NCBI GenBank assembly: GCA_022821965.1
Contig: JAJECN010000026.1
Location: 1 to 64,000, forward strand
Direction of reading: 5' to 3'
Source: Candidatus Poribacteria bacterium
Lineage (GTDB): Bacteria; Poribacteria; WGA-4E; WGA-3G
Length of the DNA: 64,000 nucleotides
How positions within the stretch are numbered: position 1 is the stretch's first letter; each line of letters starts with the position of its first letter. Positions 1-64,000 of this stretch are shown here, one piece after another. A program made the translations under genes and the position numbers. Below the pieces are notes generated by a model, which did no database searches, was not told the DNA's origin, and saw nothing but the letters and a program-made list of their open reading frames with translations.

Positions 1-30
1 TTGCTTTTCAGTGGTTCCCTTGGTTTCCAT
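1..30 (-). CDS. 5' end of a leftward gene cut by the window edge
   Basis: Reading leftward, an ATG at position 30 opens a frame that stays open to the edge (about ten codons, beginning M-E-T-K). A purine-rich AAAGGTG lies 6-7 nt upstream of it, and a second in-frame ATG at 45 is possible. A sigma70-like promoter on the same strand lies further upstream. Too little is present to name a product. Confidence 0.3.
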   Translation of the reverse strand, partial: METKGTTEKQ

Positions 31-103
31 AAGAGCACCTTTCATAACCTAATAGGGATGTAAAGTGGAAAAAGAGACATAAACTATCTGCTCTGTTTCC
101 ACT

Positions 104-132
104 ATTTTACCACATTCTTAGGTTTTACTCAA
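104..132 (-). promoter_or_regulatory. sigma70-like promoter for the leftward edge gene
   Basis: On the minus strand TTGAGT (127-132) and TAAAAT (104-109) are separated by exactly 17 nt. It points at the partial gene at the left edge. It overlaps the place where the rightward sulfatase loses its 5' end. Confidence 0.35.
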
Positions 133-137
133 TATGA

Positions 138-1574
138 CTTCATGGACAGCAACATTTCGAGACACCGAATATTGACCGTCTCGCAAACGAAGGAATGAAA
201 TTCAACCATGCCTACGGTTGCGCGTTCTGTGCCCCATCCCGAGCCAGCATGTTGACGGGGATCCACGATTGCCATGATGGAACGTGGACCTATACACAAG
301 GTGGACTCTACCACAGATTGAGTGCCGGTGAATTGACATTGGATCAAATTACAGAGTCGCTACATACAACCGGACTCCAAGCGCGTCCGGACGATGTCTT
401 CTTGGCACAGATCGCTGAAGAAGCGGGTTACGTTACAGGACAGATCGGGAAACTCGAATGGGGTTTTGCCACGACTGGCGCACGTATCCGTCGGCACGGC
501 TGGCAGTACCACTACGGCTACTATGACCATCAACGTTGCCACGGTTTTTACCCACCGTATCTCTTTGAAAACGGGCAGCCTACGCCCATCCGAGGCAATA
601 CTCATGACGACTGCGGCGTACATCCGAATACGGAATCTGCTGAAAATATGGAGATTCGCAGGAATCGCCAAGGGAAAGCGGTATATTCTCAAGACATTTT
701 CAACGAGAAAATCATAGAATTTCTTCGCGACCACAAGGATAAACCTTTCTTTCTCTATCATCCTTCTCAGTTGCCACACGGACCAATCGCCATTCCCGAC
801 ATCCACCCAGCAGTCAAGCAGTCTTCGGCGTTAACAACGTTTGAGAAAGAGTACGCCTCCATGATCCTAAAGCTGGATGAAACCGTCGGGATCATCTTGG
901 ACGAACTCGAACGACTCGGAATAGACGACCGCACGATGATTGTCTTCTCCGCTGATAACGGCCATGAAGTGTACTACCGTCAAGAAGGACGAACGACAGG
1001 TCGGCAAGTGGCTTTGGACGGAAACCCTTTTGACGACATCACAACAAAATTCTATTCGGAAACAGGCGGTGATGTGTTCAACGGCAACGACGGTATGGGA
1101 GGCTTGAAGTGGTCGAGTTGGGAAGGGGGCACGCGAATTCCTTACCTCGTCCGTTTCCCTGGCACGATTACACCCAACTTTGTATCGGATCATATACTCA
1201 CAAACTATGATTTGATGCCGACCCTCGCAGATTTCATCGGCACGGAAATGCCGCAAGATAAAGATGGCGTATCGTTCTTACCGACTTTGCTTGAAAGGCA
1301 TGAGGACCAGCAGCACCACGAGTGGGTTATATATGCCTCTCGGCTCGGTCCGGCACTCGTAACGGCAGATGGTTGGAAGTTACGGTACATCAATAGCACA
1401 GACAGTTTCCAGTTATATCGTCTCCACGATGACTACCGCGAAGAGAACGACATTTCAGCGGAGCATCCTGACCTTGTTGCTCGACTCAGTGGATGGATGC
1501 TCAATGCTTGTGATGGCGATTATCGAAACGGAACACCCGGAGCACATTTCGCTGCGTATCCGGATAGCAATTGA
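138..1574 (+). pseudogene. sulfatase, 5'-truncated
   Basis: This frame encodes most of an alkaline-phosphatase-superfamily sulfatase, which would hydrolyse sulfate esters such as sulfated polysaccharides. It contains the family block TPNIDRLANEGM just before the first ATG (195), then the C-A-P-S-R formylglycine signature, and later the metal-site segment FSADNGHE. The family's N-terminal strand with the metal-binding Asp pair (PNIV...DD) is absent. An in-frame stop (135-137) lies 24 nt upstream of TPNID. A neighbouring frame reads YDFMDSN at 133-153, which would join to FETPNID if one base were restored, suggesting a deletion as well as truncation. The first ATG lies downstream of TPNID, so a protein started there would lack the nucleus of the fold. 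I read it as a decayed gene; the body is otherwise intact. The dipeptidase follows after 41 nt. Confidence 0.75.
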
Positions 1575-1615
1575 CTTAATCCTTCCAATTTCAACCCTTC
1601 AGAAAGGAATGTTTT

Positions 1616-2695
1616 ATGCTCATTGTTGATGCCCACCTTGATCTATCCATGAATGCGTTGCAAGGCAACCGCGACTTACTGAGTTCCGCCTATACGATTC
1701 GTACCCAAGAGGCACGTACGTCCGGTAACCAAGGCACCGTCGCACTCCCAGAAATGCGTCAAGGACGAATCGCCCTAAGTTTCGTCACTCTGTTTGCCCG
1801 CTCCACCGGTAGACCCTCTCCGCATTCCGATTTTGCCTCACCTGCCCAATCCTACGGTATCGCACAGGGGCAATTGGCTTACTACCGCGCCTTAGAAAGA
1901 ATGGGATACGTCCGCATTATCACGGACCGGGGACAATTAGACAACCACATCAATGCTTGGCAGACTTGGGAGAGCACAGCGATAGGCGATGCCAGCGACT
2001 ACGATAATGCCCCGCCCTTGGGGTTCGTGATTAGTATAGAAGGTGCCGATCCAATTCTTTATCCAACGCAATTAGAGGCTTGGGTTGAGGGCGGATTGCG
2101 CCTGCTCGGGCTAACGCACTACGGTCCCGGACGCTATGCAGGAGGGACAGGCACAGAAATCGGATTGACCGAACTTGGTCGTCCGTTGCTTGCTGAAATG
2201 GAACGTTTAGGCGTTATCCTCGATCTCACACACTGCTCCGATCAGGCGTTCTGGCAGGCGCTCGAACACTACAACGGTTTAGTTCTCGCCAGTCATAATA
2301 ACTGTCGTGCACTCGTTCCGCATCAACGTCAGTTCAGCGATGAACAATTACGGGCTATCTTTGAACGAGACGGGGTCATCGGTGCTGCTTTTGACGCGTG
2401 GATGCTCCAACCGGGTTGGGTTACCGGCGAAACTCCGAACGACAAGGTCACTTTGAGCAATGTCGTTGACCATATTGACTATGTTTGTCAATTGGCGGGT
2501 AACACTCGGCACGCCGCTATCGGCACGGACTTAGACGGCGGTTATGGGCGTGAGCAATCCCCCAGCGACTTGGACACCATCGCCGATTTACAAAAGATAC
2601 CGGGCTTATTGTCAACTCGCGGCTATAGCGACGATGACATCGCCGCTATCATGCACGGCAACTGGATCCGATTCCTACACGACGCGTGGTCTTAA
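1616..2695 (+). CDS. membrane dipeptidase, peptidase M19 family
   Basis: This 359-residue protein matches the renal dipeptidase (M19) family, zinc amidohydrolase-fold enzymes that cleave dipeptides. Recognisable segments in order are DAHLDL near the N-terminus (metal ligands), SIEGADPI with the bridging Glu, LGLTHYG, DLTHCS, SHNNCRALVPHQRQ with the second metal site and substrate Arg, and IGTDLDGG near the C-terminus. Length is normal for the family. No clear signal peptide is visible, so a cytoplasmic location is likely. AGAAAGGA lies just upstream of the chosen ATG. It may have been co-transcribed with the upstream sulfatase before that gene decayed. Confidence 0.9.
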   Translation: MLIVDAHLDLSMNALQGNRDLLSSAYTIRTQEARTSGNQGTVALPEMRQGRIALSFVTLFARSTGRPSPHSDFASPAQSYGIAQGQLAYYRALERMGYVRIITDRGQLDNHINAWQTWESTAIGDASDYDNAPPLGFVISIEGADPILYPTQLEAWVEGGLRLLGLTHYGPGRYAGGTGTEIGLTELGRPLLAEMERLGVILDLTHCSDQAFWQALEHYNGLVLASHNNCRALVPHQRQFSDEQLRAIFERDGVIGAAFDAWMLQPGWVTGETPNDKVTLSNVVDHIDYVCQLAGNTRHAAIGTDLDGGYGREQSPSDLDTIADLQKIPGLLSTRGYSDDDIAAIMHGNWIRFLHDAWS

Positions 2696-2728
2696 ACGGT
2701 CTCGTAGAAATGGATGTGAATTTATCTC

Positions 2729-2758
2729 TTGATATTCAGTCCAATTTCATGTTATAAT
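2729..2758 (+). promoter_or_regulatory. near-consensus sigma70 promoter, leaderless layout
   Basis: TTGATA (2729-2734) and a perfect TATAAT (2753-2758) are 18 nt apart. Transcription would begin about position 2765, and the next in-frame ATG is at 2767, so the mRNA would have almost no leader. Confidence 0.55.
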
Positions 2759-2766
2759 TGGCAAAA

Positions 2767-2943
2767 ATGCAAAACATTGTGCTTGATATTGAAACTGGAG
2801 ACTATGAAATTGACGCTGAAGATTTGGAAGCGACGATGCGCCTGCTTTCCAAACATCCTAAGGCTGTTACCTACGGTCTTCGGATTGGATACCCAGCTGC
2901 TTATGGTATTGGCTTTAACTTCACGGTTACTCCTTTGGCATGA
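2767..2943 (+). CDS. small hypothetical protein, probably leaderless
   Basis: The frame encodes a 58-residue soluble protein beginning MQNIVLDIETG. The N-terminal half is acidic and the C-terminal part is rich in Gly, Tyr and Ala (GLRIGYPAAYGIG). I do not recognise a family. Support comes from the excellent promoter placed so that the ATG falls at or next to the transcription start; no Shine-Dalgarno is needed or seen. The TTG at 2758 is an alternative start but lies inside the -10 box. An IS605-like hairpin lies 36 nt after the stop. Confidence 0.5.
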   Translation: MQNIVLDIETGDYEIDAEDLEATMRLLSKHPKAVTYGLRIGYPAAYGIGFNFTVTPLA

Positions 2944-2978
2944 ACCAAAAATTTCATCACCAATGAAACGATCAGGAA

Positions 2979-2999
2979 GCCTCACCCTTTAGGGTGGGG
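2979..2999 (+). mobile_element. solo hairpin resembling an IS200/IS605 right end
   Basis: The sequence has the shape CCTCACCC-TTTA-GGGTGGGG, a GC-rich stem around a CTTTAG core. This is the form seen at right ends and TnpB guide-RNA scaffolds of IS200/IS605 elements, and it resembles the hairpin at 15097-15118. No transposase gene is adjacent. It could instead act as a terminator for the small gene upstream, although no T-tract follows. Confidence 0.4.
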
Positions 3000-3124
3000 A
3001 GGAATGCTGTCCCTTGTATGTTAGACCGTAGCGTTTTCTATAAGGAAACTCTCTTTCGTGCTTTTTGGTATGAAGATACACAAAATTTTCCAAACTTTAG
3101 TATAAAAATAGCAAAGGGGAGCTT

Positions 3125-3472
3125 ATGCAAGTCAATATTCAAAATAAAAATTTTACAATTTTAGAGATTCAAGGAAGAGTCGTTGGACAAGATGCTCTCG
3201 TGCTTAAAACTATGCTTGAGGAGCATATTCAGGGGCTTGAGGCGCAAGACGGAGTTCCTACACTCATTTTCAATATGTCTGGGGCACAGACAATGGATAG
3301 TGCTGGGTTAGGCGTTCTGATTACTACCAGCACCCAAATCCGTCAGAATGGCGGGCGGACGGCACTTGTTAACGTCAATAAGGGCATCAGACGTATGTTA
3401 ATTCGGACAAACCTGACATCACTTTTTGAATTTCCCAAAAACCTTGCAGAAGCGATAGCCAAAAGTTTCTAA
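3125..3472 (+). CDS. STAS-domain protein, anti-sigma factor antagonist type
   Basis: This 115-residue protein is a single STAS domain, the SpoIIAA/RsbV fold. Such proteins bind an anti-sigma kinase and are switched by phosphorylation of one Ser. The segment LIFNMSGAQTMDSAGLGVL carries the D-S-x-G-L-G motif with the expected phosphorylatable Ser, at about residue 60. An AAGGGGA Shine-Dalgarno lies just before the ATG. No partner kinase or sigma factor is encoded nearby, so its target is unknown. The downstream DUF4159 gene is convergent. Confidence 0.9.
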   Translation: MQVNIQNKNFTILEIQGRVVGQDALVLKTMLEEHIQGLEAQDGVPTLIFNMSGAQTMDSAGLGVLITTSTQIRQNGGRTALVNVNKGIRRMLIRTNLTSLFEFPKNLAEAIAKSF

Positions 3473-3500
3473 TTGGGCGAAACGTGGGAAAGAAACAGCT

Positions 3501-4874
3501 TTATTCTGTATACCTTGTCCTATCTATGTTCCCCCCATATTTCAGCGCATAAATCAGCAGATTCGACATAAACCGATAGACATCCGTAGAACGTCGGAGC
3601 CGCAGCATCGTGCGGCTTTCAATTTCTGCAGTCTCCATTGCACACATATAGTCCTTGCGATTGTAAACCACTGCTAACCGATCGTCGATAATAATCCCTT
3701 TCTGAAAACGGAACTGCGTCGGTTGTGCGTTGTTCTCATTGCCCCAGAATACATCACCACCAGTAGGCGGTTTCGGCAAATCGTAATGGATACTGTAGAT
3801 TTCATGATCGTGCGGTAGAATGTCAAGTGGATATTCTGGAAAAATCTGTTTAAGTTCATCCGCGACGATGTGCGCGAAAAGCCCGTTGAAGCCGCAGTCA
3901 TCGAAAAACAGCATCCCACCCTTTTCAACGATATACTTCCGAAGTGCGGCGCGCTCTGCTGATGTGAAACCTGTCTGCAGCGGACCGTCTTTCGCCAGCC
4001 CTCGCCCGACGGTAATATCTTTGTCATGTCCCGTCATGATGATGAGTGGGGCATCCATAATCTGTGAATCGGTCAGCCGTAGCGCACCGCCAGCGAAATC
4101 CATATCCGCTCGAATCGGTGTGTGATCTTCCAACCATTTGATGAGTGCTGGAATGGCAGTCGGATCCTGCCACCAATCCGAGAGCGAATGTTTAAGTCGG
4201 ATCAACCGGATATGCCCGCGAATCTCATTTCTTGTTCCTTCAAGGACACCCCCCAATTTCTCCTTCGGTATCTTCACAAGGTTGCGAAATGTCGTATCAA
4301 ATTCGTCTCCCAAACTACCTGTCGGCAAAGAGTCGTCCAGAAATTCTGAAAGTCCGGTTTTAGCAGCAGTGGTGTCTCCCCTTCTTATGACGGGAGAGGC
4401 ACCTTTTTCTATGATTGGTGCCTCTTCTCTGGGAGAAACAGATGGATGTACCGATGAAGTGTTGGAAGTCTCACCGCTCGGAAGTGTCGGTGCTATCGCC
4501 ATCTCCGTAGGGTTCGGCACATCGGTTTCAAGGTCTACTGGTGCTACTTGCTGCACAACCTCCCTCTCGTTCTTTGGAAGTTGATGCATAGGCGATACTT
4601 GTGTTGGTATGCGATTCGTGGGGATTTCTCTGGAAAGTGGAATGTTCGTCGAGACGGTGCGCCGGGTTGGACGGATTTCCACGTCCGTTCTGGCAGGATT
4701 AAGCGTAACGAAGGTCGCTTCAAATGAATCTTTATTCAACTCCCGATGTCCAGATAACAGCAGTGCTGCTATCAGTACAAAGAGCAGATGCAATCCAACT
4801 GAAGCGATGACTGCGTGACGTTTGTATCGCAAGTTTCGGTTTGCAAGCTGCACCGAAAAATGTCTCTGTTTCAT
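3501..4874 (-). CDS. DUF4159 protein with TonB-like N-terminal anchor
   Basis: The 457-residue protein has a short basic N-terminus, one membrane helix at about residues 22-41 (VIASVGLHLLFVLIAALLL), and a Pro/Thr-rich periplasmic linker to about residue 180. The C-terminal 200 residues match DUF4159. Segments there include LIIMTGHD, LRKYIVEKGGMLFFDDCG and VFWGNEN. DUF4159 domains resemble glutamine-amidotransferase-like folds but have no settled function. The N-terminal layout (helix followed by a Pro-rich spacer) resembles TonB. A short form of the shared leader (4875-4894) precedes the ATG. The next gene in the same direction, DUF1854, ends 64 nt upstream. Confidence 0.8.
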   Translation of the reverse strand: MKQRHFSVQLANRNLRYKRHAVIASVGLHLLFVLIAALLLSGHRELNKDSFEATFVTLNPARTDVEIRPTRRTVSTNIPLSREIPTNRIPTQVSPMHQLPKNEREVVQQVAPVDLETDVPNPTEMAIAPTLPSGETSNTSSVHPSVSPREEAPIIEKGASPVIRRGDTTAAKTGLSEFLDDSLPTGSLGDEFDTTFRNLVKIPKEKLGGVLEGTRNEIRGHIRLIRLKHSLSDWWQDPTAIPALIKWLEDHTPIRADMDFAGGALRLTDSQIMDAPLIIMTGHDKDITVGRGLAKDGPLQTGFTSAERAALRKYIVEKGGMLFFDDCGFNGLFAHIVADELKQIFPEYPLDILPHDHEIYSIHYDLPKPPTGGDVFWGNENNAQPTQFRFQKGIIIDDRLAVVYNRKDYMCAMETAEIESRTMLRLRRSTDVYRFMSNLLIYALKYGGNIDRTRYTE

Positions 4875-4894
4875 TTTTTTAATTTACCTTGCGG
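4875..4894 (-). promoter_or_regulatory. short copy of a conserved ribosome-binding leader
   Basis: The 20 nt before the DUF4159 ATG read CCGCAAGGTAAATTAAAAAA on the minus strand. They match the 20 nt before the genes starting at 9352 and 49974 nearly base for base, with the same spacing to ATG. CCGTAATG, also found in the longer leaders, lies just upstream, but the intervening hairpin is missing here. Confidence 0.55.
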
Positions 4895-4937
4895 TTCATT
4901 ACGGCTTCCAATCTTTCGCTAAGAGGATAGAAGTTTC

Positions 4938-5507
4938 TTAGAGATGACGCTGAATTTGTAGATAACTCTGCGCGTCTAACTCCCGATAATCCGGAATATC
5001 GTACCGATTCCCTTGCACGTCTACTACAAAAAGTCGTGCCGGAGGCACCTGTTTGATATTCTGATTCAGCCCACGCACCGAGAACGTTATGCGTCCCCGC
5101 TCTGTTTGGACCTCCCACTCATGGATCCCGAATTGCTCTTTTACGCGATAAACCTTCTGAATTGTCGGTGTAAAATACCGTTTGTCCAACTCTTCTCGTA
5201 GGATTTTCTGACTCCGCGGTGTGAGTTCCGATGGGTTCGCGATAATCCCGATTTCAGTGTCTTCATCCGCTGCGATAGAGATGTAACCATCTGGGTTGCT
5301 GAGCGGCATGAGCCTTCTCACCACCACGCGTAGATGACAGACCTCATCCTGAATTTCGAGCCGCGCCGTCCCGACTTCAGAACGCGTAAACGTGAGTTGA
5401 GCTGCATCCAAATAACGCGGCGTAAAGTCATCCGATTCAGACGACTCCGGTTTTGTCGTATCGTTTGTGGTGGATGTGTCCTGTTTCACTCCATTTTCGT
5501 TCCGCAT
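4938..5507 (-). CDS. DUF1854 protein, ABC transporter partner
   Basis: This 189-residue protein matches DUF1854, which is usually encoded next to an ABC exporter. After an acidic N-terminal stretch it contains RLEIQDEVCHLRVVVRRLMP, a segment GIIANPSELTPRSQKIL, and the block WEVQTERGRITFSVRG typical of the family. No membrane segment or signal peptide is seen. I placed the start at the ATG at 5507, only 2 nt after the ABC gene stop, which implies translational coupling; an upstream in-frame start would overlap the ABC gene. It probably regulates or assembles with the exporter, but its biochemical role is unknown. Confidence 0.85.
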   Translation of the reverse strand: MRNENGVKQDTSTTNDTTKPESSESDDFTPRYLDAAQLTFTRSEVGTARLEIQDEVCHLRVVVRRLMPLSNPDGYISIAADEDTEIGIIANPSELTPRSQKILREELDKRYFTPTIQKVYRVKEQFGIHEWEVQTERGRITFSVRGLNQNIKQVPPARLFVVDVQGNRYDIPDYRELDAQSYLQIQRHL

Positions 5508-5509
5508 GT

Positions 5510-7831
5510 TTATCTCTCCACGGCTTGCGCTTGGGCGCGGATATTGGCAGCTTCCCTCTGGGTTTCCACAAGTTTGTAATAGATGCCCTGTTGCTCCATA
5601 AGTTCCTCGTGAGAACCACACTCAACGCCTTTGCCTTTTTCGATCACGAAGAGACGATCGGCGTTTCGGAGCGTTGAAAGTCGGTGGGCAATCGCAAATG
5701 TCGTCCTATTCTGCACCAGTCTGTCAATCGCTTGTTGAATCTTTTTCTCTGTCTCTACATCCACAGACGAGGTAGCTTCGTCAAGAATCAGGATGCGTGG
5801 ATTGTGCAAAATTGCCCGGGCGATTGAGACGCGTTGCCGTTCGCCGCCGGACAGACTACCACCGCGTTCACCGACTTCTGTATCATAGCCATCGGGGAAC
5901 TTGACGATAAATTCATGCGCGTTTGCCGCTTTCGCTGCTGTGATAATATCCTCCATAGAGGCATCTGGGTGCGCGTAGGCGATGTTCTCGGCTATAGTGC
6001 CACTGAACAGATATGGATCCTGCAGCACGACACCGATCTGTTGGCGCAAATCCTTAAGATTAATCTGCCTAATATCTTCGCCATCAATATCTAACTGCCC
6101 TGAGTCGGGCGTGTAGAACCGACAAATCAGATTAATGAGCGTTGACTTTCCAGCACCGGAATGACCTACCAGTCCTATCATCTCACCGGGTTGGACATGA
6201 AGATTAATGTCACGAAGCACCGGTTTGTGTGAATCATAACCGAAAGTCACGTTGTGGAATTTAACCTCACCCGTGATGTTCGGCATCGCTTTAAGGTTGC
6301 CGTCGTCCAACTGTTCTGGTTGTGAGTCTATGACTTCAAAAAGCCGTTCCGCTGCTGTCATTGAACGGGAAGCCCAGTTGATGAGCGGACTGATATAGCG
6401 CATCGGTTCATAGAACCTCATGAGATATCCATGAAAAGTCATGAGCGTGCCGAGGGACATTGTTCCAGTGAGAACATCAAGTCCACCAACGTACCAGACG
6501 ATGAGAGACCCCAACTGAATAGCGGACATCAGCGGCGGATAATAGGTTGCCCAGATCATCTCGGCGTTGGTTTCGTAATCGCGTGCATCGATATTGGCAT
6601 CAGCAAACCGGTTGACTTCACCCCGTTGTTGTCCGAAAGCGCGGACGACCCGAATACCAGATACCGAATCGTTGACGACATCGAACAACTTTGAGCGTCG
6701 TCGCCACGCACGGTGCCAGAGGCTGCGCACTTTCTTCCAAAACCAACCTGCCCCGAAGACAATTATCGGAATCGGGATTAGGATGAAACATGCCAATTTC
6801 CAGTTCATCCAGAAAAGGATACCTCCAATCCCAAAGAAGAGGAACACCTGCACAGCGAGAAACGAGAGCCCTTCTAACATGAAGTCCTGAAGTCTTTCGC
6901 TGTCCTCTGTGATGTGCGAAATGACAGTCCCTGTTGTTCGTTTGTCGAAAAATCGGATGGACAGGTTATGCAAATGCTGGTAGACATGAGACCGGATGTT
7001 TGCGGAGATGCGAAATGTCAACCAAGCCGCCAAACGTCCTTGGAAAATTGCAAATATCGAACTGATGATTTGTGCAGCTAACAGTGTACCAATAGCAATT
7101 GCTAAAGCGACTGTCGCGGGTTGAATCCTTCGGAATAGCTCCGCTAACCATGTTAACTGCGTATCCGCTGGCGGAGTAACGAGATTGTTCAACTGTAGGA
7201 TATCGTCAATCAGAATACGATTGAAATATTGTGGGACTAAAGAAATAAGTGTTCCGACGATGATGAGTGCAATAAAGAGACTTGCTCTACCGCGATACGG
7301 TTTTATGTAAGATAAAATCCGTAACATCACCTTGTGCTTCTTGGTACATGCCGGACAAGGCGAAAACTCATCAGGCAACGGCAATCCGCAGCTTTTACAG
7401 GCGTGATCCTCAGATTTATAGTCCCAAATAGGTGCTTCGTCGCGTTTGCCGTTTCGGAACTCAACCTCGTCCCCGATGAATCGTGCGACAAACCCGAACT
7501 TTGAGGCACATCCGTTGGAATACCGGATGAGGTCTACCGTTCCTTCTTCTGTTTCCAGTACCAAGAGTCCAGCATCCACTACGATTTCGGGACGGATGCC
7601 GAGTACGCTCTTATATGGAATGTAGTGAAGCACCTCACCCTCGCCCGTTACAGTAAATATCGCCGCTTCTGTTAGCACGAACCATTCTTCACCGTAATTG
7701 CCGTCTGAGCGGACATCACTTCGGACAGCAAATCGTATCTGTTCTATCGGGGTATCCAAATTTTGTAATGTCTCTTTGAGAGAATCGGGCAGCGCGTCAA
7801 GCGTACCCGTTGGTGTATCTGCAGTTGTCAT
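5510..7831 (-). CDS. ABC exporter, fused permease-ATPase with zinc-ribbon N-domain
   Basis: The 773-residue protein is a half-size type IV ABC exporter. It has an unusual N-terminal extension of about 170 residues: a beta-rich part resembling DUF1854-linked exporters, then a zinc ribbon near residues 144-165 (C-x2-C ... C-x2-C in ACKSCG and CPACTKKH). Six membrane helices follow to about residue 480. The nucleotide-binding domain has Walker A GHSGAGKST (about 555), LSGGERQR (about 655) and Walker B ILILDEATSSVD (about 677), so it should be an active ATPase. The substrate is unknown; lipids or peptides are usual. AAGGA directly precedes the ATG. It sits between the small zinc-ribbon gene and DUF1854 in one operon. 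Confidence 0.92.
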   Translation of the reverse strand: MTTADTPTGTLDALPDSLKETLQNLDTPIEQIRFAVRSDVRSDGNYGEEWFVLTEAAIFTVTGEGEVLHYIPYKSVLGIRPEIVVDAGLLVLETEEGTVDLIRYSNGCASKFGFVARFIGDEVEFRNGKRDEAPIWDYKSEDHACKSCGLPLPDEFSPCPACTKKHKVMLRILSYIKPYRGRASLFIALIIVGTLISLVPQYFNRILIDDILQLNNLVTPPADTQLTWLAELFRRIQPATVALAIAIGTLLAAQIISSIFAIFQGRLAAWLTFRISANIRSHVYQHLHNLSIRFFDKRTTGTVISHITEDSERLQDFMLEGLSFLAVQVFLFFGIGGILFWMNWKLACFILIPIPIIVFGAGWFWKKVRSLWHRAWRRRSKLFDVVNDSVSGIRVVRAFGQQRGEVNRFADANIDARDYETNAEMIWATYYPPLMSAIQLGSLIVWYVGGLDVLTGTMSLGTLMTFHGYLMRFYEPMRYISPLINWASRSMTAAERLFEVIDSQPEQLDDGNLKAMPNITGEVKFHNVTFGYDSHKPVLRDINLHVQPGEMIGLVGHSGAGKSTLINLICRFYTPDSGQLDIDGEDIRQINLKDLRQQIGVVLQDPYLFSGTIAENIAYAHPDASMEDIITAAKAANAHEFIVKFPDGYDTEVGERGGSLSGGERQRVSIARAILHNPRILILDEATSSVDVETEKKIQQAIDRLVQNRTTFAIAHRLSTLRNADRLFVIEKGKGVECGSHEELMEQQGIYYKLVETQREAANIRAQAQAVER

Positions 7832-7852
7832 TCCTTCTTTGTTCTCCCATAC

Positions 7853-8077
7853 TTACTTCCCGGGCGTGCGCTCATCCGGATATTTCCAAAGGACTTTACG
7901 ATCAATAGACTTCCAACGCCTCGAATCAACGCGTTGGGTAACAAATATCTTCTTACCACACCTGCACCGTATATCGTGAACGTGCCCGTTTGAGCAGGTC
8001 TTTTTTTTAATAAAGTCAATGCTGTCGTGGTGGACGCGATAGCCGCGCCTGCATGAATAACAGACTAAATACATCAC
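7853..8077 (-). CDS. small zinc-ribbon protein
   Basis: The 74-residue protein has MMYLVCYSCRRGYRVHH at its start and a CSNGHVHDIRCRCGKK segment in the middle. Spaced Cys pairs and His residues suggest a zinc-binding ribbon. The C-terminus is basic. It lies 21 nt upstream of the ABC exporter gene on the same strand, and the exporter itself carries a zinc ribbon. No function is assigned. A shorter frame overlapping it at 7828-8019 looks spurious. Confidence 0.6.
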   Translation of the reverse strand: MMYLVCYSCRRGYRVHHDSIDFIKKKTCSNGHVHDIRCRCGKKIFVTQRVDSRRWKSIDRKVLWKYPDERTPGK

Positions 8078-8233
8078 AAATATCTCTATCTACTGTGTTG
8101 CTGAAGGCAAGTGGCTAATTCCGCATCATTTGACGGTTGATCGTCAAAACAGTAGCATTCACAAATGGTCTTCCGTTTTCCTGTTCTTTTTAACCCATTC
8201 CAGGGGATACAATTCAGATAATTACGCTACATT

Positions 8234-9352
8234 TCAAACGGTAATGGAATGCTTCTCCAAAACCTCGTCATTTAGTTCAACGCCCAGTCCGGACTTCGTT
8301 GACGGAATGATGTATCCATCTTCCCACTGTAACGGTTCCTTAAGTATTTCAGCGTGGAAGCCGTCCCACGTATGGATGCCTTCCTGAATCAGGAAATTCG
8401 GACTGCAGACATCCAACTGGATATTCGCAGCACCCCCGATGGGACCGCCGTACAAATGCGGTGCGATTTGGGCGTAGTGTGCCTCACCCATGGATGCAAT
8501 CTTCTTCGCTTCAAGGATACCGCCTGTAATCGTCAAATCCATCTGCAGAATAGATGCTGCCTGTTGCTCCAGCAGATCCGCGAACTCATATTTTGTCAGC
8601 AATCGTTCTCCAGTCGCAATTGGGATGCTTGTGGATTGTGCAACGCGTGCCATCTCTTTGATATTCTCCGGTGGTATCGGTTCCTCAAACCAGAGTGGAT
8701 CGTACTGTTCCACGCGTTTCGCGAAACGGATTGCACTGTTCGTGTTAAATTGTCCGTGTGTCCCGATTAGAATGTCACACCTATCGCCAACGGCATCACG
8801 AATGCCACGAATGACACTCTCAGCATAATCAAGGGTTTCTAACCTATCGGCAGTCCCTGCATCGACTGGGTCAAACTTGACAGCAGTAAAACCTTTTTCG
8901 ACGTAAGAGAGCGCGAGTTCCCCGGTTTGTTCTGGAGAGTCGCCACGCCGCCATTGCAACAGGTAGGAATAAGCGCGCAGTTTCTCGTGGAACATGCCGC
9001 CTAACAGGTTGTAGATCGGTTGGTTCAGTGCCTTTCCGACAATGTCCCAACACGCCATCTCAATCGCGCTCATCGCTGGTGTCGTCAGTGGACCGGAATG
9101 CCGTACACAGGGACCTTCATAAAGCGTTGACCAGATTTTTTCAATCCGAAACGGATCCGCTCCAATCAAGAAACGCTCGCCCCAATCTTTGATGAGTTCA
9201 ACGACGACATGATTAAGTTGCGTATGATAGGTACATTCGCCTACGCCTTCGATGCCGTCATCAGTTATCAGCTTGACGAAAATCCAACGTCTGCCACCCC
9301 AGTGCGGTGGTGGTACATCAACGAGATACGTTTTTACATCAACAATCTTCAT
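8234..9352 (-). CDS. enolase-superfamily enzyme, mandelate racemase/muconate lactonizing type
   Basis: The 372-residue protein has the N-terminal capping domain and C-terminal barrel of the MR/MLE family, which act on sugar acids by proton abstraction next to a carboxylate. Visible motifs are GVGECTYH in the capping domain, the Lys in FTAVKFDP, WFEEPIPPEN and ATGERLL (second and third metal-ligand Glu), and APHLYGGPIGG with a likely catalytic His. The strand that normally carries the first metal ligand reads CDILIGTHGQF, with Gly where mandelate racemase has Asp. The closest guess is an acid-sugar dehydratase; the substrate is not assignable. The start at 9352 follows the conserved leader; an upstream in-frame start at 9394 would bury that leader in coding sequence. 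Confidence 0.85.
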   Translation of the reverse strand: MKIVDVKTYLVDVPPPHWGGRRWIFVKLITDDGIEGVGECTYHTQLNHVVVELIKDWGERFLIGADPFRIEKIWSTLYEGPCVRHSGPLTTPAMSAIEMACWDIVGKALNQPIYNLLGGMFHEKLRAYSYLLQWRRGDSPEQTGELALSYVEKGFTAVKFDPVDAGTADRLETLDYAESVIRGIRDAVGDRCDILIGTHGQFNTNSAIRFAKRVEQYDPLWFEEPIPPENIKEMARVAQSTSIPIATGERLLTKYEFADLLEQQAASILQMDLTITGGILEAKKIASMGEAHYAQIAPHLYGGPIGGAANIQLDVCSPNFLIQEGIHTWDGFHAEILKEPLQWEDGYIIPSTKSGLGVELNDEVLEKHSITV

Positions 9353-9441
9353 GTTTTTAACTTTCCTTGCGGAGTAACGACGTGGGTTTGGCATTGACGT
9401 GCCTTACAAAGATCCGCCCTCCACTACGTTACGGGCTACGG
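9353..9441 (-). promoter_or_regulatory. dispersed structured 5' leader, copy 1
   Basis: On the minus strand a block CCGTAGCCCGTAA...GGGCGGAT (9441-9412) is followed by a small GGCA/TGCC hairpin and then CCGCAAGGAAAGTTAAAAAC directly before the ATG. The first block matches 26 of 30 positions of the block upstream of hflC (49883-49912), and the last 20 nt differ at only two positions. The AAGG is the likely Shine-Dalgarno. The stretch 9442-9571 upstream shows nothing else clear. Confidence 0.65.
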
Positions 9442-9571
9442 TTTTCTAGCGGATAGAAACAAAGAATTGCAATCGGTAATTATCAACAGTCAACTTTTTC
9501 TATTTGCTTGTTAAGTTTCCTCTGACAAAAGTGATTTCCTGATTGTATGCTTCAGTATTTGTCAGAGGACA

Positions 9572-11827
9572 TTATGGATTCCACCAATAGGTTACTTTGC
9601 CAACCACGGTTGTATCCAGCAATCCCGATGTTATACTGTCTGTTCCATACGTCTGGTTAAAAACGAAATAAAAATCACTACCGGGACGGTAGATATAATT
9701 GACTAAGAAATTCGTTGTAACCAAATTCCTGTCACTGTTCCATTGGACATAAAGTTTGGTAAAAAGGTCGGTGGAGAAGGAATAGACGACACGCCCCCCG
9801 AAAACATTTGTATCAAAGGAGACATTTTGGTCAGGTTCTCCGTTTTGTGGCAGTGTGACACGGTTAAACTCGTATCTCGGTTCCAAACTAAAGCGTCCAG
9901 CGAACCGAAGGTCGAGACGGAGGTCAAATCCTCGTCGAGTACCGTTATAAAAATCCCCGACATTGAACCCAAAACGTCCGTTGAAGACCTTGCCTTCAGC
10001 GTTGAGCATGAGGCTATAGTTATTGTAACTGTACTTGCCTCTCGGAATGATAATCCCTTCTCGAATTTCAAAGTCGTCAATGAGGTTCTCAAAATTTCGG
10101 TAGATTCGGAGACCACCCCAGCCGTTTGTTTCCAATTCAAGCCACGTGCTCCAAATAAAAGTTCGCGTTTCTAATTCATTGTCCGAATTGAGAATGATGT
10201 CAATCTCCGGTCCAGCCCATAACCGACGAAATCCATACCAACGAAGATAAGGCGTGGCGCGGACTTCGCTCCGAAACCACCGACTCCCTGTCCGATACAC
10301 ATAGCCGACTTCCGGATTGAAGTCGTCACCGATATCCGTGTAAGAAGCATTTACTCGGGCAACTTCGCTCTGCCAATTTCCACCGAAGTATAACGCATTT
10401 GTGTTTCCCGCAGGTGTTTCGTTGGGTAAGGGACTGTTCCCTGGAGAGGCTTGTCCGTTCTGAATTTCGCGCGGTTCAAAGGTGCGTGCCCAGAGTCCTC
10501 GAAAATTCATCTTGTCGGTGGGGCGATAGATAAAATCAGCACCAGTTGCTCGATTGTGTGCGTCAGGACCTTGTTTATTAATCCCAATCACACCGATGCT
10601 TGAACCTGTAAAAAGATCACGCTTGATACGTAAAACCGAGTAGTTTGTCCTGTCAACATCAACTGCGTCTAAATTTTCTGTAGCGTCGGCTGCATAGTTA
10701 TCCGTGAAAACATTCAGCAACCCTACACCGAAGCCTCCGACTTTACCGGTAATCTTTCCGCCCGTCAAAATCGGGATTGCGTGTCCTTCTTCAATACCGA
10801 TGCGACGACTGTAGAAAAGTAGGAGCGGTGGCGGTGCATTAAAACTCGTACGTGGGATGCCAAAATCGAATAAACCTGCGCCCTCTAAGAAGAATTGACG
10901 TTTTTCCGGGAAAAAGAGGCTGAACCGCGTTAAATTCGCTTGTTCTTGGTCCGCCTCAACCTGTGCGAAGTCTGTGTTGACGGTTAAATCGGCGGTCAGG
11001 TTTGAGGTGACACTCACCTTCATGTCCGCACCCAAATCAAACACACCAACCGTTCCTTCTTCCTCTGTCCGGGCAACACCGGGCAGCAGATACGGCAGGA
11101 ACTCAATATTCCGTCGTTGTGAGATTCCAGATAAGCCAGTGAGTGTGCCTAAGTGCGTCGTCCGATAGCGTGCCAGAAAGGTATAGGCTGCTGGCACGGG
11201 TGACCATGTGCCTTCTTCCTGATTCTTTTGGATAGTGCGTCCGAGATTCAAACCCCATGTTAGTGCTTCTTCACTCTTAAACCTCAATTGGCTGAACGGG
11301 ATCGCAATTTCTGTCGTCCAATTATCGCCGTTAATTTTCGCTCGAGCGTCCCAAACCGCGTTCCAGTTCTCGTTTCGACTGTCGCCACTGTCCATGAGCG
11401 CGACATCTTCCCGAGCACCCAGTGGATTGACTCTGAAGAAGAAGCCGCTGCGCCTATCGTTATAGGTATCCAATAGCACAAAGACGTTGTCTTGGTCCCA
11501 CATCATCGCATCACGGCGCATCTTATTGGCAATAATCTTGGAACGGTCAGGTTCGCTGCAGACAAAACCGAAGTAGATGTGTCTGTCATCGTAAAGGATG
11601 CGAACCTCTGTTGATTCTGTCAGTGGTTCGCCAGCATCAGGTTCAAATTGAATAAATTGACGGATGGGTGTTGCTTTCTGCCAATCGGACTCTGTGAGTT
11701 CACCGTCGATTTCAATGCTCTCATAAGTACGGTATGCTTCCGCTTGAAGTTCATCAGTTTCGGCATGCACGCCAACGCTAATAAAAAAGAGAAGTAGAAT
11801 TGATAGCCATCTACATAGATAATCCAT
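9572..11827 (-). CDS. DUF5916 outer-membrane barrel with CBM9-like domain
   Basis: The protein of about 751 residues begins with a signal peptide (hydrophobic LSILLLFFISVGVHA). A carbohydrate-binding family 9-like domain follows at about residues 30-200, with IDGELTESDWQKA, VRILYDD and YFGFVC segments. The remainder is a DUF5916 region with many alternating beta strands, RFSLFFPEKRQFFLEGAG and YSRRIG being typical, and should form an outer-membrane barrel. It probably binds or passes glycans or peptides, by analogy only. I chose ATG 11827; a TTG at 11836 is possible, and the only purine-rich GGAGG lies farther upstream. A -10-like TATAAT lies at 11879-11884 on the minus strand. Confidence 0.85.
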   Translation of the reverse strand: MDYLCRWLSILLLFFISVGVHAETDELQAEAYRTYESIEIDGELTESDWQKATPIRQFIQFEPDAGEPLTESTEVRILYDDRHIYFGFVCSEPDRSKIIANKMRRDAMMWDQDNVFVLLDTYNDRRSGFFFRVNPLGAREDVALMDSGDSRNENWNAVWDARAKINGDNWTTEIAIPFSQLRFKSEEALTWGLNLGRTIQKNQEEGTWSPVPAAYTFLARYRTTHLGTLTGLSGISQRRNIEFLPYLLPGVARTEEEGTVGVFDLGADMKVSVTSNLTADLTVNTDFAQVEADQEQANLTRFSLFFPEKRQFFLEGAGLFDFGIPRTSFNAPPPLLLFYSRRIGIEEGHAIPILTGGKITGKVGGFGVGLLNVFTDNYAADATENLDAVDVDRTNYSVLRIKRDLFTGSSIGVIGINKQGPDAHNRATGADFIYRPTDKMNFRGLWARTFEPREIQNGQASPGNSPLPNETPAGNTNALYFGGNWQSEVARVNASYTDIGDDFNPEVGYVYRTGSRWFRSEVRATPYLRWYGFRRLWAGPEIDIILNSDNELETRTFIWSTWLELETNGWGGLRIYRNFENLIDDFEIREGIIIPRGKYSYNNYSLMLNAEGKVFNGRFGFNVGDFYNGTRRGFDLRLDLRFAGRFSLEPRYEFNRVTLPQNGEPDQNVSFDTNVFGGRVVYSFSTDLFTKLYVQWNSDRNLVTTNFLVNYIYRPGSDFYFVFNQTYGTDSITSGLLDTTVVGKVTYWWNP

Positions 11828-11884
11828 GGTATACAAAGTAGAAAATACAACCTCCGTGATTATCTCAAACTTCTATCTATTATA

Positions 11885-12185
11885 CCACATTTATCGAAAT
11901 TCTGCACATTCTTATCTATGCGAATTTCAGGGATTGGAAACCACTGATTTCGATCAGGGTAGAAAAATCCGTCCTTTTGGTAAGGAGCAAAACGTTAAAA
12001 AAAGATTTGACTTTGGGCAGAAATTATGGCATGATTAATACATAACACTGACAAGTATAGCAAGCGTAATTGTAAGGTTATTCTTGGCAGTATTGATGTA
12101 ATATACTATGGGAATAGGATGTAAGTCTCCCTTTTATGCCACTTAGCATCTGTTTTAGAGGTAGATGAATGAAATGGTCATTTTT
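11885..12185. other. intergenic stretch between divergent genes
   Basis: This AT-rich spacer holds the upstream regions of the DUF5916 gene and katG. TTGACT and CATGAT with a 17-nt spacing lie near 12009-12037, a weak rightward promoter candidate. A hairpin-like segment around 11936-11985 resembles the GGATTGGAAATCCGTCC repeat at 25543 in degenerate form. No gene is seen. Confidence 0.4.
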
Positions 12186-12242
12186 TGACATTTTACGGTA
12201 AAATCAACCGATTTTTTTAAGGCATTTGTCCGTAAAATGACA
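12186..12242. promoter_or_regulatory. inverted repeat, possible operator of katG
   Basis: TGACATTTTACGG (12186-12198) and CCGTAAAATGACA (12230-12242) form an inverted repeat matching at 12 of 13 positions. The left arm also lies in a smaller palindrome, ATTTTAC-G-GTAAAAT (12190-12204). The arrangement suggests a dimeric repressor or peroxide sensor binding upstream of katG. The regulator is not identified. Confidence 0.45.
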
Positions 12243-12319
12243 ACTTTCAGAGATCTATTTGGATTTTCAAACAAGTGCTTAGGGAGAATATGTCAAAGAA
12301 CAAGCTGGAAAATATGTAG

Positions 12320-14527
<2,208 letters not shown>

Positions 14528-14547
14528 TCTCGGTGAGGTAAAGACAG

Positions 14548-14574
14548 TGGGAGCGTGGAACTTTCACGCTCCCA
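14548..14574 (+). terminator. hairpin after katG
   Basis: TGGGAGCGTG (14548-14557) pairs fully with CACGCTCCCA (14565-14574) around a 7-nt loop. No long T-run follows, only TTGCTT. It starts 20 nt after the katG stop and is the likely terminator. Confidence 0.65.
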
Positions 14575-14908
14575 TTGCTTCCATTCGCTCTACATCTCTA
14601 ATCTACACTTCTTCCAGTACCATTTCTCTCCCGTAAAATAATCTCTGGTTTTGTATTTGTCTTGTAAGGGCGACCTATTTGTTGGGTTTCACCTTCGGTT
14701 CAATCCAACCTACGTGCTTCTTGCCGAGATGAAAATCAGATACTCTCCCCTTCTGGAGAATCTTGTTGATTTTCTTCCAAAAGTGTGGGAAAATACACGG
14801 AAGATTCCAACCTTATCACTTTGCAGATGGGAGACCTATGAAGGGAATTAACTGACAATCCCAAGTCTTTAGACTTGGGGCCAACCCCCGTATCTCGTGC
14901 AATTGTAA
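14575..14908. other. intergenic stretch with an IS605-like hairpin
   Basis: No convincing gene is seen. A perfect 8-bp hairpin CCCAAGTC-TTTA-GACTTGGG lies at 14860-14879. It has the same form as the IS200/IS605 right-end hairpin at 15097-15118. The region is probably debris of one or more such elements, directly upstream of a TnpB remnant. Confidence 0.45.
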
Positions 14909-15034
14909 GGAAAAACATTTTTAACGCTTTCAGATAGACAGTATCAGTGCCAAAGCTGCGGGTTCGCAGAAGACCGCGACGTAAACGCAGCAATCAACTT
15001 AAAATACCTCGCCGTCGGGCAGACGGAGAGTTAA
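14909..15034 (+). pseudogene. TnpB C-terminal remnant, IS200/IS605 family
   Basis: The last 40 or so codons of a TnpB-type RNA-guided nuclease survive. They read TLSDRQYQCQSCGF followed by EDRDVNAAINL and end at a TAA (15032-15034). This includes the second C-x2-C pair of the zinc finger and the D-R-D-x-N-A motif carrying the third RuvC catalytic Asp. A stop lies upstream and everything N-terminal is missing, so no active protein can be made. The right end of the element follows immediately. Confidence 0.8.
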
Positions 15035-15125
15035 AACGCTTGTGGAGTTTGTGTAAGACCTCCACTTGCGGGAGGCACCGAATGAAGAAGCAAGAATCCC
15101 ACGACTTTAGGCGTGGGAGTGTCAA
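15035..15125 (+). mobile_element. IS200/IS605 right end with guide-RNA-type scaffold
   Basis: After the TnpB stop come a GTGGAG/CTCCAC stem (from 15041) and the terminal hairpin TCCCACG-(8 nt)-CGTGGGA (15097-15118), then GTGTCAA. GTGTCAA after such a hairpin is a common right-end sequence of these elements. The boundary with host DNA is near 15125, where codons of the UMF1-type transporter begin. Confidence 0.7.
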
Positions 15126-16434
15126 AAACGATAAGAAAACGATCTTCGGTTGGTGCATGTATGACTGCGCGAATTCCGCCTATATCACCACTGTGATCGC
15201 CGCCATATTGCCGAATTATTTTGCGAAAGCCATTGTAGGCGAAGCAGGTGTGGACATTCTCGGCATGAATGTGAGTGCGACGGCGTTGTGGGGCTATATG
15301 TTGGGAACCGCGGCGTTCTGCGTGTTCCTCTTTGCACCCGTGCTTGGCGCGATTGCCGATTTCTCTGGCGCGAAAAAACGGTTTCTTATGGGCTTCGCGT
15401 ATATGGGCAGTATCTTCGCAACGATGCTCTATTTTTGCGGGTCCGGTGATGTCGGATTGACGATTGGGCTATTTCTCGGTTCTCAAATTTGCTTTGTCGG
15501 CGGTAATGTTTTCTACGATGCGTTCCTACCACAGATTGCCTCCGAAGACAAAATGGATTCCGTTTCTGCCAAAGGATATGCGTTCGGGTATGTCGGCGGC
15601 TCGCTGCAATTTACCATTGCCCTCGCCCTCGTCGCCACGCAAAAGACACCGGAAGGTCAAGCGATGGCGGCACGCATCGGGATGGCGATGACGGGTATCT
15701 GGTGGGCAGGTTGGACCTTGTTGACACTGAAATACCTAAAAGAGGAAAAAACGCCGTATCAACTTCCAGAGGCACACCGCAACAAACCCAAACCTATCGC
15801 CTATCTCATCCTCGGCATCAGTCGGACGCTTTCAACAGCGAAACGGGTCGGACGCTTTAAACACCTCACCCTCTTCCTTATCGCCTACATGATATACAAC
15901 GACGGGATCCACACCGTTACCAGCATGGCGACAATTTACGGCACAGAAGAATTAAATCTTTCGACAACGGCACTCATGGTCACCCTCTTGTTGGTGCAAG
16001 TCGTTGCGATAGCAGGTGCGTTGATCTTCAGTCGGCTCGCAAATCGTATCGGTGCGAAACGCTCCGTGATGTTCGCCTTAGTTCTGTGGAGTGGGGTTGT
16101 TACGTATGGATATTTCATTCACACTGCAACGGAATTTTTTGTTTTGGGAATAGTCGTTGGTGTTGTCCTCGGTGGAACACAAGCGTTGAGCCGTTCCTTC
16201 TATGGCGCGATGATTCCAGAGCAGGCAAGTGCGGAGTTTTACGGATTCTATTCTGTTTTCAGCAAGTTTTCCTCAATTTGGGGCCCCGTAACGTTCGGTG
16301 TTATCGAACAGATCACCGGCAGTGCCCGTCTTGCCATTATTTCATTGATGATTTTCTTTATTGTCGGATTGGTGCTGCTGGGTTTTGTGAATGAGACAAA
16401 AGCGAAAGCAGATAGGGATAAATTCGCATTCTGA
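15082..16434 (+). CDS. UMF1-family major facilitator transporter, start supplied by an IS end
   Basis: The protein of 450 residues is an MFS permease of the UMF1/Atg22-like group with about 12 membrane helices. FGWCMYDCANSAYITTV is the conserved N-terminal signature and sits at about residue 22. The native N-terminus has been replaced: the first 15 or so codons lie in the IS605 right end, including its hairpin. I chose ATG 15082 because GGGAGG ends 7 nt upstream, inside the element, and the frame continues into the transporter. Upstream in-frame codons back to 14947 read through the TnpB remnant in another frame and are not protein-like. The substrate is unknown; the N-terminal change may be harmless because it precedes the first helix. 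Confidence 0.85.
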   Translation: MKKQESHDFRRGSVKNDKKTIFGWCMYDCANSAYITTVIAAILPNYFAKAIVGEAGVDILGMNVSATALWGYMLGTAAFCVFLFAPVLGAIADFSGAKKRFLMGFAYMGSIFATMLYFCGSGDVGLTIGLFLGSQICFVGGNVFYDAFLPQIASEDKMDSVSAKGYAFGYVGGSLQFTIALALVATQKTPEGQAMAARIGMAMTGIWWAGWTLLTLKYLKEEKTPYQLPEAHRNKPKPIAYLILGISRTLSTAKRVGRFKHLTLFLIAYMIYNDGIHTVTSMATIYGTEELNLSTTALMVTLLLVQVVAIAGALIFSRLANRIGAKRSVMFALVLWSGVVTYGYFIHTATEFFVLGIVVGVVLGGTQALSRSFYGAMIPEQASAEFYGFYSVFSKFSSIWGPVTFGVIEQITGSARLAIISLMIFFIVGLVLLGFVNETKAKADRDKFAF

Positions 16435-16813
16435 AATGTTTGGAACCTCGTTAAAAGGTCTTATAGATGCTGAAGGATTTGAGTGTCATAGGTTTTACTA
16501 TATGCACTCGAATTACCTTGATATTTCACAAATATATTTAGAAAATTTAAAGGAAAAATCGGAAAAACAGTAAATTCTGAAAAAATTTGTGAAAAAGTGC
16601 AAATTAGGCCTTAACTTTTGCAGTTTTACCTTTATAATTAAGATAACGACCATTTCATGGATGACGAGTTGATATTTTTCAACTTTCCTGAGAAAAATGG
16701 GAAGACAGATAGCAACTACAATTCGTCCGAGGGGTGGTGTTATAATTTTGGAACCGAATGGGAAGATAATTGGAACCGCAGTATCGGAATAATTTCTCAA
16801 AGGAGACGAAACG
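16435..16813. other. AT-rich intergenic stretch with promoter-like boxes
   Basis: No credible gene is seen. TATAAT occurs near 16633 with TTAACT 16 nt upstream, and again near 16740 without a good -35. Either could serve the lipoprotein gene at 16814. The small frame at 16657-16917 has an unlikely composition and overlaps that gene. Confidence 0.4.
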
Positions 16814-17302
16814 ATGAAACCTATAAAATATCGCCAAGTACTGCTAACGAACCTTTTAGCCATATTTGGATTCTCCATAATATGTGGATGTTCGGCATTG
16901 GGACTAAAAAAAATTGAACGTCCCGAAGTTCCGCCCGATATTCCGTTTGCTATCGTTTGGCTGCGACCTGAGAAAAAAGCTGTGCGTATTGATGAGTTGA
17001 CCGAGCGAGAATTGTTGGGACTCGTTCTGGTTAAGAAATGGAATGAAGGGGACCGTGATTTTGTTGGGGTTAGTATGCAGGATGGCAAAGTCTATTTGCA
17101 CTATCCAGATGTTGTTTATGTCAAATGGGAGGATACCCAACTGCCTGATGGCACCATCACTAAATATGCATCTCTGATTTATGGACCAGGAGGTGGTAGC
17201 ACAATTTCAGACCAAGTTAGGGAGGGAATACTTCCGCCAGGCGTTCAAGTATTAGACCTGGATTCTTCGGGCATAGATCCGTATGTGTACCTATTAGACT
17301 GA
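16814..17302 (+). CDS. hypothetical lipoprotein
   Basis: This 162-residue protein has a lipoprotein signal peptide with the lipobox I-C-G-C at about residues 23-26, so it should be lipid-anchored to a membrane. The mature part is soluble, with ERELLGLVLVKKW and GKVYLHYPDVVYVKWED among its segments, and no family is recognised. AGGAG lies 8 nt before the ATG. Its last codons and stop are part of a 23-bp sequence repeated at 19135-19157. Confidence 0.75.
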   Translation: MKPIKYRQVLLTNLLAIFGFSIICGCSALGLKKIERPEVPPDIPFAIVWLRPEKKAVRIDELTERELLGLVLVKKWNEGDRDFVGVSMQDGKVYLHYPDVVYVKWEDTQLPDGTITKYASLIYGPGGGSTISDQVREGILPPGVQVLDLDSSGIDPYVYLLD

Positions 17303-17305
17303 ACT
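17283..17305 (+). repeat. 23-bp direct repeat, left copy, at a lipoprotein gene 3' end
   Basis: The sequence begins ATGTGTACCT, covers the last codons and stop of the lipoprotein gene, and recurs exactly at 19135-19157. The 1.83 kb between the copies holds three coding frames. The pair looks like a boundary duplication left by insertion or recombination. Confidence 0.8.
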
Positions 17306-17329
17306 GAATTACCGTTGGCGCTTCAAACC

Positions 17330-18220
17330 ATGACACTTATAGGGAAGAAAATACTCATTATTGCTGTAATGTTCGCCGTTCTTGGCATAAGTGTGTTATT
17401 CATCTTCTTACATAATGATGACCTGCAGGAGACGACCATCTATAATCATGAATCTACGACGCTCTCCGTGCCAGAGGGTATGGTGCTAATTCCAGCAGGT
17501 GAATTTGAGATGGGAATTAACTATCCAGATGCATCGCCTAATGACGAACAGCCAGTGTATACTGTTCGTGTTAATGCTTTCTTCGTAGATAAGAATGAAG
17601 TTACCAATGCAGAATACAAGCAATTTCTCATTGAAAATCCGCAGTGGCAAAAACAACATATTGATGAGAGATTACATAAGGGGAATTATCTGGCAACTTG
17701 GAATGGAAACAACTATCCCAACGGCAAAAGCAATCATCCCGTAAATCACGTGAGTTGGTACGCTGCAATGGCTTACGCAAAGTGGGTGGGAAAGCGTCTA
17801 CCAACAGAGGTTGAATGGGAACGTGCTGCACGCGGTGGTTTAGAAGGAAAAAAGTATCCGTGGGGCAATAAAATTACTGCTGAGGATGCTAATTATAATA
17901 ATAATAGTGGTTATTCCACGCCTGTTGGTAAGTACCCTCCGAATACTTATGGCTTGTATGACATGGCGGGTAATGTGTGGGAGTGGTGTTTAGATGAACA
18001 TGAATTCGGCCACTATGATTCTTTTTCCGCTAACACTACTATACGTCTAACGAATTGGCTCATGGATAATTTCACAAATGTTAATAGCAATCGCGTGTTT
18101 CGTGGCGGTTCTTGGGCAAGTAAAGCAGAGTCTGTGCGGTGTGCCTCTCGTCTCGTAATATCTCCATCAGTAGCGTACTTCGGTGTTGGTTTGCGCTGTG
18201 CGATGACAGCCACACCTTGA
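17330..18220 (+). CDS. SUMF1/FGE-like domain protein, membrane-anchored, catalytic Cys absent
   Basis: The 296-residue protein starts with one membrane helix (about residues 5-28) and then has a SUMF1-type fold. Recognisable parts are PEGMVLIPAGEFEMG, NEVTNAEYKQFL, HPVNHVSWYAAMAYAKWVGK, RLPTEVEWERAARGG, YDMAGNVWEW and FRGGSWASK. Real formylglycine-generating enzymes carry two Cys soon after the GGS motif; here those positions read Ser and Val, so oxidation of sulfatase Cys is unlikely. It may bind a ligand or protein instead. The ATG at 17330 is chosen over an upstream TTG at 17315. The gene lies inside the segment bounded by the 23-bp repeats. Confidence 0.85.
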   Translation: MTLIGKKILIIAVMFAVLGISVLFIFLHNDDLQETTIYNHESTTLSVPEGMVLIPAGEFEMGINYPDASPNDEQPVYTVRVNAFFVDKNEVTNAEYKQFLIENPQWQKQHIDERLHKGNYLATWNGNNYPNGKSNHPVNHVSWYAAMAYAKWVGKRLPTEVEWERAARGGLEGKKYPWGNKITAEDANYNNNSGYSTPVGKYPPNTYGLYDMAGNVWEWCLDEHEFGHYDSFSANTTIRLTNWLMDNFTNVNSNRVFRGGSWASKAESVRCASRLVISPSVAYFGVGLRCAMTATP

Positions 18221-18263
18221 GCATGCGCCAAATTTAATCAGAAACCCTTATAGATGGCAACAA

Positions 18264-18401
18264 TTGACCCGTGATGAATACATTGCCGATCTTGAGGCAC
18301 AATACGCACTCTGGCCAGACCCACGAACACTACGTCCCCTTGAAGATGTAGAAAAAAACGGAGACACGTCCTTCATTCGATTCGAGGAGAACCAAGAATG
18401 A
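18264..18401 (+). CDS. short ORF overlapping the next start (ATGA), possible gene remnant
   Basis: A frame with coherent composition (LTRDEYIADLEAQYALWPD and IRFEENQE) ends at a TGA that overlaps the ATG of the next lipoprotein as ATGA. The only start is a TTG at 18264; the frame is open further upstream without ATG. It may be a 45-residue coupled peptide gene or the 3' end of a lost protein. No family is recognised. Confidence 0.4.
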   Translation: MTRDEYIADLEAQYALWPDPRTLRPLEDVEKNGDTSFIRFEENQE

Positions 18402-19123
18402 AAATCACCTTTATTTGCCTTGCCTGCCTTTTCAGCCTCGTATTTTGGAGCGGTTGTGGAGATACCGAAGATGCATCCGATTCCGTAGCTTCAGCTGCTT
18501 CGATAGAAGACTTACCCGCTGATGACGATATCGAAGGGCTGTATAACCTTGGAATCCCCCACAGCTGGTACCTGATTAAGGATCCCGTGTTATACACCAA
18601 ATATTTTCGGGCACAACTCCTAAGGCAGTTTGGCAACATTCCAGAAATCCATATTGTTGCCGATATGACGCTCAAAGAACGTCAATGGATCTATCCAACG
18701 CGCGATGAATACATTACCTATCTTAGAGCACTCTATCGACTTTGGCGCGATACTGGAACGCTGGAAAGTCTGCAAAACGAACTACGCCGGAAAGCCGAGG
18801 GAAAACCGTTCGCGCTGATATATGCCGATGCACCAGCAAAACATATCATAAAGAGGTTAGAAGAGATTTATCAGCGGAAACTCTCACGCGAAGAAGCTCT
18901 CCTCGAAGTCGCCATCATAAAAGGCGATGCGGGAACCCTTGAGGCTTTCGGGTGGGAGGAAGCAGATATGGACGATGAAGAATTTGAGGCTTGGAAAGCC
19001 AGAGAACCCGAAAGATTCGTCGAGGAGGATCCATTCGTGCCGGGCGGTGGAATCATAAAACAACTTGAAGATGATGATGAACCAGACGAGGAAGATGAAG
19101 ATGAAGAAGAAGATGATGCGTGA
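18398..19123 (+). CDS. hypothetical lipoprotein with acidic tail
   Basis: The 241-residue protein has a lipoprotein signal peptide with lipobox W-S-G-C near residue 20. The mature part contains HSWYLIKDPVLYTKYFRAQL and several charged helices, and ends in a run of Asp and Glu of about 20 residues, which may bind cations. No family is recognised. GAGGAG lies 7-8 nt before the ATG, inside the preceding short frame, so translation may be coupled. The right 23-bp repeat begins 11 nt after its stop. Confidence 0.75.
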   Translation: MKITFICLACLFSLVFWSGCGDTEDASDSVASAASIEDLPADDDIEGLYNLGIPHSWYLIKDPVLYTKYFRAQLLRQFGNIPEIHIVADMTLKERQWIYPTRDEYITYLRALYRLWRDTGTLESLQNELRRKAEGKPFALIYADAPAKHIIKRLEEIYQRKLSREEALLEVAIIKGDAGTLEAFGWEEADMDDEEFEAWKAREPERFVEEDPFVPGGGIIKQLEDDDEPDEEDEDEEEDDA

Positions 19124-19134
19124 AAAATCACGGA

Positions 19135-19157
19135 ATGTGTACCTATTAGACTGAACT
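19135..19157 (+). repeat. 23-bp direct repeat, right copy
   Basis: This is an exact copy of 17283-17305, now outside any gene. It marks the right boundary of the segment carrying the SUMF1-like protein and the acidic lipoprotein. Confidence 0.8.
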
Positions 19158-19460
19158 ATAGGTGTCAATTTAGGGATTTTCCGTTAATTTTTCGCCGCAG
19201 ACCTCTACAGATACTGCAGAAACACCCCAGCAAAAACCCCCTACGGGGTTTAGATCTGTGAGGTCGCGTTTTTCTACAGAATTCAAGAGGTTTTGAAGTC
19301 TGCAAGGTTTCTGTGTAAAACTCGGTTCGGTTAGGAATGCAGATTGCATTTGGGTGAGTACACAGCAAAACCGAACCGACCGGCCTGGGGCTGCGACGAT
19401 TATTTTTTCTTAAATTGACAGTTATGGTGCGTTTCCGAAGCGCGCCTACAAATACGTAAC
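19158..19460. repeat. intergenic stretch with a palindromic dispersed repeat
   Basis: No gene is seen. CGGTTCGGTTAGGAATGCAG (from 19323) and the sequence ending CAAAACCGAACCG (19378) form a repeat with inverted ends GGTTCGGTT/AACCGAACC. A second copy with GGTGCGGTT/AACCGCACC ends lies at 54657-54769, so the end pairing is kept while the sequence differs. Another small hairpin, CCCC-tac-GGGG, lies near 19232. Confidence 0.6.
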
Positions 19461-20336
19461 TTAATTCGTCAACTCGAAAATAATCGGGAGTTCGAGCCGC
19501 AGACTATTCCCCTCTTGCTCTTCGGGGAAAGGTGGATAAGGCACGGCATTTCGGACAGCGGCGAGCGCGGCGTTATCCAGTGCTTTTGAGCCGGAAGAAT
19601 CCGTAACGACTGGGTTCTTGATGGTGCCATCTTTGAAGAGCGTAAACCGAACCGTTGTGGTGCTACCATCGTCTAAAGTGCGGACGCGTGGGGGGAACCG
19701 TTGAACCTGTTTTATCCGATCCCGCACCGCTTTTAAGAATTCGTTGAACGACTGTTTCGCATCCCCTAAGTTGACGGAGGCGAGTTCAAGATTGCCCGGA
19801 TCATTGAACTCCGTTTGTGCGAGACTTGTTCCCATATCCATTCTCGTGACCAAACTTGTGGACTCAAACTTCGGCACCTCAAACTTCGGCATCGTTGTAA
19901 CGATGTTTGCCTGTTGGCGAGTTGCCCTGAACAGATTTTTGCCAATTCCAGTTACGCTGGGTGCCATAACCGGACGTGTAGAGACATCGCTCGTCGGCAG
20001 CGTGAAACGTGCGTTGCCCATCGGGATTTTAGCATCCGTTGTGACCGGTTGCCCTTTGGGGGTCTGAAGCTTAGAAAATTTCGGTTTTTTCAGTTCTCGT
20101 GTTGTACGAGGGGGTGTACGGCGTTTCGGTTGTGGTTTTTCGGCTTCCAGAACAACGCTCTCTACTTTGTCTTTGTTCATATCTAACACCGTTTTTTGAA
20201 TAAAGTAGATACCTCCAGCAATAATCCCCATTACATGCAGTCCGATTGCGAAACCCCATGCGATCCGGATCGCTTTCCTTTTCCGTTGTTGGGCGGCTTC
20301 TCGATTCTGCCGCTGAACATCGGTAATCGTCATCAT
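19461..20336 (-). CDS. TonB-family energy transducer
   Basis: The 291-residue protein has a basic cytoplasmic start, one membrane helix (about residues 28-50, WGFAIGLHVMGIIAGGIYFI), a Pro/Lys-rich periplasmic spacer, and a C-terminal TonB-type domain. That domain includes QVQRFPPRVR, VRFTLFKDGTIKNPVVTDSSG and LDNAALAAVRNAVPYPPFP. It would pass proton-motive energy from ExbBD to outer-membrane receptors. ExbBD genes are not in the window. Two consecutive ATGs (20336, 20333) follow GGGAG. It closes a run of four minus-strand genes headed by a TonB-dependent receptor. Confidence 0.88.
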   Translation of the reverse strand: MMTITDVQRQNREAAQQRKRKAIRIAWGFAIGLHVMGIIAGGIYFIQKTVLDMNKDKVESVVLEAEKPQPKRRTPPRTTRELKKPKFSKLQTPKGQPVTTDAKIPMGNARFTLPTSDVSTRPVMAPSVTGIGKNLFRATRQQANIVTTMPKFEVPKFESTSLVTRMDMGTSLAQTEFNDPGNLELASVNLGDAKQSFNEFLKAVRDRIKQVQRFPPRVRTLDDGSTTTVRFTLFKDGTIKNPVVTDSSGSKALDNAALAAVRNAVPYPPFPEEQEGNSLRLELPIIFELTN

Positions 20337-20416
20337 ATTCTTTTTCTCCCGTTTTCTTAATCTATTTGCCCCTGCCGTGGTTGGAAAGAGCATAATTCAT
20401 CAATTCAGTCTTCCTC

Positions 20417-20503
20417 AAGCCGTATAAAAAATTGTTAATTACCGGTTAACAGATAAAAATCTATCTGTAACAATTTAACCGACAACCGATAACTGATAAC
20501 CAT
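20417..20503. repeat. degenerate copy of the CAGTTATCAGT-type repeat
   Basis: The stretch contains GACAACCGATAACTGATAACC and inverted segments around AGATAAAAATCTATCT. Similar strings occur at 25706, 26732 and 53392. No gene is present. Confidence 0.35.
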
Positions 20504-21022
20504 TTAATCTTCATAACTTAGTAACTTATATCTCCCGTTTTTAGCAACTACCGAGCCGAGAATCTTCAATTCCCTCTTTTCACCAGCGGCGTTCTGTAAC
20601 GTCAAAACGGTTCCACGCAAAAGTTGGAACCCCTCATAAGTCTGCTGTGGTCGGTCGAAGCGGATGTCAACAAACTTCAGGTCGTGCCCTCCGAAGTGAG
20701 CGATCCACTTTTTCATACCGATATTACACTTTTTATTAAGATTTGACCAAGCAAAATCACCCGGAAAGTTGTTGGGTGGTCGGCTTGCAGGGAACGCGGG
20801 CCAAATCCAATCAAGATACTCTTCGCGTTGCACACGCAGGCGGTCCAACTGTTCGATATCTTTTCGATTCAGTGCGTCTACGACTGCCAGACCGAGTTGG
20901 CCTGGCGAGTCGAGACTATTTTTCCAGGTCGATTTCTCACATCCTACGAAACTGCTGTAGACAAACAGTATCGTTAGAAGGATGTAGAACCTGTAAACGG
21001 TGCGTTCATTACCTCTGTGCAC
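20504..21022 (-). CDS. hypothetical lipoprotein in TonB locus
   Basis: The 172-residue protein has a hydrophobic start and lipobox F-V-G-C near residue 28, so it should be a lipoprotein. The mature domain contains SPGQLGLAVVDALNRKDIEQL and GTVLTLQNAAGEKRELKILG. The family is not recognised; the pattern recalls small alpha/beta NTF2-like domains. The start is a GTG at 21022 that overlaps the end of the beta-helix gene by 14 nt, indicating one operon. Confidence 0.7.
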   Translation of the reverse strand: MHRGNERTVYRFYILLTILFVYSSFVGCEKSTWKNSLDSPGQLGLAVVDALNRKDIEQLDRLRVQREEYLDWIWPAFPASRPPNNFPGDFAWSNLNKKCNIGMKKWIAHFGGHDLKFVDIRFDRPQQTYEGFQLLRGTVLTLQNAAGEKRELKILGSVVAKNGRYKLLSYED

Positions 21023-22379
21023 TCGTTGTCCATCCTGTGGTCCAGTTGTTGCTTGGACTTACGCCACCGATGAAGTCAACCTGTTCAAAGAAACCGTCAG
21101 CAGGGGGACTTGCAGGTGTCACCGCATTTGCCCCGGCACCGGGTGTGAAGTTCGGTGCGGCCTTGTTGAAGGGAGCTACTAAGCCCGGATCAGTTTCTTT
21201 ATTACCGTTGGAGGCTGCAAAACCGGCTTCGTCGAAACCATCATCGTCTTTTTCATCACCGAAATTGCCTTTTCCATTTTCAAAGAAGATACTGTTTTTG
21301 ACAACCAGTTTACCGCTGTCGGCTTGCGCGTGAGTCGCTTCATTGTTGATATCGAGTCCGACTTTGTTAAATCCGGTAACGATGAAGTTTGCGAATATGC
21401 CAGCAGCACCTTCGCGAATCAACATACCGTTATCGCTTTCCGGCCCAGCAGGATCACCGACGAGCGTCGCGTTATAGATAGTTGCGGCGGAACGTGGCGT
21501 TGCCTCGTTATCTTTACTGCTGTTATCAACTTCAAAGCCGTTGTCTGCATCGTCGCCATACTGCTGCACAACGAGGAACTGTGCCTTACCTGTCCAACCA
21601 TCTGTCCAGTCAAAGGAATCATCGCGGGCACCCGTGACCATGACGTATTTAAGGTTGACAGTACCGCCAAACATCTCAACGCCGTCATCTTGGTTCATGT
21701 GTACTTGGACGTGATCGACCACTGTCCCGGATCCGACACCTTGGAAGGCAATGCCGTTTAACTCGTTGTCAGGGCTAAATTCGATGCCTGCGTACTCGAC
21801 CCGGACGTAGCGAAGCACACCGCTGCTGTCAGCCGGATTGTTTCCGCCGAACGCGCCTGTGTCGCCTTCACCGAAAGTTACGCCTTGGTTCGTCGGGGCA
21901 CTACCGTTGACAATCAAACCACCCCACTGTCCGCGTGCGCGGGAACCTTCAAAGGCATCACTCGACATAACGATCGGGGCAGATTCTGTTCCTTCTGCCA
22001 TAATTTTGGAACCTTGCGCAATGATAAGCGTGCCATTGCTTGCCTGCTCGCCGTAAATTTTGACTCCCGGTTCAATGGTTAATGTTGCGCCGCCTTCGAC
22101 AAACACTGCACCCCGAAGGAGATAATCGTAAGCAGCAGTAAGCACTTTATCGGCGTTCAATCTGCCTTCAAGAACGACGACTTGACGGCCGTCAATATCA
22201 ATAACAGTTTCCTCTGGAACCAGTGCTTCCTCGGTTTCTTCTGTTTCTTCTTCATCGCTACCACAACCGACATAAGCCAAAGCCAATCCAACTGTAAAGA
22301 TGGCGATTAGCAGGAACAACCAATTTTGATATAAACCCCTTCTTCCTGTGGATGTGGGGGTGGACCCAATATTTAACAT
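21009..22379 (-). CDS. beta-helix surface lipoprotein linked to TonB receptor
   Basis: The 456-residue protein has a membrane signal with lipobox Y-V-G-C near residue 39, then an acidic spacer. The body has short beta repeats rich in Gly, Asn and Asp, typical of a right-handed parallel beta-helix (LTIEPGVKIYG, RGQWGGLIVNGSAP, VRVEYAG, GVEMFGGTVNLKYV). Proteins of this kind are often encoded beside TonB-dependent receptors and may capture substrate at the surface; the ligand is unknown. It follows the receptor gene after 213 nt and overlaps the next lipoprotein gene. Confidence 0.78.
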   Translation of the reverse strand: MLNIGSTPTSTGRRGLYQNWLFLLIAIFTVGLALAYVGCGSDEEETEETEEALVPEETVIDIDGRQVVVLEGRLNADKVLTAAYDYLLRGAVFVEGGATLTIEPGVKIYGEQASNGTLIIAQGSKIMAEGTESAPIVMSSDAFEGSRARGQWGGLIVNGSAPTNQGVTFGEGDTGAFGGNNPADSSGVLRYVRVEYAGIEFSPDNELNGIAFQGVGSGTVVDHVQVHMNQDDGVEMFGGTVNLKYVMVTGARDDSFDWTDGWTGKAQFLVVQQYGDDADNGFEVDNSSKDNEATPRSAATIYNATLVGDPAGPESDNGMLIREGAAGIFANFIVTGFNKVGLDINNEATHAQADSGKLVVKNSIFFENGKGNFGDEKDDDGFDEAGFAASNGNKETDPGLVAPFNKAAPNFTPGAGANAVTPASPPADGFFEQVDFIGGVSPSNNWTTGWTTSAQR

Positions 22380-22592
22380 TAGTAACTAAGCTCCTTTTTT
22401 ATTTTTTCATAATGCCCAACCGATCTGACGGACAGGCACCGATGGTTGCGACTTGGTAATCTATATCACCTTCAATTTTAAGTCGCTGTTGTAAATTTCC
22501 TTCATAATTAAAGATACTCATCAATTGTTGCAAGAAAATGACAATCTTATGATTTTTTTACACTTTGAAAACTGATTGCTGACAGCCTGATG

Positions 22593-25451
22593 CTATAAGT
22601 TGTAGCTTACCCCAAACGAGAACGATCTACCGAGTTTGTACTCAAGATTGGTTGCTTCTCCTATCTTGTAATGGACGTAGGGGTCAAGCAGATTTTTCGC
22701 CGAAACGCTGAATTTGAAATGATTTGCAACCGTTCGACTAAAACTCACATCCAGTTGTCCACGGGGTTGCTCATATACATCCGGCACACCGTGGTTACCT
22801 ACTTCGGAAAGCCTACGTCCGAAGATGTTATACGCAATCGCGCTGGAGATGCCCCAGTTGGGGTCTTCAAAACCGATGGAGACATTGACGATGTAAGGAC
22901 ACTGTCCCTGTAGTGGACGCTCGGAAGAGGTCTGAATGCCGACATCCTCCGGCAAGACAACTTGCGAGGAAATCAGCGCCGCGTTTGTATTAATGGAGAA
23001 TTTACGCAATGCCTCTGTGATGACACCTAAATTTTGACGAGCTTCTAACTCCAAGCCGTAATTGTTGGCACCTTCGGCGTTTTCGTAGGTGATTCTGACT
23101 TCTGCCTGCGGTTGGACGATCTGCTCGATCGGTTTTTGGAACCGTTTATAGAACGCACTTACCGCCAAAATACCGCCTCTCTGTGGAAAAGTTTCCCAAC
23201 GCAAATCGAAATTGTCTATCTGAGTCCGCTCCAAGTCTGGATTGCCGAGGATCGTTCTGCCACCGACGAAGTCTGTAAATTCAAACGGCGCGAGTTCACG
23301 GAAATCAGGACGCGTAATCGTTCGCGAAGCCGCGAGACGTAGATTCATCCGTTCTGTTAGACGATACGTCACATTCATGCCCGGCAACCAATCAAGTGTT
23401 TGCAAATTTGCTTCGATCTCCTTTCGAGAGGCAGAGAATGGATCGTAGGTGGTAACCGTTTGATCCGAAGATTCCAATCGGACCCCGGTCATAACCTGCC
23501 ATTTTGCCGTAATCTGTAGATCAAGCATCAAGTAACTTGAGTAGATATTGTGGTCTGCCAGATAGTTATCCGTAGAGCGCGTGGACTCCCGCAATTCAAA
23601 AACACGAGGTGCTATGTTTTGCGTTTGGAAAAGGATTTCAGGGGGATCGGATAGATTGACGGTAGCGTCTACTTGGTCAGAAGGTAGGAATCTAAATCTA
23701 CGTACATCAAATGTCCGCGCCCGATCTCGCAAGAGTCCTCCGAATTTGAAGAGACCTTCAGCACCAAGCGGAATTTTCCAGTCAACCCGTGCGTTGTATT
23801 CATCGTCCTCAAGATCAAAGAAGAACCGACTACCGCTATGTGTGACATCTCGGAAGGTGTATGTTCCATCGCCTCTATCTTCGTAAATATTCTCACGTGT
23901 GTCGGGTTCATCGCGCGATGCACGCGAATAGGTCAGTCGCCACTCCATAGAGACATCGGGTTGCTCTGGACCTTCTTCTGTGGTTTCTAATGCGGGCACG
24001 CCAAAATTAAAGTCGTGCATGCCTGCGAGTTGGCCCGAGAAAAGTTGGCGTTCAACGTAGCGGAGGCGGAAACTCCGCATATCTGTGTTTCTATCGGCGT
24101 TGAAGCCCTCCCATGTTCGCGTTTCGTCTTCAGCCGTGTGCGTGAAAAGCGTCTTTATGCTGAGTAAGTGTTGCGGAGAGAAGCGAAGACTGGCATTTAA
24201 AACGCTGCCCCAATCGACTTCATTACCACTTCGTTCAACGTTATAAGAAGTTACAGGGGAAAGCGTCTCGTTCAAACCGATACGGAAGGCGTTGCGAACC
24301 TGCGTCCCGTAACTATGACTATTGCCGTAAGAGATCACACCTAAATAGCCAAACTCTTTACCGAGAATTTTATTACTATTACCGAGACTGAATTTATAAC
24401 CTTGATTGATTGGGACCTCTTGTCGCTCTGGCGACCAGACGTTAGAAAACGATTGACCGAACTCCTGAATTTCTTGGGCTGTGAATCCTAACGGTGTAAA
24501 CCGTCCACGTTCCCGGATGGGTAAGTCTGCTGCCCGATTTTGGACAATGCTGGGCAGATCGCGCGAGCCATCGTCAAATCCTAAGAAATCGAAATCACCA
24601 CCCGGATACGTCAAACCATCTTCGCCTGTTGCTTGTGTGTTGAAACCGCTTGACATCGAGAGGGACATCGTCAACTCTTCCGGGAAGTCTTTGGTAAACA
24701 CTTGAACAGAACCGCCAGCGAAACCGCCCGGCTGATCGGGGGAGAAAGTCTTGACTGTTTGTAAACTCGCAAGGAGGCTTGCCGGAAAAATATCCATCGG
24801 CACAACCCGACGATTCGGTTCGGGACTCGGAATTTCGACGTTGTTAAGGAGTGTGTTACTGTAACGTTCTCCCAACCCGCGGACGAATACATAACGTCCA
24901 CCAACAATACTGATCCCTGTCACCCGTTTAATAGCCTCACCGGCAGACGATGCCGGAAGTCGGCTAATTTCTTCTGTACTGATGCTATCTTCAATTCGTG
25001 AGCTCCGCATCCGCTTTTCAAGAAGACCGCGCTCACTGGATTGGCTCAGTCGGACCGGTAACTTGATTGCGTCAAGTTTTACCACTTGCGGTGTCAGTTT
25101 AACTTGAAGTATTTCTGGAGTCGTGTCCGTGCTCACCTGAAAATCGGTAATGACATAAGTATTATAAAATGACGCGCTTGCGTGAATCTTATAGGTGCCG
25201 CTCGGCAATTCCAGCGAAAACGCACCTGTCTCATCTGTTGTCGTACGAATCTTAGTATCGGCAACCCGAATTGTCACCGCTGCTATCGGGACTTCGGTGT
25301 CGTTATCTACAACGGTTCCTGTTATTTTAACGAGTTGTTGCGTTTCATGGTTATCAGCACCTACCTCTCCGGGTGCGATTCCTGCGCCAAGCACCAAAAG
25401 CAATGAACAGATGCAAAACCATTTCCCCAAAGGTGGAGCTTGCAAACCCAT
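22593..25451 (-). CDS. TonB-dependent outer-membrane receptor
   Basis: The 952-residue protein begins with a signal peptide (to about residue 30). A carboxypeptidase-regulatory-like domain (about 40-125, ITGTVVDNDTEVPIAAVTI) follows. The plug domain contains RLPASSAGEAIKRVTGISI, YVFVRGLGERYSNTLLNNV and PDQPGGFAGGSVQV. A large barrel runs to the C-terminus. It imports a substrate across the outer membrane using TonB energy; the downstream beta-helix lipoprotein and TonB-like gene support a dedicated system. The substrate cannot be read from the sequence. AAAGGAGAGG precedes the ATG. Confidence 0.95.
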   Translation of the reverse strand: MGLQAPPLGKWFCICSLLLVLGAGIAPGEVGADNHETQQLVKITGTVVDNDTEVPIAAVTIRVADTKIRTTTDETGAFSLELPSGTYKIHASASFYNTYVITDFQVSTDTTPEILQVKLTPQVVKLDAIKLPVRLSQSSERGLLEKRMRSSRIEDSISTEEISRLPASSAGEAIKRVTGISIVGGRYVFVRGLGERYSNTLLNNVEIPSPEPNRRVVPMDIFPASLLASLQTVKTFSPDQPGGFAGGSVQVFTKDFPEELTMSLSMSSGFNTQATGEDGLTYPGGDFDFLGFDDGSRDLPSIVQNRAADLPIRERGRFTPLGFTAQEIQEFGQSFSNVWSPERQEVPINQGYKFSLGNSNKILGKEFGYLGVISYGNSHSYGTQVRNAFRIGLNETLSPVTSYNVERSGNEVDWGSVLNASLRFSPQHLLSIKTLFTHTAEDETRTWEGFNADRNTDMRSFRLRYVERQLFSGQLAGMHDFNFGVPALETTEEGPEQPDVSMEWRLTYSRASRDEPDTRENIYEDRGDGTYTFRDVTHSGSRFFFDLEDDEYNARVDWKIPLGAEGLFKFGGLLRDRARTFDVRRFRFLPSDQVDATVNLSDPPEILFQTQNIAPRVFELRESTRSTDNYLADHNIYSSYLMLDLQITAKWQVMTGVRLESSDQTVTTYDPFSASRKEIEANLQTLDWLPGMNVTYRLTERMNLRLAASRTITRPDFRELAPFEFTDFVGGRTILGNPDLERTQIDNFDLRWETFPQRGGILAVSAFYKRFQKPIEQIVQPQAEVRITYENAEGANNYGLELEARQNLGVITEALRKFSINTNAALISSQVVLPEDVGIQTSSERPLQGQCPYIVNVSIGFEDPNWGISSAIAYNIFGRRLSEVGNHGVPDVYEQPRGQLDVSFSRTVANHFKFSVSAKNLLDPYVHYKIGEATNLEYKLGRSFSFGVSYNL

Positions 25452-25542
25452 GTTAAGAAATCCTCTCCTTTTGTTTCATTGTCCGTGTAAGTAGGCTTAA
25501 AATCCTCTCGTCGTTTGGTCGGGGTGCTTTTCAAGCGCGTGT

Positions 25543-25564
25543 GGACGGATTGGAAAATCCGTCC
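25543..25564. repeat. REP-like hairpin
   Basis: GGACGGATT (25543-25551) pairs with AATCCGTCC (25556-25564) around a GGAA tetraloop, a perfect 9-bp stem. A degenerate relative appears near 11936-11985. Confidence 0.6.
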
Positions 25565-25705
25565 TTACTTTATAGAACGCGCAAATGGTGTTCCGTCAAC
25601 GTTTCTATTCCCAACACTATTCCAATGGTAGAAAAATTGTAATCCTCAAATGCAACAAAAGTGTGTTATTTTTTTGTTAAAAAATAGAAAAACAATTTGT
25701 TAAGA

Positions 25706-25762
25706 GTCATCAGTTATCAGTACGATTTTTCTGCGAAAAATCTTTCAGTTATCAGTTAAGAG
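25706..25762. repeat. dispersed CAGTTATCAGT-type hairpin repeat
   Basis: GATTTTTC (25724-25731) pairs with GAAAAATC (25735-25742), flanked by CAGTTATCAG on both sides. About 40 nt match 53397-53436 with one difference. Confidence 0.7.
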
Positions 25763-25935
25763 ATAATTTATGGTGGGTACTTTTCTCGTAACTGCCACAA
25801 GAATATGACTGCGTACTGAATGCTAACAACTGAAAACCATTTTTCTTGATATTTTCTTCTGTAAGTCTTATAATAATTACTAAACTTTGGACAATGTTAA
25901 GAATCAATAGAAACACCCGAAGCCCTCTACAAATG

Positions 25936-26002
25936 CCGCCCCGCTGGGGCTTAGGTCTTGGGGCGTATAACGTTTCTATAAACATACCGCCCCGCTGGGG
26001 CT
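25936..26002. repeat. paired GC-rich repeat CCGCCCCGCTGGGGCT
   Basis: The 16-nt sequence CCGCCCCGCTGGGGCT occurs twice (25936-25951 and 25987-26002), 51 nt apart in the same orientation. Between them GGGGCGTAT and ATACCGCCCC form further inverted pairing. The GC content contrasts sharply with the AT-rich surroundings. No gene is seen between 25452 and 26169 apart from these repeats. Confidence 0.6.
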
Positions 26003-26169
26003 GCGCTTTTAGGAACCTTAGTTTTTTTCTCAGTGTTAGTTGTCTGTGTCAAACTCACAGAAAAATACGGATTTCTTGCAAACTCAACTTGCACGCAACA
26101 CGAATCGTCCAAACTATAGTAATAATTATTATTAAAGACAGGCGACTATGTTGTATCGAAGGTGAATTG

Positions 26170-26730
26170 ATGATAGGCGAGCTGCTTCGGAAAAGCATTC
26201 ATTTATCAGGGCTTACGCTACCGGTTATCTATATCTTCTTGGATAAATCGACGATGTTAGTTTTAATCGGGATATTGGCTGGACTCGCGCTTGCTGTCGA
26301 ATTGGTGAAGTGGCTCTTTCCGCCTTTCGGTGATTTCTTTTTCCGAATTTTCAAACCTCTCCTCCGCAGACATGAGCGTAAAGGCGCGATAACGGGGGCA
26401 ACCTACTACCTCATCAGTGCTTTCTTGTGCATTTTCTTTTTTGCCAAGACGCTTGCTATTGTTTGCATTTTTTTCATGATATTGGGAGATATGGCAGCTG
26501 CGTTGGTAGGTAAACAGTGGGGTAAAACGAAACTCCTTGGCAGAAAGAGTTTGGAGGGGAGTGCGGCGTGTTTCATTGTCTGTGCCGCTATCGCTTTAGT
26601 TAAGTTGAATCCTGTTATAGCAATCATCGGTGCTTTGGTCGCTACGATCGTAGAACTCATGCCATTTCCGATTGACGATAACCTCACGGTGCCGCTCATT
26701 TCAGGCGCAGTGATGCATTTCCTAATGTAA
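26170..26730 (+). CDS. CTP-type polyprenol/diacylglycerol kinase-like membrane protein
   Basis: The 186-residue protein has about five membrane helices and the pattern of the dolichol/phytol/diacylglycerol kinase family (SEC59/DGK1-like). Key segments are MIGELLRKSIHLSGL, ILGDMAAALVGKQWGKTKL, GRKSLEGSAACF and VELMPFPIDDNLTVP. Such enzymes phosphorylate a lipid alcohol, often with CTP. I placed the start at ATG 26170, 6-7 nt after GAAGGTG; the frame is open for 300 nt upstream, but that part runs through the GC-rich repeats and is not protein-like. The following ABC gene lies beyond a dispersed repeat. Confidence 0.8.
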   Translation: MIGELLRKSIHLSGLTLPVIYIFLDKSTMLVLIGILAGLALAVELVKWLFPPFGDFFFRIFKPLLRRHERKGAITGATYYLISAFLCIFFFAKTLAIVCIFFMILGDMAAALVGKQWGKTKLLGRKSLEGSAACFIVCAAIALVKLNPVIAIIGALVATIVELMPFPIDDNLTVPLISGAVMHFLM

Positions 26731-26731
26731 A

Positions 26732-26850
26732 GTAGCAGTCAGCAGTCAGTTCGGATTTTTTCCTCCGAAAAAATCCTTTCAGTTTTCAGTCACAAGAGCG
26801 GTTGGGTGTCTCAGAGTCCTCTTTAAACTGATAACCGATAACTGATAACT
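26732..26850. repeat. dispersed hairpin repeat, variant stem
   Basis: GGATTTTTTC (26753-26762) pairs with GAAAAAATCC (26767-26776). Flanks read CAGTCAGCAGTCAG and CAGTTTTCAGT, and the unit ends with CGATAACTGATAACT. Compared with the copies at 25706 and 53392 the stem is longer and different in sequence but still fully paired. It ends 7 nt before the next ATG. Confidence 0.6.
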
Positions 26851-26856
26851 AATATT

Positions 26857-27975
26857 ATGGCGCACATCAAACTTGAGAATATTGTAAAACGCTTCGGCGA
26901 TGTTGTCGCTGTCAAGGATTTTAACCTTGAAATTGAGGACAAAGAGTTCGTCGTTTTTCTCGGTCCCTCCGGCTGTGGAAAAACCACAACACTCCGCCTC
27001 ATCGCTGGCTTAGAAAACCCTGAAGAAGGCGACATCTTCATTGATGGACAGCGCGTCAACGACCTCTCCCCCGCCGATCGCGACATCGCTTTTGTCTTTC
27101 AATTCTACGCCCTCTATCCACACCTGAGTGTCTACGATAATATTGCTTTTCCACTCAAAGCGGTAAAAGTCTCAAAATCCGAAATTGACACGCAAGTTAA
27201 GCGGGTCGCCGAGATCTTACAGATATCCAATATGCTCGATCGGAAGCCGAATGTGCTTAGTGGTGGTGAGATGCAACGCGTCGCGCTTGGGCGCGCAATG
27301 GTGCGTCAACCGAAAGTTTACCTCCTTGATGAGCCTATGGCGAATTTAGATACGAAGATTCGCGTCGACACGCGTGCCGAAATTAAACGGCTTCAACACG
27401 AAATCGGGGCAACAACCATCTTTGTAACGCATGACCAAGTCGAAGCGATGTCCCTTGCGGACAGAATCGCAGTTATCCACCAAGGTCTACTACAGCAAAT
27501 TGGCACGCCACACGAGGTCTACAACAAGCCGGAAAGTCTTTTCGTAGCAGGATTTATGGGAATGCCGACCATGAACCTCCTTGGGGCAGAGTTAGCCAGT
27601 CAGGAAGGCGAATCTGTTCTCCGTCTGAGCCACACTGATGTTCATCTTCGCCTCTCTCCAGAACGACAGGCACGTATCAGTTCAGTTTCACAGGAAAATG
27701 GCTTGGTATTTGGCATTCGACCTGAGCATATCACAGCCGCGAATCAACCGAATGGACAAAGCATTTCTGCTCATCTGCATCTCGTTGAACCCCTCGGTCC
27801 TGTAAACATCCTTGATATCCGTCTCGGAACGCACCCAGAGACACAGGAACCGATACTACTTCGGGTCAGAACACATCCAACATTTCAGGGCGCAATAGGG
27901 GATACTATCTGGTTAGATTTTAGCGAAGAAGAGATGCATCTCTTTGACCGAGAGACAGAACAGGCAGTTTGGTAA
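26857..27975 (+). CDS. ABC importer ATPase, UgpC/MalK-like
   Basis: The 372-residue protein is the ATP-hydrolysing subunit of a carbohydrate-type (CUT1) importer. It has Walker A GPSGCGKTT (about residue 37), FVFQFYALYPH as Q-loop region, LSGGEMQRVALGRAMVR as signature, VYLLDEPMANLD as Walker B, and FVTHDQVEAMSLADR with the switch His. A C-terminal MOBE/OB region of about 130 residues (FGIRPEHI) is typical of MalK/UgpC. No permease or binding protein is encoded in the window, so it may serve distant permeases, as MsmK-type ATPases do. No Shine-Dalgarno is obvious. Confidence 0.92.
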   Translation: MAHIKLENIVKRFGDVVAVKDFNLEIEDKEFVVFLGPSGCGKTTTLRLIAGLENPEEGDIFIDGQRVNDLSPADRDIAFVFQFYALYPHLSVYDNIAFPLKAVKVSKSEIDTQVKRVAEILQISNMLDRKPNVLSGGEMQRVALGRAMVRQPKVYLLDEPMANLDTKIRVDTRAEIKRLQHEIGATTIFVTHDQVEAMSLADRIAVIHQGLLQQIGTPHEVYNKPESLFVAGFMGMPTMNLLGAELASQEGESVLRLSHTDVHLRLSPERQARISSVSQENGLVFGIRPEHITAANQPNGQSISAHLHLVEPLGPVNILDIRLGTHPETQEPILLRVRTHPTFQGAIGDTIWLDFSEEEMHLFDRETEQAVW

Positions 27976-28047
27976 TTCCATAACCAACTGTCTACATGTT
28001 TTCGGTTTTACTATAAAAGATCAACAATTCAGACGAAAAGAGGAAAT

Positions 28048-28848
28048 ATGAAAATACCGTGTCGCTTGGCGGCTTTCGACTTAGATGGGACACTTCTAAA
28101 TAGTGAACATAAGTTGGCACCAAAAAACCGCGAGGCTCTTCAGGCACTCGCGGCGAACGATATTCTTGTCGTATTGGTATCTGGAAGGATGCACCGTTCG
28201 ATTCAACCGATTAGCGATCAGATTGGACTCGAAAATCCTATCATTTCTTACAACGGCGCGATGGTGCGACATGCAACAACCGGGGAGGTGTATCATCACA
28301 CCCCTGTTCCGGCAGATTACGCGATGGCAGTTGTCGATGACTGCGTCGAACAGAATTTACATCTCAATTTCTGTTTGAACGACGAGCTTTATGTCGCTGA
28401 ACGGAACGCGTGGAGTGATCTCTACGAAGCACGAACGGGTGTTCCAGCGACACCTGTCGGTAACCTACGCGAATTAGCGGGTGAAACACCGACGAAGATG
28501 CTTCTTATCCACACACCTGAAAAATTACAACCGCTTTTAGAGAGTTTTCAAACCAATTATGCGAAGAAACTTTATGTTACGCAGACCCAAGCAGAATATA
28601 TTGAGTTTATGAATCCGGCAGTTACCAAGGGACGCGCACTAACAGCCCTCGCCAATCAATTCAACATTCCAATGAATACGGTTGTTGCTTTTGGCGACAG
28701 TTACAACGATGAGAGTTTACTCAAAACAGCCGGGTTCGGCATAGCGATGGCAAACGCAGTTCCACCGATCCGTGCCTGTGCCGACCATATCACAACGACG
28801 AATGATGATCACGGGGTCGCAAAAGCCGTATGGGAATTGATCTTATAA
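28048..28848 (+). CDS. Cof-type HAD-IIB phosphatase
   Basis: The 266-residue protein belongs to the HAD superfamily, class IIB, which dephosphorylates sugar phosphates, nucleotides or cofactors. Motif I is FDLDGTLLN at residue 8, with the nucleophile Asp. Motif II is LVVLVSGRMH. A cap domain follows, and VVAFGDSYNDESLL holds the magnesium-binding Asp residues of motif IV. The length is typical. GAGG lies 6 nt before the ATG. The specific substrate cannot be assigned. Confidence 0.92.
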   Translation: MKIPCRLAAFDLDGTLLNSEHKLAPKNREALQALAANDILVVLVSGRMHRSIQPISDQIGLENPIISYNGAMVRHATTGEVYHHTPVPADYAMAVVDDCVEQNLHLNFCLNDELYVAERNAWSDLYEARTGVPATPVGNLRELAGETPTKMLLIHTPEKLQPLLESFQTNYAKKLYVTQTQAEYIEFMNPAVTKGRALTALANQFNIPMNTVVAFGDSYNDESLLKTAGFGIAMANAVPPIRACADHITTTNDDHGVAKAVWELIL

Positions 28849-28909
28849 TGTCTTCGTCCTGTATTCCCGCAGCTCTGTTTTCCACGCCTACAACTTTATT
28901 ACCAGTTGG

Positions 28910-29182
28910 TTATTGACCTACATTCATGTCGTGGAACTTTTTGTAAGGAAAGTCCGCGACAAGTACATAGGAATTTCCCTTCTGTTTCAAGGACACCTGA
29001 ACAGAGTTGACCGAAAATTCAAAATACTTTGCCAGAACCTCTGCTAATTCATTGTGTAACCTTGTCATAAAGCGATCATCAACGTCCATCCTGTCTTGTG
29101 TAATGACAAGCTTCAAGCGTTGTTTGGCGATATTACTGGATTTGGGTCTTCGCCCGAATAGTTGTTTTATGCTTATATTCAT
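28910..29182 (-). CDS. minE: MinE, topological specificity factor for division-site selection
   Basis: The 90-residue protein stimulates MinD ATPase and makes MinCD oscillate, so the division inhibitor is lowest at midcell. The N-terminal part (IAKQRLKLVITQDR) is the MinD-contact region and the rest is the topological-specificity domain. It is last in a minC-minD-minE operon, 11 nt after minD. The length is normal. Confidence 0.9.
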   Translation of the reverse strand: MNISIKQLFGRRPKSSNIAKQRLKLVITQDRMDVDDRFMTRLHNELAEVLAKYFEFSVNSVQVSLKQKGNSYVLVADFPYKKFHDMNVGQ

Positions 29183-29193
29183 CGGGGGACTCC

Positions 29194-29988
29194 TTATCTC
29201 TTTCTTGTGAACCAGTTTACAATATTCGTAAGCAAGCCTTTATGCTCCAAGTCGGGGATCGGGATTCGTTGTCCGGTGAGTCGCCGGGCAATACGCATAT
29301 AAGCCTGGGACCCCGGTGAAGTGTCTTCATACACCAAAGGAATCCCTCGGTTTGTGGAAGTGATTACACCACTATCTTCTGGAACAATACCGATCAAATC
29401 TATATTGAGGATGTCCAAAACATCGGCTTGATCCATCATACTGCCGTTCCCTACGAGTTCCGGGGAGAAGCGGTTTAATATGAGATTAATCGGTTCGATT
29501 CTTTCGTTTTGCAACAACCCAATAATCCGGTCAGCATCCCGAATTGCGGAGACATCCGGGGTCGTGACAACGATGGCTTCGTCAGCACCGGCGGAGGCAT
29601 TACTAAAACCGCGCTCAATCCCTGCTGGCGAATCGACCAACACAAAATCGTGGGTTGTCCGCAATTTGTCACAAATCGCTTTCATTTGTGCCGGTTGGAT
29701 GTCGTCTTTGTTGTTTTTCTGGGATGCTGCGAGTAGCATCAGTCCATCAACGCGTCGATCTTTGACAAGAGCTTTGCTGAGTTCACACTGCTTTTCGATG
29801 ACATCCATTGAAGTGTAAACAATTCGACTCTCAAGTCCCATGACGATATCCAGATTCCGAAGCCCGACATCTGCATCGACAACCGCGACTGTTTTACCGA
29901 GAAGTGCGAGTGCTGTCCCTAAATTGGCAGTAGAGGTTGTTTTTCCGACCCCTCCCTTGCCTGATGTCACTACGATTACTTTTCCCAT
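29194..29988 (-). CDS. minD: MinD, membrane ATPase of the Min system
   Basis: This 264-residue ParA/MinD-type ATPase carries the deviant Walker A SGKGGVGKTTSTANLG, VVDADVGLRNLD and FVLVDSPAGIE. Its C-terminal amphipathic tail (LLTNIVNWFTRKR) is the membrane-targeting helix. Bound to the membrane it recruits MinC and MinE. It follows minC after 17 nt and precedes minE by 11 nt. Confidence 0.97.
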   Translation of the reverse strand: MGKVIVVTSGKGGVGKTTSTANLGTALALLGKTVAVVDADVGLRNLDIVMGLESRIVYTSMDVIEKQCELSKALVKDRRVDGLMLLAASQKNNKDDIQPAQMKAICDKLRTTHDFVLVDSPAGIERGFSNASAGADEAIVVTTPDVSAIRDADRIIGLLQNERIEPINLILNRFSPELVGNGSMMDQADVLDILNIDLIGIVPEDSGVITSTNRGIPLVYEDTSPGSQAYMRIARRLTGQRIPIPDLEHKGLLTNIVNWFTRKR

Positions 29989-30005
29989 AGTCGGGACCTC
30001 CTTTA

Positions 30006-30677
30006 TTAAAACTTAACGAATTTTTCAACAATAATTACATCTTCTACCCCAACGCGCGCTATTTCTGGATAACCGCGGGGTTTTTGACCAATCGGTTGGC
30101 GATTTGCGAAGCTACCAATCTGAAGTTGGACCGGAATTAATTCCATAGCGATAACGACAGCGGATAACCTACCATTTGTTCCAGCGTGTGCGTTCCCGCG
30201 GAGAGCACCGAGCACAACAATATCTCCACCGGCTCTCACTTCACCGCCCGAATTCACATCACCGTAGATAATAAGGCTTCCTTGTGGAAAATCTTCTGTT
30301 TGTCCCGAGCGAATTGTGTACGGCACAATCCTTGCAGGTTCGCTATCGCGACTGTCCTGCACTTCTGCTATTTGTGAAATAGTGTGGGTCGTTGGTGCAG
30401 CAGCAATAGGTGGAGCCTGTTGTTCATCGACGGATTCGATGCTTCGCACTGTCAGATTATAGGTCTCTTGGAGTTTAGATCTTAAGTACGCTATCTCCTC
30501 CTCTTTCAGCGTTGGACACTTAAGATCAATCTGCACAGATGCCCCAATTAAAGGACGATTCATCCGAGACATTTCCTGTTGAATAGCTGCTTCAACTTCC
30601 GTGATAGACAGGTGAGGCCTGATAATCAGGTGCAAGCCATCCCTATATGCTCTGAGTGCCACAATGGAGTTTGCCAT
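30006..30677 (-). CDS. minC: MinC, septum-site inhibitor
   Basis: The 223-residue protein has a variable N-terminal domain and a C-terminal beta-helix domain with DFPQGSLIIYGDVNSGGEVR, AGGDIVVLGALRGNAHAG and IGSFANRQP, which are MinC_C hallmarks. It blocks FtsZ polymerisation where MinD concentrates it. It is first in the min operon. The N-terminal domain is short but present. Confidence 0.95.
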   Translation of the reverse strand: MANSIVALRAYRDGLHLIIRPHLSITEVEAAIQQEMSRMNRPLIGASVQIDLKCPTLKEEEIAYLRSKLQETYNLTVRSIESVDEQQAPPIAAAPTTHTISQIAEVQDSRDSEPARIVPYTIRSGQTEDFPQGSLIIYGDVNSGGEVRAGGDIVVLGALRGNAHAGTNGRLSAVVIAMELIPVQLQIGSFANRQPIGQKPRGYPEIARVGVEDVIIVEKFVKF

Positions 30678-30761
30678 TTTGCTACTTTAACCTCAACTTT
30701 CACGTTATTGAGGCTGTTTCCTCAGTGGACGCGACCTTTCAATCGCGAATTCTATGTGCTA

Positions 30762-32039
30762 TTAATTCCCCGCCAACTGTGCTAAGACATAAGGTCCTTC
30801 AGGAATCACTGCGATTTGGACATCTTCTCCATATCGCGTTAAGAGTTCTTCAATGCCTTCCTGTGCACTTTTCAAGGGATGCACAAACAGCTTTGCGCGC
30901 TGGTGATACGGAATTCCATCGGTATAAAAATAGATATCTGCCTTCCGTGCAACCTTCGCCAATTCTTCCAATTGCCATTGATCGATGACAAAGTTTGCTG
31001 GATTGTAAAGCCTTTGTACAAAAGCAGTTAAATCATCCGTTTTGAAAATCAGATCTGTGAACGGTTTGCTACCAATACCCTCGCTACATGCTGCGACAAG
31101 CAGAATACTACCACCCTGTTTTACAATCTCGACGGCAGTCAGTAAACCTTTGATTGCTTGATAGAAAGTTGTATCTAACGGGTAGCCCGCACTCGAAACG
31201 ACAACAGCATCCGCTGCCACAGGTACGGTAACCTTCGCGTGTTCCTCAACAAACGCCGCGCCGACACGGTGTGATTCGACCAGGTCGCCCGCGAAAACCC
31301 CTGTGATCCGACGCTGCTTATCAATTGCGACGTTCAGGTTGAAATCAGCCCCAGCCATCAGTGCGATTTCTGTGGCTTCTATATGAAACGGATTTCCCTC
31401 CAGAATCCCGACAGCTGATTTCGGATGCTCCATCAGTTCGGGACCGTGCATCACCTTCATTGTCTCAACTGAGGCGATTCCTGGACAAATTGCCTTCCTA
31501 CCGCCAGAATAACCTGCCATCAGGTGAGGTTCGATCAATCCGGTGGTAATTTTCAGATCCGCTTCGAGATAAGTCTTATCAATGTGGACTGGGGTGCCGT
31601 TCTGTGTTTTGCCTAAATATGCGTGCGTCTCTGGCTTCTGTGAAAAATGGTTGACAATGCGATACGTCTTCATAATATCGCTTCCAACCATCGTTTCGAG
31701 TTCTTCCGCATCGTTGGGACGGTGGATACCGGTCGCAATGAGGATCGTAATTTTTTCGCGTGGAATGCCGGTTTGTTCAAGCACTTCCAACATCGGAGGG
31801 AGAATGACTTTGTTAGGCACGGGTCGAGTTATGTCAGAGATCACAATGCATGCTGACGCTCGACCTTTTCCTATCTCAGCTAAGGGTTGTGAGGCAATAG
31901 GGTGCGCAATCGCCTCCCGAACGGCTCTGGCTTCGTCCGACAGCGGACTGCTTTCCGAAATTTCGAGAACCTTGGCTACATTCTTATCCGGAATTTCGAT
32001 AGGTAAAATTCCGGTGCCATATCTCATTTCCACTTTCAT
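30762..32039 (-). CDS. LarA-family (lactate racemase-like) protein
   Basis: The 425-residue protein matches nickel-pincer racemases/epimerases of the LarA family. Segments in order are IVISDITRPVP, LIATGIHRP (catalytic-region His), TTGLIEPHLMAGYSGGRKAI (second His and the cofactor-binding Lys), and SSAGYPLDTTFYQAIKGL. Many homologues act on 2-hydroxyacids other than lactate, so I give no symbol. The Ni-pincer synthesis genes larB, larC and larE are absent from the window. It is upstream of minC on the same strand but separated by 84 nt. Confidence 0.88.
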   Translation of the reverse strand: MKVEMRYGTGILPIEIPDKNVAKVLEISESSPLSDEARAVREAIAHPIASQPLAEIGKGRASACIVISDITRPVPNKVILPPMLEVLEQTGIPREKITILIATGIHRPNDAEELETMVGSDIMKTYRIVNHFSQKPETHAYLGKTQNGTPVHIDKTYLEADLKITTGLIEPHLMAGYSGGRKAICPGIASVETMKVMHGPELMEHPKSAVGILEGNPFHIEATEIALMAGADFNLNVAIDKQRRITGVFAGDLVESHRVGAAFVEEHAKVTVPVAADAVVVSSAGYPLDTTFYQAIKGLLTAVEIVKQGGSILLVAACSEGIGSKPFTDLIFKTDDLTAFVQRLYNPANFVIDQWQLEELAKVARKADIYFYTDGIPYHQRAKLFVHPLKSAQEGIEELLTRYGEDVQIAVIPEGPYVLAQLAGN

Positions 32040-32276
32040 GTTGGAAGCTTAACCTTTCAGTCTAATTGCGCGCGGTGTGGATACAAGCATACCACTGAAT
32101 AAAAACTAATCCCTCTCAATATTATACCAATTTTTCATAAAAAATGCAAATTTATTTCGTTTATATACTAATCTTACCAAATTCTACGGAATTTTTACGC
32201 ACTTTATGCAACCAAATGTAATCTTTTAAATGTGGAAACCGGAAACCGAATCGCCCAGGATTCGTAATTTAGAGAC
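32040..32276. other. AT-rich spacer between divergent genes
   Basis: No gene is seen. It must hold the promoter of the LarA-like gene on the minus strand, but no clear -35/-10 pair stands out. Confidence 0.4.
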
Positions 32277-32305
32277 TTGACTTTTTTGACACAACATGTT
32301 AAAAT
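32277..32305 (+). promoter_or_regulatory. sigma70-like promoter
   Basis: TTGACT (32277-32282) and TAAAAT (32300-32305) are 17 nt apart. Transcription would start about 85 nt before the gene at 32396. Confidence 0.55.
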
Positions 32306-32395
32306 TGTTGAATAGAATATGTCTACCCAACCGATAAAATTCTCAAAACGGATTGCGGACAAAAATTTACGATCACAACGGAGAAAGAGACTGAT

Positions 32396-32779
32396 ATGCA
32401 CCGCATTGAAATTACCACCAAACCCAACGGCGCGGGACGTAATTGGTTAGAAGTTGGAAATTTTGAAACAGACGCACTTGGTCGCAAACAGTGGGTTAAA
32501 AAAAACGTGCCGCATCAAGAATCAAAGTTAACCGTTGATAGGCAGTATTCGCCCCGTGGTGAAACGATTGACTGGATCGTTATTATTCCTGAAAACTACC
32601 CGTTTACACTCGTCAAGGTTACTTATGATCGGCTCAATCCGAAGGAACTTGAGGTGCTTTGGGATCCGGATGCAGCAACGTCGCAATCCGAAACCGACCG
32701 TGAGGAGAAAATTAAACGCGTCTTTGAACTTGCTGCTGGCAACGATGAACTCACTACGCTTCTGAAGGAGCTGCTCTAA
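32396..32779 (+). CDS. hypothetical protein
   Basis: The 127-residue soluble protein begins MHRIEITTKPNGAGRNW and ends in a charged helix (REEKIKRVFELAAGNDELTT). The middle is beta-rich (IDWIVIIPENYPFTLVKVTYD). I recognise no family. GGAG lies 12 nt before the ATG and a good promoter lies upstream, so expression is likely. The next gene is convergent and begins 7 nt after the stop. Confidence 0.6.
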   Translation: MHRIEITTKPNGAGRNWLEVGNFETDALGRKQWVKKNVPHQESKLTVDRQYSPRGETIDWIVIIPENYPFTLVKVTYDRLNPKELEVLWDPDAATSQSETDREEKIKRVFELAAGNDELTTLLKELL

Positions 32780-32786
32780 CCTTCAC

Positions 32787-34187
32787 CTACCATCCGTACC
32801 GCTCCGGTCCCCAAGATTTTGTCACCAATTCCTGTTTTGCCATTATCATTGTTTTGCTTGGAACATCGTCGTATAGGATCACGCCGGGTCCTACGACGCT
32901 GTAGGAGCCGATGCGTCTACCGGGCATTATTATCGCATTAACGCCAGTGCGGCAATAGTCTCCCATATAGGTGGCGTTTGCCCCGTAAGGTGGAACTTCG
33001 TAACGGCCTTCCACCTGCATCGGTGTATCCTTGTCGTCGAATCGGAGGGTACCACACACCGTCGCCGCGCCGATATCGGTCGCACATCCGAAAACGCCGG
33101 ACATCTCACAGTAGTGATAGAGATAAACCTTGTCAAACAGGACACCCGCCATCTCGGCACCGTGCCCAATAATACATCGGTTTCCGATGGCACTGCTGTC
33201 GACATCGCAATAATCGCTGATCCTGCACTGATCGCCGACGAAAATATTTCCGTGTAGAATGGCACCGTTCGTTATGTTGTTGTTCGCGCCTGCGATGAGA
33301 GTTCCATTAATGACGACGCGAGGACCAATCACAGAGTTTTTTCCTAAAACGACGTGTCCATTAATTTCAGCGGCATCCGAGATTGTGGCACCTGTCGCAA
33401 TCTGATCTTCGGTAACCTGTTTCGCAAGGTGGTCAACCAAACGTTTGTTCGCCTCTAACACGTGCCACGGCTTGTCAACGTCAACAAAGAAATCTTCCGC
33501 TTGAACTGTCAGCACTGTACGTCCATCGTCAACCATGAGTTGCATAGATTGCGCGATTTCGGATTCCGGGGGCGGCATCCCACCGACAGGGACCCGTGTA
33601 ACGATGCCGGGGTTTCTTAAGAGGTAAGGTGTTACAGTCGGACGAAAGGCGTAGACACCACAGAGTCGGTGTGAACCGCCACGCGGGTGTCCCTCAATAC
33701 CGGTAAGCATTGAGACGCTTTTGCCCTCTAATTCCATCGTACCGACACCGGCACCCAGCCAGTCGCTTGCGTCTTCATTACCGAGCGGTTGCACTAATGC
33801 CGCCGCTTCCGCATTATGCGAACAAACCACGTTAATCAGATTACGAAAATTGTCAGGGGTGGTTACAATATCACCATAAACCACAAGATAGGGTTCATCT
33901 TCAAGCAGATCCAGTGCGGTTAGCACTGCGCTCGCGGTTCCGTCAATGGGGTGCTGTGTGACAAAGGTAACGCTCGGTAGGTCAGCGAGTGCACCACGCA
34001 CCTGTTGTGCATAGTGTCCCACCACAACGATAATTCGCTGGCATCCGACCTCAATCAGATTATCGACAACGCGACGGACTATCGGCGTGTTGGCAACAGG
34101 AATCGTACATTTCTGTCGAAATTCCCCGTAGGGCCACACCTTCCGTCCTAATCCTGCGGCGAGTACGATCGCCGTTTTTATCTCCAT
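32787..34187 (-). CDS. GlmU-like sugar nucleotidyltransferase with left-handed beta-helix
   Basis: The 466-residue protein has an N-terminal nucleotidyltransferase domain (IVLAAGLGRKVWPYG, PVANTPIVRR, YLVVYGDIV) and a C-terminal hexapeptide-repeat beta-helix from about residue 255 (ATISDAAEINGHVVLGKNSV, NAIIMPGRRIGSYSVVG). The architecture is that of GlmU or archaeal-type bifunctional glucose-1-phosphate nucleotidyltransferases: it would make a UDP- or dTDP-sugar and possibly acetylate it. Lys in FRQKCTIPV stands for the signature Lys. Whether the C-terminal acyltransferase is active is unclear. It starts 1 nt after bioD ends, so translation is coupled. Confidence 0.82.
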   Translation of the reverse strand: MEIKTAIVLAAGLGRKVWPYGEFRQKCTIPVANTPIVRRVVDNLIEVGCQRIIVVVGHYAQQVRGALADLPSVTFVTQHPIDGTASAVLTALDLLEDEPYLVVYGDIVTTPDNFRNLINVVCSHNAEAAALVQPLGNEDASDWLGAGVGTMELEGKSVSMLTGIEGHPRGGSHRLCGVYAFRPTVTPYLLRNPGIVTRVPVGGMPPPESEIAQSMQLMVDDGRTVLTVQAEDFFVDVDKPWHVLEANKRLVDHLAKQVTEDQIATGATISDAAEINGHVVLGKNSVIGPRVVINGTLIAGANNNITNGAILHGNIFVGDQCRISDYCDVDSSAIGNRCIIGHGAEMAGVLFDKVYLYHYCEMSGVFGCATDIGAATVCGTLRFDDKDTPMQVEGRYEVPPYGANATYMGDYCRTGVNAIIMPGRRIGSYSVVGPGVILYDDVPSKTMIMAKQELVTKSWGPERYGW

Positions 34188-34188
34188 A

Positions 34189-34962
<774 letters not shown>

Positions 34963-34999
34963 TTAACCCATAAATAATATTACACAGAGAAGGAAATGC

Positions 35000-36745
35000 A
35001 TGGCGAATTATCAAGAATTAGCAAATCTGGTTTGGAATGTAGCAGACGATGTGCTCAGAGGACTTTTCAAACCGCACGAATACGGCGACATCACCCTCCC
35101 GTTTCTGGTGCTGCGCCGATTGGACTGCATCTTAGACGAGGACGGACGAAAAGAGAAAGCCATCAATACCTACAACGCGTTTAAGGACAAAGTGTCCGAA
35201 GAAATGCTACCGCCGATTATCCTGAGAGCGGTAAACACCAGCTTCTACAACACCTCCCAATACGACCTATCCCGACTGACAGAAGACCCAACCAACATCC
35301 GCCTCAATTTTGAGAATTACCGCAACGGATTCAGTCAAGACGTGCGCGACATCATTGAAAACTTCAATCTCGATGGATTTATTGAGCGATTGGACAGAAA
35401 CAACCGACTGTTTATCTTCTGCGATAAGTTCACCGAAATCGACTTACATCCCGATAAGGTGGATAACCACACGATGGGACAAGTCTTTGAGGAGCTGCTC
35501 CGCCGATTTTCCGAGATGTCCAACGAAACCAGTGGGGAGCACTACACGCCGCGGGATGTCGTGCGGTTACTGGTTTCGCTATTGTTTGCGGAACACCGTG
35601 AAGATCTACGCGGGCAGGGGGTTATCCGCAGCATCTTCGATCCGTGTTGTGGGACAGGCGGCATGTTGACCGTTGGGAAGGAGTACTTCCGCGAACAGAT
35701 TAATCCGAATGCTGACATTCGGCTGTTGGGTCAAGAACTGAACGCGCAGACCTACGCCATCTGCAAGTCGGATATGCTCATTACTGGCGAGGACCCGGAC
35801 AATATTCGACACGGTTCCAGTCTCTCCGAGGATCAATTTCAAGGACAACGTTTCGATTATATGATAACAAATCCACCCTTCGGTGTGAGTTGGAAGTCCG
35901 ATGAAGCGGCTGTGAAAGCGGACGCGCAGACCGCCAACGGCAGATTCTCAGCAGGTACGCCGCGCTCCTCCGATGGGGCGTTGCTGTTCCTGCAACACAT
36001 GCTCTCTAAAATGGAAGAGCGCGGGAGTCGGGTTGGAATCGTCTTTAACGGGTCGCCGCTTTTTACAGGGGATGCCGGTAGCGGTGAGAGTGAAATCCGA
36101 CGCTGGATTATCGAAAACGACTGGCTGGAGTGTATTATTGCGCTGCCTGAAAAGTTGTTCTTCAACACCAGTATTGCCACCTATATCTGGATCTTAACGA
36201 ATCGAAAATCGGAGGCACGACAGGGCAAAATACAACTGATTAACGCTGTTGACTTCCGCGACGAGATGAAAAGGAATCTCGGAGACAAGAACGTTTTCAT
36301 CTCCGATAATCATATCCGTCAAATAGTGGAACTCTACACCAACTTTGAAGAAACCGAACACGCCAAAATTTATCCAAACGACTTTTTCGGTTATACAAAA
36401 GTAACGGTTGAGAGACCGCTCATTGAAAGGCAGGAGATTCTCGGAGAGGAACAGGAATTCGTTGTCAGGGACAAGAAGGGCAATCCTAAACCCGATACCA
36501 AGCTCCGAGACTATGAGCGCGTTCCGCTCACAGAGAACATTGAAGATTACTACCAACGAGAAGTGAAACCGCACCTACCGGACAGTTGGATAGACAGGAA
36601 GAAGGATAAGGTGGGCTATGAAATCAACTTCAATCGGTATTTCTACCAGTACACACCGCTGCGTTCACTGGAGGAGATTGCAGAGGAAATGCTGGCTCTT
36701 GAACGGAAAAGTGAAGGCTTGCTGAATGAGGTGTTGGGGTTATGA
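35000..36745 (+). CDS. hsdM: type I restriction-modification DNA methyltransferase HsdM
   Basis: The 581-residue protein methylates adenine in host DNA as part of a type I complex with HsdS and HsdR. An N-terminal helical HsdM domain (to about 140) precedes the catalytic domain. That domain holds SAM motif I IFDPCCGTGGML (about 213) and catalytic NPPFG (about 290), with TSGEHYTPRDVVRLL between. GAAGGA lies just before the ATG. The last 40 nt are duplicated at 40282-40321, directly before the next gene of the locus, showing that 3.6 kb of other DNA now separates hsdM from its partners. Confidence 0.97.
   Translation: MANYQELANLVWNVADDVLRGLFKPHEYGDITLPFLVLRRLDCILDEDGRKEKAINTYNAFKDKVSEEMLPPIILRAVNTSFYNTSQYDLSRLTEDPTNIRLNFENYRNGFSQDVRDIIENFNLDGFIERLDRNNRLFIFCDKFTEIDLHPDKVDNHTMGQVFEELLRRFSEMSNETSGEHYTPRDVVRLLVSLLFAEHREDLRGQGVIRSIFDPCCGTGGMLTVGKEYFREQINPNADIRLLGQELNAQTYAICKSDMLITGEDPDNIRHGSSLSEDQFQGQRFDYMITNPPFGVSWKSDEAAVKADAQTANGRFSAGTPRSSDGALLFLQHMLSKMEERGSRVGIVFNGSPLFTGDAGSGESEIRRWIIENDWLECIIALPEKLFFNTSIATYIWILTNRKSEARQGKIQLINAVDFRDEMKRNLGDKNVFISDNHIRQIVELYTNFEETEHAKIYPNDFFGYTKVTVERPLIERQEILGEEQEFVVRDKKGNPKPDTKLRDYERVPLTENIEDYYQREVKPHLPDSWIDRKKDKVGYEINFNRYFYQYTPLRSLEEIAEEMLALERKSEGLLNEVLGL
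36706..36745 (+). repeat. 40-bp direct repeat, copy A (hsdM 3' end)
   Basis: These 40 nt end with the hsdM stop codon and match 40282-40321 at 38 of 40 positions. The two copies bound a segment of 3.6 kb inside the restriction locus. Confidence 0.85.
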
Positions 36746-36777
36746 AGTCTCTGGTATAACGAAGGGAGCAGAGTAGA

Positions 36778-36830
36778 TCGGGATTCCAGAGGCATTCAAT
36801 TCTCCTGTAGGAGGGATTTCCGAATCCCGA
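36778..36830. repeat. intergenic hairpin repeat after hsdM
   Basis: TCGGGATTC (36778-36786) pairs with GAATCCCGA (36822-36830), and an inner CTCC-tgta-GGAG hairpin lies between. It is probably one copy of an intergenic repeat. The rest of 36746-37021 holds a promoter candidate and no gene. Confidence 0.5.
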
Positions 36831-36927
36831 CATACCACAGTCGGAGGTATCTCCGCGTCACTACTTCTCCGATAACCCCCACGAAAAACTGACAATTGAA
36901 TGGCTCTGATCGGGATTCATAGTTTAC

Positions 36928-36957
36928 TTGGTAGAGAGGAAAAAAATGTGTTATAAT
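36928..36957 (+). promoter_or_regulatory. sigma70-like promoter inside the cargo segment
   Basis: TTGGTA (36928-36933) and a perfect TATAAT (36952-36957) are 18 nt apart. It points rightward at the secreted-protein gene, with a MITE between. Confidence 0.4.
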
Positions 36958-37021
36958 ACCTTAAGATTAAAGATTTTTTAGTCTTAATCAGCCTTTTCAG
37001 AGGCGAGAAGACTATAAATAA

Positions 37022-37144
37022 TAGGACTTACGCATTGCTTCTTAAAGTCCCCCTGATAAGGGGGATTTAGGGGGTTAAAAATATGGAAAATACCGCTTTT
37101 TCGCGTCTAAATGTTCAATATTTGCTCAGTTTGCGTAAGTCCTA
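37022..37144. mobile_element. MITE with IS630/Tc1-type ends
   Basis: TAGGACTTACGCA (37022-37034) and TGCGTAAGTCCTA (37132-37144) are perfect terminal inverted repeats. The outer TA on each side fits the TA target duplication of IS630/Tc1/mariner elements. The 123-bp unit has no coding capacity. Its interior holds a CCCCCTGATAAGGGGG hairpin. It must be moved by a transposase in trans. Confidence 0.75.
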
Positions 37145-37309
37145 AATAAAATATATGTTGAACGTTTAACGATAGCGAAAAAGGAACGGAAATATCTAAA
37201 TGAGTGGTTGTTTAGTATAAAACCTGAAATCAGTGAGTTTATTCAAACTCACCTACTTAACGCGAAACTCACGCAAAAGTGAAATTCATTCTATAGGAGG
37301 ATGAACGAC

Positions 37310-38005
37310 ATGAAAATTACGATGGTATTAGCAGGATTTGTGTTGATGATAGCCTTTTGTGTTATCGGCACAAGCGACATAGCACAGGCGGAGGAAGTCT
37401 TGGGAACAGGAACGAGTTCCCTGCTCGGAGGCGACCTAACTGACCCAGAAGACGATGGTGCGGCTGAAGCAGATGAAGGTTACAACGCTATTTTCTCAGC
37501 CAACGATGAACCCGGATTCGGGGGCGGTGAATTTGCGTTTAACGTTTTCGATAACCGCCTTGGTCCCAGCAATGACAAATGGTGCTGCGGACGTGGGGGA
37601 GGCATTCCGGAAGAAGGCCTACACGTGACAGCTGAGTTTGAGGAAGCGTACGCATTGACACACTTCACCGTATCTTCCGCGAACGATGTTCCGGCAAGGG
37701 ACCCGACAGTGTGGGAGATTCAGGGATCGAATGACGGTGAGGAGTTTACGACCATCTTTGCTCACGACGGGGATAGCTTCTGGAATCAGCGACTGCAAGT
37801 CGTGCTTTTTGAGGCAGGGGAAGATTACGATGTTCAAACCACCGGGTATCGTTTCTTTCGGCATGTTACTTTTGACACCGCATCGAACCCGGCTGGGGCG
37901 TACTTTCAAATTGGCGAAATTGAGTACTTCGGCGCTGCTCTTACCGCCGTAGACCCTAAAGCTAAGCTCACAACCACATGGGGCAGCATCAAAAACGCCC
38001 GATAA
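37310..38005 (+). CDS. secreted protein with discoidin-like domain
   Basis: The 231-residue protein has a signal peptide with likely cleavage after A-Q-A near residue 27. The mature part contains WEIQGSNDGEEFTTIFAHDG and TGYRFFRHVTFD, the pattern of F5/8 type C (discoidin) beta-sandwich domains that bind glycans or surfaces. The C-terminus has a Lys/Trp motif (KLTTTWGSIK). I start at ATG 37310, 9 nt after GGAGG; the ATG at 37301 abuts the Shine-Dalgarno and is unlikely. It lies within the segment inserted behind hsdM and is not an obvious restriction component. Confidence 0.75.
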   Translation: MKITMVLAGFVLMIAFCVIGTSDIAQAEEVLGTGTSSLLGGDLTDPEDDGAAEADEGYNAIFSANDEPGFGGGEFAFNVFDNRLGPSNDKWCCGRGGGIPEEGLHVTAEFEEAYALTHFTVSSANDVPARDPTVWEIQGSNDGEEFTTIFAHDGDSFWNQRLQVVLFEAGEDYDVQTTGYRFFRHVTFDTASNPAGAYFQIGEIEYFGAALTAVDPKAKLTTTWGSIKNAR

Positions 38006-38369
38006 GCGCAAATATCGGACAGTTTCTAAATCGGAAACCTGAATCCAGTAATAACTTGGTTTGGGTTTCCGTTTTTCATATCTGCAATGGTTGGTTGATG
38101 TGCTTGAAAAATTCTATGCGGTATTTCGTCCGCGTCTTGAAAAACTAATGATGGGGGTTTAGGTCTTAGCGTTCAGCGAGCAATTGAAACGTAAATCTTA
38201 AATAGTAGTGCTATTACGGGTGGATATAGTGGCACCAGTGCCTGCAGTGCAACATCGTATTGCCTTATTGTTTCTGTGCCATCTGGTATTGTTTTGGTGC
38301 CCGGAGGCAGAACCGGAAGCCTTAATGAGACTCGTTCAAGCGCATACGGATGATGTGGAGGTAAATAAT

Positions 38370-38861
38370 ATGATAAAATCAGCAGCAGAAACGCTTTTTG
38401 AAGAAGGCTTTGAGCAAGGCTTTGCAATAGGATTTGAGGAAGGCAGAATAATAAGCAAAACAAAAATTATTCAGCAAGACCTTACAAAAAATATTGCAAA
38501 AATTGTTGAACAGGGCATTGCAATAGGTATTGAGCAAGACATTGCAAAAGACATTGAAAAAGTTATTGAGCAAGCCAAAGCAACAATTATTCAGAAGGGC
38601 ATTGCAAAAGATATTGAAAAAGTTATTGAGCAAGCCAAAGCAGTAGATGTTGAGCAAGACATTGCAAAAGAAACTGATAAAACTATTGAACAGGGCATTG
38701 TAATGGGTATTGAGCAGGGCATTGCAAAAGTTATTGAGCAAGCCAAAGTCGAGATATATCGTGCTTGGCACGCAGATTGGGAAAAACGAAGACAGGCAGC
38801 AGCAGAAAAAGGACTCCCGTTTAACGACCCGCCGCTACCAAATCCTAATAATAACAACTGA
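38370..38861 (+). CDS. repeat-rich coiled protein resembling an Rpn C-terminal tail
   Basis: The 163-residue protein begins MIKSAAETLFEEGFEQG and continues with a 20-residue repeat of the kind GIAKDIEKVIEQAKA, strongly helical, ending in a Pro/Asn-rich tail. E-Q-G repeats like this form the C-terminal tail of Rpn/PD-(D/E)XK transposase-like nucleases. In-frame codons upstream (38208-38369) read PEALMRLVQAHTDDVEVNN, which also fits such a nuclease, so this may be the surviving 3' part of an Rpn gene. ATG 38370 has GGAGG 8 nt upstream and can be translated on its own. Confidence 0.55.
   Translation: MIKSAAETLFEEGFEQGFAIGFEEGRIISKTKIIQQDLTKNIAKIVEQGIAIGIEQDIAKDIEKVIEQAKATIIQKGIAKDIEKVIEQAKAVDVEQDIAKETDKTIEQGIVMGIEQGIAKVIEQAKVEIYRAWHADWEKRRQAAAEKGLPFNDPPLPNPNNNN
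38461..38760 (+). repeat. 60-bp tandem repeat inside the coiled protein gene
   Basis: A unit of exactly 60 nt (20 codons) recurs about five times. ATTGCAAAAGA with following ATTGAAAAAGTTATTGAGCA is strongest at 38541 and 38601 and weaker at 38481 and 38661. The reading frame is kept, so length variation between strains would stay in frame. Confidence 0.8.
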
Positions 38862-38993
38862 AGGCAAACGCTAATTTAGACCAGAAATCAGCAAAGTTAA
38901 GACAAGTTTTTTGCTCAAATTCGACAGGTATCAAAAGATATGTAAGACCCTCGGGTTCACCCGAAGCAATAACCTACCATAAAAGGATAAACT

Positions 38994-39596
38994 TTGTTCA
39001 ATCAATTTTTCAATTACCTTTTTATATTTTGCATTCCTTTTATCATTATCGGTTGTAGCACAATTTTTTCAGCTCAGGAATGGAGTGATAACTACGCGCT
39101 AATGGATGGAGTGCAATCAACAAGTCCGCAAATGGTTGATGGAAATCTTGAAACTATAGGAGAAGCAGCGTTTACATCAGATAACACAATGTATGCATTA
39201 AATGATAAAAGAGATTTTGTCCGAAATGATTCTATAGTGGTTGTTTCATTACCAGAAAAGAAAAAAATTTATAGAATTATACTTCACTCGGATAACTTAA
39301 AACATTTTGTTATATCCGTGGATAAAGGTAAAAGAGCAAAAAGTGAAGACTGGCATCGTATTATAGAGATGCGAGATGTAATATCCAAAAAAATTGATCT
39401 CAAACTTAAGATACCCTATTATACGCATCAGATTAAGATTCGTATATTGGAGACGCATCCACAAGTTCAAAAATATGGAGAAGCCACAATAGGATCTGGA
39501 AGGCTTGATAGAACAATATTTACCAATCGTAGATCTATTCATTTGCCGGGCAGAATACAAGAAATTGAGATTTACGGTTTTAAAACTGCAGAATAA
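38994..39596 (+). CDS. hypothetical lipoprotein, TTG start
   Basis: The 200-residue protein has a signal peptide with lipobox I-I-G-C near residue 21. The mature part is mixed alpha/beta and basic (DSIVVVSLPEKKKIYRIIL, LPGRIQEIEIYG), with a possible discoidin-like fold. No family is certain. The start is a TTG with AAAAGGA 7 nt upstream. The gene is markedly AT-rich compared with hsdM and hsdR, consistent with a separate origin of the cargo segment. A terminator follows at 39739. Confidence 0.65.
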   Translation: MFNQFFNYLFIFCIPFIIIGCSTIFSAQEWSDNYALMDGVQSTSPQMVDGNLETIGEAAFTSDNTMYALNDKRDFVRNDSIVVVSLPEKKKIYRIILHSDNLKHFVISVDKGKRAKSEDWHRIIEMRDVISKKIDLKLKIPYYTHQIKIRILETHPQVQKYGEATIGSGRLDRTIFTNRRSIHLPGRIQEIEIYGFKTAE

Positions 39597-39738
39597 TATG
39601 AACAGTATTAAGAGAAGTAACATATATAACCCCGGTAAGTTCAGTTTCCTAACCGAACTGGAAAACTTAACCAAAAACAGTAGATTCTTTTAAGAGGAAT
39701 CATCAATTAGAATTGGTATCACATAGCAGACAATTAGG

Positions 39739-39768
39739 AGCACGGAACTTGCATTTTCGTGCTTTTTT
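39739..39768 (+). terminator. intrinsic terminator
   Basis: AGCACG (39739-39744) pairs with CGTGCT (39758-39763) and a run of T follows to 39768. It lies 143 nt after the lipoprotein gene and would separate it from the next gene. Confidence 0.55.
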
Positions 39769-39874
39769 CGGTTAAGTTCCCTTCCTGCCTGGCGGACTCA
39801 ACCCACTTTGCTAAAAATTGTAACACTTTCTCCTATTGTTCAGTGTGCCGAAGCGTTTTGATTTTCAAATTTCC

Positions 39875-39903
39875 TTGAGTTCCACAGCTTAACTATGTAT
39901 AAT
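39875..39903 (+). promoter_or_regulatory. sigma70-like promoter
   Basis: TTGAGT (39875-39880) and TATAAT (39898-39903) are 17 nt apart, 36 nt before the small gene at 39939. It could also drive the downstream restriction genes now cut off from the hsdM promoter. Confidence 0.55.
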
Positions 39904-39938
39904 TAATATTAACATAATCCTTACAACAGAGGACCCAA

Positions 39939-40301
39939 ATGAAAAAGCCAAAACTTGTCGTTGGACACCTCATGAACGACCAAGTACTCGTCCAATCTGT
40001 TGCGACCTCAAAGTCTTTTGATTGGCTCAAATGGTTAGAGACAGAAGAACTTGTCGAATTTTTTGCTGAGTTGTTCAAGCTGCTAACGCGAATCTCAGCA
40101 GGGAAAAAAGACGCTGAAACACTTTCAATTTTTCTCTCCGAATGGCGTGAAACCGCATTGATTAATTCAGAACCGGATGTCTTAGCAGATATTGTTGAAG
40201 CACAACAAGAATTAGCCGCAGGTGGTGGCAAGGAGTGGGCACAGATCAAAAAGGAAATATGTGTAATCCGCGATTCAGACAGAAAAGTGAAGACTTGCTG
40301 A
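39939..40301 (+). CDS. hypothetical small protein fused to hsdM-tail repeat
   Basis: The 120-residue protein begins MKKPKLVVGHLMNDQVLVQS and is helical and acidic (LETEELVEFFAELFKLL). The family is not recognised. Its last 14 or so codons run out of frame through the duplicated hsdM 3' end, so the native C-terminus was probably lost or replaced at about 40270 when the segment joined. GAGGA precedes the ATG, and a good promoter lies upstream. Confidence 0.6.
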   Translation: MKKPKLVVGHLMNDQVLVQSVATSKSFDWLKWLETEELVEFFAELFKLLTRISAGKKDAETLSIFLSEWRETALINSEPDVLADIVEAQQELAAGGGKEWAQIKKEICVIRDSDRKVKTC

Positions 40302-40321
40302 ACGAGGTGTTGGGGTTATGA
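40282..40321 (+). repeat. 40-bp direct repeat, copy B (relic hsdM tail)
   Basis: The relic reads in frame as R-Q-K-S-E-D-L-L-N-E-V-L-G-L and stop, the same as the HsdM C-terminus except for one change. It lies directly upstream of the 839-residue gene, indicating that hsdM once adjoined that gene. Confidence 0.85.
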
Positions 40322-40358
40322 GGGGTTTTAGCATAAAGACGGTAGCGAGGAGAATTAA

Positions 40359-42878
40359 GTGAACAACATTCGGGTCGATATACGCCTTAGACCTATTCGG
40401 TTTGGATTTTTGGTTCGTCCAGATGATGCCAAAAATGTCCTTGAGATTTTTCGTATTAATACATGTTTGTGGGGTGGCATGTTCAATCCAATTATCCCTA
40501 TTTTTGACTCTGTACCATCTTGGTTGGAAGAAGAAGGTTTTCACTTTGAGAACCCAAAACAAATGATCAACGACTATCTTGATTTCTTTGAACCTGATTT
40601 CCTTGTTGAAGCAGAAGAAGAGTTAGCGGAAGGATTCGGGTTTGACCCAGAAAGGGTACGAAAACTTGCAGATATGATAGAAGAACCAAGAGGGAATTAC
40701 GTACATAGATATGGATTAAGTGTCCATGGACTCTATACGGATTTATATGCCAAGGAATATCAGTTTGAGCAACGTCACAAAGATCCTTTTGTTGATATAC
40801 AACCAGCAGATACGGCTTTTACAAATTTCGTTGCAGGTCTATTCGGCGACTTCCCAGTTCAAGAACGCCTTAGTTATTTTCAACATAACTACAAAGTCAT
40901 ATTCAATTCAATGTCGGTAGGTTTAGATGCTGCTGCCCTCGCGAAACTGTATCAATCCGGGTATAGTTCTGCCTTAGGAATAACGTGTAAAGATCTTCAG
41001 GTAGGTTATAATGCTCCTCTGTTATCCACATTATTCATATTAGATGCCCGTGAGTCAAAAGATATAGTTGATTTCTGGAATTTACGCGCAATACATCAAC
41101 ATGTTCATGCAGTTCCTATTCAATGGATTGACGACCTTTCACCTTTCTGTAAAAAGTTCATTCGGGATAATTATCGTCGTCAACCTGATGACGCAAGTGC
41201 GACAATGGTTGGTCCAGTCTTAATGTTTTCACGCTCCCTTTCTGACGGGGACATAGAAGAAATAGTGGGAAATTTCTCTTTTGTTGAGGAAGGAGATGTT
41301 TACACAATACAAAGATGGTCTCCAACTATCTGGTATAAGTTGTCGGAACAAGTTGCTAGCCCTACACGTCCGACCTTAACAGCTAATCGAAAAGTAATGA
41401 ACATACCAATTGATAGTGATAATCCTGAAGTTCGATTCGATCCTCTCTTTCCCGATTTTGTCAGTGAATACAATTTATATCGTGTAGCGAATGTTGTCAG
41501 ATTGCAAGATTGGAGCGATGAAGAGTACGTTGTCAGAGTGCGAGATAGAATAGACGACAATGATCAGATCGCCACAATTTTTCCATGCAACTATAGAAAT
41601 CCTTCTGTTCCCAAATTCCAACCTGAATTTCTGCAGGAGGATTATCTTTTGCCTACCACCGAGGGATTGATCATTTTTCCTTATAGGGAGAATTTTTCTG
41701 AATTGTGGAATTTAGTTGATGGAACCACGGCATTCAATCAATGGTTGATAGCCAACCGAGTGCGTACCATTCCTTCTGATGGAGGAAAAGCAACGGAACA
41801 GATAATTGAGACATTAGGTGGTCTTCGGGATGTTGGTTGCCTAACGCATGAAGGGGTTATTGAGTTTCTAAATAAAATGACAGGTAGATTTACTAAAGCT
41901 AGCGATTACTGTGAATTTAAGAGAAAAATTGACAATGCTGACAAGAAAGAAAGACCAAAAAATAGAACTTTTGAAACATTAATCAAACGAAAGGTGGTTG
42001 AGTTTGGGGTAAAACTTAAATGTAGCAAGTGCAGCAAATGGAGTTGGTATTCGGTAAACCAACTTGATTACTCACTAATCTGCGATTTCTGCTTTCAGCA
42101 GTTTGATTACCCTATTCTTGACCCTACAGACAAAAAACATTCCAAATGGGCTTATCGTGTTGTAGGACCGTTTGCTTTGCCTAATTACGCTGACGGAGGA
42201 TATGCAGCTGCCTTAGCCATGCGTTTCTTTGCAAATGTTATAGGTGAATTCGATCAAGCAGGAGTAACTTGGTCGTCTGGGCAAGAACTAACGTTAAACA
42301 GAAATAAAAAGGTAGAAGTTGACTTTATGTTATGGTATCAACGTCGTAAAAAGATTTATGGAACGGAGCGGTCATTTTTTACAGACGGTTTGCCCAGTTT
42401 TGGGCTAGATCGACCTACCGAAACGATGTTTGGCGAAGCCAAGAGTTTCTATAGGTTTAAACAAAAAGACATTAATAAGATGAAATTATTGGCAGAAAAG
42501 TTTCCGGGTTCTGTATTGGTATTTGCTACAATGAGAGAAAGACTTTCTCCAAGTGAAATTAACCGCATCAAAGAATTAGCAGAATGGGGACGAAAATATG
42601 ATAAGGAAAGTAGACAAACACGAGCACCGGTGATAGTACTTACAGGAACAGAATTGTTCACGTCAGGTTTTTTAAGCACTTCGTGGGAAGAGAAAGGGGG
42701 GAAACACAAGGACTTAGCAAAGCACACGTCGCTAGGCACATCTAATTTGAGAATCTTGGCGAATTTTACGCAACACCTATACTTAGATTTGGAGATGCTA
42801 CCCTATGGACCGACCATGGCTCAACGGAGAGAATCATTTGAAAGAAGAATGGATCATTTGAGAAATACTGAGGTTTAG
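40359..42878 (+). CDS. zinc-ribbon and PD-(D/E)XK-like protein within type I R-M locus
   Basis: The 839-residue protein is of unrecognised family. The N-terminus has RPIRFGFLVRP and CLWGGMFNPIIP (about residues 10-47). A four-Cys zinc ribbon (C-x2-C and C-x2-C, about 554-583) is followed by a nuclease-like region with EVDFMLWY (about 651) and FGEAKSF (about 690), fitting the D and E-x-K of a PD-(D/E)XK site. The GTG start has AGGAG upstream. hsdS follows 4 nt after the stop, and a relic hsdM end precedes it, so it is an original member of the hsd operon. It could be an extra nuclease or a specificity accessory; I infer a defence role from context and motifs only. Confidence 0.75.
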   Translation: MNNIRVDIRLRPIRFGFLVRPDDAKNVLEIFRINTCLWGGMFNPIIPIFDSVPSWLEEEGFHFENPKQMINDYLDFFEPDFLVEAEEELAEGFGFDPERVRKLADMIEEPRGNYVHRYGLSVHGLYTDLYAKEYQFEQRHKDPFVDIQPADTAFTNFVAGLFGDFPVQERLSYFQHNYKVIFNSMSVGLDAAALAKLYQSGYSSALGITCKDLQVGYNAPLLSTLFILDARESKDIVDFWNLRAIHQHVHAVPIQWIDDLSPFCKKFIRDNYRRQPDDASATMVGPVLMFSRSLSDGDIEEIVGNFSFVEEGDVYTIQRWSPTIWYKLSEQVASPTRPTLTANRKVMNIPIDSDNPEVRFDPLFPDFVSEYNLYRVANVVRLQDWSDEEYVVRVRDRIDDNDQIATIFPCNYRNPSVPKFQPEFLQEDYLLPTTEGLIIFPYRENFSELWNLVDGTTAFNQWLIANRVRTIPSDGGKATEQIIETLGGLRDVGCLTHEGVIEFLNKMTGRFTKASDYCEFKRKIDNADKKERPKNRTFETLIKRKVVEFGVKLKCSKCSKWSWYSVNQLDYSLICDFCFQQFDYPILDPTDKKHSKWAYRVVGPFALPNYADGGYAAALAMRFFANVIGEFDQAGVTWSSGQELTLNRNKKVEVDFMLWYQRRKKIYGTERSFFTDGLPSFGLDRPTETMFGEAKSFYRFKQKDINKMKLLAEKFPGSVLVFATMRERLSPSEINRIKELAEWGRKYDKESRQTRAPVIVLTGTELFTSGFLSTSWEEKGGKHKDLAKHTSLGTSNLRILANFTQHLYLDLEMLPYGPTMAQRRESFERRMDHLRNTEV

Positions 42879-42882
42879 GATT

Positions 42883-44172
42883 ATGAGAGGTTATCCTGAA
42901 TATAAAGACAGCGGCGTGGAGTGGATTGGGGAGATACCAGCGCATTGGAAAATCGAAAAAATAAAGCATATTGCAACTCTTGTAAGTGAAAAATCCACTC
43001 CTAAGACAGGCACCATAAAAATTTCACCTGAAAATGTTGAATCGAAAACTGGCAAAGTCCTTGATTTTTACAGCTCCTATGATTCAAGCGGTGTGAAATT
43101 TCAAATTGGAGATGTGCTATTCAACAAAATTCGTGTCTATCTAAACAAAGTGGTCTTTGCAGAATATGATGGTTACTCTCTCGGTGAAATGATAGTTATG
43201 AGACCGTCTCTACAAGGTATGGGTAAATACCTTTTCTATTTCATGTTATCCAGTCGTTTTATTGAATACTGCGATTCCATATCTTACGGAGCGAAGATGC
43301 CACGCACGGCCGTCGATGATATTCTGAATGCACAAATTCCTATTACCTCAGATAAGGAACAACGTCAAATCGCCAACTTCCTTGACCGCAAGACCAAACA
43401 GATTGACGAACTCATCCACATCAAAGAACGACGCATCGAACTGCTGCAGGAACAACGCACCGCACTGATAAATCAGGCAGTGACGAAGGGAGTTGACCCG
43501 AATGTGGAGATGAAACCGTCGGGAATGGAATGGATTGGAAATATCCCAAGACACTGGGAAAGAATAAAGTTGAGATATTTGGGTGTATTACAAAATGGAA
43601 TTAGTAAGGATTCTGATTCATTCGGTTTGGGATACCCTTTTCTCAGCTATGGTGATGTGTATAATAATTACACTTTACCCACACAAGTGGAAGGATTGGT
43701 TAAATCAACGGAAACTGATAGAGAAAGATATTCCGTGCTAGAAGGAGATGTATTTTTTACCAGAACGTCAGAGACAATCGAAGATATTGGAATATCATCT
43801 ACTTGTATGCAAACGATAGAGAATTGTGTCTTTTCTGGATTCTTAATAAGGTTTAGGAATACTTCCAAGGTATTAACAAAAGAATTTTCCAAATACTATT
43901 TTCTTTCTCACTTACCAAGAATATTTTTAGCTAGGGAAGTGAACATAGTTACTCGTTCTTCATTGAGTCAAGAGTTATTAAAAAGGCTACCAGTCCTACT
44001 TCCATCTATAGATGAACAAGAAGAAATCGCTATATTTCTTGATGAGCAAACGCAAAAAATTGACTTTATGATTGAAAAAGAAAATAGACAAATCCAACTC
44101 CTGAAAGAATACCGTCAATCCCTCATCTCCGAGGCGGTGACAGGCAAAATCGATGTCCGAAACGAGGTTTAG
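42883..44172 (+). CDS. hsdS: type I restriction specificity subunit HsdS
   Basis: The 429-residue protein sets the DNA target of the complex. It has two target-recognition domains, each opened by the conserved phrase (VEWIGEIPAHWK at about 11 and MEWIGNIPRHWE at about 213). Two helical spacer regions contain FLDRKTKQIDELI and FLDEQTQKIDFMI. Such half-repeats recognise a bipartite asymmetric site. It lies 4 nt behind the 839-residue gene. Confidence 0.95.
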   Translation: MRGYPEYKDSGVEWIGEIPAHWKIEKIKHIATLVSEKSTPKTGTIKISPENVESKTGKVLDFYSSYDSSGVKFQIGDVLFNKIRVYLNKVVFAEYDGYSLGEMIVMRPSLQGMGKYLFYFMLSSRFIEYCDSISYGAKMPRTAVDDILNAQIPITSDKEQRQIANFLDRKTKQIDELIHIKERRIELLQEQRTALINQAVTKGVDPNVEMKPSGMEWIGNIPRHWERIKLRYLGVLQNGISKDSDSFGLGYPFLSYGDVYNNYTLPTQVEGLVKSTETDRERYSVLEGDVFFTRTSETIEDIGISSTCMQTIENCVFSGFLIRFRNTSKVLTKEFSKYYFLSHLPRIFLAREVNIVTRSSLSQELLKRLPVLLPSIDEQEEIAIFLDEQTQKIDFMIEKENRQIQLLKEYRQSLISEAVTGKIDVRNEV

Positions 44173-44217
44173 ATCCTATCTTGTTGTTTTCTGAGTTGGC
44201 GTGCGATACATATCGCG

Positions 44218-44246
44218 TTGATTTTTTAGTATTTCTATGCTATACT
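44218..44246 (+). promoter_or_regulatory. sigma70-like promoter of the Rpn gene
   Basis: TTGATT (44218-44223) and TATACT (44241-44246) are 17 nt apart, 42 nt before the Rpn ATG. It suggests the Rpn module is transcribed independently of hsdS. Confidence 0.55.
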
Positions 44247-44288
44247 TTGCAAAACGTTTTTCTTCAACTATTGAAAGTATAGGCATCC

Positions 44289-45347
44289 ATGCGCGAAACA
44301 CAGGATACGCAGATAGAACACTTCCCCGACCGGAGCCTCAGACGTCTGCTTCAAGACTGGGAATATGTACGGGGGTTAGTCCAAATTATCGCACCGGACA
44401 TCGAGGCGTTTCTCGACTTCAGCCGGATTACATACCAGAAAAGAAGTTTTATCTCTAAAGCACTGCAAGAACGCGAGTCAGATGTGCTACTGAGTGTCCC
44501 GTTTCAAGAAGACGCAGATGCCACAGATACCGATGCGCTGCTCATCTATATCCTCATTGAACATCAATCTACAGTGGATAAAACGATGGGCTTTCGGTTA
44601 TTGTCTTACATGGTGCAAATCTGGGAGACACAACGGCGGGAGTGGGAAACGGAGAAGCTTCCTGAAAATGAGAGACGTTTACAGCCGATTCTGCCGATCC
44701 TGCTTTATACGGGCGACCGTCCGTGGACAGTGCCGGTGTCCCTGACGACAATTATGGATGTGCCTGAAATCTTGGAGCGTTTCGTACCGAGTTTCGACAC
44801 ACTGTTTTTAGGGGTCAAGGAGACTGAGGCAGAGGCTCTGACGCAATCCGGACATCCGTTGGGCTGGTTGTTGCGTGTGCTTCAAAAGGAGCATTCGGAC
44901 GAGACAGAGATAAGCGAAGCACTAACAGATGCTGTATCACATTTAGCGTCCGTAGATGAAAACTTTGCACCGCAAATTGCAGAGGCACTCCGGTATTTTG
45001 TGCAGTTGATATTCCACCGGCGTTCTCTTGAGGAGCGCGATGCGTTAGTAGATATTATCAGGCAACACATTCAAGACCATAAGGAGTTAGACACAATGGC
45101 ACAGACAACAGCCGAATTTCTCAGAGAACAAGGCAAAGCAGAAGGTAAAGTAGAAGGCAAAGCGGAAGGTAAACAGGACGCGGTGCTCAAACTCTTGCAG
45201 CTCCGATTTCAGAACGTGCCAGAAGTGCTTTCCCGCAAAATCAGCAATATCCACAACTTGTCGCGCCTTGATATACTCTTAGAGCAAGCGATGACCGCGC
45301 AAAGTTTAGACGAAATAGATACGCATTTCTTCTCAAACTCTTCTTGA
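44289..45347 (+). CDS. Rpn-family PD-(D/E)XK nuclease
   Basis: The 352-residue protein belongs to the recombination-promoting nuclease/putative transposase (Rpn, YhgA-like) family, DNA nucleases with reported phage-defence activity. The N-terminal half has ESDVLLSVPFQE and LLIYILIEHQST, the D and E-x-Q form of the active site, and LPILLYTGDRPW. The C-terminal part is a G-K-x-E-G linker and a helical domain (VLKLLQLRFQNVPE ... AMTAQSLDEI). It lies between hsdS and hsdR with its own promoter. An internal start at 45096 encodes the C-terminal module alone. Confidence 0.85.
   Translation: MRETQDTQIEHFPDRSLRRLLQDWEYVRGLVQIIAPDIEAFLDFSRITYQKRSFISKALQERESDVLLSVPFQEDADATDTDALLIYILIEHQSTVDKTMGFRLLSYMVQIWETQRREWETEKLPENERRLQPILPILLYTGDRPWTVPVSLTTIMDVPEILERFVPSFDTLFLGVKETEAEALTQSGHPLGWLLRVLQKEHSDETEISEALTDAVSHLASVDENFAPQIAEALRYFVQLIFHRRSLEERDALVDIIRQHIQDHKELDTMAQTTAEFLREQGKAEGKVEGKAEGKQDAVLKLLQLRFQNVPEVLSRKISNIHNLSRLDILLEQAMTAQSLDEIDTHFFSNSS
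45096..45347 (+). CDS. internal in-frame start: Rpn C-terminal small protein
   Basis: Within the Rpn gene, AAGGAG (45081-45086) stands 9 nt before an in-frame ATG. Translation from it would give 83 residues starting MAQTTAEFL, the linker plus helical domain without the nuclease. E. coli rpn genes are known to make such short intragenic products, which block the long form. The same Shine-Dalgarno, spacing and start are preserved in the downstream duplicate, which supports real use. Confidence 0.55.
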   Translation: MAQTTAEFLREQGKAEGKVEGKAEGKQDAVLKLLQLRFQNVPEVLSRKISNIHNLSRLDILLEQAMTAQSLDEIDTHFFSNSS

Positions 45348-45373
45348 AACGATTGATAAAGGAGTTAGAGGCG

Positions 45374-45613
45374 ATGGCACAGACAACGGCTGAGTTTCTC
45401 ATAGAACAAGGCAAAGTAGAAGGCAGGGTGGAAGGCAAACAGGACGCGGTGCTCAAACTCTTGCAGCTCCGATTTCAAAACGTGCCAGAAGTGCTTTCCC
45501 GCGAGATCAGTAATATCCACAACTTATCGCGCCTTGATACGCTCTTAGAGCAAGCGATGACCGCGCAAAGTTTAGATGAAATAGATACCCATTTCCTCTT
45601 AAACTCTCCATGA
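45374..45613 (+). CDS. stand-alone Rpn C-terminal module (possible antitoxin)
   Basis: The 79-residue protein begins MAQTTAEFLIEQGK and repeats the C-terminal module of the Rpn gene before it, with four fewer linker residues and a few substitutions. AAGGAG lies 9 nt before the ATG exactly as in the internal start of the parent. It lacks any nuclease residues. By analogy with short Rpn products it may inhibit the full-length nuclease; this is inference. hsdR begins shortly after. Confidence 0.65.
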   Translation: MAQTTAEFLIEQGKVEGRVEGKQDAVLKLLQLRFQNVPEVLSREISNIHNLSRLDTLLEQAMTAQSLDEIDTHFLLNSP

Positions 45614-45696
45614 AATGATTGATAGTTGACGATTCGGAGTTAAGTGATCCGCGTGGTCCAAGAACAACCCGTATCTATTTCACGAGGTGTAGAGTC

Positions 45697-48687
45697 GTGC
45701 AGACGTATACAGAACAGAATTTTGAGGACCACATCGAAGAACACCTGAATCAGTCGGGCTACCGGTCATTACAATCTTCCCATTATAATAAATCCCGCTG
45801 CCTGATATCCAATGAGACACTACGGTTTATTCAGATGACGCAACTGCCGGAGTATCAGAAATTGGAACGCCAGTACGACGCGGATACACCAGATAAACTC
45901 CTTGATCGTGTGAGCAGAGAGATTAAAAATCGCGGGGTATTGGACGTGCTTCGGAAAGGCGTTAGGGATAGAGGTTGTCATTTTAAACTGACCTACTTCC
46001 TGCCATCAAGTGGCATGAACCCCGATCACCAGCAGCTCTATGCACAGAACCGATTCTCCCTCATCCGACAGTTAAAGTATTCAGAGAAGAACGAGAAATC
46101 GCTCGATATGACCTTGTTTCTCAACGGGTTGCCATTGGTGACAATGGAACTGAAAAACAGCCTCACGGGTCAGGTGGTAACGGATGCTGAAAAACAGTAT
46201 AGGACAAGTCGGGATTCGAGGGAGCCGTTGTTCCAATTCAAGCGGTCTCTGGTGCACTTTGCGGTGGGCAATGAGAAGGTTTCCATGACAACGCACTTGC
46301 AGCGTGGCAAGACACGTTTCTTTCCGTTCAACAAGGGTATTGAAAACCCCGTAAATCCAGAAGGGCACAAAACCGCCTATCTTTGGGAGGACATCCTACA
46401 GCCCGATAACCTGATGGCGTTAATCAACAACTTTATCCATGAGCAGGAGACCACAGAGAAGGTCTACGATCCCAAAACTAAGATGGTGAAAGATGAGAAG
46501 CACCGCGTGCTCATTTTCCCGCGATACCATCAATTGGATGTGATTCATGAATTGAAAACGACTATTGTGGAGGAAGGGGTTGGGCATAACTACCTTATCC
46601 AACACACCACAGGGAGCGGAAAATCGAACTCCATCGCGTGGTTGGCACACCTGCTAACGCATCTGTACCGCTCTCCGAAGGATACCAATCGAATTTTCGA
46701 CTCCATCATCGTTGTGACGGATCGGCGCGTGCTTGACAAGCAGCTGCAGGACACAATCAAACAGGTGGAACAGGTTGACGGTGTGGTGCATGCCGTTGAT
46801 CAAACCTCAGCACAACTCAGAGGTTTCTTCGAATCCGGCAAAGACATCATCATCTCAACGATTCAGAAGTTCAGCATGATTGCTAAGGAAATTGGCAAAC
46901 TCAAAAGTAAGACCTTCGCCGTGATTATTGACGAAGCGCACTCCTCGCAGAGCGGTGAATCGGCGAGAAATCTCAGAACTTCGCTCTCGAAGGGGATTGA
47001 GGATGGAGTAGGCGAAGATTATGCCGACGAGGTATCCGATATAGACGCTCGGATTATTGCGGAGATAGAACAACGCAGAATGCAGGATCATATCTCCTAT
47101 TTCGGTTTCAGCGGCACCCCGAAAAACAAGACATTAGAACTCTTTGGACGGAAGGACGAAGACGGGAAATTTATCCCCTTCCATGTCTATTCGATGCGCC
47201 AGAGTATCAGTGAAGGCTTTACACTGGACGTACTGCAGAACTACACCACCTTTAAGAGGTACTTCCAACTGGTTAAAAGTGTGCCAGAGGATAGAGAGTA
47301 CGAGAAGGCGCGGACGCTCCGAGCATTGACCAATTACGTTGACCAGCAACCCCACAGCATTGAGACGAAGACCAAGATTATGCTGGAACACTTCATCGAA
47401 CACACTGCAAAGACGATCGAAGGGAAGGGGCGGGCGATGTTGGTTACGCCGTCCCGATTGCACTGCGTCAGATACAAGCAGGCGTTTGATCGGCAGATGA
47501 AGGAAATGGGACTTCCCTACGGGTGTTTGGTAGCGTTCAGCGACACAGTGCACGACACCGATAACGGGCAGGACTACACAGAAAACGGGATGAATGCGTT
47601 GCCACCAAGCACTTCCATTGCGGACAGTTTCAAGAGTCCTGAGTACCGAATTCTAATTGTCGCGAGCAAGTTCCAAACGGGTTTCGATGAACCGCTGCTA
47701 CAGACGATGTACGTTGATAAGCGATTGGACGGGCTGCAATGTGTCCAGACCCTGAGTCGTCTGAACCGCGTCACCACCGGTAAAACGGACACACTCGTGC
47801 TTGACTTTGTGAATGAACCGGAGCAGATACAGGAAGCTTTTCAGGAGTACTATCAGACCACGATGCTCGCGGAGGAGACTGACCCGAATCGGCTGTATGA
47901 CCTACAGAGCCAGTTGGAGGATTTTGATCTCTATGATGAAGGGACCATTAATCAATTCTGTTTTATCTTTTATGACTCTGAACAACCTGACGAACTTCTA
48001 CAAGGCGTTCTTGATGGTGTTGTTGAGCGGTGGGCAGATCTTGAAACAGATGACAAGGAGAAGTTTCGTTCTACTTTACAAAGTTATATTCGGCTCTATG
48101 GGTACATCTCACAGTTGATAACCTTCACCGATGTGGCGTTGGAAAAGTTGTATATCTTCGGTCGCAGTCTCAACAAGAAGCTGCCGAAACGGGATCACCC
48201 CGACTTACAAGATGTTTTGGCATCTGTGGACTTGGATTCGTTTCGTGTACAGAGAACCCATGAGGAGCTACAACTCTCCCTTGCAGAAAAAGATAGCGAG
48301 GTCGAAGGGTTTGGCAGCGATGTCGCTATCCGCAGGGACCCTGAGCAGGATTTCCTCTCCAATATCCTTGATGCCCTGAACAGTGCCCATCACATAGATT
48401 TCACACCGGAAGATAAGGTTGATATTGAGACCATTCACCGAAAGGTGCACGAAAACGAAGAACTGCGACAGGTAATCAACGGAGATAATTCAGAAACTAA
48501 CAAAAGACGTAAGTTTGATGATGTAATTGATGACATTCTATTGAGTTTCGTCAATAGCAAACTCGAGCTCTACACGAAATTATCACAACCGGAGATCAAG
48601 GCAGATCTCACGCGTCAACTCTATCAAGCCTATCGTGAGCAACCGTCCGCTTCTGTAGAATCGACCTCCCAGTCGCGATCTTCCTAA
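45697..48687 (+). CDS. hsdR: type I restriction endonuclease subunit HsdR
   Basis: The 996-residue motor subunit translocates and cuts unmethylated DNA. The N-terminal nuclease has SLDMTLFLNGLPLVTMELKN (D and E-x-K, about 133-153). The helicase has Walker A HTTGSGKSNS (about 302), VIIDEAHSSQ (about 410) and FGFSGTPKN; a helical HsdM/HsdS-binding region ends the protein. I chose GTG 45697 because GAGGTG lies 6-7 nt upstream and the protein then begins VQTYTEQNFEDHIEEHL, as in relatives; a TTG at 45619 would add 26 atypical residues. Confidence 0.95.
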   Translation: MQTYTEQNFEDHIEEHLNQSGYRSLQSSHYNKSRCLISNETLRFIQMTQLPEYQKLERQYDADTPDKLLDRVSREIKNRGVLDVLRKGVRDRGCHFKLTYFLPSSGMNPDHQQLYAQNRFSLIRQLKYSEKNEKSLDMTLFLNGLPLVTMELKNSLTGQVVTDAEKQYRTSRDSREPLFQFKRSLVHFAVGNEKVSMTTHLQRGKTRFFPFNKGIENPVNPEGHKTAYLWEDILQPDNLMALINNFIHEQETTEKVYDPKTKMVKDEKHRVLIFPRYHQLDVIHELKTTIVEEGVGHNYLIQHTTGSGKSNSIAWLAHLLTHLYRSPKDTNRIFDSIIVVTDRRVLDKQLQDTIKQVEQVDGVVHAVDQTSAQLRGFFESGKDIIISTIQKFSMIAKEIGKLKSKTFAVIIDEAHSSQSGESARNLRTSLSKGIEDGVGEDYADEVSDIDARIIAEIEQRRMQDHISYFGFSGTPKNKTLELFGRKDEDGKFIPFHVYSMRQSISEGFTLDVLQNYTTFKRYFQLVKSVPEDREYEKARTLRALTNYVDQQPHSIETKTKIMLEHFIEHTAKTIEGKGRAMLVTPSRLHCVRYKQAFDRQMKEMGLPYGCLVAFSDTVHDTDNGQDYTENGMNALPPSTSIADSFKSPEYRILIVASKFQTGFDEPLLQTMYVDKRLDGLQCVQTLSRLNRVTTGKTDTLVLDFVNEPEQIQEAFQEYYQTTMLAEETDPNRLYDLQSQLEDFDLYDEGTINQFCFIFYDSEQPDELLQGVLDGVVERWADLETDDKEKFRSTLQSYIRLYGYISQLITFTDVALEKLYIFGRSLNKKLPKRDHPDLQDVLASVDLDSFRVQRTHEELQLSLAEKDSEVEGFGSDVAIRRDPEQDFLSNILDALNSAHHIDFTPEDKVDIETIHRKVHENEELRQVINGDNSETNKRRKFDDVIDDILLSFVNSKLELYTKLSQPEIKADLTRQLYQAYREQPSASVESTSQSRSS

Positions 48688-48836
48688 CTCCGATGACCGC
48701 TATTCTTCTGACCGAATGATTCAATCTTCCCTTGACCTTTTTTACCAAATACTCTATGATTGTAAGCGTTTATTGCAGCATCAAAATAGAGTGTATTTCT
48801 TTAAAAATATCAGAAAAGAAAAAAGGAGAAAATCTT

Positions 48837-49805
48837 GTGCAAGACCTCCAAGATTTGATTACACAGCAACCCTACACGCGTCTCATCACACCCAAACGGA
48901 TTTTGTTTGTGATTCTCGGTGTGATAGTCTTAGCGTGCTTAGCGACAAGTTTTTATACGGTTGAGGCGGACGAGATCGCTGTTGTGCTGATGTTCGGCAA
49001 ATCCGTCCGACAAGCCGAACCCGGACTCCACTTCAAGCTGCCGCTCGGTATTGAGAGGGCGATTAACGTGCCTGTCCGCAAAGTCTTCAAAGAAGAATTC
49101 GGTTTTCGGACGCTGAGAGCCGGGGTTCGGACGCAGTATGACACCCGCGACTATTCGGAGGAATCCCTCTTACTGTCGGGAGATCTAAGTATCGCTGATG
49201 TCGAATGGGTAGTTCAGTATAAAATTAAAGATCCGAAAATGTTCCTGTTCTTTGTGAGGAATCCGCAACGGGCTTTGCGGGACCTTTCAGAATCGGTAAT
49301 GAGTCGGGTCGTAGGCGATCGGACTGTTACCGAAGTGTTGACTATCGGTCGTATTGAAATCGCGGCAGAAGTTGAAGAACATCTCCAACGATTGTTGGAT
49401 CTCTACCAAACCGGATTAGATGTGGCAACCGTGACCTTGCAGGATGTGAATCCACCGGAAACCGTGAAGTCCGCTTTTAACGCCGTTAACGAGGCGAAAC
49501 AGGAGAAAGAGCGGTTAATCAACGAGGCGTGGCGCGATTACAACCAATCCGTTCCAAAAGCGAAAGGCGTGGCGGCACAGCGAATTTCGGAGGCACAAGG
49601 GTACGCACTGAAGCGAGTGAACGAAGCACAGGGTGATGCTGACCGGTTCAAAGCCATTCGCACGGAATATCAAAAAGCGAAAGAGGTTACCCGTCGCCGA
49701 CTCTATCTCGAAGCGATGCGAGAAGTGTTGCCACAGGTGAAAGAGATTTATGTCATTGACGGTAAAGCCAACGCACCTATCCCACTTTTGCAACTCAAAG
49801 AATAA
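48837..49805 (+). CDS. hflK: HflK, membrane protease modulator
   Basis: The 322-residue protein is a prohibitin/SPFH protein that with HflC forms a cage around the FtsH protease in the inner membrane. One membrane helix (about residues 20-42) is followed by TVEADEIAVVLMFGKS, PGLHFKLPLGIERA and the long coiled region (AFNAVNEAKQEKERLINEA) typical of HflK. I chose GTG 48837, with AAAGGAG upstream; an earlier start at 48732 would add an implausible Cys-rich stretch. It is followed by hflC after a 168-nt leader. Confidence 0.92.
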   Translation: MQDLQDLITQQPYTRLITPKRILFVILGVIVLACLATSFYTVEADEIAVVLMFGKSVRQAEPGLHFKLPLGIERAINVPVRKVFKEEFGFRTLRAGVRTQYDTRDYSEESLLLSGDLSIADVEWVVQYKIKDPKMFLFFVRNPQRALRDLSESVMSRVVGDRTVTEVLTIGRIEIAAEVEEHLQRLLDLYQTGLDVATVTLQDVNPPETVKSAFNAVNEAKQEKERLINEAWRDYNQSVPKAKGVAAQRISEAQGYALKRVNEAQGDADRFKAIRTEYQKAKEVTRRRLYLEAMREVLPQVKEIYVIDGKANAPIPLLQLKE

Positions 49806-49882
49806 AAACGGTAAGGAAAAATTAGAAGTCGGTGAAGAGGTGTTCGTCTCACAAAAGTTTCCTTTTAAGAGGTCATTGAGAC

Positions 49883-49973
49883 CCGTAGCCCGTAATGCAA
49901 TGAAGGGCGGATATACGAAGAAACAGGTTATTCTTCAAACCCGCCTAATCAAACCGCAAGGAAAATTAAAATC
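49883..49973 (+). promoter_or_regulatory. dispersed structured 5' leader, copy 2, before hflC
   Basis: A block starting CCGTAGCCCGTAATGCAATG ends in GGGCGGAT (49912). GGCGG (49906-49910) can pair with CCGCC (49941-49945), and inside it GAAGAA (49917-49922) pairs with TTCTTC (49931-49936). CCGCAAGGAAAATTAAAATC then leads directly to the ATG. The outer blocks match the leader at 9353-9441 while the hairpin sequence differs but remains paired. Confidence 0.65.
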
Positions 49974-50936
49974 ATGAAGTCGAAAATAGTTCTCATTCCC
50001 TTAATTGTTGTTATAGTTCTGGTGGTGCTGGTTGCGTCAGGAGTGTTCTATACCGTCTATGAAGGCGAACAGGTCATCATTACTGAGTTTGGTCGTCCTA
50101 TTGGGCAACCGATCGTCACCGCTGGATTGAAAGTAAAAACACCCTTTATTCAGCAGGTGCACCGCTTTGAAAAGCGGGTGCTTGAATGGGATGGATCGCC
50201 TAACCAGATTCCAACAAAGGACAAGAGATTCATCTGGTTGGATACTACGGCGCGGTGGCGTATTACAGATGCACTCAAATTCTATCAAGCACTCGGCACA
50301 GAACAATTCGCACAGTCCCGCTTGGATGACATTATTGATTCCGCAGCACGGGATTTAGTTACAGCACAACTCTTGATTGAAGTCGTGCGGGATTCAAATC
50401 GGGTCTTAACCCTGGATCTGGAAGTCCTTGAAGGTGAGGAGGGACAGACAGGTGAACCCTTGGAGGAGATTCAGATTGGCAGGGAACGGATTACACGCAT
50501 GATCCTTGAGAAGGTACAAGAGACCGTTCCGCAATTCGGCATTGAACTCGTCGATGTTCAGATAAAACGGATCAACTATGTGGACGAGGTACGAAAGAAA
50601 GTCTTTGACCAAATGATTTCGGAGCGTCAACGTATCTCTGAGAAGTACAAATCGGAGGGTGAAGGTGAAGCCGCTGACATCATGGGGCAGAAACAGAAAG
50701 AGTTAGAGCGGATCCAATCGGAAGCGTATAAGGAGGCAGAACAGATTAAGGGAGATGCAGACGCACAAGCCATCCAAATCTATGCGGAAGCACACGGTCA
50801 GGATCCGGAGTTTTTCGCCTTTATTCAGACCTTAGAGACGTACCGCCAGACGGTAGGCGAGAGTACGAAACTCATTTTGACAACGGATAGCGACCTCTAT
50901 CGGTATCTCAAAAGCAGTAATGTCCTCGGGCGTTGA
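49974..50936 (+). CDS. hflC: HflC, membrane protease modulator
   Basis: The 320-residue SPFH protein partners HflK. It has one N-terminal membrane helix (IVLIPLIVVIVLVVLVASGVFY), then VYEGEQVIITEFGRPIG, LKVKTPFIQQVHRFEKRVLEWDG-type segment start (residues about 50-75), and YVDEVRKKVFDQMISERQR leading into a charged coiled region. An unusual structured leader precedes it although hflK lies upstream in the same direction, so hflC may be translated under separate control. Confidence 0.95.
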   Translation: MKSKIVLIPLIVVIVLVVLVASGVFYTVYEGEQVIITEFGRPIGQPIVTAGLKVKTPFIQQVHRFEKRVLEWDGSPNQIPTKDKRFIWLDTTARWRITDALKFYQALGTEQFAQSRLDDIIDSAARDLVTAQLLIEVVRDSNRVLTLDLEVLEGEEGQTGEPLEEIQIGRERITRMILEKVQETVPQFGIELVDVQIKRINYVDEVRKKVFDQMISERQRISEKYKSEGEGEAADIMGQKQKELERIQSEAYKEAEQIKGDADAQAIQIYAEAHGQDPEFFAFIQTLETYRQTVGESTKLILTTDSDLYRYLKSSNVLGR

Positions 50937-50969
50937 TTTCCAGTTGTTGGTAGGTTTGGAGACTGAAAC

Positions 50970-51500
50970 ATGAGACGAATTCGCTATAGTGTCGCTATGA
51001 GCCTGGATGGCTACATCGCTGGACCCGATGGGGAGTTCGACTGGATTCTCATGGACCCCGATTTTGACTTTGTCGGAATGTCTGAACAGTTTGACACCTA
51101 TCTGCTCGGCAGACGGACGTTTGAGGTCACGCGCAGTCATGGACAAGGAGCGATGCCCGGGGTCCGAACGTTTGTATTCTCACGAACGTTACAGCAGAGC
51201 GACTACGACGATGTCACCATCGTCGGTGAGAACTGGAGACAGGTCGTCCAGTCGCTCCGCGAGGAAGAGGGAAAGGACCTCTGGTTGTTCGGGGGCGGAT
51301 CCCTGTTTCGTAGCTTCGCCGAAGAAGGGTTCGTTGACACGGTGGAGGTCGCCGTAATTCCAGTCATCCTCGGAGGAGGTATCCCCCTCATTGCTGAACC
51401 AAGCGGACGAATCTCGCTGACGTTGAAGGAGCACACGGTGTACGAGAAGACCGGCATCGTTGGGTTGGTATATGCTGTGAACAGTGCCACTCAGTCATGA
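50970..51500 (+). CDS. dihydrofolate reductase-family (RibD C-terminal-like) protein
   Basis: The 176-residue protein matches the RibD_C/DHFR-like fold that binds NADPH. Segments are YSVAMSLDGYIAGPDGEFDW at the start, YLLGRRTFE, DLWLFGGGSLF and AVIPVILGGGIPL. Members outside riboflavin and folate pathways have no agreed substrate. GGAG precedes the ATG. Its end overlaps the next gene as ATGA, implying translational coupling with the DUF6785 membrane protein. Confidence 0.88.
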   Translation: MRRIRYSVAMSLDGYIAGPDGEFDWILMDPDFDFVGMSEQFDTYLLGRRTFEVTRSHGQGAMPGVRTFVFSRTLQQSDYDDVTIVGENWRQVVQSLREEEGKDLWLFGGGSLFRSFAEEGFVDTVEVAVIPVILGGGIPLIAEPSGRISLTLKEHTVYEKTGIVGLVYAVNSATQS

Positions 51501-53386
51501 AACGTCAGCTCTCTCCTCTCAGTTTGAAAGCGGTTTGCATCGGGCTATTGCTGATTCCGCTGAATGCGATGTGGCAGATGATGGGACTGCGCTGGGACAT
51601 CGCACACATGTCGATGATCTCCCTGCTCTATAACACGATCACGCTGCTGTTCGCACTGACAATCGTAAACCGATTCACGAAAAAAATCTCGCCGCAACTC
51701 TCTCTTTCCACCGCTGAACTCCTAACAATTTATGTGATGCTGTGCCTCTCGACGGCTATCGGTGGGCACATGTGCGTGCAGATTCTCCTCCCGATTATTA
51801 GTTACGCCTTCGCCTATGCAACGCCGGAGAACGATTGGCAATCCTTGTTCTGGCATTATATCCCGTCATGGACCTCGGTGACCGATAAGCGCGGACTCGC
51901 AAACTTTTTCGACGGTGGTTCTACGTTCTATCCACACTTGGAGGCATGGAGCACCCCGTTGTTGTGGTGGGGGCTCTTTCTCGCAGCACTGTTCTCGGTG
52001 ATGTTCAGTATCAACTTCATTTTCCGAAGGCAGTGGACCGAAAATGAGAAGTTAAGTTACCCGTTGATCCAATTGCCACTGGCGATGGCGAATCCGAGGA
52101 GCGGATTTTTCCGCAGCAAAGCGATGTGGATTGGGTTCGCAGTTGCCGCTGGTATCGATCTCCTCAACGGGGTTAATTACCTGTTCCCGCAAGTGCCGCG
52201 ACTCAGTGGTATCCGCGCTTATGACATTGCCGATTTCTTTACCGCCCGTCCCTGGAACGCGATTACGTGGTTCCCGATTGGCATTTATCCATTTGCCGTT
52301 GGATTGGCATTTTTCATGCCGTTGGAGTTGTCGTTTTCCTGTTGGTTCTTTTATCTGTATTGGCAAGCACTCCGTGTGTTAGGCAGTGCGGTTGGTCTAT
52401 CAGCACCCTTCCCGTATGCCGCGGAGCAATCCTTCGGGGCATATCTCGGTATCGGTATCATTGCGGTGTGGAGTGCGCGCCGATACTTGGCACAAATTTT
52501 ACGTAGATTGTTTAGTACGCAATCTACACGCACTGATAGCGATGAACCAATCTCGTACCGTGCAGCAGTGGTGTGGATGCTGGTAAGTATTGTGTTCCTC
52601 ATTGGGTTCTGCTATAAACTTGGAATGTCGTTGTGGGTGATCGCGACCTTCTTCGGGCTTTTCTTCGGGTTGGCGACGGGGATTACGCGGATGCGCGCCG
52701 AACTCGGTTCACCCGTTCACGACCAGCACTATGCCGGTCCCGACAGGATGATGTATTCGGTTTTTGGGGCGAAACAGCTCGGTGCGAGTAACCTAACGGG
52801 ATTGGCGTATCTCTACTTTTTCAATCGTGCGTACGATTGTCTGTTGATGCCGCATCATCTTGAGGGGTTGAAGATAGCCGAGCGTGCCAGCATCGAAAAC
52901 AAGACCTTCGCAAGGGCAGTGATCGTTGCTATCGGTGTCAGCATTGTCGCGACGATTTGGGCATATCTGCACGTCTCGTATCAGGACGGTGTTTATACAG
53001 CGTGGGCAGGCAGAGAAACGTTTAGTCGGCTCGGTAGAAGGTTGGTCCAACCGGCGGGTCCTGACACCGCTGTACTGAGTGCGGTTAGTGTCGGCACAAT
53101 TGTCGCTGTGCTCTTGGCGTTTCTACGGGGACGGTGGATGTGGATGCCGTTCCATCCAGCAGGTTATGCCGTCACCAGCACCTTCACGATGAATTTCTTC
53201 TGGTTTTCGCTCCTCGTGAGTTTTCTACTGAAGTGGATTATTATAAGACATGGTGGGATTGGTAGTTTTCGCAAGGCAGCCCCGTTTTTCCTCGGTCTCG
53301 TGTTGGGTGAGTTTGTCGTGACGACTTTTTGGGGGACGGTGGCGATTCTATTTCGTGTAGAGACGTATATAACGATTAATTTGTAG
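51497..53386 (+). CDS. DUF6785-family polytopic membrane protein
   Basis: The 629-residue protein has about 14 membrane helices and matches the DUF6785/DUF6784 proteins common in planctomycete-like and poribacterial genomes. Characteristic segments are LSTAELLTIYVMLCLSTAIGG, WTENEKLSYPLIQLPLAM, AELGSPVHDQHYAGP and MPFHPAGYAV. It may be a transporter, but no substrate is known. The start overlaps the preceding gene's stop. Confidence 0.82.
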   Translation: MKRQLSPLSLKAVCIGLLLIPLNAMWQMMGLRWDIAHMSMISLLYNTITLLFALTIVNRFTKKISPQLSLSTAELLTIYVMLCLSTAIGGHMCVQILLPIISYAFAYATPENDWQSLFWHYIPSWTSVTDKRGLANFFDGGSTFYPHLEAWSTPLLWWGLFLAALFSVMFSINFIFRRQWTENEKLSYPLIQLPLAMANPRSGFFRSKAMWIGFAVAAGIDLLNGVNYLFPQVPRLSGIRAYDIADFFTARPWNAITWFPIGIYPFAVGLAFFMPLELSFSCWFFYLYWQALRVLGSAVGLSAPFPYAAEQSFGAYLGIGIIAVWSARRYLAQILRRLFSTQSTRTDSDEPISYRAAVVWMLVSIVFLIGFCYKLGMSLWVIATFFGLFFGLATGITRMRAELGSPVHDQHYAGPDRMMYSVFGAKQLGASNLTGLAYLYFFNRAYDCLLMPHHLEGLKIAERASIENKTFARAVIVAIGVSIVATIWAYLHVSYQDGVYTAWAGRETFSRLGRRLVQPAGPDTAVLSAVSVGTIVAVLLAFLRGRWMWMPFHPAGYAVTSTFTMNFFWFSLLVSFLLKWIIIRHGGIGSFRKAAPFFLGLVLGEFVVTTFWGTVAILFRVETYITINL

Positions 53387-53391
53387 AAATC

Positions 53392-53511
53392 GGTTTTCAG
53401 TACGATTTTTCTGCGAAAAATCTTTCAGTTATTAGTTGTCAGTTAAGAGGTGTTCTGGTCAAAGAAACCTCTCTTTAACTGACAACTGCGTACTGACAAC
53501 CGACAACTAAG
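53392..53511. repeat. dispersed hairpin repeat, long copy
   Basis: CAGTACGATTTTTCTGCGAA and the following bases match the copy at 25719 and on. GTTGTCAGTTAAGAGGT (from 53435) and ACCTCTCTTTAACTGACAAC (from 53467) then form a second, longer hairpin. It lies between convergent genes and may also terminate transcription. Confidence 0.7.
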
Positions 53512-53515
53512 GAAT

Positions 53516-54595
53516 CTAATCTATTTCCCATTCTTTCAGACCGAGGGGGACAGGGTCAGGACGCTCTATCGTGCTTTTGATGACAGTGTGTTCACCGGTT
53601 TCCGAGGATTTATCGAAGGCGAGCATTACCTCCAGTACATGGTATGCCAAGTCACCGTTTGCGCGGTGCGTCCGTCCTGATTGGATTGCCGATACCATAT
53701 CAATGACACCGATCATCCGAGCGTTGTTCGGGAAACGGATTTCTTCCTCTTCCCAATCACCACCCGCTGGGCAGACATTTACGGGGCCGCCAAATCCATT
53801 CGGATCGGGTACCGTCATTGAGCCTGTTTCACCGTAGATTTCGATGCAGGGCAAACGCTGTCGCCACATATCGAAACTCATGATTGTCGTGACAATCGTC
53901 CCATTTTCAAACTCCAACACGCCTGTTAGATGTGTTGTGATATGAACAGGAATTCGCATGCCGTTTACTGCTTGACTCGTTGCGGTGCGTTCCTCAAAGC
54001 CCTTGGTCGTAATCGCTGCGACACGCTTGACGGGTCCGAGGAGGTTGACGAGCGCAGTCATGTAGTAAGGTCCCATATCCAACATTGGACCGCCGCCGAT
54101 GTCGTAAAAGAAAGCAGGATTCGGATGCCAACCTTCGGGTCCGTGTCCGCACATGAACGCGCTGCCTGCGATGGGTCTACCGATTTTTCCAGCATCCAGT
54201 GCCTGTCGCGATGTCTGGATTCCAGCACCGAGGAAGGTATCTGGGGCAGAACCGACACGGAGTCCTTTTTCAGCGGCGGTCTCAATAAGTTTCTTCCCGG
54301 TCTCAATATCTACACCGAGGGGTTTCTCGCTATAGACGTGTTTGCCCGCTTCCAAGACTTGTAGTCCAACATCCACGTGCGCGCGCGGAATCGTGAGATT
54401 CACGACGAGTTCGATCTCAGGGTCTGCGAGCAATTCATCGACGGGGCAGGCATGGCAGTTGTATCTTTCGGCTTGTGCGTGTGCCGCTTCCATTCGGAGG
54501 TCTGCGCAGGCTTTGATTTCTAAGATGTCGGTTTTTCGTGCGCCTTCAAAGTAGGCACCGCTGATTGTGCCACAGCCAATAATTCCAATTTTCAT
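53516..54595 (-). CDS. Gfo/Idh/MocA-family oxidoreductase
   Basis: The 359-residue NAD(P)-dependent enzyme acts on sugars or inositol-type alcohols. The N-terminal Rossmann fold starts IGIIGCGTISGAYF; GKHVYSEKPLG is the conserved E-K-P motif with catalytic Lys at about residue 95. The C-terminal domain carries DIGGGPMLDMGPYYMTALV with the active-site region. The exact substrate cannot be told. It stands alone between repeats. Confidence 0.92.
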   Translation of the reverse strand: MKIGIIGCGTISGAYFEGARKTDILEIKACADLRMEAAHAQAERYNCHACPVDELLADPEIELVVNLTIPRAHVDVGLQVLEAGKHVYSEKPLGVDIETGKKLIETAAEKGLRVGSAPDTFLGAGIQTSRQALDAGKIGRPIAGSAFMCGHGPEGWHPNPAFFYDIGGGPMLDMGPYYMTALVNLLGPVKRVAAITTKGFEERTATSQAVNGMRIPVHITTHLTGVLEFENGTIVTTIMSFDMWRQRLPCIEIYGETGSMTVPDPNGFGGPVNVCPAGGDWEEEEIRFPNNARMIGVIDMVSAIQSGRTHRANGDLAYHVLEVMLAFDKSSETGEHTVIKSTIERPDPVPLGLKEWEID

Positions 54596-54656
54596 GTATA
54601 CTATTTGCCTTTCAGATGCTTATCACTTTCGATTCAATCTGACCTATATAACTCTC

Positions 54657-54769
54657 CGGTGCGGTTAGGAATGCAGATCGTAAATGTAAAGCATTCTCAC
54701 TGCGAAGCAAATTTGGTTTCCGCGTGTGGGAGACCAAATTTGGGTGAGTACGCCGCAAAACCGCACCTA
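54657..54769. repeat. palindromic dispersed repeat with nested hairpin
   Basis: CGGTGCGGTTAGGAATGCAG (from 54657) and a right end CAAAACCGCACC pair at their tips. The copy at 19323-19378 has different but also complementary tips. A nested hairpin, AAATTTGGT/ACCAAATTT (54709-54717 and 54733-54741), has been gained inside this copy. Confidence 0.6.
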
Positions 54770-54801
54770 TCTTAGCTCAGGTCGGATCGTAATTCGTTCT
54801 G

Positions 54802-56814
<2,013 letters not shown>

Positions 56815-57038
56815 TCATTCTGCGGCGTGCCTTTTCACACCGTCTGTAATATGTTTCGTTTCAGTGAGAAAGGTAAGTCTCTATTCTGCTTAACATACTA
56901 ACACAAACGCTACATTTTCGCAAGTCGTATGAGAAAGGTATGGATGATTTTGAAGTCGAAAGAAGATTTCGGCGAAAATCGCCCATCAAGAAGAGCAACC
57001 TGCTGAATGACCCCAACACTTAATTTATGAAAAAATAA

Positions 57039-57067
57039 TTGACAAACTATAGAGATATTGCTATGAT
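57039..57067 (+). promoter_or_regulatory. sigma70-like promoter of glcB
   Basis: TTGACA (57039-57044) and TATGAT (57062-57067) are 17 nt apart, about 100 nt before the malate synthase ATG. Confidence 0.6.
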
Positions 57068-57166
57068 AAATGGCAACTCAGGCGGAATTGTTTGTCGGTG
57101 CAACGAAGCATCGGTTGACGGAGATCTAACACCTTAATAAAAGCACCTTGGAATGGAGAGAATAGC

Positions 57167-59350
57167 ATGGGAAACCGAATTGAAATCGGTAACCTCAGAA
57201 TAGATAGAGATTTGTACGCATTGGTGAGAGATGAGATCGCACCCGGCACCGGAATAGAAGCAGATGCCTTCTGGAAAGCGTTTGGCGACATCGTTGCGGC
57301 ATTCGCACCTGAAAACGAGGCGTTATTGGAAAAACGGGATACGCTCCAGCAACAAATCGACGCGTGGCATCTCGCACATAAAGATGAACCGATTGACGGT
57401 GAGGCGTATGCAGCGTTCCTTACCGACATAGGCTATCTGCTCCCTGAAGGACGGGATTTTACTGTGATTACCGAGGATGTTGACATAGAGATTTCGCTCA
57501 TCTCAGGTCCGCAGTTGGTTGTCCCGACCGATAACGCTCGCTATGCGCTAAACGCGGCGAACGCGCGCTGGGGAAGCCTCTACGATGCACTCTACGGCAC
57601 CGATGTTATTGATGAGTCGGACGGTGCTACACGAGGGACTACCTATAATCCAGTCCGAGGTGCGAAGGTCATCGCGTACACCGAGCAGTTTTTAGATGAA
57701 ATGACCGCGCTTGAAACGGGAAGTTTCTCTGACGTTACGCAATTTTCCCTCAAAGCCGTTCACGGTGAGCAACAGTTACGCGCCACACTCCGGGATGGCA
57801 GTGAGGTCGGTTTGGCAGATCCGACCAAATTCGTAGGTTTTACACAAAATGGTGCCGAACTCAGTGCTATTCTGCTTCGAAACCACGGACTCCACATTGA
57901 TATACAGGTAGACCGCGAACATCCGGTTGGGAAAGCACATCCGGCTGGCGTTGTTGATGTTATCCTTGAGTCTGCGATCACGACGATTCAGGATTGCGAG
58001 GATTCCGTCGCTGCAGTAGATGCAGCAGATAAGGTGCGCGTCTATAGCAACTGGAACGGTATCATGAAAGGGACGCTGGAGACAACGTTTGAGAAAAACG
58101 GCGAAATGCTGACCCGCCGCCTCGCATCGGATAAGACGTTTACCGCACCTGATGGAAGCACGCTGACGTTACCGGGTAGGAGTCTTCTCTTAATTCGGAA
58201 CGTTGGACTCCACATGTACACGGATGCCGTCACAACGGCAGAAGGGGACGAAATTCCTGAAGGCATTCTTGATGCCATGGTAACGAGTTTCGCCGCAATG
58301 CATGATCTCCAAGGCAAGGGTCTCCATACCAATAGCAAAACGGGTAGTATCTATATCGTCAAACCGAAGTTCCACGGACCTGAAGAAGTCGATATGACGA
58401 TTCGGATGTTTGAGTGGATAGAGTCCGCACTCGGGCTCCCGACGAATACTATTAAAATTGGGATTATGGATGAAGAACGGCGGACGACTGTCAATCTCAA
58501 AGAAGCGATCCGGGTAGCGCAAGAGCGGCTCGTCTTTATTAACACCGGATTTTTGGATAGAACCGGCGATGAAATCCATACGAGTATGGAAGCGGGACCC
58601 ATGACCCGCAAAATGGACATCCGTAATGAGCCGTGGATGCTCGCTTATGAGGATTGGAACGTCGATATCGGAATTGAAACCGCCTTGCTCGGTACCGCAC
58701 AAATTGGGAAGGGGATGTGGACGAAACCTGACCACATGGCGGAGATGGTTGAAACGAAGGTGAATCACCCATTAGCAGGTGCGACAACCGCATGGGTGCC
58801 GTCGCCGACAGCCGCAACGCTTCATGCGATGCACTACCATCGGGTTGATGTCGGAAACTGGATAAAAGAATTATCCGCGAGACAGCGCGCCAGCATGGCA
58901 GATCTGTTGACACCACCGCTATTAAGGGAACGCCAGTTGCAACCCGATGCGATTCAGCAAGAATTGGATAACAACGCACAGGGTATCTTAGGATATGTTG
59001 TCCGGTGGGTGGATCAGGGTATCGGCTGCTCAAAGGTCCCCGATATTAACGATGTCGGTTTGATGGAGGATCGGGCGACCCTACGGATTTCAAGTCAACA
59101 TATCGCAAACTGGCTGCACCACGGAATCGTTACGAAGGAACAGGTAACCGAGACGTTCCAACGGATGGCAAAGATTGTTGACGAACAGAACGCCGGGGAC
59201 CCGAATTATCGGGATATGTCGCCGGACTATGACGAGAGTGTCGCATTTCAGGCGGCTTTGGACCTCGTGTTCAAAGGGTGTGAGCTGCCGAACGGATATA
59301 CGGAGTTTGTACTGCATCCGCGCCGACGGGAAGTTAAATCTGGCAGTTAA
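57167..59350 (+). CDS. glcB: malate synthase G
   Basis: The 727-residue single-polypeptide enzyme condenses glyoxylate and acetyl-CoA to malate. Recognisable parts are [59 protein letters not shown] with metal-site Glu region, and [20 protein letters not shown]. The length fits isoform G. GGAGAG lies 7-8 nt before the ATG and a consensus-like promoter lies upstream. Isocitrate lyase and glycolate oxidase are not in the window. Confidence 0.97.
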
Positions 59351-59366
59351 CGAGGAAGATTACTAC

Positions 59367-59418
59367 AAAAGGGAAGCGTGGAAGATTTATTCTTCTGTGC
59401 TTCCCCTTTTCTTTTTTT
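59367..59418. terminator. bidirectional terminator between convergent genes
   Basis: GGGAAGC (59371-59377) pairs with GCTTCCC (59399-59405), an inner GAAGA/TCTTC pair extends it, and T-runs follow on the plus strand while A-runs precede it. It ends both glcB and the amidohydrolase gene. Confidence 0.75.
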
Positions 59419-59421
59419 GCG

Positions 59422-60279
59422 CTATGAATCGAGCTTATAAAATCTAATGGCGTTGTCACGGAAGAGGTTGTGCAACTCCTCAGATGAGCATCCTGATACA
59501 GCCTCTTTCAATGTCTGCACCCACCGTGGATAGTCAGTGGCTTGCGTGGAGACGGGCCAATCGCTGCCATATATGACGCGATCAAAACCGAAACAGGTGA
59601 TGACGTGTTCAATATAGGGTTGTAGGTTGTCGGGTGTCCACGCTTCAAAGTCCGCCTCTGTTACCAAACCTGATATTTTGCAATGGACATTCGGGAACGC
59701 TGCGAGGGTTTCGATCTCTTGCTTCCACGGATCGAACAGTTGGTTTTTGATGTCAGGTTTGCCGATATGATCTAAGATGAATTGGACATGTGGACACTGT
59801 TCCACTAACCGAATTGCATTGGCGAGTTGGGGGTGGAAAATACAGATGTCGAAACTCAATCCGTAGCGAGACAGCACTTTGACCCCATTCACAAAGTTCG
59901 GTTGAACGCAGAAATCAACGCTTTCGGATTGGATGAGCCGACGGATACCTTTGACGAGTGGATTCTCTGCCAACTTTTCAACGAAAGGTGCCACCTGTCC
60001 TCCCTCTTCAAGCGGTGCCCATGCGACGATACCCTGAATCCGAGGTTCTACTGTCGTTGCGAGATCCGTAACCCACGTTGTCTCTTTCAAGCCGTCATCG
60101 GGATGTGTATCGCACTGAACGAAGACCATGGATTCGATTTCCAGTTCGCCGTACGCGTCGGTGTAATCTTTTAGGAGATAAGGTCTGTTTAGGGCTGGTA
60201 CTTCCGTAAGCCATGGGTATCTCAGTTGTTTCGGGTGCCAGAGGTGAACGTGTGTGTCAACGATTGGAAATTTCTCCAT
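59422..60279 (-). CDS. amidohydrolase-2 family protein, L-fuconolactonase-like
   Basis: The 285-residue TIM-barrel hydrolase begins IVDTHVHLWHP with the H-x-H metal site and has FVQCDTHPDDGL, GIRRLIQSES, FILDHIGKPD and VIYGSDWPV with the catalytic Asp. The pattern resembles lactonases acting on sugar lactones such as L-fucono- or L-rhamnono-lactone. Fucose or rhamnose catabolic partners are not adjacent. AAGGAG precedes the ATG. Confidence 0.88.
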   Translation of the reverse strand: MEKFPIVDTHVHLWHPKQLRYPWLTEVPALNRPYLLKDYTDAYGELEIESMVFVQCDTHPDDGLKETTWVTDLATTVEPRIQGIVAWAPLEEGGQVAPFVEKLAENPLVKGIRRLIQSESVDFCVQPNFVNGVKVLSRYGLSFDICIFHPQLANAIRLVEQCPHVQFILDHIGKPDIKNQLFDPWKQEIETLAAFPNVHCKISGLVTEADFEAWTPDNLQPYIEHVITCFGFDRVIYGSDWPVSTQATDYPRWVQTLKEAVSGCSSEELHNLFRDNAIRFYKLDS

Positions 60280-60353
60280 TATGGTGCTCCTTCATTGTAG
60301 CGCGTTTGGGAGTATTTTAAGGCTACTATGCAGGATTGTCAAGTATTAAAAAA

Positions 60354-60382
60354 TTGACATCTACAATGAGAACGTGTATAAT
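60354..60382 (+). promoter_or_regulatory. consensus sigma70 promoter
   Basis: A perfect TTGACA (60354-60359) and a perfect TATAAT (60377-60382) are exactly 17 nt apart. It drives the hypothetical gene and PIN toxin pair starting at 60487, with a leader of about 100 nt. Confidence 0.75.
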
Positions 60383-60486
60383 ACTTTAGCATTGTGATGA
60401 AGACATTTTTCTATTTTTCGCATTCAAAGTTGGCGGAACCGGTACTGCAATTGTGAATTGTGCTTTTCATCTCCGGAGGATAGACA

Positions 60487-61164
60487 ATGGCTGAGAAATT
60501 TAAGATGAGTCCCAAAGTTGTCAAATGGCGCGAATGGATGAAGATGATTGAACCAGAGCTTCGACTGCTCCTTCGGGATGCCAGAGTGTTCTGGGAAATC
60601 CGAATCATCATCCATGGACATCAGCGTACCCAAGATTTTCACTACAATTATCTTGAACGCTCATATCTTGAACATGTATTGGCCGGGCTACGTCGACAGT
60701 TGAAACGAGATAAGGAACGTATTTCCTTTGTCGGTGTGTTAGATGATATTGCCAAAAATCCTGATGAGTTATCCCGCAGTTACTTTGAATCTGTATGTTC
60801 AGATCCAAATGCAGTCGGCAAATTTTCGTCGTATGCCGATGTTAACGGTATGCATGTTTGTGCCCAGATGATAACCGAGGATCAAAAGCAGCTTGCCTTG
60901 GCGTTAAACGCGTGCGAAAAGTTCGCAGATGAACGTCTCGCTTATTTGGTGAAGCATGAAGTAAAGACCGCACCAGCGTTCAAAGAATTTAAGAACTGCT
61001 TTAAATTGCTGGATAAGACCTACGTGAAATACCACGCGTTGTTTTATGGGGATGGACTGAAGACGTTGCAGCCACCGCGTCAAGCTGGCACCCTCAAGGG
61101 ATTGATTCATATCGCTGATGATTTTGATGCCGAACTTCCAGAATTCAGGGAATATATGTGGTGA
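60487..61164 (+). CDS. hypothetical protein preceding a PIN toxin
   Basis: The 225-residue soluble protein is largely helical (VVKWREWMKMIEPELRLLL, LERSYLEHVLAGLRRQLKR). No family is recognised and no zinc or DNA-binding motif is obvious. Its last 7 nt overlap the start of the PIN-domain gene, implying translational coupling. It is much larger than usual VapB antitoxins. GGAGG precedes the ATG, and a perfect consensus promoter lies upstream, so strong expression is expected. Confidence 0.7.
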   Translation: MAEKFKMSPKVVKWREWMKMIEPELRLLLRDARVFWEIRIIIHGHQRTQDFHYNYLERSYLEHVLAGLRRQLKRDKERISFVGVLDDIAKNPDELSRSYFESVCSDPNAVGKFSSYADVNGMHVCAQMITEDQKQLALALNACEKFADERLAYLVKHEVKTAPAFKEFKNCFKLLDKTYVKYHALFYGDGLKTLQPPRQAGTLKGLIHIADDFDAELPEFREYMW

Positions 61165-61547
61165 GATATTTGCTGGATACCCACACACTCCTTTGGTTTA
61201 TCGCTGAGGACAAACAACTCAGTAGCAGCGGACAGCGATTAATCCTCGATTCAAGTAGTGAGATTTTCATTAGCACCGCTAGCCTCTGGGAGATTGCGAT
61301 CAAGATTAATATAGGAAAACTTGCTTTAAACAAACCTTTTGAGCAATCGTTTCCGGATGAATTGGATTCCCACGGAATTGAAATTTTGGATATTACAGTT
61401 GATACCCTCGTTCAGTTGACCACCTTGCCACTTCATCACCGGGATCCGTTTGACCGTTTGATAATCGCCCAAGCAATTGTTGAAGGCATTCCAATAATTA
61501 GCAAAGACGAGGCTTTTGATCTCTACGATGTGAAAAGAGAATGGTGA
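61158..61547 (+). CDS. PIN-domain ribonuclease (VapC-like)
   Basis: The 129-residue protein has YLLDTHTLLWF at its start with the first acidic residue, STASLWEIAIK in the middle, and LPLHHRDPFDRLIIAQA near the end with the further catalytic Asp residues. This is the VapC subgroup related to PIN toxins that cleave RNA. Two GTG codons (61158, 61161) are possible starts, both overlapping the upstream stop. No short antitoxin is adjacent; the 225-residue protein takes that place. Confidence 0.88.
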   Translation: MVRYLLDTHTLLWFIAEDKQLSSSGQRLILDSSSEIFISTASLWEIAIKINIGKLALNKPFEQSFPDELDSHGIEILDITVDTLVQLTTLPLHHRDPFDRLIIAQAIVEGIPIISKDEAFDLYDVKREW

Positions 61548-61617
61548 AAACAAGAGTTTTGCCAAGAAGTCACGCAGTGTGGTAAACTGATAGATATTCT
61601 AAACGGAGGCTTAAAAT

Positions 61618-62421
61618 ATGAGAAAAAAATCTCGAATTGTTATGGTGGCAGGAAAAGCAAGTCATGGTGGTGGTTCGCATGAGCATCCGGGTGGGTGTGC
61701 CTTTCTCGCTGATCAGTTGAACGAGAATGTAGACGGTGTGGAAGCCGTTGTCTCTCAAGGGTGGCCTGAGAATCCAGCAACTTTCGCAGATACAGATGCA
61801 ATCATTGTTTATTCAGATGGTGGTGCCGGACATCTCAGCATTCCACACCTTGAACAAATCTCCGGATTGATAGATCAGGGGATGGGGCTTGCGATGTTGC
61901 ACTATGCAGTCGAAGTGCCGAAGGGTGAACCGGGAGATCGTTTCTTGGATTGGATCGGTGGCTACTTTGAGACGCACCTTTCGGTCAATCCGTACTGGAC
62001 AGCGACATTTACTGGTTTTCCTGACCATCCGATAACTCGCGGTCTGGAACCTTTCTCGTTGGAAGACGAGTGGTATTATCACATGCGGTTTCGTGAAAAT
62101 ATGGAAGGTGTGACACCTTTGCTGAGCGCAATCGCCCCTGAATCAACGCTTGAAAGACCCGATGGACCCCATAGCGGCAACCCGCATGTCCGAGAATCAG
62201 TGGCAAAGGGTGAGCCACAGCACTTAGGATGGTGTGTGGAGCGCCCAGATGGTGGGCGTGGCTTCGGATTTACGGGAGGACATCTCCATAGCAATTGGGC
62301 GGATGACACACTCCGTAAGTTCATTCTCAACGCCATTGCGTGGACCGCTAAAGTGGATGTCCCTGAAGGGGGTATCTCTACGCCAACCCCGACGGAAGCT
62401 GAATTGGGCGCGTATCTGTAG
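61618..62421 (+). CDS. ThuA-domain protein
   Basis: The 267-residue protein matches the ThuA (trehalose utilisation-like) family, which has a glutamine-amidotransferase-like fold. Segments are IVMVAGKASHGGGSHEHPGG, IIVYSDGGAGHL, GLAMLHYAVE, LEDEWYYHMRF and GFTGGHLHSNW. It may modify or bind sugars, without known reaction. AAACGGAGG lies upstream of the ATG. A PhyH-type dioxygenase gene follows. Confidence 0.9.
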   Translation: MRKKSRIVMVAGKASHGGGSHEHPGGCAFLADQLNENVDGVEAVVSQGWPENPATFADTDAIIVYSDGGAGHLSIPHLEQISGLIDQGMGLAMLHYAVEVPKGEPGDRFLDWIGGYFETHLSVNPYWTATFTGFPDHPITRGLEPFSLEDEWYYHMRFRENMEGVTPLLSAIAPESTLERPDGPHSGNPHVRESVAKGEPQHLGWCVERPDGGRGFGFTGGHLHSNWADDTLRKFILNAIAWTAKVDVPEGGISTPTPTEAELGAYL

Positions 62422-62480
62422 TCGTGATGGTATTCTATGGGTGCGGTTGAAACCGTGCCTATTGGCTGAGGAGATGGAAC

Positions 62481-63335
62481 ATGGATCAAGAGATACAGGA
62501 TTATCTATTCGACTTGCAAGGTTATCTAATTTTAGAGAACGCGATCTCGGAAGACGATCTGGATAAGATAAACGGATGGATTGATGCGCATTGGGAGTAC
62601 GTGGAGCATCCGTGGGAGGAAAACGGTGAAGACAGACGGATTCCGCGCTGGATCGGGAACATTGAGACGCATACCTACAACATCGAAAACGGTGTCAATT
62701 TCCAGAATATCATTGAGGGCGGCGAGGCGTTTCAGAAGCTAATTGACCACCCGGCTTGGATTGGACTGGTTCGGAAATACGTCCATGAAGTCAATGGGCT
62801 TTCTATCCATGAGAATTTCCTTAACGTCCGCGGTCCCGGCGGTTTTATTCATATTCACTGTGGTGGGCATGTCCCGCTGAGTTACCTAACCTTCCGCCAG
62901 GAGAACACAGGAGAATGGATGGTAGGACAGATTAATGTCCTGATGGCACTAAACGATATTGGACCGGGAGATGGCGCACCTGTGCTGGTGCCCGGAAGCC
63001 ATAAATGTACCGAGATTCACCCGCGTTTGAAACACGACGGGAAAGGCTTGGTCTACGACGGTGTGAGCGGTAAACCCGCAGGGACAGCGTTTGCGACACA
63101 GGAGATCTATCTCAAGGCAGGGGATGTCGTCATGTTCACAGACGCGATTACGCACGGCTCGGCAGAGCGGACGAATGACGGATGTCGCCGATCGATTGTC
63201 TATCGCTATTCTCCGAGATATGTCCGTGAGCGTTTTGACTATCCGCATTCAGAGGCGTTATTGGCACGTCTGACCCCTGACCAACGCAAAATTATCCAAC
63301 CGATGTCGATACGTCGTCCGCCGCAGGTTGTGTAG
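62481..63335 (+). CDS. PhyH-type (phytanoyl-CoA dioxygenase-like) protein
   Basis: The 284-residue protein has the cupin core of 2-oxoglutarate/iron dioxygenases of the PhyH family: LQGYLILENAISEDDLDKI, APVLVPGSHK, AGDVVMFTDAITHGSAERT and RRSIVYRYSPRY with the 2-oxoglutarate-binding Arg. The usual H-x-D iron motif is not evident; the corresponding segment reads FIHIHCGGHVP. Halogenases of this fold also lack the Asp, but so may inactive members. GAGGAGATGGAAC lies before the ATG. It may act with the ThuA-type gene upstream, 59 nt away. Confidence 0.85.
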   Translation: MDQEIQDYLFDLQGYLILENAISEDDLDKINGWIDAHWEYVEHPWEENGEDRRIPRWIGNIETHTYNIENGVNFQNIIEGGEAFQKLIDHPAWIGLVRKYVHEVNGLSIHENFLNVRGPGGFIHIHCGGHVPLSYLTFRQENTGEWMVGQINVLMALNDIGPGDGAPVLVPGSHKCTEIHPRLKHDGKGLVYDGVSGKPAGTAFATQEIYLKAGDVVMFTDAITHGSAERTNDGCRRSIVYRYSPRYVRERFDYPHSEALLARLTPDQRKIIQPMSIRRPPQVV

Positions 63336-63372
63336 CAACAATTGTGTTATTATCTAAAAAGGAGGTTTGATT

Positions 63373-63621
63373 ATGCGAAAAGTTGACTTACAACAGCAGG
63401 CAGTGAGGGTAATCAGGCAGCTCTCTACCGAAAAACTCAAATCTGCTGTTGATTATCTCGTTTATCTTCAGGATGCAGAGGCGCGAAATGTCTCTTCTGA
63501 TCACGAAGTTCCATCACAAAATCTGGGAACGGCGATCCACGAAATGTTCAAACCTTTTGGCGGAGTGGAACTTGAGATACCCCCACGGGAACCGGCGCGA
63601 GAACCGCCTCGCTTTGACTAA
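63373..63621 (+). CDS. small VapB/FitA-like antitoxin candidate
   Basis: The 82-residue protein has a helical start (QQAVRVIRQLSTEKLKSAVD) resembling DUF2281-type antitoxins, and a Pro-rich acidic tail that could occupy the toxin site. I start at ATG 63373, 7 nt after GGAGG; the TTG at 63367 is too close. The PIN toxin gene follows after 9 nt. Confidence 0.7.
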   Translation: MRKVDLQQQAVRVIRQLSTEKLKSAVDYLVYLQDAEARNVSSDHEVPSQNLGTAIHEMFKPFGGVELEIPPREPAREPPRFD

Positions 63622-63630
63622 ATACCAAAC

Positions 63631-64000
63631 ATGATTGTTCTTGACACTAATGTCGTCTCGGAGCTCATGCGGGACAGTCCACAACAGACAGTTCTGGCTT
63701 GGTTTGGTGTCCAGCCTGCCGGCAGCTTGTTCGTGACAACTGTCACCGAAGCAGAAATTTTGGCTGGTATAGCACTCTTGCCTTATGGAAGGCGACGGCG
63801 CGGACTCTCGGAGGCTGCTGCTCGTGTATTTACTACGTTGTTCGCTGGACGCATCCTTGTTTTTGATAGTGATGCAGCGAACATTTACGCCGAAATTTTT
63901 GCTCAACGACACGCAGCTGGTAGACCGATAAGCCAAGCCGATTGTCAAATTGCTGCAATTGCCCGTTCCCGCGAGGCAGCCATCGCGACTCGAAACGTTA
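63631..64000 (+). CDS. PIN-domain toxin (FitB/VapC-like), cut by the window edge
   Basis: The visible 123 codons start MIVLDTNVVSELMR, with the first catalytic Asp, and continue with TTVTEAEILAGI and AAGRPISQADCQIAAIARS, ending IATRNV at the edge. This is the FitB/VapC pattern of RNA-cleaving PIN toxins; only the last residues are missing. No Shine-Dalgarno is seen, so translation is probably coupled to the antitoxin gene. Confidence 0.9.
   Translation, partial: MIVLDTNVVSELMRDSPQQTVLAWFGVQPAGSLFVTTVTEAEILAGIALLPYGRRRRGLSEAAARVFTTLFAGRILVFDSDAANIYAEIFAQRHAAGRPISQADCQIAAIARSREAAIATRNV

Follow-up and report, generated by a model that had tools for sequence, protein, structure and literature searches.

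A type I restriction operon of Candidatus Poribacteria carries an Rpn nuclease gene with an internal start signal and a free-standing copy of its tail that differs in repeat number

Results

The rpn locus and its type I restriction operon

The 64,000-nucleotide stretch of Candidatus Poribacteria DNA analysed here (contig JAJECN010000026.1, positions 1 to 64,000; hereafter the window) contains a type I restriction gene cluster in which the genes for the methyltransferase, hsdM (35000..36745, + strand; PF02384, 220 bits; PADLOC MTase_I), the specificity subunit, hsdS (42883..44172, +; PF01420; PADLOC Specificity_I, E = 3e-114), and the restriction subunit, hsdR (45619..48687, +; PF04313/PF18766; PADLOC REase_I), are recognizable; the true start of hsdR is probably the GTG at 45697, the position at which its relatives have an ATG. 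Between hsdS and hsdR lies an rpn gene (44289..45347, +) whose 352-amino-acid, RpnL-like product consists of a PD-(D/E)XK nuclease domain (PF04754, residues 14-221) and a C-terminal tail. Within rpn the codons AAG GAG (45081..45086, +) form a Shine-Dalgarno sequence, AAGGAG, and at a spacing of 9 nt an in-frame ATG at 45096 opens an intragenic short, RpnS-like reading frame of 83 amino acids (45096..45347, +) that has, by sequence comparison and repeat count, three four-residue repeats. The corresponding three 12-bp repeats (45135..45170, +), which encode KAEG KVEG KAEG, were identified by TRF, repeat counting and a helix model, and they lie in the first helix of the long form's tail.

A second AAGGAG (45359..45364, +) starts 12 nt past the rpn stop codon and is again spaced 9 nt from an ATG, at 45374, which is 26 nt after that stop. 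From this ATG runs a free-standing, RpnS-like tail gene of 79 amino acids (45374..45613, +) with two four-residue repeats and a weak DUF4351 match; a TTG at 45344, which overlaps the rpn stop, is an alternative start that would give a free tail of 89 amino acids. The internal and free copies are about 90% identical (94% when the core of the free tail is compared with the nuclease tail of the window), and the similarity begins exactly at the Shine-Dalgarno sequence and not upstream of it; TRF describes the tandem copies as having a period of 266, 1.8 copies and a 91% match. These positions bear out the original prediction insofar as it placed a Shine-Dalgarno sequence and an in-frame ATG 9 nt apart inside rpn, and the same sequence, spacing and ATG in a tandem copy. 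It also described that copy as the C-terminal 79 residues alone, which fits the free product and not the internal one, which is 83 amino acids long because the free copy is short by one 12-bp (four-amino-acid) repeat. Scans for promoters and terminators around the locus gave no signal above that of shuffled sequences.

The hsdS-rpn-(tail)-hsdR order recurs within the clade to which this gene belongs, whose named relatives are Candidatus Poribacteria. Most close-clade members (about 78% identity and above) adjoin type I restriction genes, with exceptions that include loci L109 and L116, and among the more distant sampled Rpn loci none was found beside type I genes save for one weak hsdM match, in searches whose queries were the Hsd proteins of the window, which distant Hsd proteins may escape. 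The cluster in the window also contains a 217-amino-acid reading frame (38208-38861, +) that resembles the 3' part of another Rpn gene, with a helical linker, a hinge Met and a very long repeat tail, and whose first 80 amino acids match three Rpn proteins of this genome. Directly upstream of hsdS, positions 40359-42878 (+) encode an 839-amino-acid protein without a Pfam or PADLOC match, a homologue of which (58% identity) adjoins hsdS in another genome (locus L063).

Family membership and predicted structure

The rpn product matches PF04754 (YhgA-like) at 104.2 bits, with a cut-off of 21, and NCBIfam TIGR01784 at 42.9 bits, which is below that model's cut-off of 52.1. Residues D14, D65, E91 and Q93 are invariant in an alignment of ten relatives (51-93% identity). 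The catalytic residues D63, E82 and Q84 of RpnA are known from mutants (PMC5350276), and D65, E91 and Q93 are their expected equivalents, as assigned by motif. The free tail of the window reaches 21.9 bits against DUF4351 (PF14261; cut-off 25), and the tails of 30 of 37 relatives match this domain at E <= 0.01, the best of them at 2e-8.

In its predicted structure (pLDDT 81) the 79-amino-acid protein has helices at residues 5-34, 39-46 and 51-63, with the repeats in the long first helix; RpnA-S is described as having a long repeat-bearing first helix and two shorter ones, an arrangement that here comes from the model. Fold searches with the tail model (Foldseek and VIA-align) returned generic helical matches only, with the RpnA-S structure (PDB 7TH0) unlisted, and a sequence search of solved structures gave no relative of either the tail or the nuclease. 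For the full-length protein AlphaFold gave only a poor model (pLDDT 59), which was left out of the analysis. Relatives have between 1 and 13 repeats, which begin about 13 residues after the internal Met; published Rpn proteins have a variable number of four-residue units in the first helix, 8-20 residues past the internal start (PMC10327210).

Conservation of the internal start

Of 76 poribacterial Rpn genes, 65 have a Shine-Dalgarno sequence ahead of the ATG at the nuclease/tail hinge, as against 21 of the 408 (5%) other internal Met codons in these genes, where the count scored a Shine-Dalgarno four-mer 5-13 nt upstream of the ATG and where, the 76 genes being related, 65/76 is not a tally of independent events. 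The remaining 11 either are parsing misses at the wrong Met or come from a subfamily in which the gap is longer (GGAGG...ATTATTATG). The internal Shine-Dalgarno sequence is kept in all close relatives and has the form GGAGGT/GAGG in distant ones, and a hinge motif is still present at about 40-50% protein identity. A chance match to the Shine-Dalgarno sequence is ruled out by the difference between hinge and other Met codons, and on this comparative evidence the internal start of rpn is real. At the hinges of L168, L172, L177, L180, L182 and L183 a GGAGGT stands about 14 nt before the ATG and an ATT ATT ATG run is present, both of which may hint at a different start position in that subfamily.

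Free-standing tails in relatives

A survey of relatives for tandem Rpn tails found tail-only copies beside rpn in many of them. In nine loci of the clade the nuclease gene is followed by a free tail (the nuclease of L054 being frameshifted), and their junctions are of at least four types, one common to the window and five other loci and three that occur once, in L054, in L075 and in L074. The free tail of L074 comes after a remnant of the nuclease 3' end, and the nuclease of that locus has gained a different tail. A downstream tail is present in 16 of 80 named poribacterial loci, which belong to several subfamilies and some of which have two, and in the wider family 49 of the 150 tail matches listed lie in frames of at most 140 amino acids, a few of which contig ends may explain. 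Nearly all free tails of the clade are intact reading frames that have kept a Shine-Dalgarno-like site and an ATG. At six loci (L053, L058, L059, L060, L061 and L063) a tail-only gene, without a nuclease domain, lies between hsdS and hsdR.

A tree of the tails intermixes free and long forms, and the free tails are not one clade. A single ancestral duplication, in its simple form, is ruled out by this topology together with the four junction types, and an assembly artefact is ruled out by the occurrence of the same arrangement in independent assemblies, single-contig genomes included, with several junction types. As judged from these comparisons, the free tails arose repeatedly.

Several loci show further variations. 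In L160 (6784-7950) the nuclease is followed by two free tails that are one and five repeats longer than the nuclease's own tail, and in L054 (7788-9176) rpn is split by the frameshift while the internal short reading frame and the free tail are both still open. The genome from which the window comes has a second tandem tail on contig 17 (L010 1447-1728, L013 808-1725), beside a distantly related Rpn that matches TIGR01784 at 26 bits and has no Pfam match; in this free copy a GTG is preceded by GGAGG, and the copy seems to be shorter by one repeat. A lone tail-like reading frame on contig 61 of the same genome (L007 1429-1740) had no nuclease domain that we could find beside it.

Selection on the free tails

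The dN/dS between long and free tails, pooled over eight loci, is 0.158 (bootstrap 0.10-0.24), and by class it is 0.11-0.17 for orphan tails, 0.12-0.13 for tandem free tails and 0.18-0.21 for long tails. With a long copy constrained at 0.2 and a free copy evolving neutrally, a value of about 0.6 would be expected, and the free copies are apparently under purifying selection. Some of their synonymous differences may have arisen while they were still part of the long gene, and constraint could also be mimicked by gene conversion.

Repeat numbers of the nuclease and free tails

The numbers of four-residue repeats in the nuclease and in its free tail are unequal in all nine clade pairs: the nuclease/free values are 3/2 in the window, 4/2 in L054, 3/1 in L065, 2/5 in L070, 1/2 in L071, 1/2 in L073, 6/1 in L074, 6/5 in L075 and 6/1 in L078. 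They are also unequal in every other poribacterial pair open to parsing, which leaves out L127 and L133; a few of the parses are off by one or made from the wrong start, and the alignments and lengths are the reliable source. In L132 the last 150 nt are identical in the two copies, yet the free copy has two more repeats. The E. coli rpnE-ypaA pair is unequal in 12 of 12 distinct haplotypes, and that of K-12, in which RpnE is annotated as inactive, is 0/1. Among these E. coli loci (L087-L096, L184-L192) the difference often amounts to exactly four repeats, with the free copy the shorter one while the absolute numbers change from locus to locus (5/1, 6/2, 8/4), a recurrent offset that could reflect linked repeat changes.

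Zhong et al. 2023 (PMC10327210) report that RpnC is no longer inhibited when one repeat is added to either the protein or its short form, and that inhibition returns when both are lengthened. Taken with this one-repeat specificity, the unequal repeat numbers make it unlikely that the free tail is a matched inhibitor of its neighbour, with the proviso that the specificity was shown for RpnC only and that tails of another family may be tolerant of a difference. Under random pairing (permutation), a complete lack of matches has a probability of 0.26 in the clade and of 0.53 in E. coli, and this test gave no support for significant selection for mismatch. Long genes of different genomes with 70-97% core identity agree in repeat number only 12-19% of the time. 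Since the absence of matching is within the level given by random pairing, fast neutral repeat slippage would look alike. It is clear from the pairs compared, nonetheless, that length matching is not maintained between the free tail and the neighbouring nuclease. No free tail was found to match another nuclease of the same clade in its own genome in the cases compared.

Discussion

Intragenic RpnS inhibits RpnL in E. coli (Zhong et al. 2023, PMC10327210), in agreement with the original prediction's account of short intragenic Rpn products as inhibitors of the full nuclease. Free downstream RpnS copies in E. coli (rpnE-ypaA, rpnC-rpnCS) originated by duplication from the neighbouring gene, and the YpaA/RpnES protein is made (PMC10327210). 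The poribacterial locus is like RpnE/ypaA (rpnE-S) and RpnC/rpnC-S in its long nuclease with an internal start and its free tail copy downstream (PMC10327210), like rpnE-ypaA in that the free copy lies right behind the stop with the Shine-Dalgarno sequence and ATG copied along, and like RpnE and RpnC in having four-residue repeats in the first helix, the long and free numbers of rpnE being unequal too. It differs from them in that the E. coli copies lie outside restriction operons and have a different and shorter C-terminal part; moreover, the poribacterial genes belong to another phylum, and some of their loci keep only the tail. The intragenic RpnS, its antitoxin role, the four-residue repeats and the origin of free downstream copies by duplication are thus already published, and what is new here is the repeated origin of free tails, their apparent constraint and the unequal repeat numbers in clean pairs. 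In the literature searched we found no report of an Rpn gene between hsdS and hsdR, of tail-only replacements there or of unequal repeat numbers.

It had also been proposed from the sequence of the window that the short product had become a separate gene, in a possible step from an intragenic to a free-standing antitoxin. A separate gene is indeed present, as a duplicate with its own translation signals and under apparent purifying selection, but rpn has given nothing up, since its intragenic site is preserved both in the window and in almost every relative, and in the clean pairs examined the repeat numbers are never equal. The proposed step is not upheld by these observations, and at the sequence level the free tail looks more like an added, differently tuned copy.

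What such a copy might do can be read in several ways. One is that it supplies an extra dose of antitoxin for its neighbour, raising the RpnS:RpnL ratio and tolerating a difference of one repeat; the shared operon position, the 26-nt gap, the 94% identical core, the constrained evolution of the free copies and the production of YpaA/RpnES protein in E. coli (PMC10327210) all argue for this. We nevertheless consider it rather unlikely, given that the repeat number is unequal in every clean pair, with the difference rising to at least five repeats in several, that a single repeat sufficed to abolish inhibition in E. coli RpnC, and that tails persist at loci without any nuclease. Free tails might instead be transient products of unequal recombination, generated at a 3' end rich in repeats and without function, as recurrent independent duplication, fast repeat slippage, the intermixing of free and long tails in the tree and the broken appearance of some copies (the second copy of L132, L127) would suggest; however, a long-versus-free dN/dS of about 0.16 where about 0.6 is expected of a neutral free copy, the intact reading frames with start signals in nearly all clade cases and the 49 of 150 listed tail matches that lie in short frames make that explanation improbable.

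The setting of the locus raises a further possibility, for which prrC is the model, with its gene order hsdS-prrC-hsdR. EcoprrI, a type IC locus, has PrrC embedded within it, and PrrC senses when this locus is inhibited (PMC12707154); the rpn locus is like EcoprrI in that a toxic nuclease gene is embedded in a type I restriction operon. By this precedent the tail would be a regulatory partner of the type I complex, for instance by pairing with nuclease and Hsd subunits alike, and the nuclease would be released once restriction is inhibited. The location of the clade between hsdS and hsdR, where no other sampled Rpn subfamily was found, and the tail-only genes that hold the same slot are consistent with such a role. 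On the other side, free tails also occur beside Rpn genes unlinked to restriction genes, no sequence link between the tail and Hsd proteins was found, and PrrC, whose substrate is tRNA, is held by the restriction enzyme, whereas Rpn would be a DNase held by its own tail; we think a partnership of this kind has only a small chance of being correct.

We tentatively favour, at a confidence close to even, an Rpn toxin-antitoxin locus with an intragenic antitoxin and a second RpnS of another length specificity that is kept as protection. In such a locus the long gene would encode a toxic DNA endonuclease inside the type I restriction operon, and its internal ribosome-binding site would give rise to a separate small C-terminal tail protein that, being matched in length to the nuclease, would pair with the nuclease tail and hold the nuclease off, as has been shown for E. 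coli Rpn. The downstream duplicated tail cassette, with its own Shine-Dalgarno sequence, would direct synthesis of a second small protein of the same family, whose repeat helix differs in length from that of the resident nuclease and which is most likely not its matched antitoxin. This second RpnS may guard against Rpn nucleases of other repeat lengths, be they variants, paralogues or incoming copies, and can be likened to the orphan immunity genes of polymorphic toxin systems. We infer its expression, inhibitory activity, specificity and protective role.

Rpn genes are frequent on plasmids (2795 records) and also occur in a few phage records, and foreign Rpn therefore exists; a phage search with the free tail alone gave no match. 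Staphylococcus aureus offers an analogue in its strings of esaG, an immunity gene present in tandem copies that are not identical (PMC9484751), and as with esaG and orphan immunity genes some of the inhibitor copies described here are without a cognate toxin and have been reshaped by recombination. The toxins that those genes guard against are secreted, whereas Rpn is not known to be, and a foreign Rpn toxin would have to come by gene transfer.

A broader proposal, which we regard as doubtful, is that bacteria carry length-coded sets of free RpnS proteins in which each repeat number is one specificity and in which tandem or orphan copies owe their retention to their difference from the resident nuclease, as a set of immunities to Rpn nucleases of other lengths. 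If this is true, and free copies inhibit nucleases of other lengths only, bacterial chromosomes would hold an immunity repertoire whose specificity is set by length. Free RpnS copies could otherwise be read as spare antitoxins of their neighbours; the consistent difference in length and the published one-repeat specificity, taken in combination, mean that another role can be tested directly in ordinary E. coli, where RpnE/YpaA of K-12 is 0/1. The hsdS-rpn-hsdR arrangement would in addition provide a parallel to PrrC, with a DNase in its place, in which to study how a restriction operon holds a toxic nuclease.
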